Made by a program: the position numbers and the translations under genes. This document shows positions 1 through 45,169 of a stretch of 45,169 nt of DNA, piece by piece; position 1 is the first letter of the stretch, and every line of letters starts with the position of its first letter. Source of the stretch: Nitrososphaerota archaeon (GTDB lineage Archaea; Thermoproteota; Nitrososphaeria; Nitrososphaerales; Nitrosopumilaceae); the NCBI GenBank assembly GCA_027315065.1, contig DAHUYT010000014.1, positions 239 through 45,407 on the forward strand. The letters are read 5' to 3'. The notes beneath the pieces were generated by a model. The model searched no databases and was not told where the DNA came from. It saw only the letters and a program-made list of their open reading frames with translations.

Positions 1-659
1 TGGGCATATGGAGTATAGATTACCAAGTATCCCTTTTCCCTCAATCTCAAACATAGATCCACATCATTAAACGAAAAAGCGAGGTTTTCATCAAACCCGC
101 CAACCTGCTCAAAGAGACTTTTCTTTATCATAAGACAAGCTCCAGTCACAGCACTGCACTCGCGCACAGTATTAACAAGCCCCATGTATCCAGACTCGCC
201 TCTTGGCAGCCCCTCAAATGCATGCGATGTAACACCTCCAACACCAATCAGTACACCGGCATGCTGTATGGTACCATTCAAGTAAAACAGCAAGGCACCA
301 ACTACACCAACATCAGGCCTTACCGAGTGCTCAAGCATCCTTTCAATCCAGTCAGGAGATATCACCTGCGTGTCGTCGTTCAGGAAAACAACATGCTCAC
401 CCCTGGCATATCTTACGGCAAAGTTGTTAATCTTTGCAAAGTTAAACTCTTCATTGTAAAAAAGCACCTTGTGCTCCAGCCCTCCAAGATACTTTCTTGC
501 CTCCTCCCTTCTGCTGTTGTCAACTATGATTATCTCGTAGTTTTTGTAGGACGACTTTGCTATGCTATCAATGCACGGCTTTAGCAGCTTGAGACTGCCC
601 GCAGTAGGAATGATAATGCTGACAAGCGGTTTCTGAGAACTTGGATTCCCGGATGCCAT
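1..659 (-). CDS. Family 2 glycosyltransferase, C-terminus beyond window edge
   Basis: This open frame runs off the left window edge and encodes the first 219 residues of a GT-A fold glycosyltransferase. Such enzymes move a sugar from a nucleotide donor onto a surface glycan or lipid at the cytoplasmic membrane face. Visible features are the N-terminal strand PLVSIIIPT (residues 11-19), YEIIIVDNSR (41-50), the metal/nucleotide-binding NDD motif in VFLNDDTQV (91-99) and the acceptor-side GGFDENLAFSFNDVDL (187-202), typical of rhamnosyltransferase-like GT2 proteins. The ATG at 659 is preceded immediately by an in-frame TAG, so no longer N-terminus is possible. A GT4 enzyme lies 1.7 kb away, so a surface-glycosylation locus may extend left of the window. 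Family call is firm; substrate is unknown. Confidence 0.9.
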   Translation of the reverse strand, partial: MASGNPSSQKPLVSIIIPTAGSLKLLKPCIDSIAKSSYKNYEIIIVDNSRREEARKYLGGLEHKVLFYNEEFNFAKINNFAVRYARGEHVVFLNDDTQVISPDWIERMLEHSVRPDVGVVGALLFYLNGTIQHAGVLIGVGGVTSHAFEGLPRGESGYMGLVNTVRECSAVTGACLMIKKSLFEQVGGFDENLAFSFNDVDLCLRLREKGYLVIYTPYA

Positions 660-900
660 CTAGACTCTTTCCTTGCCTTTCCTAGTTTTATATGGTTCTG
701 CGAAAACGTCTCCTGATATCCACACAGGCAAGCCTCTGGCAAGTGATTCCCAAACTGTCTCCATCATGATATATCGCCAAGGCCATGCAGATATGCCACA
801 AAGTCACTGTGGTCCGGACCCCTTCTTCAAGTGGACCTGGTACAAGGGAGACAACGGTGAACCAAAGATAGAGGTATATCATCTTAATCAGTTAATATAA
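660..900. other. Region between GT2 and TA operon, no convincing gene
   Basis: A plus-strand frame from a TTG at 673 to 900 (75 codons) has a plausible composition (PQSHCGPDPFFKWTWYKGD) but no recognised family, no ATG start and no promoter that I can see. The minus strand holds only short overlapping frames; one, ending beside the GT2 start, contains ESLARGLPVWISGDVFAEPY, which could be decayed coding sequence. I do not call a gene here. Confidence 0.3.
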
Positions 901-929
901 TTCTACCAAATTTGGTAGAACTATATATA
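901..929. promoter_or_regulatory. Perfect 20-bp palindrome abutting a TATA box
   Basis: Bases 901-920 read TTCTACCAAATTTGGTAGAA, a perfect inverted repeat with 10-bp arms. It is followed at once by the TATA-like CTATATATA (921-929), about 26 bp before the ATG at 952. That spacing fits a leaderless transcript starting at the ATG. A dimer bound to the palindrome would cover the BRE/TATA region. The simplest reading is an operator for the wHTH antitoxin encoded by the first gene. Confidence 0.7.
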
Positions 930-951
930 CATCTTTGTACCATTATACAAC

Positions 952-1632
952 ATGGATATCCAGACGCCATCGATAACAGAGGCAAGAGACGGGCTAGCAT
1001 TTGCCCAGGCGCTGCCGCCAAAGATAGTATACAGCGTAAAAAATGACGCGGTTCCGATTGCCGGCTCGGAGCAGACTGCATACAGGAGGCTGCGCCTGCT
1101 AAGATCGCTTGGCCTTGCCAGTTTCAGAAACGGCCTTTTTAATATAAACAGGGAAGCGGCAATGCAGCCGCTCTTTGTAGTGGCAAAACTTTTTCCTTCA
1201 TTGATATCATTGAGACAAGCGCGACGGTTCGGCAAATTTTACAATGACTCTGACATCAGGTATGCCAGAAATTCAATGAGAGGTGCAATCGTAACTTTGG
1301 ACTTTGATGCGTGGGATCTCACAGGCTTCCAGACGCCGTCAGATCTGTACCTATACGTGGACGATGTAGCAAAGTCTGCCAAGCTGCTCAGAGACCGCGG
1401 CTTTAGCGAGGGAAGGAAGGGCCGCGTGGTACTTCTTCCAAAAAGAGGCGATTTTACAGACAAGGTAAACAGAACTTATCTTGACTGTATTGCAAGGGGT
1501 GGCAGGAGCATCTACGATGCAATAGCAATAGAGCTGCTATACCACGACAGGATACCGGTAAAGGGCAACTTTCCCGTTGAATATATTTTAAAGGTACAGC
1601 AGGAGATGGACCAAAGCAGGTTTAAGGATTGA
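952..1632 (+). CDS. AbiEi-like winged-helix antitoxin/autoregulator
   Basis: A 226-residue protein directly upstream of, and overlapping by 4 nt, a nucleotidyltransferase gene. The N-terminal third looks like a winged helix (IAGSEQTAYRRLRLLRSLGLASFRNGLFNINRE, seen as QTAYRRLRLLRSLGLASF then a basic wing). The rest is an uncharacterised alpha/beta region. Gene order, overlap and HTH content match type IV TA operons of the AbiE kind, where AbiEi represses the operon and neutralises the AbiEii toxin. The palindrome at 901-920 is the likely binding site. ATG 952 is supported by TATA spacing. Similarity to AbiEi is by architecture; I cannot align it to a specific family from memory. It could also be a plain transcriptional regulator of the second gene. 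Confidence 0.65.
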   Translation: MDIQTPSITEARDGLAFAQALPPKIVYSVKNDAVPIAGSEQTAYRRLRLLRSLGLASFRNGLFNINREAAMQPLFVVAKLFPSLISLRQARRFGKFYNDSDIRYARNSMRGAIVTLDFDAWDLTGFQTPSDLYLYVDDVAKSAKLLRDRGFSEGRKGRVVLLPKRGDFTDKVNRTYLDCIARGGRSIYDAIAIELLYHDRIPVKGNFPVEYILKVQQEMDQSRFKD

Positions 1633-2141
1633 AGCAGCTGGCGCGCGAGGCCCTTCTTGTCACACAGGACTTGGGCCGTGTCATTTTCATAGGAGCTATA
1701 GCAAGATATTTTCACACCAATGTATACAGAGAGTCCAAAGATCTGGACTTTGTCGTAGAAAAACCGGTCTCAAAAAAAGCATTAAACGATAAGGGGTACA
1801 ACCAATTTGAGAGAAACGGCAAGCTCGAATGGTTTTCTCCCCGAGGAATCAAGCTTGACATCTACTCAAGGGATGTAAGCGGCATTCCAGTCAGGAAAAT
1901 AATTGACACCGCGATAGAGTTTCCTGCAGGCAGGAGCAAGGAAAGGATACTGGTCATGAGTCTAGAGTCGCTCATAGTGGCAAAACACCGGGCTCAAAGG
2001 GCAGGCGATGTAGAGGATCTACACATCATAGCGAACACAAAGTCTAGGGATATACGGTGGGACCTTCTGAGGACCTTCACAAAAAGCAAGCACGAGTATG
2101 ATTCCATTAGGACCGCCATTGGATATTTGTCAAGAGCGTGA
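1629..2141 (+). CDS. AbiEii-like nucleotidyltransferase toxin
   Basis: A 170-residue nucleotidyltransferase-fold protein. The glycine-rich turn is FIGAIARYFHTN (20-31) and the metal-binding acidic pair is in ESKDLDFVVEK (D38, D40), the pattern of the AbiEii/DUF1814-like branch of the DNA polymerase beta superfamily. LESLIVAKHRAQRAGDVEDLHII near the C-terminus matches the conserved lysine/arginine plus D-x-x-D-L helix of this group. The family transfers nucleotides to RNA or protein targets and can arrest growth. Translation probably starts at the TTG at 1629, which overlaps the stop of the upstream gene (TTGA), consistent with translational coupling. It is shorter than classical AbiEii (about 300 residues), so this is a minimal version. 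Confidence 0.75.
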   Translation: MKQLAREALLVTQDLGRVIFIGAIARYFHTNVYRESKDLDFVVEKPVSKKALNDKGYNQFERNGKLEWFSPRGIKLDIYSRDVSGIPVRKIIDTAIEFPAGRSKERILVMSLESLIVAKHRAQRAGDVEDLHIIANTKSRDIRWDLLRTFTKSKHEYDSIRTAIGYLSRA

Positions 2142-2390
2142 TATCTTTACGGGTATGAATTTAGGTATCTAGGAAGAAAGGAAGAGAGGCTGTGCCTGAA
2201 AAAATTTATGAGATGAGGATAGAACAACTCGTATCAGCATCCTATACCGAAAAAACTGCATCAGGTTTGTCAAGAGACTGAGGCGTGAGAAGCAGCGCCT
2301 CGCTCACAATTCTCATCCCTGCCCCTCCCGCCAAACCGGAGACTGGTCATACTTCGAAAGGTTCTAGAATGATATGCATTTAGCAACCTC

Positions 2391-3560
2391 ATGAACATCC
2401 TGCTCCTAAGCCAGTTCTTCTCGACAACGAGGGGAGGCGGAGAGTACGTCTTCAGCGTGATGGCAAGAAAACTTGCGGAAAATGGCCACAGGGTTTTTGT
2501 CATCACAAACAAGATTGAGGGCGAAGACTATCAAGATATAGATAACATCAATGTAATCTTTGTACCTCCCGTATTACAATACAAGGGAGGGCTTCCCCCA
2601 AGGTTCTCAGACAACATTAGATATTCCATCAATACTATAAGAGTAGGCCTCAAAACAATAAAACAAGAAAAGATTGACATTATACACTCAAACAATTTTG
2701 CACCAGCCCTTACAGGTTCCATATTATCAAGCCTCACATCAAAGCCACACATCACAACAGTCCACGACATATTCTCGCTTTGCGGTAAAAACTATTGGAA
2801 AAAATGGGGGCAGCAAAGCGACGTATCAAGAATGAATATCTTGCTTGCTCCATTCTTTGAGAAACTGATGATAAAGCTACGATACGATTGCATACATACC
2901 GTAAGCGAGGCCACAAGGGATGACCTCCTAAAGTTTGGCGCAAAAAAACCCATACATGTAATCCACAATTCCATTGAATCAAATCAAGCAAGCAATGCAA
3001 CACCAAACCCCCTGCAGTTTGTATATGTTGGAAGGCTTGTCTTTTACAAGAACCTAGAAGTAGCAATAAAGGCAATAGATTTAGCAAGAAAGACAGAGCC
3101 TGAAATCAGGCTTGTAATAGTTGGAGACGGCCCCCACAGAAAGACCCTAGAGAACATGGTCAAAAAGCTAGGCTTGGAAAAAAACATCGAGTTCAAGGGA
3201 TATGTAACACCAGAGGAAAAATCAAAAATTATCGCAGAGTCAAGAGCGCTTGTATTTCCAAGCTTGTGCGAGGGCTTTGGACTTGTAATACTGGAATCAT
3301 ATGAACAGAAAAGGCCGGTACTGGTATCTGACATCAGGCCCATGTCTGATATTGTAACTCATGAAGGTAACGGCTTTGTCATAGATCCCCATGACGAGAA
3401 CCAGTGGGCAAAATACATTCTTAGTATGATAAAAAATCCCCAAGAGGCGTCTGCAATGGGTAATAATGGAAACAAGACGCTGACTGCATTGTACGGCCAG
3501 GAATCAATGTACCAAAAGGTTGTCAGGATGTACGATCTAGTACGGCAAAAAACTGGTTGA
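2391..3560 (+). CDS. Family 4 glycosyltransferase
   Basis: A 389-residue GT-B retaining glycosyltransferase, full length for the family. The N-terminal acceptor domain begins MNILLLSQFFSTTRGGGEYV, with the glycine-rich loop near residue 14. The C-terminal donor domain starts at about FVYVGRLVFYKNLEVAIKAI and contains LVIVGDGPHRKTLE and the EX7E motif in CEGFGLVILESYEQ, which binds the nucleotide-sugar. It acts at the inner membrane face on glycolipids, exopolysaccharide or S-layer glycans. It is monocistronic as far as seen; the ATG at 2391 begins a canonical Rossmann strand, so the start is secure. Donor and acceptor cannot be deduced. Confidence 0.93.
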   Translation: MNILLLSQFFSTTRGGGEYVFSVMARKLAENGHRVFVITNKIEGEDYQDIDNINVIFVPPVLQYKGGLPPRFSDNIRYSINTIRVGLKTIKQEKIDIIHSNNFAPALTGSILSSLTSKPHITTVHDIFSLCGKNYWKKWGQQSDVSRMNILLAPFFEKLMIKLRYDCIHTVSEATRDDLLKFGAKKPIHVIHNSIESNQASNATPNPLQFVYVGRLVFYKNLEVAIKAIDLARKTEPEIRLVIVGDGPHRKTLENMVKKLGLEKNIEFKGYVTPEEKSKIIAESRALVFPSLCEGFGLVILESYEQKRPVLVSDIRPMSDIVTHEGNGFVIDPHDENQWAKYILSMIKNPQEASAMGNNGNKTLTALYGQESMYQKVVRMYDLVRQKTG

Positions 3561-3648
3561 TTCACTCTGGTCTTCATCAGTGCACCGCCCACAAATTTTA
3601 CAAGAAATTTCACTATCAAGTTAACTTGGTCTTGACTTTGGCCAGTAT

Positions 3649-4002
3649 TTATTCTGCCCATAGTATAGAGTCTTGGGCATCGTTGGCATCCATCAGATCA
3701 GGCTGGTATTCCGAGGCATTCTTTTTGTCCATCAGATTGGTAAACTGTTTTCGCATGTCTTCATATTCCCTAGGAGAGAGTATTCCCTGAACAATCAAGA
3801 GTGATTCGTTGTGGTCATCTGATCCGCGTTTGCCTTTAAACGAACAGGTTAACGCATCAAGTGTACTTGTTCCACAATGGACCGCATTTGCCACTGTGCT
3901 GTTATACAAGTTATTTTTTAGCGAGCCTTTGGCTGTTTTGAGAAACTCCTCTGCTTTTATGATATAGTTCGGCCCTTTTGACGAGTCTACCGATCGTGCC
4001 AT
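3649..4002 (-). CDS. HEPN-domain protein, probable RNase toxin
   Basis: A 117-residue all-helical protein of the HEPN superfamily. Characteristic features are the helix IIKAEEFLKTAKGSLKNNLYNSTVANAVHCG, the STLDALT turn, and the RX4H catalytic motif KRGSDDH (R59, H64) found in HEPN ribonucleases. The tail (NLMDKKNASEYQPDLMDANDAQ) has the usual aromatic-Pro pattern of these proteins. Such proteins cut RNA and are usually paired with a nucleotidyltransferase. Here the gene before it on the same strand survives only as a fragment: its stop codon TAG directly abuts this ATG (4003-4005). The partner therefore seems lost or replaced by the adjoining inserted element. Confidence 0.8.
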   Translation of the reverse strand: MARSVDSSKGPNYIIKAEEFLKTAKGSLKNNLYNSTVANAVHCGTSTLDALTCSFKGKRGSDDHNESLLIVQGILSPREYEDMRKQFTNLMDKKNASEYQPDLMDANDAQDSILWAE

Positions 4003-4147
4003 CTATGAAACTCCTAACTTTTTGTCACATACTAGAATGTGGTTTTCAATGATTGACTGTACCAGAGATCGTCTGATATGTGCCATATTGTAGGCACGCT
4101 CTTCTTGTATTTTTTCACAATATAATGGAGAGTTCGTGATCAAGATC
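4003..4147 (-). pseudogene. C-terminal fragment of a gene cut by the inserted element
   Basis: Reading left from the 63-bp repeat, an open frame gives NSPLYCEKIQEERAYNM, then AHIRRSLVQSIIENHILV, then CDKKLGVS and a TAG that touches the HEPN start codon. The composition is protein-like and the frame stays open until it enters the direct repeat, where no start is available. I take it as the tail of the HEPN partner gene, truncated when the neighbouring element arrived. No family can be assigned from about 45 residues. Confidence 0.5.
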
Positions 4148-4191
4148 TGTTTCTATTCATAAAGTTAGGCAGAATTGTTAATTTTGGGATA
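4129..4191 (+). repeat. 63-bp direct repeat, left copy
   Basis: Identical over 63 bp to 5630-5692. It begins AGAGTTCGTGATCAAG and ends AATTTTGGGATA. Weaker similarity continues about 10 bp outward (CAATATAATG here, CAACATAATG in the right copy). It lies immediately upstream of the promoter of the gene at 4224. Confidence 0.95.
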
Positions 4192-4223
4192 GGCTCTAAA
4201 TAGCCAAATTGGTGGGAATTATT

Positions 4224-5216
4224 ATGGTTTCCTCATATGATCTCTTTACCGAAATTGTCAGGTGTGCTTTTCTAGGAGGAAACCAGATAATTGACTCCAG
4301 GACACACATGCTAGAGCCTACGTTGCTGAGGAAATACGATCTATTAAGAAAGTCGCCTGAATTTGGCTCAAAAACAGGTATGAATTATCTTTTTTCCAAT
4401 TTATCATCTGATTTTACAACAACTGCGAAAAGTGAACTTTACAGAAAAGCAGGAGGTTGGATAGACAAGAGTTACGATGAGAGAAAAGTCAAACAGTTCC
4501 AAATTGATAAAGATATTTTTCTTGTACCAATACTGAGTAAGCCTGCGGTTGGAATCGACACGAGTAGTAACGATGAGGATACTTTTGTCTGCTTTGCTTT
4601 TTTTGATAATTATAAAGCGGCATATCATTATTTTGAAAAGTTTCTAAAAATTCCAAAAACCAAAACCTCAAGACCAGAATTCAAGTGGAATAAACTCGGT
4701 CCAGAGTGTAGAGATCTATTAGATCAAAATCTAGAGTACATACTTGGTATGTCGTGCGAGTTTGTTCTAATCCTGAAAACCAACGCACTTAAGAAACCTG
4801 AAGAGAAACCTGTCGATATTTTCATAAAGCTTATTGAAGGATGTTTCTCTAACTACGAATACAAGTTAGAATCCCGCCTTAAATTAAGAAGTAAAATCTT
4901 CAAACTGTCTAATGACGTACCAATACATTGTGATGCAGATTTTTCACCCTTGACGCCAGATAAGATAGTCAAACAATTTGTGAAAATATTAGCATCTGAA
5001 AATGAGCATACACCGTTACACGCAGAAAAAGACTCACATGAATCAGAACCTATTCAAGTTACCGATATTCTCTGTGGCATATTAAAAGAGTGTATTCTGA
5101 ATAGAAAACGTGATAGTTTGGTTTCTTGGGAATTTCACAATAAACTAAAAAGCAAAACTAAAGAACGTCGTGCTAAGTGTTATTATTGGGAAAGAAGAGA
5201 GATTTCCTCAAGTTAA
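4224..5216 (+). CDS. Unknown protein of the inserted element
   Basis: A 330-residue soluble protein with no family I can name. The ATG at 4224 is preferred over a TTG at 4209 because the TATA-like CTAAATAG (about 4196-4203) sits some 25 bp upstream, fitting a leaderless transcript. Visible features are an acidic stretch GIDTSSNDEDTFVCFAFFDN near residue 115, a basic helical region, PIHCDADFSPLTPDKIVKQF near residue 235, and a strongly basic C-terminus (KLKSKTKERRAKCYYWERRE), which suggests nucleic-acid binding. The spaced acidic residues and length loosely recall DUF3800-type RNase-H-like proteins, a weak hypothesis only. It is A+T-rich compared with neighbours, which suggests transfer. It is the only gene in the element and lies just upstream of the structured tandem repeats. 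Confidence 0.6.
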   Translation: MVSSYDLFTEIVRCAFLGGNQIIDSRTHMLEPTLLRKYDLLRKSPEFGSKTGMNYLFSNLSSDFTTTAKSELYRKAGGWIDKSYDERKVKQFQIDKDIFLVPILSKPAVGIDTSSNDEDTFVCFAFFDNYKAAYHYFEKFLKIPKTKTSRPEFKWNKLGPECRDLLDQNLEYILGMSCEFVLILKTNALKKPEEKPVDIFIKLIEGCFSNYEYKLESRLKLRSKIFKLSNDVPIHCDADFSPLTPDKIVKQFVKILASENEHTPLHAEKDSHESEPIQVTDILCGILKECILNRKRDSLVSWEFHNKLKSKTKERRAKCYYWERREISSS

Positions 5217-5232
5217 ATTCAATTAGACAAAA

Positions 5233-5312
5233 AGGCGAGGTTTACCGTGTGTCTATTTGCGCAGACGTTACTGCCTATGGCAATCCCGTGACCTGCTGGG
5301 CAAACATCGCCT
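5233..5312. ncRNA. Structured repeat unit 1: conserved core in a paired stem
   Basis: A 59-bp core (5245-5303) identical to 5396-5454 sits inside an inverted repeat. The left arm AGGCGAGGTTTACC (5233-5246) pairs with the right arm GGCAAACATCGCCT (5299-5312) with two mismatches. Inside the core, GTCT/AGAC, TGCC-TAT-GGCA and GTTAC/GTGAC (with a wobble) can form further helices. The outer arm differs in sequence from unit 2 but pairs equally, the signature of a structure kept by selection. Strand and function are unknown; a transcribed RNA is more likely than a DNA cruciform, but both are possible. Confidence 0.5.
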
Positions 5313-5335
5313 GTTATACATATAGTAAAGATACG

Positions 5336-5367
5336 ATATAAACTAGTATCTGGTATTTTTTCCAGAT
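5336..5367. repeat. Unit 1 tail: shared 20-mer with ATCTGG/CCAGAT hairpin
   Basis: ATATAAACTAGTATCTGGTA (5336-5355) matches 5483-5502 at 19 of 20 positions. It runs into an inverted repeat ATCTGG (5348-5353) / CCAGAT (5362-5367) whose 8-nt loop is mostly T. It could be a TATA element with an operator, or a terminator-like hairpin closing unit 1. Confidence 0.5.
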
Positions 5368-5388
5368 CTTCATGAGAGAATGTGAAAA

Positions 5389-5458
5389 GCTGTTGCCGTG
5401 TGTCTATTTGCGCAGACGTTACTGCCTATGGCAATCCCGTGACCTGCTGGGCAACAGC
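5389..5458. ncRNA. Structured repeat unit 2: same core, different paired stem
   Basis: The core 5396-5454 is identical to unit 1 over 59 bp. Its closing stem is GCTGTTGCC (5389-5397) with GGCAACAGC (5450-5458), nine perfect pairs. Outside the innermost CC/GG pairs, the stem bases differ from unit 1 on both sides, so the change is compensatory. Unit spacing is 151 bp. The core does not match hammerhead, HDV, twister or cobalamin signatures that I know. Short peptides such as CVYLRRRYCLWQSRDLLGN can be read through the core in one frame, but the flanks do not keep a common frame. Confidence 0.5.
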
Positions 5459-5482
5459 CAGGTGTTCATACCTTGATGAAAC

Positions 5483-5515
5483 ATATAAAATAGTATCTGG
5501 TAGAACTACCAGATA
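5483..5515. repeat. Unit 2 tail: shared 20-mer with TATCTGGTA hairpin
   Basis: The counterpart of the unit 1 tail. Here the inverted repeat is longer and perfect: TATCTGGTA (5494-5502), loop GAAC, TACCAGATA (5507-5515). The loop and arm length differ from unit 1 while ATCTGG/CCAGAT is kept, again favouring a conserved hairpin or operator. Confidence 0.5.
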
Positions 5516-5629
5516 GAGAAATCCACTAGGCTGCATTCCAGAATAGAACTCCCATTTCTGGATTTATAGATTATTGTTCATCTCGCTTTCTTAAAAAGAT
5601 TGAATTCTAACAATTCAACATAATGACTA

Positions 5630-5692
5630 AGAGTTCGTGATCAAGATCTGTTTCTATTCATAAAGTTAGGCAGAATTGTTAATTTTGGGATA
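5630..5692 (+). repeat. 63-bp direct repeat, right copy
   Basis: Identical to 4129-4191. Its outer end (5692/5693) coincides with the point where the HEPN reading frame to the right loses similarity to its family, marking the element boundary. A perfect 7-bp hairpin (TTGAATT/AATTCAA, 5600-5618) lies just inside. Confidence 0.95.
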
Positions 5693-5798
5693 CAAGTCCA
5701 GTTTCTACTGCTCGAAATATCTCTTCTGCAGCAGGAAAAAGGCGCTTATTTTGAAAATTGTTCTGTGCAGACTGTAGATACTCTTCGGATTTCTTCAT
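5693..5798 (-). pseudogene. HEPN gene truncated by the inserted element
   Basis: From ATG 5798 the frame reads MKKSEEYLQSAQNNFQNKR and then LFPAAEEIFRAVETGL, the typical N-terminus of a HEPN protein that accompanies MNT nucleotidyltransferases. After residue 35 it enters the 63-bp repeat and stops within four codons. The start lies 7 nt past the stop of the nucleotidyltransferase frame (5806-5808), with a GGTGGAG ribosome-binding-like sequence. The pair once formed a HEPN/MNT operon; the HEPN half has now lost its catalytic region. Confidence 0.75.
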
Positions 5799-5805
5799 GC
5801 TCCAC

Positions 5806-6417
5806 CTAACTAAATCTTCTCGGCTTTTCACCATACAAAACCTCTCCGTTTGCATGAATCCCTATTATCAAAGGATCGTTTTCTAGTCTCTGCAAGTATT
5901 CTTTGACAGACATGACTATTGGATAAATCACAATACCATAACCTACGCTTATTTTCATGGTGACAAAGTCAAGAAGATCTTTTTTTATTACTTCATTGTT
6001 ATCTTGTGAAAGTACGAGTATGTCTATATCGCTTGGTTCCCTTACAATGTTGCTTCTCATCCTGCCTTTTGCCAGACTGCCAAACAGTATAACCGCTTTT
6101 ACCCTGTGATTTTTTACTGTGCGTCTGATCACCTTGCGTGCTATCTCTATGTAGACGCTTTTCAGGTCCTTAAACAGAGTCTTCAGAGATTTGTAAAGAA
6201 AATGACTACGGTTTATCTGATACACCTTAGCCTTGCCAACTCTGCATTGTAACTAATCCAGAGTTGACTAGATCCCCATCTGTCTGTTCATCTCCGAGAC
6301 CGAAGAGCCTGCATCTTTAGCCAGCTCCATCTCAAGAATTTTTCTGTCTGGCTTTTCGATTAACACCGATAAAGCATTAACCTTTGTTTTGTTGTCTAAT
6401 ATTCTATCCAAATACAT
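5806..6417 (-). pseudogene. wHTH-nucleotidyltransferase fusion with internal frame damage
   Basis: Two pieces in the same frame form one ancestral protein. The piece from ATG 6417 encodes the first half of a winged helix (MYLDRILDNKTKVNALSVL...MNRQM). The piece ending at 5806 encodes YQINRSHFLYKS and an MNT domain with GSLAKGRMRSN and PSDIDILV (metal Asp pair). Between them the shared frame holds two TAG codons (6268-6270 and about 6256). In a shifted frame the same bases read DLVNSGLVTMQ, exactly the missing recognition-helix/wing segment, followed by RVGKAKVYQINRS back in the original frame. Thus a one-base loss in a G run near 6274 and a one-base gain near 6245 offset each other. A 139-codon nucleotidyltransferase could still start at GTG 6225. 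Its HEPN partner is also broken. Confidence 0.75.
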
Positions 6418-6430
6418 TGTCAAACACTTT

Positions 6431-6466
6431 TTTCGGTTTTCCGAAATACATTTCTGTTTTCCGAAA
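6431..6466. promoter_or_regulatory. Tandem palindromic operators, 20-bp period
   Basis: TTTCGGTTTTCCGAAA (6431-6446) is an inverted repeat with 6-bp arms. A second copy, TTTCTGTTTTCCGAAA (6451-6466), differs by one base. Centres are 20 bp apart, about two DNA turns, so two dimers would bind the same face. They lie 13 bp upstream of the ATG of the wHTH-nucleotidyltransferase gene and probably mediate autoregulation. Confidence 0.65.
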
Positions 6467-6594
6467 ATAAATACAATCTGCTTCAAGGCCCTGCGTAAAA
6501 GGATTTGCCATGCAAGAACACACAAACACAATCTAGATGGGAGAACCAAGAGCAGACCAAAGTGTTCTCCAAGACATAAAGCGACTAGATAAGA

Positions 6595-6999
6595 TTAAAG
6601 ATCGCTAGTTTTCATGACCTTAACATAGTTTCTTGCTGCCCTCTCAAGTTCACGGTCGTCGGTTACCAGTACGAGGCCTAATTTTTCTGCAACTGTAAGA
6701 TAGGAGGCATCATAAGCGGTCAGTCCTTCTTTTGTAGCAAGCTCCTGCACACGTTTTTCCAGTCCTTTGATGTTAACTATATCCATGCGTTGTATCAAAA
6801 GCAGAATGGAATCAAGCAATACCGAGGATTGCTCTGCTGTGATCTTTTTTTCACGATATGAGAGTTTCCAGATGACATTTGATATTTCATAAAGAGTCAA
6901 GTCCAAGAGATGCTGCCTTTCCAGAATCCTTATCGATTGCGATTCCTTGTTTCTTACAACATTTAAAAGAGAACTTGCGTCAAAAAGCCTATCTTTCAT
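6595..6999 (-). CDS. vapC: VapC-type PIN-domain ribonuclease toxin
   Basis: A 134-residue PIN domain. The four acidic positions of the active site are visible: RLFDASSLLN (D7), YEISNVIWK (E38), TAYDASYL (D near 99) and LVTDDRELE (D near 117). PIN toxins bind Mg2+ and cut tRNA or rRNA. The ATG at 6999 lies inside the end of the vapB gene (11-nt overlap), so the two are translationally coupled. Length is normal for VapC. Confidence 0.88.
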   Translation of the reverse strand: MKDRLFDASSLLNVVRNKESQSIRILERQHLLDLTLYEISNVIWKLSYREKKITAEQSSVLLDSILLLIQRMDIVNIKGLEKRVQELATKEGLTAYDASYLTVAEKLGLVLVTDDRELERAARNYVKVMKTSDL

Positions 7000-7216
7000 T
7001 TCTTGAGGATCGTACTGCCTTTACAATCTCGTTGCTACTAACATTTTTCCGCAATACACGGCCTATCTTATCGAGATCCTTTGAAAGGCTTTCCTCCTCG
7101 ATTTTTCTTATCTCGTTTTCTATGGCTTTTCTTACAACCTCGCTTATCTTCAAGTGGTGCATCCTTGCTTTTTTTCTCAGCTCGTCTGATATCTTTGCCG
7201 AAACTACCGTGGTCAC
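6989..7216 (-). CDS. vapB: VapB-type antitoxin
   Basis: A 75-residue protein with an N-terminal ribbon-helix-helix-like segment (TTVVSAKISDELRKKARMHHLKISEVVRKAIENEI) and a charged C-terminal tail that would wrap the toxin. It starts at GTG 7216. A TATA box on the minus strand (CTTATATGG, 7238-7246) lies about 26 bp upstream, fitting a leaderless mRNA. It represses its own operon through the palindrome at 7218-7238, by analogy with the family. Confidence 0.82.
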   Translation of the reverse strand: MTTVVSAKISDELRKKARMHHLKISEVVRKAIENEIRKIEEESLSKDLDKIGRVLRKNVSSNEIVKAVRSSRNER

Positions 7217-7217
7217 A

Positions 7218-7246
7218 GTATTACTTTAGTGGTAATACCATATAAG
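7218..7246. promoter_or_regulatory. Operator between TATA box and start of first vapBC
   Basis: GTATTAC (7218-7224) and GTAATAC (7232-7238) form a perfect inverted repeat with a 7-bp spacer, lying between the minus-strand TATA box (7238-7246) and the GTG start at 7216. A VapB dimer or tetramer bound here would block initiation. Confidence 0.65.
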
Positions 7247-7350
7247 TATTATTTAGACAAATTCAAGTTATTAGTATTGATATAGTATTCTCTTTACTAT
7301 GGGATGATACAATTTCTGGAAAATATACGAAAAAAATTGTCAATTATGTT

Positions 7351-7761
7351 TTAGACCACATAGTCCTTCAGATGTACTGCATTTTGTGCTACCTCAAAGA
7401 GTCTTCGGTCAGCTGTAAGCAGCGGTATTTTACGCATCGCTGATATCTGTACATACACAGCATCATAGTATGTAACACCGATATCTCTTGCCAGCTTCAT
7501 TGACTGACTGGCAGCTTCAGAATCAAGTGTTACTAGTTCTATCTCTATCGCAAGAAAAGACTCTACTGCTTTTATGCTATCACCAAGGTCTAGACTCTTG
7601 TTCTTCCATACAGAGTTTCCAACCTCATACAGAATATGTTGTGGTGCACAAAGATCTATCTTTCCACCTAAAAATGCGTCCCTTACTCTTACTGCCTTGT
7701 CTGTGAAATCCTCATTTGAAAACCATTTTACAGCAACGCTTGCATCTAGAACAAATCTCAA
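7351..7761 (-). CDS. vapC: VapC-type PIN-domain ribonuclease toxin
   Basis: A 136-residue PIN domain with MRFVLDASVAVKWF (D6), HILYEVGNSVWK (E46), VTYYDAVYVQ (D about 99) and LLTADRRLFE (D about 117). It starts at TTG 7761, overlapping the vapB stop by 4 nt (TTGA). It is only distantly similar to the PIN protein at 6595-6999, so the two VapBC pairs are not a recent tandem duplication. Upstream 7217-7350 is an A+T-rich intergenic stretch. Confidence 0.88.
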   Translation of the reverse strand: MRFVLDASVAVKWFSNEDFTDKAVRVRDAFLGGKIDLCAPQHILYEVGNSVWKNKSLDLGDSIKAVESFLAIEIELVTLDSEAASQSMKLARDIGVTYYDAVYVQISAMRKIPLLTADRRLFEVAQNAVHLKDYVV

Positions 7762-7979
7762 GTATCACGGTCCTCTCTGACAGAGGTAGCAGCATCAAAG
7801 CCACCATACTTTGTCTTTGCCCTTATCTCATCCATGGAATGTGCTGCCTTTCTTTGCCTCTCCTCGCTTATCCTACGTCTTATGGTATCACGTATGTATT
7901 GGGACCAGTCAATATCGATCTTTTTCATGTCTTCTTTTATCTCCTTACTTATCCTAACGCTGAGGCTTGAGCTGTTCAT
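7758..7979 (-). CDS. vapB: VapB-type ribbon-helix-helix antitoxin
   Basis: A 73-residue antitoxin: MNSSSLSVRISKEIKEDM gives the DNA-binding strand and first helix, DWSQYIRDTIRRRISEERQ the second helix, and the tail ends GGFDAATSVREDRDT. ATG 7979 is preferred over an in-frame ATG at 7997 because the MNSSSLSVRIS start matches the family and the upstream codons (CNTYY) do not. It partners the adjoining VapC. Confidence 0.8.
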   Translation of the reverse strand: MNSSSLSVRISKEIKEDMKKIDIDWSQYIRDTIRRRISEERQRKAAHSMDEIRAKTKYGGFDAATSVREDRDT

Positions 7980-7984
7980 ATAAT

Positions 7985-8032
7985 ATGTATTACACATCAG
8001 TATTCATAAATGTATTGCATTTATGTATTACA
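7985..8032. promoter_or_regulatory. Operator region of second vapBC
   Basis: CATAAATG (8005-8012) and CATTTATG (8018-8025) form a perfect inverted repeat with a 5-bp spacer. Three direct copies of ATGTATT start at 7985, 8010 and 8023, and TGTATTACA occurs at 7986-7994 and 8024-8032. This dense array lies over the likely promoter of the vapB gene starting at 7979. Confidence 0.55.
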
Positions 8033-8215
8033 GTATGATTGCCAAATTTAGTCACATGTAGACCATTTCCAGTACAACCTTGTGTATGACAGCACACGGC
8101 TAATTGCCCTTTGCGCCATTGTTGTTACACTTGATTCCGTCTTTTTCAAGAAACGTAAAAGGGTCATAAAGGCAAATATTTATGATTAAAATAGGTTACA
8201 AAAGTAATCTAGCAA

Positions 8216-8806
8216 ATGTACCAGTCGCTAAAAAAAGACACGGGTTTTGTAATCAAGACAGCGATATTGTTTTGCGCTCTCTCTGCAGCGTTTTCCTTTG
8301 TAGGAATGCTCTTGCCAGAAAAAGGACCCCTCCAAAACCCAAGCGGCGGACTGAACATGCACGAGATCTCAGGGCACATCCTCTGGGGACTGGTTGCAGG
8401 CGCAGCTTTTCTTAGCCTAAGATATGTAATCATCACAGGCCTCTTTGCGGTACTCATTGATTCAGATCACCTCATTGCACTGCTGCATGTTGATGCTCTG
8501 TCAAGAATGTCACACTCACTAGCATTTGGCGCAATTGCAGTTGTAGTATTGATGGCGCTTTTTGGAAGAAAAGACTACAGGCTTGGCGCAGCAGCCTTTG
8601 CAGGGATACTATCACACCTCTCCTTTGACACATTTGCGGGAAATGACGGCAAGTTTCCATTATTTACACCGCTTTACAACCGCCCCATCATATTTCCAAA
8701 CCAGGACTGGATCTATTTTGAGGTTGCAGCGGTTGTAATAGTTGGAATTGTGACCATCCTAGCAAGAAGAAAGGAAATGCAGGTACAGAACACAATTACA
8801 AAATAA
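8216..8806 (+). CDS. YdjM/DUF457-like membrane metal-dependent hydrolase, intact copy
   Basis: A 196-residue polytopic membrane protein. Conserved metal-ligand-like motifs sit in loops: HEISGHILWG (about 48-57), LIDSDHLIALLH (about 81-92), SRMSH and ILSHLSFDTFAGN. The pattern H-x3-GH, D-x-DH, SH-x2-FD is that of the YdjM/DUF457/DUF4184 group of predicted membrane-bound hydrolases. Hydrophobic segments near residues 12-32, 52-80, 95-115 and 170-186 supply the membrane spans. One further near-complete copy and two remnants lie at 26.1, 31.3 and 10.1 kb. Similarity to the 26.1-kb copy continues about 80 bp past the stop. The physiological role of the family is unclear. Confidence 0.8.
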   Translation: MYQSLKKDTGFVIKTAILFCALSAAFSFVGMLLPEKGPLQNPSGGLNMHEISGHILWGLVAGAAFLSLRYVIITGLFAVLIDSDHLIALLHVDALSRMSHSLAFGAIAVVVLMALFGRKDYRLGAAAFAGILSHLSFDTFAGNDGKFPLFTPLYNRPIIFPNQDWIYFEVAAVVIVGIVTILARRKEMQVQNTITK

Positions 8807-8893
8807 AACGCTAGACTATGGAATGATGATAGTTTCTTGAAATCATGTTGCTGGTAATATCATTATGACCTGACAAGCAGTAGAGCCTAATGG

Positions 8894-9493
8894 CTAAACT
8901 TCCAGTACATATTTCCTGGCTTTGGCCAAAAAATCCACAATATCGTTCTCCCTTGCCAGTTTATCAAGATAGGTATTATCGATAGAATCAGAGAATATTT
9001 TCAGCAGTGCAATGCTCTCCTCCATGTCTCTTTGAGTATTGCTTTTCCAGAACTTGGCAGAATACAGCCTGTTCTGTATTAGATCTTCAGGCGCTGCCAC
9101 CCTAAGCTCGTAACCCTTCACTTTGAATTTCCTTAGCTTACCTACATCTCCGCTGTAGGACGCCTGTATGACTTGTATGACAATGTTTAGGTCACTGTTG
9201 AACCACAGCGTATTTCCTTTTTTTCCAAATTCAAATTTATTGAGCAATTTTTCAGTTATTGCCTTGTTGTCTACTAGCAAATCAATATCTGAAGTGGCAA
9301 ATGTCCCTGCCGTATAGAGATCTATTGCCTCCCCACCTACTAGAATTGCGCCAGCCGCATTTTCTTTTAGTTTTGACGTAAGAAATCCAAGGAAGAGGAT
9401 CCTTCGTTTAAATGGATCTTTTTCGTCTTTTAACTCCTTATATTCTGGAGATGTCCTGAATCTAGAGCGTTTTTGAGATACCACGTTTATCAC
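8894..9493 (-). CDS. AbiEii-like nucleotidyltransferase toxin
   Basis: A 199-residue nucleotidyltransferase. The signature AILVGGEAIDLYTAGTFATS followed by DIDLLVD contains the GG turn and the metal-binding Asp pair. A central substrate region and VAAPEDLIQNRLYSAKFWKS with a later RDMEESIALL helix match AbiEii/DUF6036-type proteins. The ATG at 9493 overlaps the stop of the upstream wHTH gene by 4 nt, giving the antitoxin-first order of AbiE operons. Mode of action would be nucleotide transfer to a cellular target. It is not closely similar to the 1629-2141 protein, so this is an independent TA lineage. Confidence 0.78.
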   Translation of the reverse strand: MINVVSQKRSRFRTSPEYKELKDEKDPFKRRILFLGFLTSKLKENAAGAILVGGEAIDLYTAGTFATSDIDLLVDNKAITEKLLNKFEFGKKGNTLWFNSDLNIVIQVIQASYSGDVGKLRKFKVKGYELRVAAPEDLIQNRLYSAKFWKSNTQRDMEESIALLKIFSDSIDNTYLDKLARENDIVDFLAKARKYVLEV

Positions 9494-9993
9494 AGTGTCC
9501 TTAGAATAAATGTACCATCTTTTAGTTCAAATAATTCATTGAAGGCCATTTCTGCAGATGTAACAAGTACAGCAAGCTCCCCTTTTACCCTTTTAGACAT
9601 TATCTTGTCAACATTTTGCTTCTCATCTACATTTCTAAATTTTGATCTGCCTAATTGAAGTCTGACAATTTTTTCCATTCGCTCAGCTTGCATCTCAGTT
9701 GACATCCACTTTTCCAAATCAACTGGCTTTGTCTTTTGTTTTAATGACCTCAAAAAGTTAGCCGCAGCTCTTCCTGCTACATTTGAAAGTTTATAGAATG
9801 TTTGATTGTGCCCCTTTATTTCAGATTCGACAATTCTAAACTCTAATAGTTCTGTTAAACAGCGATATGTTGCAGCTGGGTCCAGTCCTTTAGTCATGGC
9901 AATCTGATAGGCCGTAATGGGCTGCTTTGCATCTACTAGTGCGTCTAATGTCAAAAATCGAGTCCTTCCCCCAAGTAAAATCTCAGCTTTCAT
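9490..9993 (-). CDS. Winged-helix antitoxin partner of nucleotidyltransferase
   Basis: A 167-residue protein beginning MKAEILLGGRTRFLTLDALV, then a winged helix (TAYQIAMTKGLDPAATYRCL as recognition region, LLEFRIVESEIKGHNQTFYKLS as wing) and a helical C-terminus. A longer frame extends to 10104, but its extra codons overlap a remnant of the YdjM-like gene. The minus-strand TATA box TTATATAG (10024-10031) would place the transcript start near 10002, which supports the ATG at 9993 over those at 10014 or further out. It likely represses its own operon through the palindrome at 10038-10052 and neutralises the downstream toxin. Confidence 0.7.
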   Translation of the reverse strand: MKAEILLGGRTRFLTLDALVDAKQPITAYQIAMTKGLDPAATYRCLTELLEFRIVESEIKGHNQTFYKLSNVAGRAAANFLRSLKQKTKPVDLEKWMSTEMQAERMEKIVRLQLGRSKFRNVDEKQNVDKIMSKRVKGELAVLVTSAEMAFNELFELKDGTFILRTL

Positions 9994-10023
9994 TTGTGTA
10001 TCTAAGATTAACATGTGCCTAGC

Positions 10024-10052
10024 ACTATATAAGAACTTAGATTTTAAATCTA
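10024..10052. promoter_or_regulatory. Palindrome just upstream of TATA box of second AbiE-like operon
   Basis: TAGATTT-T-AAATCTA (10038-10052) is a perfect inverted repeat lying directly upstream of the minus-strand TATA element (10024-10031). The layout copies the one at 901-929: palindrome, then TATA, then a leaderless or near-leaderless start, although the palindrome sequence differs. Confidence 0.6.
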
Positions 10053-10087
10053 TGTAATACCAGATATTGCCGATAAAGGACTGAAGA

Positions 10088-10187
10088 AGGTTCCCGCTCT
10101 GCACCGTTTTACAACCATCAGATTATCTTCCAAAATATAGACTTGATATATTTTGAGGCGGCAGCTGTTGTCATAGTGGGGGGGGTA
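10088..10187 (+). pseudogene. C-terminal remnant of the YdjM-like hydrolase gene
   Basis: About 100 bp closely match 26546-26640 of the second hydrolase copy, through CAGATTATCTTCCAAAATAT and then a TATTTTGAGGC-GCAGCTGTTG stretch. A substitution turns TGG into a TGA-type stop in the frame, and the copy ends in a run of eight G (10178-10185). It is a non-functional fragment. Confidence 0.8.
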
Positions 10188-10283
10188 AGCTATACGTTAC
10201 ATTGAGCAAGGATGATGATTTGTTTGAGTGCAGACAACGAAAGCAACGAACACGAACATATTTCATAATTTGTTGCCGGACGA

Positions 10284-10655
10284 TCATGGACAAAGATAAA
10301 CATGGTTTAGAAGGTCAACCTGAGCATGCGTAAAATCATATGACCATGAGATTGTTTTATTGCTTATAGTGACTTTAGTGAGTTTGGGAAAAATTTCAGG
10401 CTGAGGATTAAATACTATCCATATGCCATAACCAATTTGAAACTCCAAATTGGGAAAATAGATGCGTATTGTTGATGTACCGTTGCCACGGAGTTCATAC
10501 TCGCCATCTAACACCTCTCGATGGATCCCAACCATTCCTACAATTGAAAGATTTTTGTCCAGTTGCAAATCTATTGTTTTATAGTTGCAATCTGGAATCG
10601 GATTCTGAATAGGAAAGTAAGCAATATCTGGAAGTGGCACGTTTCCCCACGTCAT
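10284..10655 (-). CDS. Unknown 123-residue beta-rich protein
   Basis: I do not recognise this protein. It starts MTWGNVPLPDIAYFPIQNP, has no signal peptide or membrane span, and alternates short hydrophobic strands with glycine/asparagine turns (ELRGNGTSTIRIYFPNLEFQ, KLTKVTISNKTISWSYDF), suggesting a beta-sandwich. It ends LLNHVYLCP. It lies alone between the hydrolase remnant and a secreted-protein gene and could be a C-terminal domain detached from a larger protein. Coding character is plausible but unproven. Confidence 0.45.
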   Translation of the reverse strand: MTWGNVPLPDIAYFPIQNPIPDCNYKTIDLQLDKNLSIVGMVGIHREVLDGEYELRGNGTSTIRIYFPNLEFQIGYGIWIVFNPQPEIFPKLTKVTISNKTISWSYDFTHAQVDLLNHVYLCP

Positions 10656-10848
10656 AAGACACAGATTGTTTGTTTCTACTTAAGTTGTTCCTTTTAATTT
10701 TACGGATGTTCAAAAAATCATGTCTTTACATCTTTTATTTTACATTTTTTCATATTCAGTCAATGTTTGACCAAATTTTTTTCAAAATTTTTGTCACTGC
10801 AAGAGGCAGCAGATAGAAATTATAGTATTTCTCTGCAAAGGCCGATCA

Positions 10849-12546
10849 TCAAAAGTTGTTATGGCGTACCAAGCCCAACTCTTCAACAAGATTCATTGCC
10901 TTTTGGGCCTCGACAAGTTTTGCCTGTTCCTCCTGCGAAATGTCCTGCCTGTTTAGCTGTTGTACTGTAAAGAGAAAATAGTTGTGGTCTGTTACTGCAG
11001 GCTGGGCAATCTTCTTGGCAAGGTTGCACACAAGTTCTCCCATCAAGTTTCCTGACTTGTCTGATTCCACCATGGTAAGCTTATCCGTGCCCTTGTCATA
11101 TACCCAGTTTATGTCAAGTGAAGTGTAAATGTCATGCATGCTGTGAAGCTTGTTGAGTAGGTTTGGGATATAGTATCCGTCATTGTCTAGGATCTGCTCC
11201 AGAGTAACATAATCACCATACTGGTTGGTCGGCACCTTCTTTACTGGTACTGGTGCGTTGGGGTCTACAATTACAATTGCACCCCAGATTGGCACGTCAC
11301 CTAGAGCTAACTTGTCATCCCACATCCTCATTATCAGACTAGAGTCAGGCATTGTCTTTTGCGGGACCAATGTAAAGTTGGCATATATGTAGTTGCCCTC
11401 CAGTTTGGTGTTCACCGAGGCCTTGTTGAATATATTGTTGGGATCATGTGTTATTTGCCCTCTGTACTTGTCCCAGCTAATCCACGTGTCCGCGTTTGCA
11501 GCAGAGGGATCTCCCTTGAAGTGAAAATACATTACAACATCTGATATAGTATATGCACCTCTCTCGTCAAATATCTTAAAACCAAAGTTTGCAGGCTCTC
11601 CTATCTTTAGCACCTGTTGGGGTATTGTTGTAGAATAATTCTCAATGTCAAACGACTTGCCGTTTATTGTTATGCCACCTCCAAACTTATAGTTGTAGTC
11701 GTTTCCTATGCTCGGGGGATCAAATATGTCAGAGTACTTTCCAGATCCCAGAACACCGAGCAGGACTGAGCCGGGCCGAATTAGTCCGCCCCCTCCTCCT
11801 CCGGGAGCACTTCCGGCATTGAGAAATGTGCTCCCAGTAACTCCGTTGTATACTACATCCACCCTATCACCATACTGCGAAGGTACTCCACCAAGCGAAT
11901 GGTTTGGGTTTGGAGTAACAAGCTCATTTTCCACATCGAGGTTGTTGAGGTCCTCGATCGTAACAATGTCTCCACCATTTACGCTAATTGAGCTGCCGTT
12001 GACAGAAGGTCCTGTCGTAAAATGCAATGTGTTTGTAAATATTCCAGTGTTTTTTCCAGTCTCTGTCAGGTTCATAAAGATGCCAGTGTTGTCTGTCGTG
12101 GAAAAGACTGCAATTCCGTTGACGCTTACAGGTCCGCTGATTATGGTCTCTACTGCATTTGGATTAGTATTCAACGATGGATCGTTTATACCAACAGTCT
12201 GCGAGCTCGATGTGCCATATAGTTCAGTCCCGTTTGTAAAGATGACATTGCCGGTAAATGTGCCGCTGTCGCCAGATTCTGTAAGTGTCAGAGTTATTCC
12301 GGTAGGATCAGACGTAGAGTTTACAAGTACTGTTATCTGTTGGTTTGGAATTCCATTTCCTGCAAGATGGGTATCGGTTACAGTAAACTGCGGTATGGAA
12401 GTAAATGTGTTAATTCCACCATCAAATATGCTGTGATTTGGAGTATCCCAAACAATTGTGGTTGCCGCATATGCAGGAGGTAATGAGAAAAGGCACATGG
12501 AAAATAGTACTACAGATACAGCTACAAGCGATATCCAATTTTTCAT
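10849..12546 (-). CDS. Large secreted surface protein
   Basis: A 565-residue exported protein. The ATG at 12546 begins MKNWISLVAVSVVLFSMCLF, a classical signal peptide ending near SLPPAYAATT. A TTG three codons upstream is less likely. The first half is beta-rich with repeated blocks of the type LTLTESGDSGTFTGNVIFTN and MNLTETGKNTGIFTNTLHFT, a repeat seen in archaeal surface proteins. A glycine hinge (SAPGGGGGGLIRPGS) separates it from a second region (GVLGSGKYSDIFDPPSIGND, then FGFKIFDERGAYTISDV). No C-terminal membrane span is seen, so it may be released or held by other S-layer components. Many N-x-S/T sites suggest glycosylation. Substrate or function is unknown. Confidence 0.85.
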   Translation of the reverse strand: MKNWISLVAVSVVLFSMCLFSLPPAYAATTIVWDTPNHSIFDGGINTFTSIPQFTVTDTHLAGNGIPNQQITVLVNSTSDPTGITLTLTESGDSGTFTGNVIFTNGTELYGTSSSQTVGINDPSLNTNPNAVETIISGPVSVNGIAVFSTTDNTGIFMNLTETGKNTGIFTNTLHFTTGPSVNGSSISVNGGDIVTIEDLNNLDVENELVTPNPNHSLGGVPSQYGDRVDVVYNGVTGSTFLNAGSAPGGGGGGLIRPGSVLLGVLGSGKYSDIFDPPSIGNDYNYKFGGGITINGKSFDIENYSTTIPQQVLKIGEPANFGFKIFDERGAYTISDVVMYFHFKGDPSAANADTWISWDKYRGQITHDPNNIFNKASVNTKLEGNYIYANFTLVPQKTMPDSSLIMRMWDDKLALGDVPIWGAIVIVDPNAPVPVKKVPTNQYGDYVTLEQILDNDGYYIPNLLNKLHSMHDIYTSLDINWVYDKGTDKLTMVESDKSGNLMGELVCNLAKKIAQPAVTDHNYFLFTVQQLNRQDISQEEQAKLVEAQKAMNLVEELGLVRHNNF

Positions 12547-12776
12547 TACCCACAAGTAAATCCACTTCGACTTATTTCTCCTTTATTACTTTGAATTTAA
12601 ATACTTTGTAATAAATTTAGATTGTAACTATATTTGAGAATTTTTTTCATGAAATTAATTTTATAACATAAAAATTCTCAATACATAACCTGACAAAAAG
12701 AAATCCTTAAGAAGTTATAGGCAAATTATGTGCTAGGTGGGATGTTGGAGTTAGGTTTAATCTATTTGTAGTAATT

Positions 12777-14417
12777 TTGGCCGTTGCTCTCTTTTCTGTA
12801 TTTAATTCTGCCTTTGCTGTCAATCCACCAGATAGTACACCTATTGGTGCCAAGACATATGCAGCCACCCCGGTAAAGGTAACAGACTGCACACCATATG
12901 GAGGAGACCCAAACCAGGACGGCATATGTGCACATTGGAAGGATGGAACTTATGGACCTGGGCTACACGTCAATTTCAATGACAGCTCAATTGGCGGAGT
13001 AACAGTTCATTACAGGTATGACCTTCCATGTACTCCAGGAAACACTCTAGCTAACGACCCGACCGGCTACACAGTATGTCCTTCCACTAGCCAAAAAGAC
13101 ATCTACTTGGAACTTGATTGTATGACAGGACAGTGCCCCCAGCCTCAGGCTATTTATGATGTTGTAAGCGCATTCAATGCACACGGAATACATTTACACG
13201 TCCAGATGGGCGAGAACGCATCGTCTGGTAGCGGTGACATCGGCGTCCACTTTTGTGATGTAAAGCGAGTTACAACAAATTATGATAGTGCAGGAGATGT
13301 TTGCACAAGTACAACTACAAATTATCAGAGTTACCCGGATCTAAAACAGAATTTCTTTGGAACCGTCGATGAGAGAGCAGGCAACACATCGCTGTGTCCG
13401 CTAAACGGTGTACCTCCTGGCTATTCGCCGTCCAACGCGAATTCGTTTAACTGTCTTACTGCAAAAAGGCAGGTCTTCCATTATGGAATGTTTGTCGACT
13501 ATCAGATTTCTGGTTCAGACTCTGCTGGATGGGCAGAGGTATTTGGCAATGACCTGATCATATCTCTTGGTGGCTTTACAAACGGCGTAGGAAGTTTGGA
13601 TGAGCAGGAAGGCACACTTATGCATGAGCTTGGCCACAACTTGGCTCTGAATCACGGAGGTGTAAATGACGCAAACAACTGCAAGCCAAATTACCTTAGC
13701 GTAATGAATTATGTGTACATGTTTCAAGAGAGTGCCGATTCTTGCAGGCCACTTGATTATTCCAACACTGCATTGAGTAACTTGAACGAAGGTTCACTTA
13801 GCGATTCAAACATTGGAAGCTATCCATATCCATCTGGCTCCTCATGCCAAGGCGAGAGAAAGATTTTCTGGTCATCCCCAACTGGAACCACGCTGAGTGG
13901 TACAACTGGTGTTACAGATGACTGGGACAATAACGGAATCGATAGCAACACATACTCGCAGGTACTAAATAATGTAGGATCATCATGCTCTGCTTCTACC
14001 ACACCTATAACCCTGACAGGTTTCAATGACTGGGCCTTTCTTGCCAATGGTAATTCTGCTTTAGGCTTTCCAGAGCCGTTAAATTTCAGAACCAGCACGA
14101 ACTTTTACCAGACCGTACTTCCTGCAAGCGGCCTAGATTCTGATGTATACACACAAGGTGACAATCATGAAGATTTTCCATTGCTTCATGTCCAGTCGGT
14201 ACTAGTGAAAAATCAAACAAATGGTAGTGGTCAAGGAACTGGACCAGGGAATCAAACAAATGGTAGTGGTCAAGGAACTGGACAAGTTAATGGCGAACAA
14301 TATACCGATTCCGATAATCCGTATGGTCCACTTCAGATGATAGGATGGGGAGGCGGATTGGTAGTGGCAGGAATATTGACTGGCATCGGGGTATGGACTG
14401 CTGTAAGACGCAGATGA
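12777..14417 (+). CDS. Secreted metzincin-like zinc metalloprotease, membrane-anchored
   Basis: A 546-residue exported protein with the zinc motif LMHELGHNLALNHGG (near residue 282) and a Met-turn SVMNYVYMF about 25 residues later, diagnostic of metzincins. The usual glycine of HEXXHXXGXXH is alanine. A linker with two identical NQTNGSGQGTG repeats precedes a C-terminal membrane span (GGGLVVAGILTGIGVWTAV) and RRR anchor. The start is unclear: TTG 12777 gives a signal peptide lacking its positive n-region, whereas the frame continues upstream (RWDVGVRFNLFVVI) to a non-standard ATA at 12717. The ORF start may have mutated or been mis-sequenced. It lies 33 bp before the giant subtilase gene and may be co-transcribed. 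Confidence 0.85.
   Translation: MAVALFSVFNSAFAVNPPDSTPIGAKTYAATPVKVTDCTPYGGDPNQDGICAHWKDGTYGPGLHVNFNDSSIGGVTVHYRYDLPCTPGNTLANDPTGYTVCPSTSQKDIYLELDCMTGQCPQPQAIYDVVSAFNAHGIHLHVQMGENASSGSGDIGVHFCDVKRVTTNYDSAGDVCTSTTTNYQSYPDLKQNFFGTVDERAGNTSLCPLNGVPPGYSPSNANSFNCLTAKRQVFHYGMFVDYQISGSDSAGWAEVFGNDLIISLGGFTNGVGSLDEQEGTLMHELGHNLALNHGGVNDANNCKPNYLSVMNYVYMFQESADSCRPLDYSNTALSNLNEGSLSDSNIGSYPYPSGSSCQGERKIFWSSPTGTTLSGTTGVTDDWDNNGIDSNTYSQVLNNVGSSCSASTTPITLTGFNDWAFLANGNSALGFPEPLNFRTSTNFYQTVLPASGLDSDVYTQGDNHEDFPLLHVQSVLVKNQTNGSGQGTGPGNQTNGSGQGTGQVNGEQYTDSDNPYGPLQMIGWGGGLVVAGILTGIGVWTAVRRR
14211..14282 (+). repeat. 33-bp coding direct repeat in metalloprotease linker
   Basis: Two identical 33-bp copies (14211-14243 and 14250-14282) with a 39-bp period encode NQTNGSGQGTG twice. 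They form a flexible, glycosylatable spacer between the protease and its membrane anchor and could expand or contract by slippage. Confidence 0.9.
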
Positions 14418-14450
14418 ATAAAACACCATACTTTTTAAAAGGATAACAAG

Positions 14451-17400
14451 ATGAAGATTGGCGGAGTTCTCCTTATTGTCGTATTAGCAATTGGAACAAT
14501 CCCGGTACAGTACACTGGGTCTTCAATGCGCCATCTTCTACCGCAGGCCAATGCAGTCGGTTCTCATCCCAACCTGTTTGTATCTGCAGAAAACTCCCAG
14601 TCCAGCAATTACTTTGCCGGCCCACAAGTGATCCAGGTACTAGTATCTGGTCCAGACATAAACAGACTAGACCAGAAATATAACGAACCCGTTGTTACTA
14701 TCAATGGCAAAAGACTCTGGATGGCACAGGCAACTGATGGAAACTGGTACGGCTACTTTGCAGACCGAGATCAAGCCATAGCTGCAAGTAACACCGCACC
14801 ACTTCCTGGAAAAGGTCTGAACTTTGGTGCATTTTGTTCCACGGGTATAATTGGTGGCATAGACTTTGGATCATTTACAAAGGGGTTCACAGTAGCAGAA
14901 GGTGGTTTTACAGGAGCAGTAGGCTTGTCCGTCACAGGATCAAAGATACCTACAGGCCCGCTTGGCAATGCATGCAGTGGCGCTGGTGACGGATTTGTTT
15001 TAGAGCATGTGGTAAGAGAGAACAAGACCTTGAACACAAACTCCCTAGGTTATGCCGCATCGCCAGCTTTGGAATCTGCATGGCCTGTAATACAGCTGTA
15101 TGATTTCTCGGCAATTCCAACATCAGTAACAGTGAATTATCAAGCACAGGGTGGAGATCAAATTGTCAATCTTACTTTTGACAGAATTCCATCAAATCTT
15201 ATCTCTATGACTTCAGATAGGTCGTCTTATCCGAATAATGCCCCCGTCTTTTTGACCATAAACGATACACAGCTTGGCATTGATCCTACAGAAGAAGATT
15301 CGTGGACGTGGGGCGCAAATGCTAACAACAACACGCTGTTCTACCAAGCGTTTGATAGAAATGGCGATCCGGATGCTGACGGTTACTGTGCCAAAAACCC
15401 CGTTTCCACAATCCCTCTAAGTCGTGGTCCTTATAATGTAGCATATGACTCTGCAAAAGGGGAGATATTTGCTACACAAGGGACTTTGGTCTCTGTAATA
15501 AGCGATGCATCAAATTCCATAGTTGCAACAATTCCTGTCGGTACTTCTGCTACTGGAATAGCATATGATGCGGCAAAGGGGGAGATATTTGTTTCCGCAA
15601 GCAATACCGACAACACAGTTTCTGTAATAAGCGATGCATCCAATTCCGTAGTTGCAACAATTCCTGTCGGTACTGATCCTGTTGACATAGCCTATGACTC
15701 TGCAAAAGGGGAGATATTTGTTACAAACATTAGTTCCAGTACAGTTTCTGTAATAAGCGATGCATCAAATTCCGTAGTTGCAACAATCCCAGCAGTTATC
15801 GCTCCTACTGGAATAGCATATGATGCGGCAAAGGGGGAGATATTTGTTGCAAGTTATGGATCCAATTCCGTAGTTGTCATAAGTGATGCCACCAATACTG
15901 TAGTTGCAACAATTCCTGTAGGTAAATATCCAAGTGGAATGACATATGATGAGACAAAAGGAGAGATATTTGTTACAAATTATGGTGCCAACACAGTCTC
16001 AGTCATAAGTGATGCCACCAATACTGTAGTTGCAACAATTCCTGTTGATATTACTCCTTCTGATATAGCATATGATTCAGGAAAGGAAAAGATCTTTGTT
16101 ACAGATTCTGGTTCCAACACAGTCTCAGTCATAAGTGATGCCACCAATACTGTAGTTGCAACAATTCCTGTAGGTAAAGATCCAAGTGGAATAACATATG
16201 ATGAGACAAAAGAGGAGATATTTGTTGCAAACACTGGCTCCAGCACAGCCTCTTTCTTTGGTGATTCCACCACCACATCTTATATTCAGGTAGCATGCGG
16301 TACGCCTGGTGCCATACCTGCCATGCAGAACATAGTTGGCAACCTGACAACCTTCATGTTCAACCACAATGGCAAGCTAACCATAAACCCTTTTTCAAAC
16401 AGTGTAAGGGTAATAGACTTTCAGTCTAACGGCAAGCAGATCCTGAACGGTTCAATGACCGCAAGGGGAGATCCAACAAAGCAGCGAACTTTATCTATCA
16501 GCCCTGGCTCGGAGCCAATTACATTCATCGAACAGGGCGGTGTGAATACAGGTGTCTTTGCTAATTGGGACAGCTCTAAGAGTTCAAATGTTGTCATAGT
16601 AAATGATCTAAATTTTAGAGGCATGCAAGCTACATTTAGCTACAACAATGTTTCTGGCAGCATAGTTGCCCAACCTGACAAGTATACCATTTTATTCAAA
16701 AGCGGCGGTTTCGAACCACCATCCAATACATTTTCCATTTCATCTATCCAAAATAAAATGCAGCCGTTTCAGAAGGTTTACTTTCTAATTCAGTTTACAA
16801 AGATACCAACTTTAGCAGATAGGGCACAGATTGCAAGCCAAGGAATCACTCTTACCGATTACGTGACAGGTTTCACGTATATTGCATATTCCAACTCCTC
16901 AAGTCTAAGCAACTTTGCTGTAACGCCAGATACACGGTGGATAGGACCTTTTCTTCCCTCCTACAAGATATCTCCAATTTTAGCTACAAATGACACAAGT
17001 AAAATTCCACCATGGGCCATTTTAAAGGCGCCAGGTAAATCACTGCCAAGCCATGCCGTGCTGACCGTAGAGCTTAACAAAAATGCGGACATGAACAGTG
17101 TAGCTCAAAATATAATAAATAACGGCGGCACAATCGAGGCAAAGACTCCATTAATTTCATCTATCACTGTACTTGTGCCCCTTGCCAATTTACAGTCCAT
17201 GGTACAATATATTGCACAGATAGATGATGTACAGTTCATCGATGTTGTGGAGCCACCGCTTGTAGAACAAAATGATCAAGCAAGGGCTGCTGCAAACGTA
17301 GATTTTCTGCAACAGCAGGAACCGTCACAAAGCGGTAAGGGCTTGTTGGGAGATGGCGTCACTGTATTACTGTATGACGGAGGAACTGTATGGGGACATC

Positions 17401-19193
17401 CTGACTTTGACAATCGGCTTACAGATGAATCTGGATCCTGCAATGAGACCCATGCAACTCACGTAGCTGGAATATTGGGAGGGAGTGGAGTTGACAGCTC
17501 GGTGATAGATCATCAACCTCCATGTATTGCAGGAAATACTCTTTCTGATGGGACTTGTCCTCCTGTGAGCAATAAACAGTGGGCCGGCATGGCACCACAT
17601 GTCAACATAGACTCTGTCGGGTATGACAAGTCTTCACCTAGATATTGTAATAGTGGCCCTCCATCTTCAGATTATAATGATGAAAAGAGTTTTACGAATG
17701 ATTACAACCTTATTTCAACAAAACACCTAGATCTCGCTTCTATGTCAATAGCTTCAGCTGTAAATCCACCAACATCTAGAATTCTCTCAACACACACACT
17801 AGTAACCGGAGTTGCTGCAAGCACAGCATCGTATTGTTGTCTTGGCCAGTATACTCTTACCTCTAAGGTTATCGATGAAATAGCGACTGGCCTGATTGAC
17901 AAACAAAATCTCATCATCTTCGAGGCGGGAGGAAACTACCGAGTTCAGCCTTTTGGAAATTATACAACTATCGATCCCCCTGCAACAGCCAAGGATAGTA
18001 TTGCAGTAGGAGCTATAGATTCAAAGGACTACTCTATACTTGACACCTCGGCCTTTGGTCCGACATCAGATGGGCGCATCAAGCCTGATGTGACCGCCCC
18101 CGGCTGCTACGGCAACACTACCGTTGGTTACATGTTCGCAACAAGCTGGCTAAATAATGAAAATTATGAACATGGTGGGCGCCCTACTTATGATTCCAAT
18201 TGCGGAACAAGCGAGGCAACGCCTGTCGCCGCAGGTGTAGCTTCCCTGTTGATTGAAAAATGGAATTATCTACATCCAAGCTCGCCTTCGCTGTTACCAA
18301 GTACTATGAAAGCTATCTTGGTGCATACTGCACTTGATCTTGGCAATCCGGGCCCAGATTACGAATTTGGATGGGGAGCTATCAATGCCAAAGCTGCAGT
18401 TGAGCTAATTGATGAAGATTCCTTGCAAACCTCAAACCACCTGATAAATGTGGCAAATATTACGCAGGGAGGCAAGATGACATTTAATTTTACTTCCAAC
18501 TCAACTTATGATGTAAAGGCAACCCTTGTTTGGGATGATCCTCCAACATCACGTATTGCAAACGGCATACTCAACCAATTGAATCTGACATTAATAGATC
18601 CGAGCGGAACACACATTCAACCATACTTACTAAATCCCTCCAACCCTAGTGCTGTAGCAGTTAGAGGAAATGACACCATAAACAATGTCGAGGTGTCAGT
18701 AGGGAATGGAACAGCTGGCATGTGGCAAGCTGTGGTAGACGGCTCACTAGTTTCAAACGGAACACAAAGTTTCACTTTGATAATCTCAAATGTATTGAAA
18801 AGAACAACTAACATTATGATATCTCCATTAACGGTAAATGATCAGACTCCCGTTAATGTCACGGCTACAGTTTCAGATAACGATAATGGTACACATTTAC
18901 CTGTATCTGGGAGTGTTGTCTTTGACGATGGAAATAGCAGCGGTAGTTTTACCACTCCCGACTGCACGCAACAAAATAGCGACCTAGTTTGTACTACTGA
19001 ATATACCCCAGTAACTGCAGGCACAGTTTCTATAAATGCAGACTATTCAGGTGATCAAGTTCATGCCAAGAGTCCAAGTTACGAAAGCCAAAAAATTGTA
19101 TTACCGGAATTTCCTTTTGCAGTACCAATCATGATTGCCAGCTTTTTTTCATTGTTTATATTTTACAAGACAAGATTAAGAATTGAAAAATGA
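14451..19193 (+). CDS. Giant secreted subtilase with YVTN beta-propeller and sorting tail
   Basis: A 1580-residue exported protein. After the signal peptide (MKIGGVLLIVVLAIGTIPV) comes a beta-rich region and, at about 322-603, tandem YVTN propeller repeats (YDSAKGEIFVTN...SVISDASNSVVATIPVG). The S8 peptidase domain follows: catalytic Asp in VLLYDGGTVWGHPDF (about 973), His in NETHATHVAGILGG (about 1001), oxyanion Asn in FEAGGNYR (about 1160) and Ser in NCGTSEATPVAAG (about 1252). An Ig-like Big_3-type domain (about 1457-1541) precedes LPEFPFAVPIMIASFFSLFI and a basic end, a PEF-type archaeosortase-like tail. It probably digests protein at the cell surface. The propeller inserted before the protease may hold substrate or bind the S-layer. 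It lies downstream of the metzincin gene. Confidence 0.92.
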   Translation: MKIGGVLLIVVLAIGTIPVQYTGSSMRHLLPQANAVGSHPNLFVSAENSQSSNYFAGPQVIQVLVSGPDINRLDQKYNEPVVTINGKRLWMAQATDGNWYGYFADRDQAIAASNTAPLPGKGLNFGAFCSTGIIGGIDFGSFTKGFTVAEGGFTGAVGLSVTGSKIPTGPLGNACSGAGDGFVLEHVVRENKTLNTNSLGYAASPALESAWPVIQLYDFSAIPTSVTVNYQAQGGDQIVNLTFDRIPSNLISMTSDRSSYPNNAPVFLTINDTQLGIDPTEEDSWTWGANANNNTLFYQAFDRNGDPDADGYCAKNPVSTIPLSRGPYNVAYDSAKGEIFATQGTLVSVISDASNSIVATIPVGTSATGIAYDAAKGEIFVSASNTDNTVSVISDASNSVVATIPVGTDPVDIAYDSAKGEIFVTNISSSTVSVISDASNSVVATIPAVIAPTGIAYDAAKGEIFVASYGSNSVVVISDATNTVVATIPVGKYPSGMTYDETKGEIFVTNYGANTVSVISDATNTVVATIPVDITPSDIAYDSGKEKIFVTDSGSNTVSVISDATNTVVATIPVGKDPSGITYDETKEEIFVANTGSSTASFFGDSTTTSYIQVACGTPGAIPAMQNIVGNLTTFMFNHNGKLTINPFSNSVRVIDFQSNGKQILNGSMTARGDPTKQRTLSISPGSEPITFIEQGGVNTGVFANWDSSKSSNVVIVNDLNFRGMQATFSYNNVSGSIVAQPDKYTILFKSGGFEPPSNTFSISSIQNKMQPFQKVYFLIQFTKIPTLADRAQIASQGITLTDYVTGFTYIAYSNSSSLSNFAVTPDTRWIGPFLPSYKISPILATNDTSKIPPWAILKAPGKSLPSHAVLTVELNKNADMNSVAQNIINNGGTIEAKTPLISSITVLVPLANLQSMVQYIAQIDDVQFIDVVEPPLVEQNDQARAAANVDFLQQQEPSQSGKGLLGDGVTVLLYDGGTVWGHPDFDNRLTDESGSCNETHATHVAGILGGSGVDSSVIDHQPPCIAGNTLSDGTCPPVSNKQWAGMAPHVNIDSVGYDKSSPRYCNSGPPSSDYNDEKSFTNDYNLISTKHLDLASMSIASAVNPPTSRILSTHTLVTGVAASTASYCCLGQYTLTSKVIDEIATGLIDKQNLIIFEAGGNYRVQPFGNYTTIDPPATAKDSIAVGAIDSKDYSILDTSAFGPTSDGRIKPDVTAPGCYGNTTVGYMFATSWLNNENYEHGGRPTYDSNCGTSEATPVAAGVASLLIEKWNYLHPSSPSLLPSTMKAILVHTALDLGNPGPDYEFGWGAINAKAAVELIDEDSLQTSNHLINVANITQGGKMTFNFTSNSTYDVKATLVWDDPPTSRIANGILNQLNLTLIDPSGTHIQPYLLNPSNPSAVAVRGNDTINNVEVSVGNGTAGMWQAVVDGSLVSNGTQSFTLIISNVLKRTTNIMISPLTVNDQTPVNVTATVSDNDNGTHLPVSGSVVFDDGNSSGSFTTPDCTQQNSDLVCTTEYTPVTAGTVSINADYSGDQVHAKSPSYESQKIVLPEFPFAVPIMIASFFSLFIFYKTRLRIEK
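15412..16250 (+). repeat. Tandem YVTN propeller repeat block
   Basis: About seven coding repeats of roughly 125 bp with high DNA identity, for example GATGCCACCAATACTGTAGT and GCAACAATTCCTGT in successive units. The near-identity of some units points to recent duplication or gene conversion. Confidence 0.85.
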
Positions 19194-19349
19194 AAATGTT
19201 TCATCACTTCAATGAAAAGATTTCAAGATAAAAATAATTTGTAGTGTACAGTATAGGTTCTAGCTAGTGCACAACCTGAAAAATAACAAAAACTAGAATG
19301 AAATTTCAATATCACGCGTTAAGGACATTACCTTTTGTTTTCATCCAAA

Positions 19350-20687
19350 TTACTTCAAAGAGTTGCCAAGGATCCTGACCAGAATCTTCAATGACAACAC
19401 GACAGGATATACAACCATGTACTTGATGACACATCCAAAGTTCCTGTGCTGTATCATCAATTCTGCAATCTCCGGACTGAAGTCGTAGTAGACATCAAGC
19501 ATCTTTTCAAACTGTTCCTTGTGCCGCGACTTGAGCAACACGTTATCACGATATTCTCGTAGCATCTGCACATGAGGATGGAGCTCAGAGCCCATCGCGG
19601 CAGTTGCAATAAAGCACCCCTTCTTTTTCTGGCCAGCCTGTGTGAGGTGCTGCGTGTCTGCAAAGTCCTTTGCCTTTTGCAGTATGCCATTCTTGTTTGT
19701 GTAATCTGTATACCATAGGATACATCCAGCATATCCAAGACTTGATGCGTTGGACAGAAAGTTTTGCGCAACTGGCACCTCCTGGGTCTGGTCATATGGC
19801 ACATTGCCTACAGGATAGCCGCACTCACCTATGATGCAAGGCTTGCCCGCAAAATCCGACTGGAAATATGAGAAAAGAGAGCCGTCTGTATTATACACAT
19901 GAAAATCAAAAAAGTCAAGGTACTGCGCAAGCACACCGGAGTTGGTCTTTGCCGTGTTAAAGTCCATAAAACCGCATGACACCTTCACTGAAGGATTGGC
20001 AGATCTTATCGAGCCAGAGCATGAAGCTATGAAATTTCGTATGTCGGGAAAAACAAACGTGTCCTTTTGCATCAGGCACTCTGGCTCGTTTATCAAGTCA
20101 ATTGCAAAGAGCGCAGGATGAGATCCTATCTGGTTTACAAGTGGAACCAAGACATTGCTTGTAAATTTTCCAAGGGCAGTGCCATCCTTGAATATCGATC
20201 TTGTTATCCCCTTCCACTTGTTCTGCAGGTTCGTATAGTCCTGGGTCTTGCCAGCATTGACTATATCCTGCGAGGGAGGGCCGTATACTGCCCAGAAATC
20301 AAAAAGGCAGAGATAGACCTGAACCCCGTTTGCACCGGCAGAGTCCAGAACCTTGCCAATGTTTGCCAAAAACTCCGGGTCAAGACCTGATATCATGCTG
20401 TTGCTGTCAAACTGCAGAGCCTCGAACCTCTCAAAGGCCCATACCCGTACTACGGAGAGGCTCTTCTGGGCAGACTGGACCCCCTGAAAGAAGATTGATA
20501 CGTCACCTGGATGGACCGATATGTATGGCTTGTCAGGGCTTGGGTCAGGCAGGGACGGGTCCGGTATCGGGTTCTTGTAAAGTCTTATTACTGAGAACTG
20601 GTTGTATCCCAGGTCGTGGTCATACTGGCCTGCAAACCAGCCGTTGTTGATTCCCACGACAAACCTAGAGCCTGCAGAAAAAGACAC
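19350..20687 (-). CDS. GH5-like glycoside hydrolase fused to CFI-box C-terminal domain
   Basis: A 445-residue protein. The first 340 residues form a TIM-barrel hydrolase of clan GH-A: general acid Glu in IDLINEPECL (about 200), nucleophile Glu in CIIGECGYP (about 285), with FDFHVYNTDG and CILWYTDY as further barrel strands. Family members cut beta-mannan, cellulose or similar glucans. The tail from KKKGCFIATAAMGSELHPHV through LREYRDNVLL and VYYDFSPEIA is a CFI-box domain, which often ends surface or secreted prokaryotic proteins, followed by a hydrophobic stretch (VIKYMVVYPVVLSLKILV) that may anchor it. It starts at GTG 20687 without a clear signal peptide. An N-terminal fragment of a second copy lies at 26795-26935. 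Confidence 0.85.
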   Translation of the reverse strand: MSFSAGSRFVVGINNGWFAGQYDHDLGYNQFSVIRLYKNPIPDPSLPDPSPDKPYISVHPGDVSIFFQGVQSAQKSLSVVRVWAFERFEALQFDSNSMISGLDPEFLANIGKVLDSAGANGVQVYLCLFDFWAVYGPPSQDIVNAGKTQDYTNLQNKWKGITRSIFKDGTALGKFTSNVLVPLVNQIGSHPALFAIDLINEPECLMQKDTFVFPDIRNFIASCSGSIRSANPSVKVSCGFMDFNTAKTNSGVLAQYLDFFDFHVYNTDGSLFSYFQSDFAGKPCIIGECGYPVGNVPYDQTQEVPVAQNFLSNASSLGYAGCILWYTDYTNKNGILQKAKDFADTQHLTQAGQKKKGCFIATAAMGSELHPHVQMLREYRDNVLLKSRHKEQFEKMLDVYYDFSPEIAELMIQHRNFGCVIKYMVVYPVVLSLKILVRILGNSLK

Positions 20688-20938
20688 AAGATCAGAATAC
20701 AGTTTGAATATTAAACACTTTATATCACGATATCAAATCCCGTAGCTTGTAGCTTAATTCCAGACTTGCAACAGTATCCACTTGTATTCTGAAATTTTCA
20801 TTCAATGATTGCTTTGCCTGCGACATTTCACAGATTACTTTTATTTTAATGAACTCGGATCTGAGTTTGTTCTGGTAATTTCTAAAAAAAGGTGACCAAA
20901 ATACGGGCTTTTGACCCCACTTGTAGCACCTCATTTTA

Positions 20939-20966
20939 TTGCGTAATACTATATACGATTACGCAA
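20939..20966. promoter_or_regulatory. Inverted repeat TTGCGTAAT/ATTACGCAA around TATA-like core
   Basis: Perfect 9-bp arms (20939-20947 and 20958-20966) enclose ACTATATACG. An operator wrapped around a TATA box is the simplest reading, but no gene starts at the expected distance on either strand. Confidence 0.55.
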
Positions 20967-21260
20967 GATTTCATTGCATACTATAGGCATGGATTATAGC
21001 TTTTTAGCTATGTTTACTTTATTTTTATGAATTAGCTGCAAACAAGCCACTTGCAAAAGAACAAGGCACGTTTTTTAGCTGGACATGGCATCACGAGAAA
21101 CAACAATGCCTTTAGCTTGACTTTTTACGCAGAACCAAGGCACAAAAACTCTAGATAACCAAGGCACAAAAAAAGCTAGCTATCTTTTGGAATGCACAAA
21201 TGATATACAAAAAAGGTTGATGAAAATTTCATGATCAGAGAGTACCACGCACACAAGTCT

Positions 21261-21292
21261 TGCGTCATCTTGTATATACGATTACGCAAGTT
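21261..21292. promoter_or_regulatory. Second copy of the TTGCG-TATA-CGCAA element
   Basis: CTTGCGTCAT (21261-21270) and ATTACGCAAG (21283-21292), with one mismatch, flank CTTGTATATACG. Shared TATATACGATTACGCAAG with the copy 320 bp away shows common origin. Confidence 0.55.
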
Positions 21293-21403
21293 TTCACAAT
21301 ATCATTCACGCATGAATTCACAATCTAATTCTGGAATTCATCATAATTCCGGGAATTATTTTCTGGGTAGCTAATCTGCCCGTTTTCGTGCGCGAAAACT
21401 TTG

Positions 21404-21455
21404 GTATAGGGTTAGAATTGCCTAGTATCGGGTTAGAATCATCAAGTATCACGCC
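21404..21455 (+). repeat. 21-bp iteron-like direct repeats
   Basis: GTATAGGGTTAGAATTGCCT (from 21404) and GTATCGGGTTAGAATCATCA (from 21425) are consecutive 21-bp units, followed by a partial GTATCACGCC (21446). A hairpin lies just upstream. Two helical turns per unit suggests a bound protein array. Confidence 0.6.
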
Positions 21456-21651
21456 TTTCGTGCCTAGATATCATTGGAGGGGTGATCTGATCGTTTCGGT
21501 CGGTCAAAAGTACTTCATAAAGGTAAATGCTTACAGAAATTTCTCAATTTTTTATGCAGTATCAAACTGATAAATTTCTGTGACTTGATCTTTTTCAAGG
21601 CATTGTGATACTTATTTTGATGACGATTATGATGAACTTTGTTGTCCAATC

Positions 21652-23340
21652 TCATACATTCCAGTTAGTAGGAATAGTAAATGCAAAAGTAGCCCCCTTT
21701 CCTCCCATATTGTTTTCAGCCCACATGTTACCACCATGAGCTTCAACAATGTTTTTAGAAATGAACAATCCTAGACCTGTTCCTGTCTCAGATTTTATTG
21801 TAAATTTGGTAAACAGTTGTGATAATACCTCATTGTTTATTCCTGTACCAGTATCTTTTACCTTTACCAAAACATTATCACCAATCCTTTCAACAGAAAT
21901 GGTAATTACTCCTTTGTCCGTGAACTTGATTGCGTTGTTAAACAAATTCATTATGACTTGAGTTAACCGTGCTCTATCTGCAGTGACAAAGATATTGTCT
22001 TTTGCTTCAAATTTCAACTCGACATCTTTTTCCTTGTAATTGGAGTGTAGGTGGTAATTAAAGTCCTGAAAGAGGTCGTAGATTAGATCTTTTATGTTAA
22101 ATTGTTCTTTGTTAATTTTTAATGTATTACTTTCTATCCTAGTTACATCCAAGATATTCTCGGCTACTCTTTGAAGTCTTTTTCCACTTTTAATGATAAT
22201 ATCTATCAAGTTGGTTTGTGATGAGATATCCCCTTTTTTGTCTCGAAGAGATTCTGCCAAGCCTATAATTGGTTGTATTGGAGTTCGTAATTCATGTGCT
22301 GCCACATTGATGAATTCTTTCTGCATTCTGTCCTGCATTTCTAATTTTTTATTTAATTTTTTCAATTCCTCAAACTGTTCTCTCAGACATACTTCGCGTT
22401 CTTGAAGATTCAATCTTGCTTTGTGTATTTCAGTCAAGTCTGTTAGTGCTACAGTTCTTCCAATCATATTTCCCTGCTCGTCAAATAGACTTGTTCCTGA
22501 TAACAGTGTGGGGAAGATAATTCCATCCTTTCTTTTCATCCAAATTTCTATGTGTGAAATACCTTGTGTTTTCTTCCATTTTTTCAAGTCACCTCTCATA
22601 TCTTCCATACTTCTTTCTGCAGTATGATCAAATATGGACATTCCAATAGCTTCTTCTTTTGTATATCCTAGTGATTTGGCATATGCTTCGTTACAATCAG
22701 TCAAGATTCCCTCAGTTGTAATACTTCGTAACAAACTAGGAGATTTTTCATAGAGGTTTTTGTATTTTTTTTCAGTCGATGATAGTTGGAGGTTAGATTG
22801 CTGCAACCTTTTGTTTGATTCTTTTATGCTTTCATACAGTTCTAATTCGGCCCAGAGGCTTTCAAATATGAAAACATACGAAAGAACAATTGGTTTACTA
22901 TTAGAGTATGTAGCAAGACCCATTGCTTCATAAGATGTTTCTTTTGAATCGTCCCTTAATTCCGCTATCAAGGAATGAATTCTATCGACTATTAGAATCG
23001 ATATTTTATTTTGAAGAACAGGTTCAACAAACTGGATATGGAGTTTATCGGACTCTTTATTTATTCTGTCAGATAATTCTTTTATTGATTCGTCTTGTGG
23101 AACAAGAATTCTTATCGATACATCTTTTTCTCTTGCTATTTTTTTTAGCAAATCTAACATACCCGTCTTCTCCTGACGATGAAATGCATTGGCAGTAGAA
23201 AGCATCATAAGGATTTCCTTCTTGGCTGATTTTATAAGATCAATTGCAATTTTTAGTGCCCTGTGTGGATCTTCAATAGTTTCCGCCACATGTGGTGTTA
23301 CTCCAGTTTGGCTAATTCTAAATTCAGGATCAATTTCCAT
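21652..23340 (-). CDS. PAS-domain sensor histidine kinase
   Basis: A 562-residue cytoplasmic kinase. Residues 1-170 resemble the PLD-like sensor found in TrmB-type archaeal proteins (LKIAIDLIKSAKKEILMMLS; IHSLIAELRDD). A PAS domain follows (YEKSPSLLRSITTEGILTDC, GRTVALTDLTEI), then a coiled linker and the kinase core: H-box NVAAHELRTPIQPIIG (His about 350), N-box IMNLFNNAIKFTDKG, G1 VKDTGTGI and G2 GTGLGLFISK. It autophosphorylates on His and passes phosphate to a receiver. ATG 23340 is preferred to a TTG at 23349. It overlaps the cyclase-receiver gene by 11 nt, so that receiver is the obvious partner. Confidence 0.92.
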   Translation of the reverse strand: MEIDPEFRISQTGVTPHVAETIEDPHRALKIAIDLIKSAKKEILMMLSTANAFHRQEKTGMLDLLKKIAREKDVSIRILVPQDESIKELSDRINKESDKLHIQFVEPVLQNKISILIVDRIHSLIAELRDDSKETSYEAMGLATYSNSKPIVLSYVFIFESLWAELELYESIKESNKRLQQSNLQLSSTEKKYKNLYEKSPSLLRSITTEGILTDCNEAYAKSLGYTKEEAIGMSIFDHTAERSMEDMRGDLKKWKKTQGISHIEIWMKRKDGIIFPTLLSGTSLFDEQGNMIGRTVALTDLTEIHKARLNLQEREVCLREQFEELKKLNKKLEMQDRMQKEFINVAAHELRTPIQPIIGLAESLRDKKGDISSQTNLIDIIIKSGKRLQRVAENILDVTRIESNTLKINKEQFNIKDLIYDLFQDFNYHLHSNYKEKDVELKFEAKDNIFVTADRARLTQVIMNLFNNAIKFTDKGVITISVERIGDNVLVKVKDTGTGINNEVLSQLFTKFTIKSETGTGLGLFISKNIVEAHGGNMWAENNMGGKGATFAFTIPTNWNV

Positions 23341-24448
23341 GTTGACCAAGAGTTGTTTTTACTACTTCAACAAAATCTTCCTTGCTTATGGGCTTTCTTA
23401 TTATCTGGCTTTTTTTCATTCCCGGTAACACACTTGCAAACTCTTCGATCCCATCGAGCGCAGATATGAAGATTATTTTTATTGACGGTGACAATTCCCT
23501 GAGTCTATTGTAGAGTTCTAAGCCATTGACAGGCGACATCCTTACATCTGATATTACCAAGTCATAATGAGAAGGATTGACTGTAACAAAACTACGGATG
23601 GCCTCATCCCCGTTTCTAAACATGTCAACCGCATAATTTTCATCACTCATAATTGTGTTGAAAGTCGTCAGAGTCTCCAATTCATCATCAACTAACATGA
23701 TGTTAATTTTGGATTTGTGTTTTTGATCTTGATTCAAATTTAATTTTGAATTCTGCAGTATCGAAAATCTTGATTCCCGTTTAAACGGATTTACAGGGTT
23801 TGGTTTTTCTATCCTCAAGGTGTAAACTGGGTACGGGAATTTGAGACCGGATGAATATGCACCTAATTCAGTCAAGCGGTACTCTTGTTTATCAAGGTGT
23901 AAGTATCGCAACACTTGGTACAAATCACCACCAAGTGTAATGCTGTTTGTAGGTGTAAATGAATTAATTTTAGAACACATATTCATTGTTGTGCCAAAAA
24001 GATCATCTTCCTTTGAACTTAGGGATTTTGCGACTTCTACTTTCCCATAATCTGCACTAATTCTATAGTTAATGGCCGGTAAACCTTCTTGATATAGTTT
24101 AGTGTTAACTATTGGTCTGGCATCTATCAGTGCAAGTAAACAATCAAGGATATCTTTCCACGTATCTTTGTTTGTGGAATCTAACGATTCTGGAAAATAG
24201 AATATTAGCGAGTCCCCTACATTTTTCACTATTTTGGCACCAAAGTTTCTAACTATTGCCGCCATGGAGTTTAAAAATACTGCATAGTATTTCCTTACTT
24301 TTGCAGTGTCATAAATGCAAGCTACCTCTTTGGTAGAACTTACCATGTCTACATAACAAACGCAGTAATTTCCCGATGATGAAAAGCATACTTCTTCGTA
24401 TGGAATATGGGAAAGAAAATCTGAATCTTGGGCATTATTGTTATTCAT
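23330..24448 (-). CDS. Class III nucleotidyl cyclase-like domain fused to response receiver
   Basis: A 372-residue protein. The N-terminal half is a class III cyclase homology domain: first metal Asp in VCYVDMVSSTK (about 34), second in IVKNVGDSLIFYF (about 78), and the substrate region DLFGTTMNMCSKINS with the transition-state Asn kept but the usual Arg replaced by Lys. The C-terminal third is a receiver: acidic pair in IMLVDDE, phospho-acceptor Asp in DLVISDVRM, Lys in IIRKPIS. The order, catalytic domain first and receiver last, is the reverse of most such fusions. The stop overlaps the kinase gene, so the pair forms a two-component system with predicted nucleotide output. An in-frame ATG at 24490 would add a hydrophobic 14-residue N-terminus. 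Confidence 0.88.
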   Translation of the reverse strand: MNNNNAQDSDFLSHIPYEEVCFSSSGNYCVCYVDMVSSTKEVACIYDTAKVRKYYAVFLNSMAAIVRNFGAKIVKNVGDSLIFYFPESLDSTNKDTWKDILDCLLALIDARPIVNTKLYQEGLPAINYRISADYGKVEVAKSLSSKEDDLFGTTMNMCSKINSFTPTNSITLGGDLYQVLRYLHLDKQEYRLTELGAYSSGLKFPYPVYTLRIEKPNPVNPFKRESRFSILQNSKLNLNQDQKHKSKINIMLVDDELETLTTFNTIMSDENYAVDMFRNGDEAIRSFVTVNPSHYDLVISDVRMSPVNGLELYNRLRELSPSIKIIFISALDGIEEFASVLPGMKKSQIIRKPISKEDFVEVVKTTLGQHGN

Positions 24449-24826
24449 TTCTTCTATCCAAAGTAATAGAAGTAATAAGAAATAATGCATGGTTAGCTAA
24501 AATTACAAGTATTAAGCTGATTTGGTAAGCAGGTTTAGAATGATCCTGTATGCATGTATAGTGCATAAACCAACTTTTGATCCATATAGGCAGTATCCAA
24601 ATTTCCTTGTCCAGTATCTTGAATAGCTGCCATTCCTCTGGCAGAAAGGGTCGTGCTGCAAAAGGACTGGCATCCACAGTGGTAGCCAATCCTATCAGAT
24701 GCAAAATGCCAATAAGTATCGAGTCTGTTTTTATCTTGCTAAAGGATCTTCGCATTGGTATGCCCAACCCTCAGATATTTTCATTATAACCAATTGATTT
24801 AAACAAGATTTCCCAAGTCATAGTGC
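24449..24826. other. Intergenic stretch, no supported gene
   Basis: Overlapping frames on both strands (minus 24441-24767, plus 24577-24789) show no family resemblance and none has a promoter at leaderless distance. Decayed coding sequence is possible. The segment near 24794-24803 (TTGATTTAAA) probably supplies the TATA box for the DUF4258 gene. Confidence 0.4.
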
Positions 24827-25138
24827 TTGTCAGCATACGAATCTAAGATAAGATCACGGCTTGAAATTCATGTAAAGTTAACAGAACATGCAAGACGTGC
24901 AATTATAGATGACGGATATGGCATAGATGAGTTACTTGATGCATTGCAAAATTTCAAAATAATAGAGCATTATGATGATGCAAAACCGTTTCCTGCATGT
25001 CTTCTTTTATGCAAAATAAAGCGAAAACCAATCCACATCGTCTGTGCGCTGCCAGAAGGCGCAGATATGTTAATAATTGTCACAGCGTATATACCATCAG
25101 GAAAGAATTGGTCAAATTACACCATAAGAAAGAAATGA
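24827..25138 (+). CDS. DUF4258-like toxin
   Basis: A 103-residue protein with the DUF4258 pattern: a basic strand-helix start (LEIHVKLTEHARRAIIDDGY), DELLDALQNFKIIEHYDD, then PACLLLCKIKRKPIHIVCALPE and a C-terminal strand LIIVTAYIPSGKNW. DUF4258 proteins resemble RelE/MqsR-type mRNA-cutting toxins and commonly precede a CxxC zinc-finger antitoxin, as here. Translation begins at TTG 24827, since an in-frame TAG lies two codons upstream. The stop overlaps the next start (ATGA). Confidence 0.8.
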   Translation: MSAYESKIRSRLEIHVKLTEHARRAIIDDGYGIDELLDALQNFKIIEHYDDAKPFPACLLLCKIKRKPIHIVCALPEGADMLIIVTAYIPSGKNWSNYTIRKK

Positions 25139-25377
25139 ATCTAGGCAAGTGTCCCCTTTGCGGAGGAACCACCAATACTGAATCAGTGGACATAACAGAA
25201 TCTCTTGGTGGCAAAATAGTTTTAATTAAAGACATCAAGGCTGAAGTTTGTTCACAATGCGGAGAAAGGCTCTATTCTTCATCTGAGATAAAAAAAATTG
25301 AAGTTTTGCTACATAAAGTAAAACAGGGTACGATAAAACCAAAGGAAACAAGGCAAGCCGAAGTCTATCTTGCTTGA
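25135..25377 (+). CDS. YgiT/MqsA-type zinc-finger antitoxin
   Basis: An 80-residue protein with MNLGKCPLCGGTTNTE and VCSQCGERLYSS, two CxxC pairs that bind one zinc, as in the N-terminal domain of MqsA/YgiT. The C-terminal part (EIKKIEVLLHKVKQGTIKPKE) is helical; a full HTH domain is not evident, so the protein is shorter than E. coli MqsA. It would bind and block the DUF4258 toxin. The ATG at 25135 overlaps the toxin stop by 4 nt. Confidence 0.82.
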   Translation: MNLGKCPLCGGTTNTESVDITESLGGKIVLIKDIKAEVCSQCGERLYSSSEIKKIEVLLHKVKQGTIKPKETRQAEVYLA

Positions 25378-25511
25378 TATTCCATGTTGTTACCCCTTTT
25401 TGGAAATAATACTGTAAACCAAAGGACATGTGGTCTTTGAAAGATTCTAGAATGTAGTCAAGCGATGGGATTTATCTCCTGACAACTTGACAGTACATGT
25501 GTAACTATTGC

Positions 25512-25531
25512 CACTATATTGAAATATAGTG
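25512..25531. promoter_or_regulatory. Perfect palindrome containing the TATA box of relB
   Basis: CACTATATT-GA-AATATAGTG is a perfect inverted repeat with 9-bp arms. The TATA-like TATATT lies inside it, and the relB ATG follows at 25549, the leaderless distance. Repressor and TBP would compete for the same bases. Confidence 0.65.
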
Positions 25532-25548
25532 AACGGCATCTAAATAAC

Positions 25549-25692
25549 ATGCAGCCTTCTGCAAAAACAAAGAAACTAGATGACCTCACTCCAAAGGAAA
25601 TAGCAGACATCAAGGAATATTCGTCTAGTAAAGAAAAGCCCAAGCACTTCAAAAATGTTAAAGAACTCATAAAAGACTTAGATAACGACTAG
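25549..25692 (+). CDS. RelB-like antitoxin
   Basis: A 47-residue protein: MQPSAKTKKLDDLTPKEIAD, then IKEYSSSKEKPKHFKNVKEL and IKDLDND. Length, charge and the terminal helix match short archaeal RelB antitoxins that precede a RelE gene. The start is supported by the palindromic TATA region 18 bp upstream. The TAG ends 1 nt before the TTG of the toxin frame, so the pair was coupled. The toxin now contains a nonsense codon. Confidence 0.65.
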   Translation: MQPSAKTKKLDDLTPKEIADIKEYSSSKEKPKHFKNVKELIKDLDND

Positions 25693-25693
25693 A

Positions 25694-25960
25694 TTGTGGG
25701 AATTTGACAGAAAAAGCAAATTCAAAAAGCAATACAAATTGTTAGGTTTTGCTAGACAAGAGCGAGTCAAGAAAGCATTAGAGCGACTTGGCGACTCTGA
25801 AAGGCCAGAATCATCATGAGGAGTCTACAAATTATCTATGAAGATATACGCATACGAATTGGGACATGATGACAGAATAATTTACAAAGTTGAGTATGAT
25901 AGGCACACAATCGTATTGATTAGAGTCGGTGACCACAAAATGACTTATGGTAAAGATTAG
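25694..25960 (+). pseudogene. RelE-like toxin gene with in-frame TGA
   Basis: The frame from TTG 25694 encodes WEFDRKSKFKKQYKLLGFAR, QERVKKALERLGDSERPESS, a TGA at 25817-25819, then GVYKLSMKIYAYELGHDDRI, IYKVEYDRHTIVLIRVGDHK, MTYGKD and TAG. Both halves match the RelE/ParE fold (basic helices, then strands ending in the RVGDH catalytic-end motif). The TGA stands where a hydrophobic residue or Trp is expected, so one base change probably killed the toxin. The cognate antitoxin is intact. Confidence 0.75.
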
Positions 25961-26043
25961 ATTCCCTTTGGCTCATCTCTTTGGATTACAAGATGCAGAT
26001 TCAAAAATGACATTATGCTACCAGCCAAAGTTTGCAGCAGAAC

Positions 26044-26082
26044 CCTGCAGCATCATTTAGAGAAAAGATGCTTGAAGATTAA
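26044..26082 (+). pseudogene. C-terminal tail of a lost FilR1-type regulator
   Basis: PAASFREKMLED and a TAA align with NTAGPFREKIFEDK at the end of the regulator at 30424-31254. In both places the tail is followed by a near-identical leader (GTCTCCAG-TAATTTTTACCA) and a YdjM-like gene. A regulator-hydrolase cassette was therefore duplicated and this regulator copy mostly deleted. Confidence 0.65.
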
Positions 26083-26104
26083 AAGTCTCCAGATAATTTT
26101 TACC

Positions 26105-26695
26105 ATGTCCCAGCAGCTAAAAAAAGACACTGGCTTTGTAATCAAGACAGCACTATTGTTTTGCGCGTTATCAGCAGCGTTCTCCCTTGTCGGAATTCTC
26201 TTGCCAGAGAAAGGACCCCTTGAAAACCCAAGCGGGGGATTAAACATGCACGAGATCTCAGGGCACATCCTCTGGGGATTGGTGGCAGGCGCGGCATTTT
26301 TTAGCCTAAGATATGTAATCATAACAGGCCTCTTTGCAGTGCTCATTGACTCAGACCACCTCATTGCACTGCTACATGTAGACGCACTATCAAGAATGTC
26401 ACACTCTATAGCGTTTGGCGCAATAGCAGTGGTGGTACTGATGGCGCTTTTCGGAAAGAAAGATTACAAACTTGGCGCAGCAGTCTTTGCAGGGTTATCG
26501 TAACACCTCTCCTTTGATACATTTGCAGGCAGTGACTGCAAGTTCCCGCTCTTTGTACCCTTTTACAGCCACCAGATTATCTTCCAAAATATAGACTGGA
26601 TATATTTTGAGGCAGCAGCTGTTGTCATAGTGGGAATCATGACGCTTCTAGTAAGAAGAAAAGAGATGCGGGTACAGGGCATAATTACAAAATAA
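26105..26695 (+). pseudogene. YdjM-like membrane hydrolase, second copy with nonsense codon
   Basis: The same length (197 codons) as the copy at 8216-8806 and closely similar throughout, with all metal-ligand motifs present (HEISGHILWG, LIDSDHLIALLH, HLSFDTFAGS). Codon 133 is TAA (26501-26503) where the other copy has TCA, just before the HLSFD motif; there is no frameshift. The product would end at residue 132. No other decay is obvious, so loss is recent or the stop is a sequencing error. Similarity to the first copy continues about 80 bp past the terminal stop. Confidence 0.85.
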
Positions 26696-26794
26696 AATGT
26701 TAGACTGGAAGGATATATTTCTTGAAATCATGTGACTTGCAATATCGTTGTGACCCGGTAAATGTAATAGAGATATAGACTGTACGCACACACC

Positions 26795-26935
26795 TCAATA
26801 CAAGATTCCGGTGGACAAGATCTGTAATGGACGCAACCCTGAGAACTGATTGTATCCCAGATCATGATCATACTGTCCTGCAAACCACCCATAGTTTATT
26901 CCCACAACAAACCTGCCACCTGGAGAAAACGACAT
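26795..26935 (-). pseudogene. N-terminal fragment of a GH5-like hydrolase copy
   Basis: MSFSPGGRFVVGINYGWFAG, then QYDHDLGYNQFS, matches the first 32 residues of the hydrolase at 19350-20687. It then shifts frame into GLRPLQILSTGIL and stops. The upstream AAAGTGTTTAAT is also shared, so promoter and start were copied together. Confidence 0.85.
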
Positions 26936-26991
26936 GAGTTTCAGATCACTTTTTGGCATTAAACACTTTAGAGAATATAGACATGGCATAC

Positions 26992-27273
26992 CTACTTTAA
27001 CGAGACAAGAAACTTGCGTATCTGTTCTTGCAACGCATACTCTCCTAGATGCGTCCTCATGAGCTCAACAATGTTGCAATATGCATCACCAAACGTCTCA
27101 AGCAACACCCTTCGCAAGGTTTCTGGGTTGTGGTAACAGTCCACAAAGTGCAGTGCATACTCCTGATATAGTTTGTAGTATACCTCCTCTAGTGCAGAGT
27201 TGCCATATTCAATCAAGGCTTTTTCTATTGCATAGGATACAATCGCCTCCCTTATGTTGTTTTTTGAAGCCAT
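26992..27273 (-). CDS. Small conserved-looking helical protein
   Basis: A 93-residue acidic, all-helical protein (MASKNNIREAIVSYAIEKAL; LEEVYYKLYQEYALHFVDCY; LRRVLLETFGDAYCNIVELM). It resembles a small archaeal family that I remember only loosely (DUF3227-like), so I give no function. No HTH, membrane span or metal motif is apparent. It is divergently placed from the AsnC-type gene, with 110 bp between the starts. Confidence 0.6.
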   Translation of the reverse strand: MASKNNIREAIVSYAIEKALIEYGNSALEEVYYKLYQEYALHFVDCYHNPETLRRVLLETFGDAYCNIVELMRTHLGEYALQEQIRKFLVSLK

Positions 27274-27383
27274 ACCTTGATACCTTGGAACCCAGTGTAG
27301 ATATCAGGTGTTTAGCTACTCTTGCAAACTCTTAGCTGATATAGCAAGCAGAGATTACATGGAATTATTCCAATATTGATATC

Positions 27384-27659
27384 ATGTCAGAGACATTTCA
27401 ACTCGACAATACAAAGACCGTAACAAGAGCATACCTAATGATAAACTGCGAGAGCGGCAGCGAGGCACAGATCTTCGATGAGCTAAAAACATTTCCTGAA
27501 ATTAAGAAAGCAGAGACCACAATTGGAAGGCATGACATCTTGGCGCTCGTTGAGACAGGTTCGCCAGACGAGCTCGGTAATATAATAACAATGAAGATAA
27601 GAAAGATTCCTCAAATTCACTGCACTACAACACTTGTATGCACAAAACCAAGAGCCTAA
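27384..27659 (+). CDS. Stand-alone Lrp/AsnC RAM-domain protein
   Basis: A 91-residue ligand-sensing RAM domain: AYLMINCESGSEAQIFDELK, IKKAETTIGRHDILALVETG, NIITMKIRKIPQIHCTTTLV, with the beta-alpha-beta-beta-alpha-beta layout and the conserved glycine/Asp (GRHDILA). There is no DNA-binding HTH, so it probably binds an amino acid and modulates full-length Lrp proteins. Single-domain versions are common in ammonia-oxidising archaea. A zinc-ribbon gene follows after 3 bp and is likely co-transcribed. Confidence 0.9.
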   Translation: MSETFQLDNTKTVTRAYLMINCESGSEAQIFDELKTFPEIKKAETTIGRHDILALVETGSPDELGNIITMKIRKIPQIHCTTTLVCTKPRA

Positions 27660-27662
27660 AAA

Positions 27663-27788
27663 ATGATATACGAAAAGATCCAGTGTCAGTCATGCGAACG
27701 CTACAATGCAGTTGTGGTGCCAGAGCCAAGATACCATGGTTTTAGGGGCCGCTGTCCAGATTGTGGCGGCGACTGGCCAGAGTCATGA
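27663..27788 (+). CDS. 41-residue zinc-ribbon protein
   Basis: MIYEKIQCQSCERYNAVVVP, then EPRYHGFRGRCPDCGGDWPE and S. Two CxxC knuckles (C8/C11 and C31/C34) would bind one zinc. It starts 3 bp after the RAM-domain gene, so the two form an operon. Short sequences matching its last codons and 3' flank recur at 39648 and 40433, on either side of the HEPN/MNT pair. Confidence 0.75.
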   Translation: MIYEKIQCQSCERYNAVVVPEPRYHGFRGRCPDCGGDWPES

Positions 27789-28012
27789 AAATAATTTCTA
27801 CAAGTTAACACCAACTCAGAGAGTTAAGATCAGTCTTTTATGATAAAATGATGCAAAAGAAAATGGCAAAGTCAGATAGCAAGGATACGTGAAACTGAAT
27901 TCCATGATCAGCTTGTTTCGTGGATTCAAATCCCACCTTGCAGCGGGTTGTGGTTACGATTTTGTTTCTAACATAGTTTTAGGCATCATGATTACTTTTG
28001 CAAAACTTTAGG

Positions 28013-29437
28013 TCACCACTCAAACCTGTACGCTTCATATGCTGAAAGTTTTGACTTTTCCCAAGTTATCTCAGTCCGGTCAGAAAGATACAGTACCTTG
28101 GCAGCAGGGGACGCGTGAGTCTTGGATCCAGTCTCCGGGTCTACCTTGAGGACTCTGTTTTTTACCTCAACTCCCTTTGGCATCATACAGTGATACCGCA
28201 AGAGATTGCAGTCAGATGACAACTTGTAGAAAAAGTTGCGCTCAGGTTCCTCCCAATCGTATTGTAGTGTAATCTTTTGACCCTTTTGGTTTGGCTTGAG
28301 TGGTTTGTTTAGTTTTACAATGAACTCCTTGTGATATGGCTTGTTTACATTGAGGGATACTATATCCAACTCTTCTCCCTTGCTATCAGTCACTATTACA
28401 TTCATGTCAGGAAAGCCTCTTGGCACGTCACCGTCAAGATAGTAGAAGATCTGGTCCTTCGGTTCTCCTGAGATGTTTTTAATGTCCCATGTCCAGCTGT
28501 GATGGGTCATCATTGTCTTGGGATCGGTGATGCCAATCTTGAGATCTATGCGTGAAAAGTAAAACGTACTGCTGTTTTTTAGGTCCTGCTCTGCCGCCTT
28601 GCTCTTTTGCACCTTGCCTTTTGTCGGTACATTCTTGTTTCCAAATCCATCTCCATAGATATTATAGATCAAGAGCTGCTCTCCGTGCTTGATGGCATAG
28701 TCCCCTACGGGGTGCATGATTACCTTGTATTCAGGCGAGAGCTTACGAATGTCATCTGCTATTCTTGACGACGCAAAGATCTGCATCGCACCGCCAAGGT
28801 CCATCACGCGCCTTGCCACAATAATGCCAGGACCCCAGAAGGTCTTGTTTCTGTTGATATCTTCGATTGAATATACAGGTCCCGTGTCAATCCCAATTCT
28901 AACATAGAGCTTCTCCTTTGTCGTCCTGAGCTGGTTGTATCTTGAGATTGCCTTGTGGAGCTCGATTGCAAGGCGCAACGGCTGCTCGGAGCTTTCAGAG
29001 AATCCAATCACCATACCATCGCCTGTTGTAAGAACCGCGGAAGAGTTTGGACCGCCATGTAAAAACGCGTCTGATCTTCGAATCAGGTCAGTCAGGACAA
29101 GAATTTTACGGGCCTGTTCCTTTGTCGATATCGAAGGATCTGAACTACCTACTATATCAGTGAAGAACCAGTGGTATGTCTTGGTCAAGGTACGAACATC
29201 CTCAATCAAAAACTCGTCATTTCTTAGCAGTCGAGATATGTGATATATGAAATCATTTGGAGACGCACGTAAGATGTCATATGCGTTAGTTGGTACCACG
29301 TCAAGTTTTATCTTGTGATGTTTTAGTTCTTCTAGCAGCCAGTCCCTTCCCTTGCCCTTCTCCTCTAACAGTCCCAAGATCTCAGCAATCTTCTCGATCT
29401 TGGTCTTACTTGATTTAAGCAAACATATGTTTTGCAT
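28013..29437 (-). CDS. Class III cyclase-like domain fused to an unknown beta-rich domain
   Basis: A 474-residue protein. After a helical N-terminus (1-85) comes a cyclase homology domain: first metal Asp in WFFTDIVGSSD (about 93), second in LTTGDGMVIGF (about 139), RIGIDTGPVY, and TFWGPGIIVARRVMDLGG. In the last motif the transition-state Asn is Ile, so catalysis is doubtful and a nucleotide-binding role is possible. Residues 290-474 form a separate beta-rich domain (YFSRIDLKIGITDPKTMMTH; FYYLDGDVPRGFPDMNVIVT; ITLQYDWEEPERNFFYKLSS) that I cannot name. No membrane span is seen. It is one of three cyclase-like proteins within 7 kb. Confidence 0.82.
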   Translation of the reverse strand: MQNICLLKSSKTKIEKIAEILGLLEEKGKGRDWLLEELKHHKIKLDVVPTNAYDILRASPNDFIYHISRLLRNDEFLIEDVRTLTKTYHWFFTDIVGSSDPSISTKEQARKILVLTDLIRRSDAFLHGGPNSSAVLTTGDGMVIGFSESSEQPLRLAIELHKAISRYNQLRTTKEKLYVRIGIDTGPVYSIEDINRNKTFWGPGIIVARRVMDLGGAMQIFASSRIADDIRKLSPEYKVIMHPVGDYAIKHGEQLLIYNIYGDGFGNKNVPTKGKVQKSKAAEQDLKNSSTFYFSRIDLKIGITDPKTMMTHHSWTWDIKNISGEPKDQIFYYLDGDVPRGFPDMNVIVTDSKGEELDIVSLNVNKPYHKEFIVKLNKPLKPNQKGQKITLQYDWEEPERNFFYKLSSDCNLLRYHCMMPKGVEVKNRVLKVDPETGSKTHASPAAKVLYLSDRTEITWEKSKLSAYEAYRFEW

Positions 29438-29482
29438 TTCCGCTTCTAATAAGGAATGTTGCTCTAGAAGATTATTCTGTAC

Positions 29483-29590
29483 TTAATATCTAAGGGCCAA
29501 GTCCCATGCATCAATCTCTGCACACACGGTAGCAACAAGATTTCCTCCTCCACCGCCTTGCACATAGATTATTTTGTCTTGGTAACTCAT
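29483..29590 (-). CDS. Possible 35-residue glycine-rich protein
   Basis: MSYQDKIIYVQGGGGGNLVA, then TVCAEIDAWDLALRY and TAA, directly upstream of the cyclase gene on the same strand. Composition and the ATG are plausible; the stretch of five glycines suggests a turn. No homologue is known to me, and chance cannot be excluded at this length. Confidence 0.35.
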   Translation of the reverse strand: MSYQDKIIYVQGGGGGNLVATVCAEIDAWDLALRY

Positions 29591-29621
29591 GATAATTATT
29601 AGAAGCCGGAGGATATTACAC

Positions 29622-29661
29622 TAGTTTGCTTTTCAAGCTAAATACTTGCACTACAAGCTAA
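29622..29661 (-). promoter_or_regulatory. Tandem TTAGCTTG motifs, 20-bp period, at 3' end of cyclase gene
   Basis: On the minus strand two units begin TTAGCTTGTAGTGCAAGTAT and TTAGCTTGAAAAGCAAACTA, exactly 20 bp apart. The first overlaps the last codons of the cyclase gene. The same motif pair occurs on the plus strand at 30352-30391 beyond the other end of the gene. Confidence 0.6.
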
Positions 29662-30313
29662 GCTTGGGAGGGCGTCGGGTTACGGTATATACAGGATAGC
29701 TAAACTTTAGTCCCAAGCTATATGACCCAAGCAAGCCAAAGTCATAGCTCTTCAATGATTTTACAATCTGATACAGGTCTCCTCCTATTACAACCCCGTT
29801 TGGAGATGCCGTATTGTTTATCTTTGAGCAGAGGTTTACCGTCGGCCCAAAGATATCTTCTGTAGGAGTCTGCGATTTTGCAATGGTACCATAGCCTGCG
29901 CTAACCCTAAAGTCAGTTTGCGGAAGGGATCTTTCAGATAGAATATCGTTTATGGTACCATGAGAGTCTACTATTGAGAGGCTGCACTCCAGTACATCAA
30001 GAAACGAGTCCTTGCCAGAGTCATAGTCTGCCCTTGGAAAATAATAAAGCAGGCTATCGCCTATGTTTTTTACAACCTTTGCGCCAAACTCTTGCACAAT
30101 AGCAGACATGACACTCAGAAATGTCCCATAATACTCCCCCATCTTTGAGTTTGAAATACGTGCTGTATTTGCAGTAGAGTTTACGACATCTACAAGCCCA
30201 ACGCAGTAACTCTTTGATATGCCTGAAAAGACAGCCTCTCGCTTTATGTGCTCCTTGATGAGTCTTGCAAGCTCGTCGCGACGGAGGGATGCAGGCTGGC
30301 CTCTATGTACCAT
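29651..30313 (-). CDS. Class III nucleotidyl cyclase-like protein
   Basis: A 220-residue single-domain cyclase homologue, starting MVHRGQPASLRRDELARLIK at ATG 30313 (an extra 18 codons upstream look non-coding and overlap the motif spacer). First metal Asp is in YCVGLVDVVNST, second in VVKNIGDSLLYYF, and DIFGPTVNLCSKINN keeps Asn but has Lys for the usual Arg, as in the cyclase-receiver protein at 23330-24448. It is most similar to that protein (YGTFLSVMSAIVQEFGAKVV against YYAVFLNSMAAIVRNFGAKI), so the two are paralogues. Product may be cAMP, cGMP or another nucleotide. It is divergent from the FilR1-type regulator, 110 bp apart. Confidence 0.85.
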   Translation of the reverse strand: MVHRGQPASLRRDELARLIKEHIKREAVFSGISKSYCVGLVDVVNSTANTARISNSKMGEYYGTFLSVMSAIVQEFGAKVVKNIGDSLLYYFPRADYDSGKDSFLDVLECSLSIVDSHGTINDILSERSLPQTDFRVSAGYGTIAKSQTPTEDIFGPTVNLCSKINNTASPNGVVIGGDLYQIVKSLKSYDFGLLGSYSLGLKFSYPVYTVTRRPPKLSL

Positions 30314-30351
30314 CACGAGTACTATTCGTAGTGTAACTTGATAATTGCAAC

Positions 30352-30391
30352 TTAGCTTGTACAGCAACTAGTTAGCTTGTAGCACAAACTG
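30352..30391 (+). promoter_or_regulatory. Tandem TTAGCTTG motifs, 20-bp period, in divergent promoter
   Basis: TTAGCTTGTACAGCAACTAG (30352-30371) and TTAGCTTGTAGCACAAACTG (30372-30391) are adjacent 20-bp units between the divergent cyclase and regulator genes. They are inverted relative to the pair at 29622-29661. Confidence 0.65.
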
Positions 30392-30423
30392 ACCTCATAC
30401 AGTATGGAACAATCTTTAGATTG

Positions 30424-31254
30424 ATGACATACGTTAGGCAGATCGTGAAAAATGGGTTGGATATAGCTGCTGCAGAGTTTTTGGAGCTTGCAAGCGAGCA
30501 GAGGCTTGAGATTCTGTCAAGGCTGTACGACCAGAACCTGAAGGTCTCTACAGTAGCAAAGGAGATAGAGGCAACGGTGCCAGAGGTATTTAGAAACTTT
30601 GAGAGGCTTGTAAAAGCAGGTCTTATATCAAAGGAATCAGATGGCAGATACTCAGTTAGTACTGCTGGAAGGCTGATGTACAATCAGATATCGCTTGTCA
30701 AGTTTCTCTCTGATAACAAAAAATATCTCAAGACGCATATGTTCTCTGATGTACCAGACAAGTTCCTACAGAGAATAGGAGCCTTGGGTGAAGGCCAGCA
30801 CCTCAAAGGTGTTGTCAAGGTGCTTGAAAAGTGGAAGGAGATCTATAACAATGCGGAAAGCTACATCTATAATGTTCTCTTTGAGGTACCGTATACAGCT
30901 GATTTCATAGAACCCATCATAAAAAAAGTAGGCCAGGGGATAAAGTTGCGTTCTGTATTTTCAGACTCTGCAATAGTTCCAAGTGACAGAAAACAGATCT
31001 TTGAAAAACATGGGTTCAAAAAATTAATTGAGGATGGAAAGGTAGAGCGCAGGATGAAAGAAAACATAAAGACGATCGTGATATTAAACGAGAAAGAGGC
31101 CTGCGTAATGTTTCCGACATCTGACGGTAGCCCAGACGTGAGCGAGGGATTTTACTCAAAGGACACCAAGTTTCACGAGTGGTGCCTTGACTACTTTACA
31201 CATTGCTTGAACACTGCAGGACCATTTAGAGAAAAGATATTTGAGGACAAATAA
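30424..31254 (+). CDS. HTH regulator with FilR1-like (DUF1724) domain
   Basis: A 276-residue archaeal regulator. The N-terminal winged helix (EFLELASEQRLEILSRLYDQ; LKVSTVAKEIEATVPEVFRN; LVKAGLISKESDGRYSVS) is followed by the DUF1724/FilR1 middle domain (GVVKVLEKWKEIYNNAESYI; IIKKVGQGIKLRSVFSDSAI; IKTIVILNEKEACVMFPTSD). FilR1 is known in methanogens as part of acyl-homoserine-lactone-linked signalling; here the ligand is unknown. ATG 30424 is preferred over the preceding TTG. It probably controls the divergent cyclase gene through the tandem motifs at 30352-30391. A YdjM-like pseudogene follows directly, an arrangement duplicated at 26.1 kb. Confidence 0.82.
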   Translation: MTYVRQIVKNGLDIAAAEFLELASEQRLEILSRLYDQNLKVSTVAKEIEATVPEVFRNFERLVKAGLISKESDGRYSVSTAGRLMYNQISLVKFLSDNKKYLKTHMFSDVPDKFLQRIGALGEGQHLKGVVKVLEKWKEIYNNAESYIYNVLFEVPYTADFIEPIIKKVGQGIKLRSVFSDSAIVPSDRKQIFEKHGFKKLIEDGKVERRMKENIKTIVILNEKEACVMFPTSDGSPDVSEGFYSKDTKFHEWCLDYFTHCLNTAGPFREKIFEDK

Positions 31255-31261
31255 AGTCTCC

Positions 31262-31732
31262 AGGTAATTTTTACCATTGTCCCAGTCGTTAAAAAAAGAT
31301 GCAATCTTTGTAATCAAGATAGCAGACGATTATGTGTACTCAGCATGTTGACGCGCTGTCAAGAATGTAGCATTCGATAGCGTTTGGTGCAGTCGCAGTT
31401 GTAGTTTTAATGGCGGTTTTTGGAAGAAAAGACTACAGGTTGGTGCAGCAGCAATTGCATGGGTACTCTCACACATCTTCTTTGATACATTTGCAGGCAG
31501 TGACGGCAAGTTCCCATTGTTTACACCGTTTTACAGCCGCCAAATTGTATTTCAAAACATTGACTGGCTCCATTTCGAGGTAGCAGTTGTTATCATAGTT
31601 GGATTTGTAACCATCACAGCAAACATGGTCAAGAAAGATTCAGACAAGCGCCTAAAGGGTACCAAGAAACCCAAAAGGAGAAAGGGTTCAAACAGCTTAG
31701 CAGATATACCATCAGCCACAAAAATGAGCTGA
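31262..31732 (+). pseudogene. YdjM-like hydrolase, third copy, decayed
   Basis: The start region (TTAAAAAAAGATGCAATCTT) and leader match the 26.1-kb copy. About 200 bp of the middle, including the HEISGH and D-x-DH motifs, are deleted near 31335, and stops and frameshifts follow. The last part (MFTPFYSRQIVFQNIDWLHF) is still open but has a different lysine-rich C-terminus (RLKGTKKPKRRKGSNSLAD). A separate 71-codon product from 31517 is unlikely to be functional. Confidence 0.85.
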
Positions 31733-31831
31733 TATCTAGTCCGCTCTCAGAAGAACGAAAACTAGAGAATCAAAAGCAATGAAAGGCAGATGTATCATAT
31801 GGAAGACGCCTGTCAGTTGAGATTTCCTTTT

Positions 31832-32215
31832 TTAATAAGGATCTTCGGTTGTTGCCTCTTTTATACCAACAAAGTCTTTGATATTCTTGGTCCACACCTT
31901 GGCATCATACACTGAGGCGGTAGCAGCTATGACGGCATCTGGGATCTCAACTTTGTACTTTCTTCGATAAAGTCCCGCTTGTTGTGCTATCTCGTTTGTC
32001 AGTAGGATCTTTGTAAAAAGAGAGATGAGATTTCTCACTTTGGAGATGCCAGAGTCTGTACCACATTCTCTTCCAGCATACAACTCGGCTTCAGTTAGAA
32101 CAGAGATAAAGCCATCTATCTCCCTTTTGGCAACGCGCTCAACTACACTTACAGCTCCAGTGTTGCCTCTTAGACAGTCTACCAGGATAGATGTATCAAA
32201 AATTATCTTTGCCAT
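31832..32215 (-). CDS. vapC: VapC-type PIN-domain ribonuclease toxin
   Basis: A 127-residue PIN domain: MAKIIFDTSILVDCLRGN (D7), SVLTEAELYAG (E44), VEIPDAVIAATA (D near 94) and a terminal WTKNIKDFVGI, where TxNxxDF is the usual PIN ending. The ATG at 32215 shares one base with the vapB stop (TGATG), so translation is coupled. It is distinct from both VapC proteins in the 6.6-7.8 kb island. Confidence 0.9.
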   Translation of the reverse strand: MAKIIFDTSILVDCLRGNTGAVSVVERVAKREIDGFISVLTEAELYAGRECGTDSGISKVRNLISLFTKILLTNEIAQQAGLYRRKYKVEIPDAVIAATASVYDAKVWTKNIKDFVGIKEATTEDPY

Positions 32216-32493
32216 CACAGATCGGCTCTTTTGAGTCTCTTACCCCAGCCTCTTCTAATTTCCTTTACATACTCTTTGCCGCTTTCATCAGTCTTCCAAC
32301 TCCCCGCACTCTCCCTTAGAATCTTCAATCGACTCTTTATCTCATCGGAATCTGTAGCGCCCCCAAGTCCCTCTGCCTTGCCTAGTTTCTCATTAATTAA
32401 TTTAGACAGATTTTTTGTGTTTCCGTATCTTTCCACAGTCTCTTTTACGAGCCTCTTGTATAGATCATCATTTAGGTTTATGGTTGTCTTCAA
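32215..32493 (-). CDS. vapB: VapB-type antitoxin
   Basis: A 92-residue protein with an N-terminal RHH-type segment (MKTTINLNDDLYKRLVKETV, NTKNLSKLINEKLGK), typical of archaeal antitoxins for PIN toxins. The remaining charged helix would bind the toxin. It starts at TTG 32493; the A+T-rich TTTAAATATTTAA on the minus strand (32521-32533) serves as promoter and overlaps the palindrome at 32503-32526. Confidence 0.85.
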   Translation of the reverse strand: MKTTINLNDDLYKRLVKETVERYGNTKNLSKLINEKLGKAEGLGGATDSDEIKSRLKILRESAGSWKTDESGKEYVKEIRRGWGKRLKRADL

Positions 32494-32502
32494 GTTATCA
32501 CC

Positions 32503-32526
32503 ATTTAACCATTTAGCTGGTTAAAT
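32503..32526. promoter_or_regulatory. Operator palindrome of third vapBC
   Basis: ATTTAACCA (32503-32511) and TGGTTAAAT (32518-32526) form a perfect inverted repeat with a 6-bp spacer, 10 bp upstream of the vapB TTG and overlapping its TATA-like region. Confidence 0.65.
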
Positions 32527-32624
32527 ATTTAAAGACTGCCCATTATTCAACCAACCCATGATGGCATATGGGTTCCACGTATTCCAAGATAAGAGAGTAG
32601 CTGCGAGTCGGATCTTGTAGCATA

Positions 32625-32873
32625 GGTATCGATGTTGTTCACATGACTGTCTATAACTGGATCAAAAAGTACACAAATCTAATGCAAAAATATCTAGATG
32701 CAAGGAATCTTTTTAGAATGGCAAGAGATGTAGCAGAGAAAAAACCAACGAAACTAATCACGGATGGATTACCAGCATATCGAGAAGCATTCTTGAAGGA
32801 ATATTGGACAAGAGAATTGCCTAGAACAGTTCATGAGTCTCATATCACTCTCAAGGGAGATCGTAATAACAAT
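32625..32873 (+). pseudogene. IS6/IS240-like transposase remnant
   Basis: Reads GIDVVHMTVYNWIKKYTNLM then QKYLDARNLF, skips the first catalytic Asp region, and continues ARDVAEKKPTKLITDGLPAY, REAFLKEYWTRELPRTVHES, HITLKGDRNNN. This is the N-terminal HTH end and the second-Asp region (ITDGLPAY) of a DDE transposase of the IS6/IS240 type, joined by an internal deletion of roughly 60-80 residues and lacking the catalytic Glu end. No terminal inverted repeats are recognisable. The protein is dead. Confidence 0.78.
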
Positions 32874-32909
32874 ATTTTTAAAACATGCAATATTTTGCAT
32901 TCCCTGTTA

Positions 32910-33698
32910 TCAGTTTTCAATATCTTCTTTTCTGACCTTTAGTACCCTCAGTATTATCTCAATTGACAATCCAAATGCAAGAACCGACAGTGCTACTACC
33001 AGTGGCCAGAAAAACTCCGGCGTAGAGCCAGTAAAAAACGGAGTGCCAGAACCTGCATGAGGGTTGTGCGTCACATCGATAACCCTTGCCCTTGCAAGTT
33101 TTAGCATCTCTTCAAGCGTGGCACCGGAGCCAATTCCGCCATGCCCGGAATATGGTCCACCTACTGCATTGTAAAATGGATTGTAGCTTGTCGAGCCGGC
33201 ACCGCTTGGAATATTCGGTGTCATGGTACTTGAGGATGCAGTGTATTGCGTTACCTGGAATGCGGCTGCTACAAACCATGAACTGATTGTGGCAATTCCA
33301 ACTGCTCCTAATCTGTAAATTGACCTAAATGACTTGAAAAGCGATTTGCTTGATCTAGTTTTCTCTGAAAACCTGGAAGGCACAATCACTATTGCAAACT
33401 TTGTTGCAGCATAATATTTCATGTCGTGGGATTTTGTATTCTTTCCTATCTTTGATATCTCAACAAGACCAACGTCCTGCATCTTCTTGATGTGGTATCG
33501 CACAAGCTGCAGCGAAAAGCCCGTCTTTGTTGCAATCTCGTTTGCTGCCAGTGTTTGCTCAAACAACAGTTTCAATATAGTTCTGCTCACATCAGTTATC
33601 AGGACCTCTCCCAGAGCCCTGAGTCTATCATCGTCGGTATCGTATATGCTAATCCTCTCCGGGACAGGCTGTCTTGATTTGTCAGATGTCAAATGCAT
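32910..33698 (-). CDS. Membrane-anchored ArsR-type HTH regulator with extracytoplasmic motif
   Basis: A 262-residue protein. Residues 10-95 form a cytoplasmic winged helix (GEVLITDVSRTILKLLFEQT; ANEIATKTGFSLQLVRYHIK; MQDVGLVEISKIGKNTKSHD). A membrane span (about 130-150, GAVGIATISSWFVAAAFQV) leads to an outside segment rich in Gly/Ser/Pro that ends LEEMLKLARARVIDVTHNPH and AGSGTPFF, followed by a second span (FWPLVVALSVLAFGLSIEII) and a short basic tail. The small membrane protein encoded divergently at 33788 carries the same motif. The ATG at 33698 is chosen as the first codon of a normal HTH N-terminus; a longer frame to 33755 exists. Probably a one-component sensor acting from the membrane. 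Confidence 0.75.
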   Translation of the reverse strand: MHLTSDKSRQPVPERISIYDTDDDRLRALGEVLITDVSRTILKLLFEQTLAANEIATKTGFSLQLVRYHIKKMQDVGLVEISKIGKNTKSHDMKYYAATKFAIVIVPSRFSEKTRSSKSLFKSFRSIYRLGAVGIATISSWFVAAAFQVTQYTASSSTMTPNIPSGAGSTSYNPFYNAVGGPYSGHGGIGSGATLEEMLKLARARVIDVTHNPHAGSGTPFFTGSTPEFFWPLVVALSVLAFGLSIEIILRVLKVRKEDIEN

Positions 33699-33787
33699 CA
33701 CATAATAGATGCACGATCCTATGTAAGACTTTTGATGAAATCCTACTTTCATCAAACGCTAAATCCAAAATTGTGCCATTGTATTAC

Positions 33788-34111
33788 ATGAAACAAAAAA
33801 ATCTAATCTTTGCAGGAACACTACTCGTGTTTCTTGCTGCAGGACAACTTGTGCCTCTTGCGTTTGCGCAAGTGTACGGGAACCCTACAAGCCAGATGAC
33901 ACTTGAGCAGAGCCTCAGGCTTGCAAGGGAGAGAGTAAAGGAGGTTCAGGAAAATCCTCATGCAGGGTCTGGCACACCATACCTTGATGCAAATGGAGTA
34001 ATTGGAGCCACAATGATATCCGGTGCAATCTTTGGCGGAATCTTTGTCGCATTTGTGGTACGAGCAAAACAGATAGAAAAAAAGAGACAGCAAGAAAAGT
34101 TACTCCAGTGA
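33788..34111 (+). CDS. Small exported membrane protein sharing the NPHAGSGTP motif
   Basis: A 107-residue protein: signal peptide (MKQKNLIFAGTLLVFLAAGQ, cleavage near AFAQVYG), an outside segment LEQSLRLARERVKEVQENPH and AGSGTPYLDA, a membrane span (VIGATMISGAIFGGIFVAFV) and a charged C-terminal tail (RAKQIEKKRQQEKLLQ). The LARxRVxxVxxNPHAGSGTP motif is nearly the same as in the divergent HTH regulator. The ATG at 33788 gives a clean signal peptide; longer upstream codons overlap the regulator gene. The two may bind each other or the same ligand. No known family. Confidence 0.7.
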   Translation: MKQKNLIFAGTLLVFLAAGQLVPLAFAQVYGNPTSQMTLEQSLRLARERVKEVQENPHAGSGTPYLDANGVIGATMISGAIFGGIFVAFVVRAKQIEKKRQQEKLLQ

Positions 34112-34244
34112 TCCCTTTTCCTCTTTATTTTTCAATTTCATGCAGTGATTTGGTACATTTTACAAATCTGGCAGGCTTGTTTCATCGCTGTCAAGTACCA
34201 CTTGAACATGTATTTTTGAGTAATAAAAAAAGAAAGGTTTTGGT

Positions 34245-35177
34245 TTAGAGTTTTAGAATTCCTCTAGTCCTTGCAGTTAACACCACAATGCTGATAACAG
34301 CTATTGCAAGAACAATTGGAGCAACTGAGCCAAACTCAGGAACCACGTGGAAGCTTATCATGTCACCTTTTGGACCGGTCCATGATGCAGGGTCTGTCCC
34401 TGGCAATCCCACTCCATTGAGAGTGATTTGGATATTCACCGGATCGGCAGATGTGAGTGCACTTGTAGTTTGGGTATCAAGTCCTGTGTGAGTGTGAGCT
34501 GTTGCATTAGAGAACACCGTGTTTCCATCCTGTGTGATCGTTATGTTATAGTTCTGATGTTTTATGTTGTTTCCACTGGCATCTGTGAAGTTAAGTGATA
34601 TAATCAACGGCTGACCGCTTGTTGGTGCCGTAGGCATTGTGCTTATTCTTACCATTTCAGAACCATCACTAGACATGGCTTGCTCTGATGTCATAGATCC
34701 CTGACTCATTCCAGTTGTATTACTGGCAGTTGTAGTGCCGGACGTAGTACCAGTTGTTGAGGTACTGCTTGATGTGGACTGGGCAGAAGACCCAACAATA
34801 ACCTGTGCTGTCATCCAAGGATGAACCATGCAAAAGTAATCGTACGTTCCAGCTGTTGTGAAAGGAGGAGACGTGTATGTGCCGCCTGCCTTTATCAAAC
34901 TGCTGTCCCAGACAGTGCCAGTCTGATTATCAGTTGGTTTTCCGCTTGTCGCAGTGTGTCCAACAGTGTCCGCGTTTGTCCATGTGACAGTGTCGCCTAC
35001 GTTGACATTTACCACATTTGGATCAAAGCAGCTTGTTGCTGAACATGTACCATTAGTTGCGCTTGCCCCCTTGCTGATTGTCACCTGGGCATTAGCCGCA
35101 AAAGCTTGTGGAGCTATTGCAATAATGGCAACTAGCGCCAAAACACCCAATAGTGCGCCCATTGGTTTTGATTTCAT
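34245..35177 (-). CDS. Plastocyanin-like cupredoxin with PEFG-type sorting tail
   Basis: A 310-residue exported copper protein. ATG 35177 gives the signal peptide MKSKPMGALLGVLALVAIIA...PQAFA. The blue-copper domain (about 25-130) carries the ligands His in DTVGHTATSG and Cys-His-Met in DYFCMVHPWM. A Ser/Thr-rich linker leads to a second beta domain (ISLNFTDASGNNIKHQNYNI) and the tail HVVPEFGSVAPIVLAIAVIS...RTRG, the PEFG-CTERM signal of ammonia-oxidising archaea. Such cupredoxins are thought to replace cytochrome c as electron carriers in these organisms. It is divergent from the Vgb-like propeller gene (65 bp apart). Confidence 0.9.
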   Translation of the reverse strand: MKSKPMGALLGVLALVAIIAIAPQAFAANAQVTISKGASATNGTCSATSCFDPNVVNVNVGDTVTWTNADTVGHTATSGKPTDNQTGTVWDSSLIKAGGTYTSPPFTTAGTYDYFCMVHPWMTAQVIVGSSAQSTSSSTSTTGTTSGTTTASNTTGMSQGSMTSEQAMSSDGSEMVRISTMPTAPTSGQPLIISLNFTDASGNNIKHQNYNITITQDGNTVFSNATAHTHTGLDTQTTSALTSADPVNIQITLNGVGLPGTDPASWTGPKGDMISFHVVPEFGSVAPIVLAIAVISIVVLTARTRGILKL

Positions 35178-35242
35178 TGTGGTATTTGATCCGTTGTCTG
35201 TTATAAAAGTATGATCTCCTTTTTCAACCATGGCCACAAAGC

Positions 35243-36343
35243 ATGCAAAAAACCACATCCAGATATTCAAATACAAGAAAGGTATTTCCTGATATATTGC
35301 CAAATAAGAAATGGATTTTTGTGGTCATCATAGTTGTTGCCGTATCCTCTGGAATTTTTGCATTTGATTATCACACAAGCACAAAACCTTCTCTCCAAAT
35401 GACAGCATATGATTTTAACAAAACAGCATATCTTGTAACTGAGTTCAAATTACCTGAGAGCGCGGCTCCATTGTTTCCAGTATATGACAAAAAAAATAAT
35501 TCCATCTGGGTAGGCGATACAAAAGCCAACAGCGGCAGAATATGGGAGTTTTATATCGACTCTGAAAAATTCATCGAGCACAAAATACCTGGAACAAATT
35601 TGATTTCAAAGATATCGCTTGATTCTGATGGAACCATGTGGTTTATTGATCCTGCCACAAAACTGCTAGGACACTATGACCCTTACAGTAACGATACCAG
35701 TCTGGTTAAAATTCCAACAGATGGAATCCTAGAAGCTTTAGCATTAGACAAAAAAAGTGTATGGATTTTGGTTCCAAATATTGACGAGATTATGCGGTAT
35801 GATATTCAAAGTAAAAACTTTACCACTTTTTCTGTCCCCACAGCACACGGATCCCCCATAGCAATAACAACTGACAGATCTGGCTACATCTGGATAGTTG
35901 AGGCGGTAGGCAAAATTCTGCGCCTTGACCCAACAAGTCTTGAAATGATCGAGTATTCCCCACAGGACAATGTGACACTAAAACTTCCCATTGCCATCAA
36001 GTATGACCATGCAGCTGGAGATTTTTACATCTCAGAGCACGGAGAGGATGCGGTGTTTGCATTCTTTCCCAATAATGGTACTTTCAAGAGGTTTCCATTG
36101 CACCCAGACCCAGACGCATTGCCCTTTGGCATGGCACTTGACAGCAGAGGAAATCTTTTTGTCGCAGAGCACACAATAAACAAGATTGCAGTACTTGATA
36201 CAAACACAGGCCAAAGCACAGAGGTTAACATTCCTTCATCAGATCCTCTTACTCAGTGGCTTACTTCTGATGCAAAAGGAAACATATGGTTTGCAGAGCC
36301 TGGAGGAGATGCCCTTGGAGTAATCAGAGAAAAGTCACAGTGA
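35243..36343 (+). CDS. Membrane-anchored Vgb/SMP-30-like beta-propeller
   Basis: A 366-residue protein with a cytoplasmic stub, a membrane span (WIFVVIIVVAVSSGIFAF, about 29-46) and an outside propeller whose blades contain IWVGDTKANSGRIWEFYIDS, LDSDGTMWFIDPATKLLGHY, DRSGYIWIVEAVGKILRLDP, GDFYISEHGEDAVFAFFP, DSRGNLFVAEHTINKIAVLD and DAKGNIWFAEPGGDALGVI. These W/F-x-(E/D) blades match virginiamycin B lyase (Vgb) and SMP-30-like proteins, though Vgb enzymes are soluble; here a binding or scaffold role is as likely as a lyase. Its divergent neighbour is a cupredoxin, hinting at an extracytoplasmic redox or copper function. Confidence 0.82.
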   Translation: MQKTTSRYSNTRKVFPDILPNKKWIFVVIIVVAVSSGIFAFDYHTSTKPSLQMTAYDFNKTAYLVTEFKLPESAAPLFPVYDKKNNSIWVGDTKANSGRIWEFYIDSEKFIEHKIPGTNLISKISLDSDGTMWFIDPATKLLGHYDPYSNDTSLVKIPTDGILEALALDKKSVWILVPNIDEIMRYDIQSKNFTTFSVPTAHGSPIAITTDRSGYIWIVEAVGKILRLDPTSLEMIEYSPQDNVTLKLPIAIKYDHAAGDFYISEHGEDAVFAFFPNNGTFKRFPLHPDPDALPFGMALDSRGNLFVAEHTINKIAVLDTNTGQSTEVNIPSSDPLTQWLTSDAKGNIWFAEPGGDALGVIREKSQ

Positions 36344-36478
36344 CTCACTGAGCAGCAAACAATTTGCGTTGCATGTTATTTCCACTCTCCAAAACATAGT
36401 GCTGCAAATTGGACAGAAAATACATCACGGCTTTAGCCGCAAACCAAAATAACCAGAACCTGCTAAATGTGATATCAG

Positions 36479-36901
36479 TTGACAAAAAAGAAGTCACGTT
36501 CCAAGAGACCTGCCAAGGAAGGAAATACGGCAGCCCCAGACAGTAGCACTAAAAGATCTGCAACTGAAAACAAAAGCTCTGCAACTAAAAAAAGCACAAA
36601 AAAAGTTCAAGGTACCGACCCTGAAAGACTTGCGCTCTCAAAAAACGATATTTTAGAGTTTTGTGACAGAGTGTTGAAAAGATGGCAGCAGGACCCCATA
36701 CCCAATGCAAGAAACATTGCTGCAATGATTGCAGTTAGGACCGGCGTGCTCTTCTCCGATGAGATATCTCTCCAGGCAATATGGTCTGAAATCATATCAT
36801 GGGTCTACCAGATGCTTTACGAGAATGCACAAGCCCAGGCAAGGCAGGAAAACCAAGAGTGGGCAGACACGTTTGCCAAGATAAAAAATGACGTCGCATA
36901 A
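36479..36901 (+). CDS. Unknown protein with basic disordered N-terminus
   Basis: A 140-residue protein. The first 45 residues (MTKKKSRSKRPAKEGNTAAP...) are Lys/Ser/Ala-rich and presumably disordered, like DNA-binding tails. Residues 50-140 are helical (LSKNDILEFCDRVLKRWQQD; ISLQAIWSEIISWVYQMLYE; AQARQENQEWADTFAKIKND). It starts at TTG 36479. It converges on the HerA/TraG-like ATPase gene with 85 bp between the stops. I assign no function. Confidence 0.6.
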   Translation: MTKKKSRSKRPAKEGNTAAPDSSTKRSATENKSSATKKSTKKVQGTDPERLALSKNDILEFCDRVLKRWQQDPIPNARNIAAMIAVRTGVLFSDEISLQAIWSEIISWVYQMLYENAQAQARQENQEWADTFAKIKNDVA

Positions 36902-36986
36902 TTCATGATTGATCTTTTCCTTGTCTATTTTCAGTTGATCTATTATAGTTCTCTTTTTATGTATTCTAATGAGTTTTTCCTCAAGC

Positions 36987-39140
36987 CTACGAAAAAATTT
37001 CTCCCTTCTTTTTTTCCACGCTGGTATCATGCCCTGTTTTTTCCTCCTCCCCTACGCATTCTGATATTCCGCTTTCAAGATTCCACAGTATACCCATCAC
37101 ATCAGACGATGAGAGGCATATCTTTTCTGCAAAAGATTGTACAGTATCATCACATAGTGAGTTGTATACCGCAAGCTCCTCGCTTGTCAGAGATACAGTA
37201 AAATTGCCATCCATGCATGACAGCCGTTCTATCGACCCAGGTGGAACAAACATTATTTTGTAGAGTTGCCCATCTATGCCATTTTTGGTCATCGTATCCA
37301 TGATGTATTGCTTGTGTTTTTGAGAAAATACCACAAACCATACGTTATATCCAAGCTCAAAGTTTTTCCTAAAGTTTTCAATCACCTGTAACTTGTGCTT
37401 TGTCGGATCTTTTTCCACCTCTACTGCAACCACTTTTTCAGACCAGCATAACGGGTCGTATGATATCTTCCTGCAAGAGCCCTGCAGCAGTTGCGGCTCG
37501 AAGATCAAAAGGTCAGGCCTTTGCACCCCCTTGTGCCCAAGGTCTGGAATGCAGAACTTGAAGGCCTTTTGCTGCATCCTCATTATCATAAATATTGCAG
37601 CAAGGTGAAGGTCAGAACCGGCGCGCCTTCCCGTTGCAGCCTGCGAGAAAAAGCTGTTATATGCAAGACCTGATAGCGCATAGCGCGTGGCAAGATTACA
37701 GTCATCGAGGCTAACATTTTTCCGTTCCACTAGCCGCATCTGGTTTACCAAAATGTTGTCAAGACTCTCAAAGGCTGTGCGCCTGTCCACTTGAAACATT
37801 TTAGAGACAAAATCATATATCTCGTCCCTTACCATCTCATGGTTTTTGTTATACAACAAAAGCAGTATTACAGATTCAAGCGGCGTTACCTGTGGGGCGT
37901 CATTTTGTGTCCTTGTCGGCATGACATATTTTTGAAGCGATGTCGGCTCTCCGTACCTTTCCACGCTGTATCTTGCAAGACAAGTCCAGTCTCTTTTTCT
38001 GTCAACTATTGGAAATGTCTTCAAAAGTCCATACAGCGGTGTCTGCCCCTGGGAATAAAACGCAAACCTTCCATGGGTCATCGATGTCAGAGTCTCCACA
38101 GGCACAGGCATCAGGGTCTTGAAGTTGTTTGCAGTCTCCATGTCAACCTTGAAGCAGATAATGGTCCTAACAAGTGCAGATATCTCCTTTGCAAACTCTC
38201 TTGGAAACGTGTTTACTGTCTGTGCAGTGATTGTAACTTTGATGTTTGCCTTCCTCATCGTATTTAGCAGCTCACGTAACGCAAACGGGGCAAAAAGATG
38301 TGCCTCGTCAATGTACAAAAAGAAAGGCCTCGATGCAATTTCCGGCCTGCCAAACCTCTTTTTGGCCTCCACGTATACCATATTGATAAGCACTGTCCCC
38401 ACAAATGACACTACGTCATCAGAGCCCCCGCTTGAGAGGTCAATTACCACCCACTTTCCTGACTCTATCACATCGGCAAAATCAACTGTAGACCGTGGCG
38501 TATCAAGCATTGACGTAACCTGCGGTATCGATAATATTTTGTCAAGCTTGTTGTATGCAGAGCGGCCTGCATCCCGCTGGTACTGTTGTGGAAAAAGTAC
38601 GCTCCAAAAATGCTTCACGTCCCTGTTTGTAACCTTGGCAAGATATATCGAGCGCATCCTGTCATCTGTCATTATTTTTACAAGGTCACGCAACGTAGAG
38701 CCTTCTATCTCTACCAGCGCATTTGCGCCATTTCTTAGCAGAGATTCAAGCTGAGGACCCCAAGAGTCATGATATATGTTTCTTAATGCATTTACAAGGT
38801 TCATGGAGACCGTATATCCATCGTCTCCTTGCCTGACCTCAAGCGGATTTATCTTCACAGTCATGCCCCACTGCCTTACCGCGTCAAGGCTTATGTAGAC
38901 CAGATTGTCCTTTTTGGATTCTGGAATCATCCGTAAGACATCCTGTGCAAGGGTACCATGCGGGTCAAGCACCAGAAAGCCTTCATTTCTGTTTATGTTC
39001 TGGTTTATCAGGATGGTATCTATGATGCTTTTCCCAGATCCTACCTCTCCAAATATGCCTGTGTGGATCTGCTCTTTACGCGGCACGCCTGCGGCATCAC
39101 CGTTGTCATCAAAGCCAAGTACCGTGATTTTGGACGCCAT
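36987..39140 (-). CDS. HerA/TraG-like ATPase fused to wHTH and nuclease-like domains
   Basis: A 717-residue motor protein. Walker A is FGEVGSGKSIIDTILIN (31-47) and Walker B is FFLYIDEAHLFAPF (about 270); TITAQTVNTFP fits sensor 1 of HerA/FtsK/TraG ATPases. The second part contains a wHTH-like region (about 440-500, MVRDEIYDFVSKMFQVDRRT) and then PDLLIFEP and KVVAVEVEKDPTKHKLQVIE, NFELGYNVWFVVFSQ. The D...ExE spacing and following helix resemble PD-(D/E)xK and replication-relaxation proteins of conjugative elements. No membrane span is found, so it is HerA-like rather than a classical coupling protein. It may pump or process DNA in conjugation, element replication or defence. It is unlinked here to a relaxase. 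Confidence 0.8.
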   Translation of the reverse strand: MASKITVLGFDDNGDAAGVPRKEQIHTGIFGEVGSGKSIIDTILINQNINRNEGFLVLDPHGTLAQDVLRMIPESKKDNLVYISLDAVRQWGMTVKINPLEVRQGDDGYTVSMNLVNALRNIYHDSWGPQLESLLRNGANALVEIEGSTLRDLVKIMTDDRMRSIYLAKVTNRDVKHFWSVLFPQQYQRDAGRSAYNKLDKILSIPQVTSMLDTPRSTVDFADVIESGKWVVIDLSSGGSDDVVSFVGTVLINMVYVEAKKRFGRPEIASRPFFLYIDEAHLFAPFALRELLNTMRKANIKVTITAQTVNTFPREFAKEISALVRTIICFKVDMETANNFKTLMPVPVETLTSMTHGRFAFYSQGQTPLYGLLKTFPIVDRKRDWTCLARYSVERYGEPTSLQKYVMPTRTQNDAPQVTPLESVILLLLYNKNHEMVRDEIYDFVSKMFQVDRRTAFESLDNILVNQMRLVERKNVSLDDCNLATRYALSGLAYNSFFSQAATGRRAGSDLHLAAIFMIMRMQQKAFKFCIPDLGHKGVQRPDLLIFEPQLLQGSCRKISYDPLCWSEKVVAVEVEKDPTKHKLQVIENFRKNFELGYNVWFVVFSQKHKQYIMDTMTKNGIDGQLYKIMFVPPGSIERLSCMDGNFTVSLTSEELAVYNSLCDDTVQSFAEKICLSSSDVMGILWNLESGISECVGEEEKTGHDTSVEKKKGEIFS

Positions 39141-39746
39141 GATTTACGATTCTGATGAATTGTTTTTTATAAGCAGATTCTGAAAACGCATATTGCAAAA
39201 GTGGCTGGAGATGAACCATCCGTATAACTTTTTTCCGGCTTGTTTTCGTTATTGAGACATGATACATCAAAAAATTCCTCTCTTTGTAATTATAAAATGA
39301 CGCACATTTCATATTTTATATGTACGGTACATCATGGTTTAAAAAATTGGTACGATCTTATAGATCGTCATAAAATTTCATTCTAACATTCCATGAACAT
39401 ACAAGGCAAAATTTCAATCTAACACAGACGCACAGTTACTTGGCGACTCTGTGTTTGCTCTTTATTAAATCCATTCTGGTTATGTTGATCTTGTAAAATT
39501 AAAAAGACATATGAGTTTAGATCATGCCTAGAATCCGAATCAAAAAATCAAATGTATTCTACCAAAAGATCTAAGATCAGCATCACAGCGCAACGCATAT
39601 GACAGAATGTACACATTGTGAGCATTATCATGAACTCTGATCTGCTCCTGGCCAGAATCATGAAATCAGAATAATTTTTCAAGAAAAAATTAACAATAAC
39701 GGTTCAAACAGATATAGATAATAGATGAGGTAATGGACAATCTCTA
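39141..39746. other. 606-bp intergenic region, no gene
   Basis: A+T-rich, with no supported frame. Noted features are an inverted repeat AACACAGA (39420-39427) / TCTGTGTT with a 19-nt loop, a zinc-ribbon-derived repeat at 39648-39679, and a TATA-like GATATAGATAATAG (about 39711-39724) suitably placed for the HEPN gene at 39747. Confidence 0.5.
39648..39679 (+). repeat. 32-bp dispersed repeat, left of HEPN/MNT pair
   Basis: Begins CTGGCCAGAATCATGAAATC and matches 40433-40464 at 30 of 32 positions. A third, more diverged copy is the 3' end and flank of the zinc-ribbon gene at 27772-27797. The repeats bracket the HEPN/MNT pair, which may have been inserted or moved between them. Confidence 0.75.
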
Positions 39747-40112
39747 ATGCGAAGAGAAGTCAAAGGTTGGTTAGATAAAGCAAAAGAAGATTTTAACACT
39801 GCGCAAGACTGTCTGACATCCAAACACTTTGATGCATCAGCATTTCATGCCCAACAAGCAGCAGAAAAATCTCTCAAGGCATTACAAATTCAATTGCATG
39901 GAAGGTTTGACAAGATTCATGATCTAGCATCTATTGCCAAGTCGGTTGACTCGCCAAATGAGATAGTCAATTGTTGTATAAAACTTGCGCCATATTATGT
40001 GGTAACAAGATATCCCGACGTAGGAGAACCTATATCAAAGGAAACCACCAAGGAATTGTTGGATGAGAGTATGAAGGTGGTAAAATGGGTAAGCCAAAGG
40101 CTCAAGCTATAG
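39747..40112 (+). CDS. HEPN-domain toxin (HepT-like)
   Basis: A 121-residue HEPN protein: MRREVKGWLDKAKEDFNTAQ, DASAFHAQQAAEKSLKALQI, GRFDKIHDLASIAKS. The catalytic RX4H is R53-FDKI-H58. The Tyr two residues after His (RX4HXY), which MntA modifies in some HepT proteins, is Leu here, so regulation may be direct binding instead. The family cleaves RNA, for example at tRNA ends. It is followed by, and overlaps for 28 nt, its nucleotidyltransferase partner. A TATA-like sequence lies about 25 bp upstream. Confidence 0.87.
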   Translation: MRREVKGWLDKAKEDFNTAQDCLTSKHFDASAFHAQQAAEKSLKALQIQLHGRFDKIHDLASIAKSVDSPNEIVNCCIKLAPYYVVTRYPDVGEPISKETTKELLDESMKVVKWVSQRLKL

Positions 40113-40411
40113 AACTTGTAAAGGACTTTAAGAAAAAGGCACAAAAGAAGTATGGTATAAAGAAGATAATTCTATTTGGATCACAAGCAACTGGCAGGAC
40201 AAGAGAAGGAAGTGACATAGACATGTTGATAGTCTCAGACAGTTTCAAGACAAGAGCTGACTTTATGTCAAAACTCTTTGCAGAGTGGCATATTGTACAG
40301 AAGAAAAACTTTCCAGTAGACTTTCTGCCTTATAGAACAAAAGAGTTTGAGAGCATGAGTAAGGGTGTCACAATAGTACATCAAGTAGTGGAAGAAGGTA
40401 TCGAGATCTAG
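40085..40411 (+). CDS. MNT-type nucleotidyltransferase antitoxin (MntA-like)
   Basis: A 108-residue minimal nucleotidyltransferase with the GSX10DXD motif: FGSQATGRTREGSDIDMLIV (G32, S33, D44, D46). A C-terminal strand carries VDFLPYRTKEFE, the third acidic position of the fold. In HEPN/MNT modules this protein silences the HEPN RNase, in some cases by adding AMP. The ATG at 40085 overlaps the HEPN gene by 28 nt. It is distinct from the broken wHTH-fused version at 5806-6417. Confidence 0.88.
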   Translation: MGKPKAQAIELVKDFKKKAQKKYGIKKIILFGSQATGRTREGSDIDMLIVSDSFKTRADFMSKLFAEWHIVQKKNFPVDFLPYRTKEFESMSKGVTIVHQVVEEGIEI

Positions 40412-40432
40412 TCTCAAACCAGGGCAGGACGA

Positions 40433-40464
40433 CTGGCTAGAATCATGAAGTCAGAATAATTTTT
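40433..40464 (+). repeat. 32-bp dispersed repeat, right of HEPN/MNT pair
   Basis: CTGGCTAGAATCATGAAGTC and on; it differs from 39648-39679 at two positions. Just before it, GACGACTGGCTAGAATCATGA resembles the DWPES-stop end of the zinc-ribbon gene, read here as DWLES-stop. Confidence 0.75.
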
Positions 40465-40526
40465 AACAGTTGATTGCAGCTCAGACAGACATATTTGCAC
40501 GAATTTTTCATCTGCCCATTAAAAGA

Positions 40527-42593
40527 TCAGCCGGGGGTGCCAGAGACCTGGTTTGATGGCACAGATTCTCCCATGGCATTTACCGCTGTCACATAGTAAT
40601 AGTAGGTCTCGCCGTTTACAAGAAATGCATTTGTATAATTCAAAACGTTTGGCGGAACAGATGTGAGAAACGCCTCGTTTCCAGGAGTTATGCTTTCATA
40701 GATATTGTACTTTATTATCTGGTCTCCTCCAATTGAGGCAGGCTGTTGCCATCTTAGCAATACCTGGTTGCCTGTTGCAGTAGCTACAAGATCCTGCGGA
40801 GCAGACGTCGTGCTTGCAGGCTGGGATACAGAGGCCTGGTTTGATGGTGCAGATTCTCCTCCGCCGTTTACTGCGGTTACATAGTAATAGTAGGTCTGAT
40901 CACTGCCTGTAACGATATCTGCATATGATGTAGTGCTGGCTGATACGGACTTGAACAGTGTCTCCTGACCGGGTGATGTTCCTCTATAGATATCATATTT
41001 TATTATCGAAGATCCGTTATCATAGGATGGTGGCTGCCACATTAGCGATATCTGTGAGCCTGATATACTGCCTACAAGATTTCTAGGAGATGACGATATC
41101 CCTACAGGGGTTGCATATGCTTCGCTTGATCCATGAGACTCGCCTGCCGCGTTTATGGCAGTGATATAATAGTAGTATGTTATTCCGTTGTCAAGCCAGA
41201 CATCGGTATAGGATTGATTGGTAGACGGTACAACGTTGAGTATCATTTCCCCGCCAGATGCCATGCCTCTATAGATGTTGTATTTTGTTATTGGCAAGCC
41301 TCCAACAAAAGATGGGGCCTGCCATGTCAGTGATATCTGCCCGTTGGATCTGGTCGCAGTAAGATCAAGCGGGACTGTTGGCGCAGTAGGTTTTGGCGAT
41401 AAAAATGACACAAGGTTATTTGATGTTGGGCTTCCAAGCCCTGTTGTAAAGTCATATCCTGATGTTGCTTGATTTACATTGTTTCCTGTCTGCGTAATGT
41501 ACTTGTAATTGGAAGAGTGTAGTGTCCCCGTAGCTGCAGTGTAAAGATCTCCGCTGGTAACAAACCTATATGATGATAGTTCCGCCCCTTGGCTGTTTGC
41601 TATTGCTGCAATGGCAGCCCACTGCGAGACTCCTGCACTTGTTCCGCCAACTAGAAACCAACCTGTCTGGTTGTCATATGAAGTAGAATCATAGACTGAG
41701 AAACCCGTACGTGGGTCAGCATCATAGGATACGTCTGGGACAGCCCTCTGGCCGTTACTTTCAACGTTGTATACTACCTGATATTGCGGCTCTGGCTCGT
41801 AGAAACTTGGTCCACTTGAGCTTCCGCTCCATGCAGTCTCACTTTGTATGGCTCCATTGGTAGCAACGTCAAGGGTTGTTCCACCCACAGATACCACGTA
41901 TGGAGACGCGGCAGGGTAGAGATGACTTGCTCCATTTCCGGATGGTGCAAAAAAGCTAATGCCTGACTTGGCAAAATAAGAATCATAACTTGTCTCATTT
42001 GGAAATTCATGGACCCCCCAGCTAAGAGATATCTGTCCTGCTCCAGTCTTTACCTCAGTATAATTTATTGAATGAATCAGATCATTGAAGCTGTTTGATT
42101 GTGATTCAACAAGAACAATCTTTGCACCAGGCGCAATTGCATGCGCCCACTCTACATCAAGCGATTCTTCAAGTGCCCAAGTTGAATTACCGACTGGAAC
42201 GCCATCAGGCGTTATTTTTGTAAAGCAGCCGTTTGCAGTGGTACATTCTGGCAATCCCCAGTGTTTGTCAAATGTTGCAAGATCACTTTCTATGCTTGGG
42301 TCGTCGTAGGCATCAACTATGGCAATTACCTGCCCGTGGCCGCATAGATTTGCATAATCCCATCCCATACTGCTTGCCACATAACAGTTCAGCTTGGAAA
42401 ATCCGTAAGCATTCCATATCTGGCCGGGGGTGAGGCCTTCAGGATATGAGGTGACAGTACCATTGAGTTGAAAGTAGGGACGCGCATCAAGTCTTGTTTG
42501 CTGACCTGTTGCGTATATTTGTGGCATTACCATGTTCGATATTAGTAATAGAGATACTAGAATAGATACTGATACTGCAAAATTCCTGCTCAA
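40527..42593 (-). CDS. Secreted sedolisin-like (S53) peptidase with three FN3 domains
   Basis: A 688-residue exported protein with a signal peptide (SVSILVSLLLISNMVMPQI). The peptidase core has the sedolisin Glu/Asp pair in WALEESLDVEWAHAIAPGA (E-x3-D, near residue 145), the nucleophile in LVGGTSAGVSQWAA, and YPAASPYVVSVGGTTLD. The oxyanion Asp, usually in SSGDSG, appears as Asn (APSGNGAS), recalling subtilisins. Three fibronectin type III domains follow (LDLTATRSNGQISLTWQAPS; PRNLVGSISGSQISLMWQPP; PQDLVATATGNQVLLRWQQP), which usually bind surfaces or polysaccharide. Sedolisins work best at acid pH. It starts at TTG 42593. No membrane anchor is seen, so it is probably released. Confidence 0.88.
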   Translation of the reverse strand: MSRNFAVSVSILVSLLLISNMVMPQIYATGQQTRLDARPYFQLNGTVTSYPEGLTPGQIWNAYGFSKLNCYVASSMGWDYANLCGHGQVIAIVDAYDDPSIESDLATFDKHWGLPECTTANGCFTKITPDGVPVGNSTWALEESLDVEWAHAIAPGAKIVLVESQSNSFNDLIHSINYTEVKTGAGQISLSWGVHEFPNETSYDSYFAKSGISFFAPSGNGASHLYPAASPYVVSVGGTTLDVATNGAIQSETAWSGSSSGPSFYEPEPQYQVVYNVESNGQRAVPDVSYDADPRTGFSVYDSTSYDNQTGWFLVGGTSAGVSQWAAIAAIANSQGAELSSYRFVTSGDLYTAATGTLHSSNYKYITQTGNNVNQATSGYDFTTGLGSPTSNNLVSFLSPKPTAPTVPLDLTATRSNGQISLTWQAPSFVGGLPITKYNIYRGMASGGEMILNVVPSTNQSYTDVWLDNGITYYYYITAINAAGESHGSSEAYATPVGISSSPRNLVGSISGSQISLMWQPPSYDNGSSIIKYDIYRGTSPGQETLFKSVSASTTSYADIVTGSDQTYYYYVTAVNGGGESAPSNQASVSQPASTTSAPQDLVATATGNQVLLRWQQPASIGGDQIIKYNIYESITPGNEAFLTSVPPNVLNYTNAFLVNGETYYYYVTAVNAMGESVPSNQVSGTPG

Positions 42594-42741
42594 CTTTTCA
42601 GTTTTGTCAGATTTTGTTACATAAGAAGACGACTCAGCTTAAACTGCGAATTATGTTCAAATTTGTTATCTTGACACTTTTCAATCTTTTTACACAGTAT
42701 GCAAATACATCTGTACGTAGTGTAACAGAGAATCTTTTTTC

Positions 42742-45169
42742 CTATTCCAGCCCTACAAAGTATGACAGTTCATTTGATTGTGATGTCCCCCCCTTGCTTG
42801 GCCAGTCAGTAAACGCATTAGCATAGATACTGGCAAGTCCTGTTCCAGACTGGGCAGGTACATAGTAAGGAAGAACCACCTCTGATTGGCCAGGATTGAG
42901 GGTATACTGTGCTGATACGGTACCAAGACTGCTAATGTTTGAATCAAACATATCTATGGTTACAAGAGATGGAGTAGATGCACTGGAATCTATCACCACT
43001 TTGACATATCCTGTCTGTCCCCGCTTTAGTAGAGAAACAGGATTTCCGTTTTGGTCAGTTGGTTGTACAGATATGATTGATATTCCGCTCTGCCCGGTGG
43101 AATTGTTTTCAATGTTTGCAACACAGGGATTTGTTCCATTTACTACAGTGAGCTGTCCGTAGCTGTTAAAGCATGATTGTATCCTGCTGTCTGCAAGACC
43201 GTATGCAACATTTAGTTCATTGTTTAGACTGACCATTTGAACATGGTTTATCGTCGCATACTGGTTAAAGGTCAAGAGCGCCTGATCCAAGCTTCCGCCA
43301 TTATTGAGCACTGCCTGCATAGCAGTATTTGCAGCATCAGTTCTTTGCTTCATGAAATTATACTCGTTTTGGAATACTGCCTGCGTTCTATTGTCTCCTA
43401 CTGTATTGAGAAAATTGGCATATGAAACATCAGGGGTGGTATTTGCATTTGCCTGCTCAAGTGCGGTAAGAGCTTGCTTGAGCTGGCTAGCTGCTGCCTG
43501 CCTTTGTTCCAATACCAGTTGCGCGTTTAGCTTGGCAGCTGTCTCGTTCCCAAGTATGTTTGCCACCTGCTTCTTGGAAGCCTCAATCTCCTGCAATATC
43601 TTCAATGCCATGGGATTGTTTTGTATGCCAGGTCCTGCAATGGTTGTAAATTGAGCAGGCCCAACTGTAGTTACATTCCCCGAGGTCTGAACACCTGACG
43701 GATTGACAGAGCTTGCGTTGTTCAAGTTTAGACTCACAAGATCTACAGAACCATTCTGCGTGTTTGCAGTTCCGTTATCATAAGCCAGTGCAAGAAGATG
43801 AGCTTCAGCCGGACTCATAAATGTCATGGAATCGTTTTGAATTTTAACGCCAAGTGTGACTTTGGCCTGGTTGTTTGTCATTGCGACCTGAGTCGTACCA
43901 CCTGTAGTCCCGCTACCTCCTGGCATGCTAGTCGTGCAACTGTATGGCGGAGTTGGAACATATGATACTGGAAGCGTCAAAGGATTCTGAAGATCTGTTG
44001 CAAGACATGATTCTGGTGTCAGTGGAGTCCCTCCATTTGCTGGCCAGTCAGAATATGCATCGGTGTAGACATTTGCCAATCCAGCCTGTGAACTGGATGG
44101 AATGAAAAATGAGAGAGTCATCTGGGATTGCCCCTGGTTTACAACCGTCTTGACAGAAGCAGTTCCAAGGCTGGTCTGGTTTACGTCAAAGAGGTTAAGT
44201 GTAACAAGTGCCGGTATGGTCTGGCCTGATGAAAGTGAGACCTTGACAAATCCATTCTGCCCCTTCTTTAACATTGAGACTGGATCTCCCTGCTGGTTTG
44301 TTAACTGTACAGAGTCAATTGAGATACCGTGAGACTTGATAACATTAAACTCGGTCGAGTTTGTGTAGCTCTTTCCATCCACGATAGCTGTTGCAACGTC
44401 TTGATACGTTCCAGTTTGGTATGTGTCAGGTATCTTAAACTGTAAAGTTCCAGAACCATTTTGATCAGTAGTTATGGTCCTTGATATGATATTGTCACCA
44501 TTTGGGTCTGAAACGCCTACTGCAATATTTTGGAGGCTTTGGCCAGGCAGGTTCACAGATAGGGTTACCACGTCACCGTAGGCATAGTATGACTGGTCCG
44601 TAGTAAGCGATAGTGATATTGGAAAAGAATTTATCGATAATTGAGACGTATTGGAGCTTGTAGCATGAGTACCATCTCCTCCGTAGCTTGCAGTGATTGT
44701 TATGCTACTTGGTGGGTTGGCACCAGGAGTGTATGTTACAGTACAGCTGCCAGATGAAAGCGTACATGAAGATGGATTGAATGTACCACCTGTATTTCCA
44801 TCACTCCATGAAACTGTGCCGGTCGGAGCAGTAGGCAAGCTTGAAGTGTCAGCAACAGATACTGTAAAGGTAACTGATCTGCCAGAAGAAACGGCAGTCT
44901 GATTCTGTACAATTGTTGTGGATGTAGAATCTGGACCAGGAGTGACGGATGTACCATTACTACTACCAAACGATATTGTGCTAGTCGGGCTAGACGACTC
45001 AGAGTTGGATGAGCTTGATTGTGTTTGGGTCGTATCTGGAGATGACATTGATACTAGCGATACAGTACTTGAAGCAGAAGCGGATGCAGATGAACTTGAA
45101 CTACCGGGCGAGATAGATGCCTGTGCTGAGCTGGTAGAACTTGATATGACACTAGTCTGTGAGTTGGTA
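42742..45169 (-). CDS. Giant Ser/Thr-rich surface protein, 5' end beyond window
   Basis: The frame remains open to the right window edge, so an ATG at 45048 is internal and at least 808 residues are present. The N-terminal visible part is low-complexity Ser/Thr (SSSSSASASASS), likely O-glycosylated. Then come an Ig-like Big_3-type domain (VSWSDGNTGGTFNPSSCTLS; VTYTPGANPPSSITITASYG), and two homologous beta domains beginning GISIDSVQLTNQQGDPVSML and GISIISVQPTDQNGNPVSLL, each ending in Y/F-x-DWP-GGT. A helical coiled segment lies between them (ILQEIEASKKQVANILGNET; ALTALEQANANTTPDVSYAN). No C-terminal anchor is visible. Probably a cell-surface fibre or S-layer-associated protein. Confidence 0.85.
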   Translation of the reverse strand, partial: TNSQTSVISSSTSSAQASISPGSSSSSASASASSTVSLVSMSSPDTTQTQSSSSNSESSSPTSTISFGSSNGTSVTPGPDSTSTTIVQNQTAVSSGRSVTFTVSVADTSSLPTAPTGTVSWSDGNTGGTFNPSSCTLSSGSCTVTYTPGANPPSSITITASYGGDGTHATSSNTSQLSINSFPISLSLTTDQSYYAYGDVVTLSVNLPGQSLQNIAVGVSDPNGDNIISRTITTDQNGSGTLQFKIPDTYQTGTYQDVATAIVDGKSYTNSTEFNVIKSHGISIDSVQLTNQQGDPVSMLKKGQNGFVKVSLSSGQTIPALVTLNLFDVNQTSLGTASVKTVVNQGQSQMTLSFFIPSSSQAGLANVYTDAYSDWPANGGTPLTPESCLATDLQNPLTLPVSYVPTPPYSCTTSMPGGSGTTGGTTQVAMTNNQAKVTLGVKIQNDSMTFMSPAEAHLLALAYDNGTANTQNGSVDLVSLNLNNASSVNPSGVQTSGNVTTVGPAQFTTIAGPGIQNNPMALKILQEIEASKKQVANILGNETAAKLNAQLVLEQRQAAASQLKQALTALEQANANTTPDVSYANFLNTVGDNRTQAVFQNEYNFMKQRTDAANTAMQAVLNNGGSLDQALLTFNQYATINHVQMVSLNNELNVAYGLADSRIQSCFNSYGQLTVVNGTNPCVANIENNSTGQSGISIISVQPTDQNGNPVSLLKRGQTGYVKVVIDSSASTPSLVTIDMFDSNISSLGTVSAQYTLNPGQSEVVLPYYVPAQSGTGLASIYANAFTDWPSKGGTSQSNELSYFVGLE

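What the first reader, a model, noticed from the sequence alone, without database searches (positions are those of the whole stretch)
4129..5692. Compact element with 63-bp direct repeats, one unknown gene and tandem structured repeats
Identical 63-bp repeats bound a 1.56-kb segment, and genes on both sides are broken at or near its edges: a HEPN gene truncated at 5693 and a C-terminal gene fragment at 4003-4147. Inside are a 330-residue protein without visible transposase motifs and a repeat-rich non-coding tail. This looks like a mobile or mobilisable cassette of unknown kind. A 63-bp duplication is too long for a normal target-site duplication, so the repeats are more likely att-like ends or recombination substrates.
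Basis: partly seen in the sequence, partly recalled or inferred. Interest (0 to 1): 0.82.

Follow-up and report, generated by a model that had tools for sequence, protein, structure and literature searches.

The report
Archaeal nuclease-like gene with partner RNA
A small, patchily distributed archaeal module pairs a gene for a probable nuclease (a divergent DUF3800 protein) with a new conserved structured RNA encoded just downstream; orphan copies of the RNA, one of them in a virus, suggest a protein-RNA defence or toxin-antitoxin system, while the 63-bp repeats that drew attention are only fragments of an insertion sequence.

Summary
The repeats and the open reading frame are real, but the interpretation changes. 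The 63-bp repeats (4129-4191, 5630-5692) are end fragments of an IS5-type insertion sequence. The left copy runs on into a transposase N-terminus that truncates the nucleotidyltransferase partner of an intact HEPN gene. No homologous module outside this genome carries these repeats.

The conserved unit is 4224-5513: a 330-aa divergent DUF3800-like protein followed by a new ~140-nt structured RNA, present twice here (5234-5366, 5392-5513). The same pair occurs in all 13 loci found with this protein, in Nitrososphaeria and in MAGs labelled Bathyarchaeota and Euryarchaeota (35-89% protein identity). A covariance model built without the window's genus finds the window copies; a genus-only alignment independently gives the same fold with compensatory changes. 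The RNA matches no Rfam family.

The unit is patchy and mobile: in one relative it lies in a 2.1-kb element with 36-bp inverted repeats and an 8-bp target duplication, and more than 30 congeners have the empty site. Intact RNA also persists where the protein is decayed or absent, often beside toxin-antitoxin genes, and once in a virus.

Best reading: a mobile nuclease held in check by its cognate RNA. Anatomy firm (~0.9); mechanism inferred (~0.45).

The parts
4224..5216 (+). Gene for a divergent DUF3800-like protein (330 aa). Residues invariant in all 8 aligned homologues include G110-I111-D112, E152-x-K154-W155, I234-H235-C236-D237-x-D239-F240 and P276-I277-Q278-xx-D281; an RNase H-like acidic site is inferred.
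   Evidence: Pfam DUF3800 hit in all 8 homologues, best E 1.1e-4; window 19.4 bits, cut-off 21; PADLOC candidate PDC-M04A in 8 of 8, window E 4.1e-5; alignment A4
5234..5366 (+). Structured RNA, copy 1: outer stem P1, inner stem, apical hairpin, variable linker, UAUAAA-like motif and 3' hairpin
   Evidence: R1, a model built without the window's genus, 57.9 bits, E 6.5e-9; R2 95.2 bits; covariation
5392..5513 (+). Structured RNA, copy 2; core 98% identical to copy 1, different but still pairing P1
   Evidence: R1 57.1 bits, E 9.4e-9; R2 93.6 bits; repeat D2
4071..4200 (-). Remnant of an IS5-type insertion sequence: outer terminus (GAGCCTATCCC.., outer end near 4198) and transposase N-terminus KKYKKSVPTIWHISDDLW; contains the left 63-bp repeat 4129-4191
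   Evidence: Similarity to IS ends in L039/L047/L051/L054 and L002; DUF4096 and DDE transposase in L002
5630..5692 (-). Right 63-bp repeat: fragment of the same IS end, cut on both sides
4003..4070 (-). C-terminal remnant (~22 codons) of the HTH-nucleotidyltransferase partner of the HEPN gene at 3649-4002; context, not part of the module
   Evidence: Intact gene pair in congeners L027-L030, L032, L034, L037
3649..4002 (-). Intact HEPN gene; context
   Evidence: Pfam HEPN E 3.8e-4
5694..5834 (-). N-terminal remnant (47 codons) of a second HEPN-like gene; context
   Evidence: inferred from its place after a nucleotidyltransferase gene, not tested against Pfam
5806..6225 (-). Nucleotidyltransferase gene (MNT type) of the second pair; context
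   Evidence: Polbeta E 3.1e-8

Best explanation
The segment holds a two-component protein-RNA module: a divergent DUF3800 protein, expected to have an RNase H-like nuclease fold, and a ~140-nt structured RNA encoded directly downstream and here tandemly duplicated. Shown here: the strict linkage, the conserved RNA fold, the patchy distribution, the mobility in one relative, and the survival of the RNA alone. Inferred: the protein is a nuclease toxin or defence effector, and the RNA binds it and keeps it inactive, in the manner of a protein-RNA toxin-antitoxin pair. Loss of the RNA supply, for instance on infection, would release the nuclease. Orphan RNAs in genomes without the protein, and the viral copy, would then act as antidotes or decoys. 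The flanking 63-bp repeats are unrelated insertion-sequence debris that may have helped bring the module in and may allow its loss by recombination.
For: The RNA follows the gene within about 0-45 nt of the stop, or overlaps its end, in 13 of 13 loci with the protein. The fold is supported by covariation: 18 of 28 pairs with changes on both sides against 10.3 in shuffles, and covariation score 0.278 against at most 0.066 when slid; a genus-only unguided alignment gives the same structure, 9 of 20 pairs with double changes. R1 finds the window copies although they were not used to build it. Tandem copies share species-specific core bases while their P1 stems differ and still pair. Others predict from AlphaFold2 that DUF3800 has an RNase H fold, and note its association with ncRNAs (PMC10910872). 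Mobility: element with 36-bp TIRs and 8-bp duplication in L010, empty site in more than 30 congeners. RNA kept while the gene is decayed or absent; TA genes close to 5 orphan RNAs; viral copy with rebuilt P1 and no DUF3800 gene in the part held.
Against: The window protein lies just below Pfam's cut-off, so the nuclease fold is inferred. The RNA lies downstream of the gene, not upstream as in known type III systems (arrangement from memory). Orphan RNAs near TA genes may only reflect TA-rich islands; no background rate was measured. There is one viral example, and 10 of its 25 kb were not seen. Single-sequence folding is not always better than shuffled sequence (z from 0.2 to -2.6).
Confidence: 0.45

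Rival explanations
1. RNA-guided or RNA-dependent nuclease comparable to TnpB/OMEGA: the downstream RNA is a scaffold, and a variable stretch (linker or 3' flank) guides an RNase H-fold nuclease to DNA or RNA.
For: RNase H-like protein (inferred) with a structured RNA at its 3' end, an arrangement like the omega RNA of TnpB; a variable 30-50-nt linker lies between conserved parts; mobile.
Against: The RNA persists intact in genomes with no DUF3800 hit at all and in a virus, where a guide scaffold would be useless unless used in trans. Conserved parts flank the variable linker on both sides. No RuvC, OrfB or Cas family hit.
Confidence: 0.2
2. The RNA is a cis-acting 3'-UTR element (stability, processing or autoregulation of the DUF3800 mRNA), not a partner acting in trans.
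For: It always lies directly after the gene on the same strand, and one copy can overlap the gene's end (L012).
Against: Intact orphan copies without the gene, a viral copy, tandem duplication, and a copy upstream of the gene in L012.
Confidence: 0.15
3. The conserved RNA-like sequence is a DNA structure: the end or recombination site of a transposon whose DUF3800-like protein is the recombinase; orphans are non-autonomous copies.
For: Inferred RNase H-like fold, terminal hairpins, orphans and tandem copies, up to seven matches in one genome (G282).
Against: Covariation runs through several nested stems with G-U pairs tolerated, typical of RNA. No matching second end. The only insertion with resolved borders (L010) has unrelated TIRs far outside the unit. 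Copy number is usually one locus per genome.
Confidence: 0.12
4. One reading: a cassette bounded by att-like 63-bp repeats that integrates by site-specific recombination.
For: Perfect direct repeats bound the unit.
Against: The repeats are insertion-sequence ends found as multicopy termini elsewhere; homologous modules lack them; no integrase in the segment.
Confidence: 0.03

Closest known systems
DUF3800-associated RNA motifs in Rfam (e.g. DUF3800-I RF02969, DUF3800-IX RF02968) and their DUF3800 genes
   Same: A structured RNA encoded beside a DUF3800-family gene; function unknown.
   Different: This RNA matches no Rfam model at E up to 10; its protein is a divergent archaeal subfamily. Canonical DUF3800 loci in the same genomes lack the RNA in the stretches searched. 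Tandem copies, orphans and a viral copy are described here; whether the known motifs have them was not checked.
Type III toxin-antitoxin systems (ToxIN, TenpIN, CptIN)
   Same: Works like, if the inference holds: a nuclease with a structured, tandemly repeated RNA partner; mobile; phage RNA mimics are known for ToxIN (PMC3475682, listed).
   Different: No ToxN-type toxin hit; RNA downstream of the gene rather than upstream; repeats of about 150 nt, two or three copies rather than longer arrays of short repeats (type III arrangement from memory).
TnpB/OMEGA (IS200/IS605, IS607) RNA-guided nucleases
   Same: Structured RNA at the 3' end of a gene for an (inferred) RNase H-fold protein; moved by mobile elements.
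   Different: No TnpB, RuvC or OrfB hit, no IS200/605 partner, a conserved 3' hairpin instead of a 3' guide, and RNA surviving without the protein.
TPR-DUF3800 accessory proteins of Cas12a2 loci (PMC10910872, PMC12669027)
   Same: DUF3800 domain predicted to have an RNase H fold, linked to RNA biology.
   Different: No Cas gene or CRISPR array was noticed at these loci (not searched systematically); no TPR domain hit here.

Membership tests
Pfam PF12686 (DUF3800) | Score above the curated cut-off (21 bits) | tested here: not met
   Window protein 19.4 bits, E 0.0018; all 8 homologues hit, best E 1.1e-4. Called a divergent relative, not a formal member.
Pfam PF12686 (DUF3800) | RNase H-like fold with conserved acidic residues | tested here: inconclusive
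   D112, E152, D237, D239 and D281 invariant in 8 homologues; no usable model
Rfam DUF3800 RNA motifs | Match to one of the Rfam covariance models | tested here: not met
   No hit at E up to 10 for the window or L017; none at gathering score in 12 loci except a tRNA
Rfam DUF3800 RNA motifs | Conserved structured RNA beside a DUF3800-type gene | tested here: met
   13 of 13 loci with the protein; covariation
Type III toxin-antitoxin | Toxin of the ToxN/TenpN/CptN type | tested here: not met
   Only DUF3800 consistently in Pfam and PDC-M04A in PADLOC
Type III toxin-antitoxin | Repeated RNA antitoxin upstream of the toxin gene | tested here: not met
   RNA repeated one to three times, but downstream
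Type III toxin-antitoxin | RNA neutralises a toxic nuclease by direct binding | not testable with these tools
   Needs expression and binding assays
TnpB/OMEGA | RuvC-type TnpB/OrfB protein | tested here: not met
   No Pfam hit
TnpB/OMEGA | Structured RNA overlapping or following the 3' end of the gene | tested here: met
   13 of 13 loci
Integrase- or att-bounded cassette | Same repeats bound homologous units; integrase or site-specific recombinase | tested here: not met
   Repeats only at this genome's locus and IS-derived
Insertion sequence IS5 type (origin of the 63-bp repeats) | Terminal sequence next to a DUF4096/DDE transposase start | tested here: met
   L002 and L047 arrangements; DUF4096 E 1.2e-24 and DDE_Tnp_1 E 4.9e-8 for L002; the window copy keeps only the end

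The most novel reading that the evidence does not exclude
A new class of archaeal protein-RNA immune or addiction system: an RNase H-fold DUF3800 effector controlled by a dedicated structured RNA, spread by insertion elements, and countered by archaeal viruses that carry a mimic of that RNA.
Probability: 0.3. Interest if true: 0.87.

Novelty: new variant of a known kind. Interest (0 to 1): 0.62.

Why it matters
DUF3800 proteins have been reported beside unexplained RNAs and as CRISPR accessories, yet no function is settled. This archaeal pair is small (1.3 kb), has a well-defined RNA fold, and offers natural experiments: orphan RNAs, decayed genes, a viral copy and an insertion with empty sites. 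Together these make the question 'what does the RNA do for the protein?' directly testable in two simple expression constructs. If the viral copy is a decoy, it would be an RNA counter-defence in a probable archaeal virus.

Tried and rejected
att-like 63-bp repeats: rejected (IS ends). The fragment at 4003-4147 as a HEPN C-terminus: rejected. Known Rfam family: none. Solved-structure relative: none convincing. Protein relatives in viral contigs and plasmids, and RNA in the phage collection: none. A second RNA pattern modelled on the window's genus found nothing in viral contigs. hhalign against canonical DUF3800 proteins: uninformative; two of the six template proteins were wrongly chosen open frames. 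An embedded promoter for the RNA in the last codons of the gene (TATTTTTGG about 25 nt before the RNA, also kept in orphans) is suggestive only. TIRs for L009, next to an IS240/IS66-like transposase: none clear. TIR copies elsewhere in the genus: none.

Full report
Observation. The window lies in an archaeal genome (1.74 Mb, 86 contigs); the closest named relatives of the module are Thaumarchaeota/Nitrosotalea MAGs. The 63-bp direct repeats at 4129-4191 and 5630-5692 are identical. The segment between them holds one open frame of 330-335 residues and, after it, two 62-nt repeats 151 nt apart that are 98% alike.

The repeats are insertion-sequence debris. A search of 101 genomes with 4120-4210 found the same sequence as multicopy termini in other genomes of the order, the outermost ~25 bases (TTGTTAATTTTGGGATAGGCTC) being identical in many. 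In L047 and in the genome's own L002 this terminus sits directly before a transposase start, MKKNKKSMPTIWHIP.. and MVKQKKKRMPTIWYIPDDMW..; the L002 frames hit DUF4096 (E 1.2e-24) and DDE_Tnp_1 (E 4.9e-8). In the window the left repeat runs on in the same way into KKYKKSVPTIWHISDDLW and then breaks into the last ~22 codons of a nucleotidyltransferase. In at least seven congeners that gene is whole and forms a pair with the HEPN gene. The right repeat is a 63-bp piece of the same IS end, abutting the first 47 codons of another HEPN-like gene whose nucleotidyltransferase partner follows. How the right piece arose (recombination or template switching) is open.

What is conserved is the unit inside. 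Against the nearest homologue (L004/L008, 89% protein identity) DNA similarity covers only 4197-5520, without the 63-bp repeats. Protein relatives occur in 5 of 151 relatives, 7 of 398 genomes of the phylum (both counts include the window's own genome and, partial proteins) and seven contigs of the GTDB set, including MAGs labelled Bathyarchaeota and Euryarchaeota. Every one of the eight aligned homologues hits DUF3800 weakly (best E 1.1e-4; the window protein is 1.6 bits under the cut-off), and all hit a PADLOC defence candidate, PDC-M04A. Invariant residues include D112, E152, H235, D237, D239, Q278 and D281, compatible with the RNase H-type fold that others predict for DUF3800 (PMC10910872). 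No usable structure model could be made.

The RNA. Directly after the stop codon in every locus with the protein lies a conserved ~140-nt sequence. A covariance model (R1) built from eight sequences outside the window's genus finds both window copies (57.9 and 57.1 bits, E about 1e-8) and one to three copies at each locus. On the resulting alignment 90.3% of cells pair, 18 of 28 pairs have changes on both sides (shuffles 10.3, sd 1.6) and the covariation score is 0.278 (shuffles 0.130; slid partners at most 0.066). That alignment leans to the model. Independently, an unguided alignment of the eleven copies from the window's close relatives gives the same outer stem, inner stem and hairpin, with nine of twenty pairs doubly changed. 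Anatomy: outer stem P1, highly variable in sequence but pairing; loop GUUA or GUGUG..; stem GCRG/CYGC; ACG/CGU; an apical stem of up to 6 bp closed by UCU/UAU; then a variable linker ending in a UUAUAAA-like motif and a hairpin UCUGG..CCAGA. Within one species the tandem copies share species-specific core bases while their P1 stems differ, as expected from concerted evolution of the core or selection on it. Thermodynamic z-scores of single sequences are modest (0.2 to -2.6); the case rests on covariation. Rfam has no match, and canonical DUF3800 loci in the same genomes lack the RNA in the stretches searched.

Mobility. In L010 the module sits in a 2095-bp element with perfect 36-bp inverted repeats and an 8-bp duplication (ATTTCTAA), without a transposase, single copy in the genome. 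More than 30 congeners have the uninterrupted junction. In L009 an IS240/IS66-like transposase gene follows. Different vehicles in different genomes suggest cargo rather than a self-moving element (inference).

Orphans. A phylum search with R1 found intact RNA in genomes where the protein is absent or decayed. G264, G306 and G454 contain no DUF3800 gene detectable by Pfam. Several orphans keep only the last 10-60 codons of the gene, so the gene was lost and the RNA stayed. Genes close to five orphans are TA components: ParE with DUF2683, PIN with MazE, PIN, AbiEii, and MazE near HicB; the background rate was not measured. One viral contig (L081, with terminase, Mom-like and Cas4-like genes) carries the RNA core (61.1 bits with R2) with a rebuilt outer stem (GAGGG/CCCUC) and no DUF3800 gene in the 14.8 of 24.9 kb held.

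Mechanism. Shown: linkage, RNA fold, mobility in one relative, survival of the RNA alone. Inferred: the protein is a nuclease; the RNA binds it; binding restrains it. The persistence of RNA without protein is the main argument for an antitoxin or decoy role over a guide role. ToxIN gives a precedent for both RNA antitoxins and phage RNA mimicry (PMC3475682, PMC8860590, abstracts), but this module fails two defining features of type III systems (toxin family, RNA upstream) and is not filed there. The DUF3800 RNA motifs of Weinberg and co-workers (known to me from memory; paper not held; two of them named in the Rfam 15 paper) are the nearest precedent in kind; the present RNA and protein subfamily are a new archaeal variant.

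Limits.

Noticed in passing
L010 3613-5707 (G030:C2): 2095-bp non-autonomous element with perfect 36-bp inverted repeats and 8-bp target duplication, inserted at the 3' end of a PfkB-type kinase gene (by reading of the translation); more than 30 congeners have the empty site. It also carries a small RHH-like gene shared with L009.
   Followed up: yes
L081 4904-4975 (IMGVR_UViG_3300021469_000007): Viral contig with an orphan copy of the RNA core, structure kept through compensatory change.
   Followed up: partly
window 952-7997: Toxin-antitoxin-rich stretch: an AbiEii-type gene with an upstream partner frame (952-2141), two HEPN/nucleotidyltransferase systems (one lacking most of the transferase, one truncated in HEPN), a PIN protein with an antitoxin-like gene (6595-7216) and a further PIN-like pair read from the translations (7351-7997).
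   Followed up: partly
L018 571-742 and 2841-3015; L077 709-1185: A/C-rich ~175-bp direct repeats on both sides of the module in G282, also beside an orphan RNA pair in the same genome; nature unknown.
   Followed up: partly
upstream of RNA copies, e.g. L018 2482-2510, L064, L070, L078: TATTTTTGG-like sequence about 25 nt before the RNA, inside the last codons (AYFW) of the gene and retained in orphans that lost the rest of the gene; possible TATA box of the RNA embedded in the coding region.
   Followed up: partly
L086 (G000:C40:9448-9981): A second DUF3800 gene in the window's own genome, over Pfam's cut-off in the whole-genome search, without the RNA.
   Followed up: no
L012 3836-3964 and 4964-5108: Bathyarchaeota-labelled locus with an RNA copy upstream of the gene as well as one overlapping the gene's end, so the gene is bracketed by RNA copies.
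   Followed up: no

Follow-up and report, generated by a model that had tools for sequence, protein, structure and literature searches.

DUF3800 proteins (PF12686) have been described as RNase H-fold nucleases that accompany putative non-coding RNAs and some of the CRISPR loci (PMC10910872, PMC12669027), and the RNase H-like fold of the family is taken here from the former source (PMC10910872). Some of the RNAs that accompany DUF3800 genes are described in Rfam. DUF3800-X RNA (RF02984), ~73-90 nt in length and built on a long closing stem with internal loops, is encoded on the strand opposite to a DUF3800 gene, in tail-to-tail orientation; DUF3800-VI RNA (RF02915) is tied to archaeal DUF3800 genes, is listed as cis-regulatory and sits upstream of them on their own strand. 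These partner RNAs reportedly entered Rfam from the 2017 work of Weinberg et al., and we know of no function assigned to them in the years since. When 19 canonical DUF3800 loci from the phylum are searched with Rfam, DUF3800-X RNA appears at three, in tail-to-tail position to the gene, and one of these is a separate locus of the genome studied here (L049, Table 1); DUF3800-VI RNA appears at two, upstream of the gene and on its strand. A DUF3800 gene with a partner small RNA beside it is therefore an already known kind of system. Additionally, the broken DUF3800 gene of L054 is followed tail-to-tail by GATGATGCCCGTGGATGCGGGGCGGGATGG, which resembles DUF3800-X RNA and scores below the Rfam threshold, and the canonical DUF3800 gene of L050 has, just downstream of it, three or more spacer-separated copies of GCATCTCAAATAGAGAATTGAAA that resemble a CRISPR array.

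Type III toxin-antitoxin systems (ToxIN, CptIN and TenpIN) also combine a nuclease-type protein with a repeated structured RNA that outnumbers the protein gene. Their RNA array lies upstream of the toxin gene on the same strand, with a shared promoter and a terminator before the toxin (PMC8860590).

Here, we describe a locus in a window of 45,169 nucleotides, the whole stretch of DNA that was analysed, from an ammonia-oxidising archaeon related to Candidatus Nitrosotalea. The best overall explanation, which we consider fairly probable, is that the locus encodes a protein-RNA pair of the DUF3800 type, whose RNA binds a predicted nuclease and controls it.

Two predicted small-RNA genes in tandem on the minus strand

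A first inspection of the letters alone (the sequence-only reading) had claimed a repeated 59-bp core, and direct comparison confirms it: positions 5245-5303 and 5396-5454 agree without a difference, and over 5242-5303 and 5393-5454 the two copies align across 62 nt with a single mismatch. That reading had also held that the outer arms differ in sequence yet pair within each copy, which is likewise the case. Specifically, AGGCGAGGTTTACC pairs with GGCAAACATCGCCT in copy 1, interrupted by G.A and A.C oppositions, and GCTGTTGCC pairs perfectly with GGCAACAGC in copy 2. Because the two window copies alone amount to one covariation event, the case for a conserved structure rests on homologues.

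The unit had been placed at 5233-5458; the repeats in this interval are real, but their own promoters, each a palindrome with a TATA box, extend the unit to 5515, and the functional strand is the minus strand. Compared with dinucleotide shuffles, the minus-strand fold gives z values of -3.6 (copy 1) and -3.9 (copy 2), and the plus-strand fold gives -0.7 and -2.5, respectively. Judged from its sequence, the interval 5228-5515 is two tandem small-RNA genes on the minus strand, each with a palindrome, a TATA promoter and a T-run (Table 1). Since every copy has its own promoter and T-run, each represents a complete small gene; no sign of a read-through array is seen. A plus-strand RNA is excluded by the asymmetry between G-U and A-C oppositions described below, by the orientation of the promoters and by the T-runs.

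Table 1. Features of the locus in window coordinates, followed by the DUF3800-X locus found elsewhere in the same genome (G000)
Feature	Position	Strand	Details
Left copy of exact 63-bp direct repeat bracketing gene and RNAs	4129-4191	.	two copies only in genome
DUF3800-like protein gene	4224-5216	+	330 aa from ATG; in-frame TTG at 4209
T5 run immediately behind the 3' stem of RNA 1; probably an archaeal terminator	5228-5232	-	sequence; T4-T7 also in genus relatives
Predicted small RNA gene 1	5233-5312	-	5' end ~5312, 3' end ~5233; match to covariance model R1 at 5238-5307 (-), 92.5 bits; covariation
TATA box TTTATAT of RNA 1, ~27 nt before 5' end	5336-5342	-	TATA in 52/56 copies
Palindrome ATCTGG-N8-CCAGAT upstream of RNA 1 TATA box	5348-5367	-	46/56 copies vs 0.1% in shuffles
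T4 run after RNA 2	5385-5388	-	sequence
Predicted small RNA gene 2	5389-5458	-	5' end ~5458, 3' end ~5389; model R1, 99.2 bits; fold z -3.9
TATA box TTTTATAT of RNA 2	5483-5490	-	
Palindrome TATCTGG-N8-CCAGATA upstream of RNA 2	5494-5515	-	conserved palindrome; sole other genome site is that of RNA 1
Right copy of exact 63-bp direct repeat	5630-5692	.	
L049 (contig C40): canonical DUF3800 gene	1501-2034	-	tail-to-tail with the RNA
L049 (contig C40): Rfam DUF3800-X RNA	1318-1410	+	tail-to-tail with the gene

A fold conserved over 56 copies and a promoter shared by most of them

A covariance model, R1, built from seven genus-level copies found all distant copies, and a second model, R2, brought the set to 56 RNA copies. 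This search of archaeal genomes, which the sequence-only reading had proposed as a check, thus reaches several archaeal families, and the fold covaries over the 56 homologous copies, bearing out the claim of a selected structure. Read 5' to 3' on the RNA strand, the common fold begins with a closing stem, P1, of 9 pairs (longer in some copies), followed by CA, and continues through P2 (GCRG/CYGC), a 3-nt bulge, P3 (RCG/CGU) and an internal loop, in which GG usually faces AA, to the 6 pairs of P4 and its AGA or AUA end loop; behind P4 runs a single-stranded 3' linker of ~4-15 nt that usually has AC(G) at its end.

Across the 56 copies, standard pairs fill 94.6% of the pair cells versus 81.7% when shuffled, 15 of the 22 pairs show double-sided changes, double-change cells number 146 versus 39 when shuffled, and the covariation score is 0.448, versus 0.207 when shuffled and at most 0.14 for slid structures, all measured on covariance-model alignments, which are biased towards their own structure and were used instead of MAFFT, which misplaced the outer stem of distant copies. 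RNAalifold, run on a 42-copy alignment, recovers essentially the same fold with 20 pairs, 12 of them with double-sided changes. When read on the window minus strand, the alignment holds 111 G-U cells versus 28 A-C cells, an excess which places the RNA on the strand opposite to that of the gene.

The promoter is similarly conserved. The TATA box stands at a consistent upstream position in nearly all copies, compared with 19% in base-shuffled controls, and the palindrome, in its general form TCTGG-N-CCAGA, starts at a fixed spacing of ~25 bp ahead of it. Genome-wide, TATCTGG-N4..10-CCAGAT is present only at the two window RNA promoters. The spacing from the TATA box to the 5' end of the RNA fits archaeal transcription starts, and T-runs lie directly 3' of most RNA stems in genus relatives; a sigma-70 promoter scan is uninformative, the host being an archaeon. 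Given these compensatory changes and this conserved promoter, the probability that the repeats are plain repeated sequence without function is negligible.

Some copies depart from the common plan. At L145 (1501-1584), an RNA copy with an intact gene adjoining bears a long extra hairpin, CATTATCGCTTTCTAACGGAAGCGATG, in place of the P4 loop. In distant relatives (L107, L108, L105 and L032), an extra outer stem, P0, which is absent from the covariance model, closes the RNA; its arms are GUAUGGU or GUAAGGU with ACCUAC or ACCUUAC, with tandem G.A in some.

A distant DUF3800 relative adjoins the RNAs

The gene at 4224-5216 had been taken for an orphan gene, a description that does not survive profile comparison. 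The window protein matches Pfam DUF3800 with 19.4 bits (E 0.0018), below the gathering cut-off of 21 bits; a weak PF12686 match recurs in 10 of 10 family members tested (best E 1e-4), and DUF3800 is the only family matched in Pfam searches of the protein family. Against a profile of twelve archaeal DUF3800 proteins, hhalign gives E 4.8e-7 and a probability of 92.5 over 178 columns, with the alignment lying in the C-terminal region and covering the first Asp and the IQ.AD..AG motif. On this sequence evidence, the gene is a distant DUF3800 relative, distinguished from the family by its score below the cut-off, by ~110 extra N-terminal residues and by a DTS in place of the usual DES motif, a change through which nuclease activity may be altered. 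The conserved residues D112, D237, D239, H272, E273 and D281 are compatible with a putative nuclease site. Additionally, the PADLOC candidate-defence model PDC-M04A matches the protein weakly (E 4e-5). PDB sequence searches returned nothing useful, and AlphaFold, run on 5 close sequences in a shallow alignment, gave an unusable model with a pLDDT of 34.

The RNA accompanies the gene

Within the genus, the RNA is found in 4 of 37 genomes, the window genome included. Each of them has two copies, which directly follow a homologue of the 4224-5216 gene (67-89% identity), just past its stop codon; a further record, L020, has three copies. More distant relatives in other families of the phylum, with ~35-44% protein identity, show the same layout with one to three copies. 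In line with the association that the sequence-only reading had put forward for checking, one to three RNA copies lie on the opposite strand just after the stop codon of every homologue whose 3' end is preserved (14 homologues are full length), and the arrangement is tail-to-tail at all of these loci. Overall, RNA copies are more numerous than the gene. At the 19 canonical DUF3800 loci, R1 and R2 give no significant match; an R2 match at L057 (E 0.39), beside a canonical DUF3800 gene, lies inside an open reading stretch and was judged to be chance. Neither protein nor RNA homologues were found in viral contigs, plasmids or phages. At L133, in a layout seen at no other locus, an intact DUF3800-like gene stands between two RNA copies (373-436 and 1501-1569).

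Computationally, the locus is thus defined by its predicted fold, strand and promoter, its constant gene pairing and its relation to DUF3800, and the repeats are very probably RNA genes that have the 4224-5216 product as their protein partner. It is likely, too, that RNA and protein would associate in a physical complex. On the other hand, convergent transcription, together with RNA 3' ends that abut or overlap the gene 3' end in distant relatives, would also suit RNAs that do not bind the protein and that serve the convergent gene as cis-antisense regulators or as signals for processing its 3' end. We regard this as improbable, since antisense action requires complementarity and not a conserved fold, the covarying fold is independent of the gene, second and third copies lie away from it, and there are orphan RNAs.

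Comparison with described RNA families and systems

The sequence-only reading recognised no known RNA signature in the repeats, and an Rfam search of the window and six homologous loci at curated and relaxed thresholds agrees, with no related family (E up to 3-5). The window RNA is similar to DUF3800-X RNA in size, in its tail-to-tail position on the strand opposite to the gene, in its long closing stem with internal loops and in occurring in archaea, including this very genome. However, the two differ in sequence and loop plan, the window RNA gives no match at the gathering threshold of RF02984, and DUF3800-X loci are not matched significantly by R1 or R2. In addition, the protein belongs to another subfamily than the DUF3800-X partner, with an N-terminal extension of ~100 residues, and the palindrome promoter was not seen in the three DUF3800-X loci inspected. 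DUF3800-VI RNA shares the tie to archaeal DUF3800 genes, but differs in its upstream, same-strand position and its cis-regulatory label in Rfam, and gives no match. The tail-to-tail design therefore recurs with RNA folds unlinked by any model. What the present locus adds is an RNA class undetected by Rfam 15, a distinct protein subfamily, the strand and promoter of the RNA, multi-copy arrays and orphan RNAs.

The suggestion that the repeats are the RNA component of a type III toxin-antitoxin system fails on layout: the window RNAs lie downstream of the gene, on the opposite strand and under their own promoters, and Pfam gives only DUF3800 in place of a ToxN, CptN or TenpN toxin. The type III toxin fold is unrelated to DUF3800. 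As the type III definition does not apply, the system may work like a type III toxin-antitoxin system, to which we do not assign it. Nothing supports the other suggestion, a mobile-element guide RNA; unlike CRISPR or OMEGA guide RNAs, the repeats have no variable guide segment and no array, and their flanks are promoter and gene end.

Orphan RNAs and control of the predicted nuclease

About ten loci carry a well-folded RNA with no detectable gene nearby (L127, L130, L131, L132, L134, L135, L140, L141, L142, L101/L066 and L103). A family-wide protein search finds no gene in these genomes except G207 (L103), where it lies elsewhere; several of them are incomplete MAGs, in which a gene could be missed. 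At L140, L127 and L130, the flank still resembles the last codons of the gene, which indicates that the RNA outlived the gene. Most orphan RNAs retain palindrome and TATA box, L135 and L066 being without promoter, and standard pairs fill 95.0% of cells in orphans versus 94.3% in gene-linked copies. Between L132 and L141, the RNA is 87% and the promoter 79% identical, and identity of the flank drops to 67-52%. L127 and L130 occupy the same site in two species, with promoter-side flanks 98% identical and RNA only 82% identical, a difference that we read as the probable retention of different members of an earlier array. The gene neighbouring L127 and L130 also adjoins L066.

Such retention would fit an RNA that is useful in its own right, for instance by protecting against an incoming nuclease copy, and is suggestive only; the orphans could also be slowly decaying leftovers, two of them having lost or lacked a promoter. 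It bears as well on the main rival to our explanation, in which the RNA does not inhibit the DUF3800-like nuclease but is essential to it as a cofactor or scaffold, activating or targeting it within a defence ribonucleoprotein. This rival accords with the strict gene-RNA pairing, with the weak PADLOC match and with the finding that DUF3800 proteins are accessory nucleases in some CRISPR loci (PMC10910872, PMC12669027). However, an RNA that serves only that nuclease would be useless at the loci that keep it, mostly with its promoter, after the gene is gone, and a guide-like variable segment is missing; we therefore consider an activating role rather unlikely.

In the explanation we favour, a protein-RNA pair in which the RNA controls the nuclease, the small RNAs would be transcribed from the minus strand independently of the gene, starting from their own palindrome and TATA promoters, and would bind the RNase H-fold protein to form a ribonucleoprotein. 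The bound RNA would most likely keep nuclease activity in check in an antitoxin-like manner, and the nuclease might be released during virus attack. The retention of orphan RNAs, the excess of RNA copies and the defence hint from PADLOC lead us to this antitoxin-like reading, and we put inhibition, as opposed to activation, at slightly under an even chance. More tentatively, we propose that the locus may be an archaeal protein-RNA toxin-antitoxin or defence module, in which a nuclease would be restrained by independently transcribed, multi-copy RNAs with a palindrome promoter, and in which the RNA would be kept as an immunity gene after nuclease loss. The concrete prediction is that the protein is restrained by the RNA.

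Flanking repeats and neighbouring genes

The locus had also been described as a mobile-looking element. The exact 63-bp direct repeats around it, found nowhere else in the genome, are the only hint in this direction, and no empty site was found among the 37 genus genomes. The start of a HEPN-like frame (MVKSREDLVRWSMKKSEEYLQSAQNNF...) adjoins the right repeat copy on the minus strand, with its stop inside the repeat; the idea that the unit had inserted into a HEPN gene by way of the 63-bp repeats was considered and rejected, the joined flanks giving no clean open frame. Most other loci have no flanking repeats, and those that are present differ from locus to locus, as with the 36-bp inverted repeats around L019. 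Decaying copies are common in some relatives, with multiple ones in G462 and G207. Spread by horizontal transfer is likely. The patchy distribution, the decaying copies and the direct and inverted repeats would suit a transposable element whose ends or recognition hairpins are the RNA-like repeats and whose RNase H-fold protein acts on DNA. Such an element is quite improbable, given that the repeats lie on one side only and each has a promoter, that flanking repeats vary or are missing, and that the G-U asymmetry points to RNA and not to DNA hairpins.

Assigned by eye, the genes around the unit form a cluster of toxin-antitoxin type genes, at 3649-4002, 5806-6225, 6595-7216 and 7351-7997 (minus), comprising a HEPN-like gene, a nucleotidyltransferase-like gene and two VapC/VapB-like gene pairs. 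Further along, at 8216-8806, lies a membrane-protein gene (metal-dependent-hydrolase-like by eye), of which an apparently similar second copy is seen at ~31300-31400.
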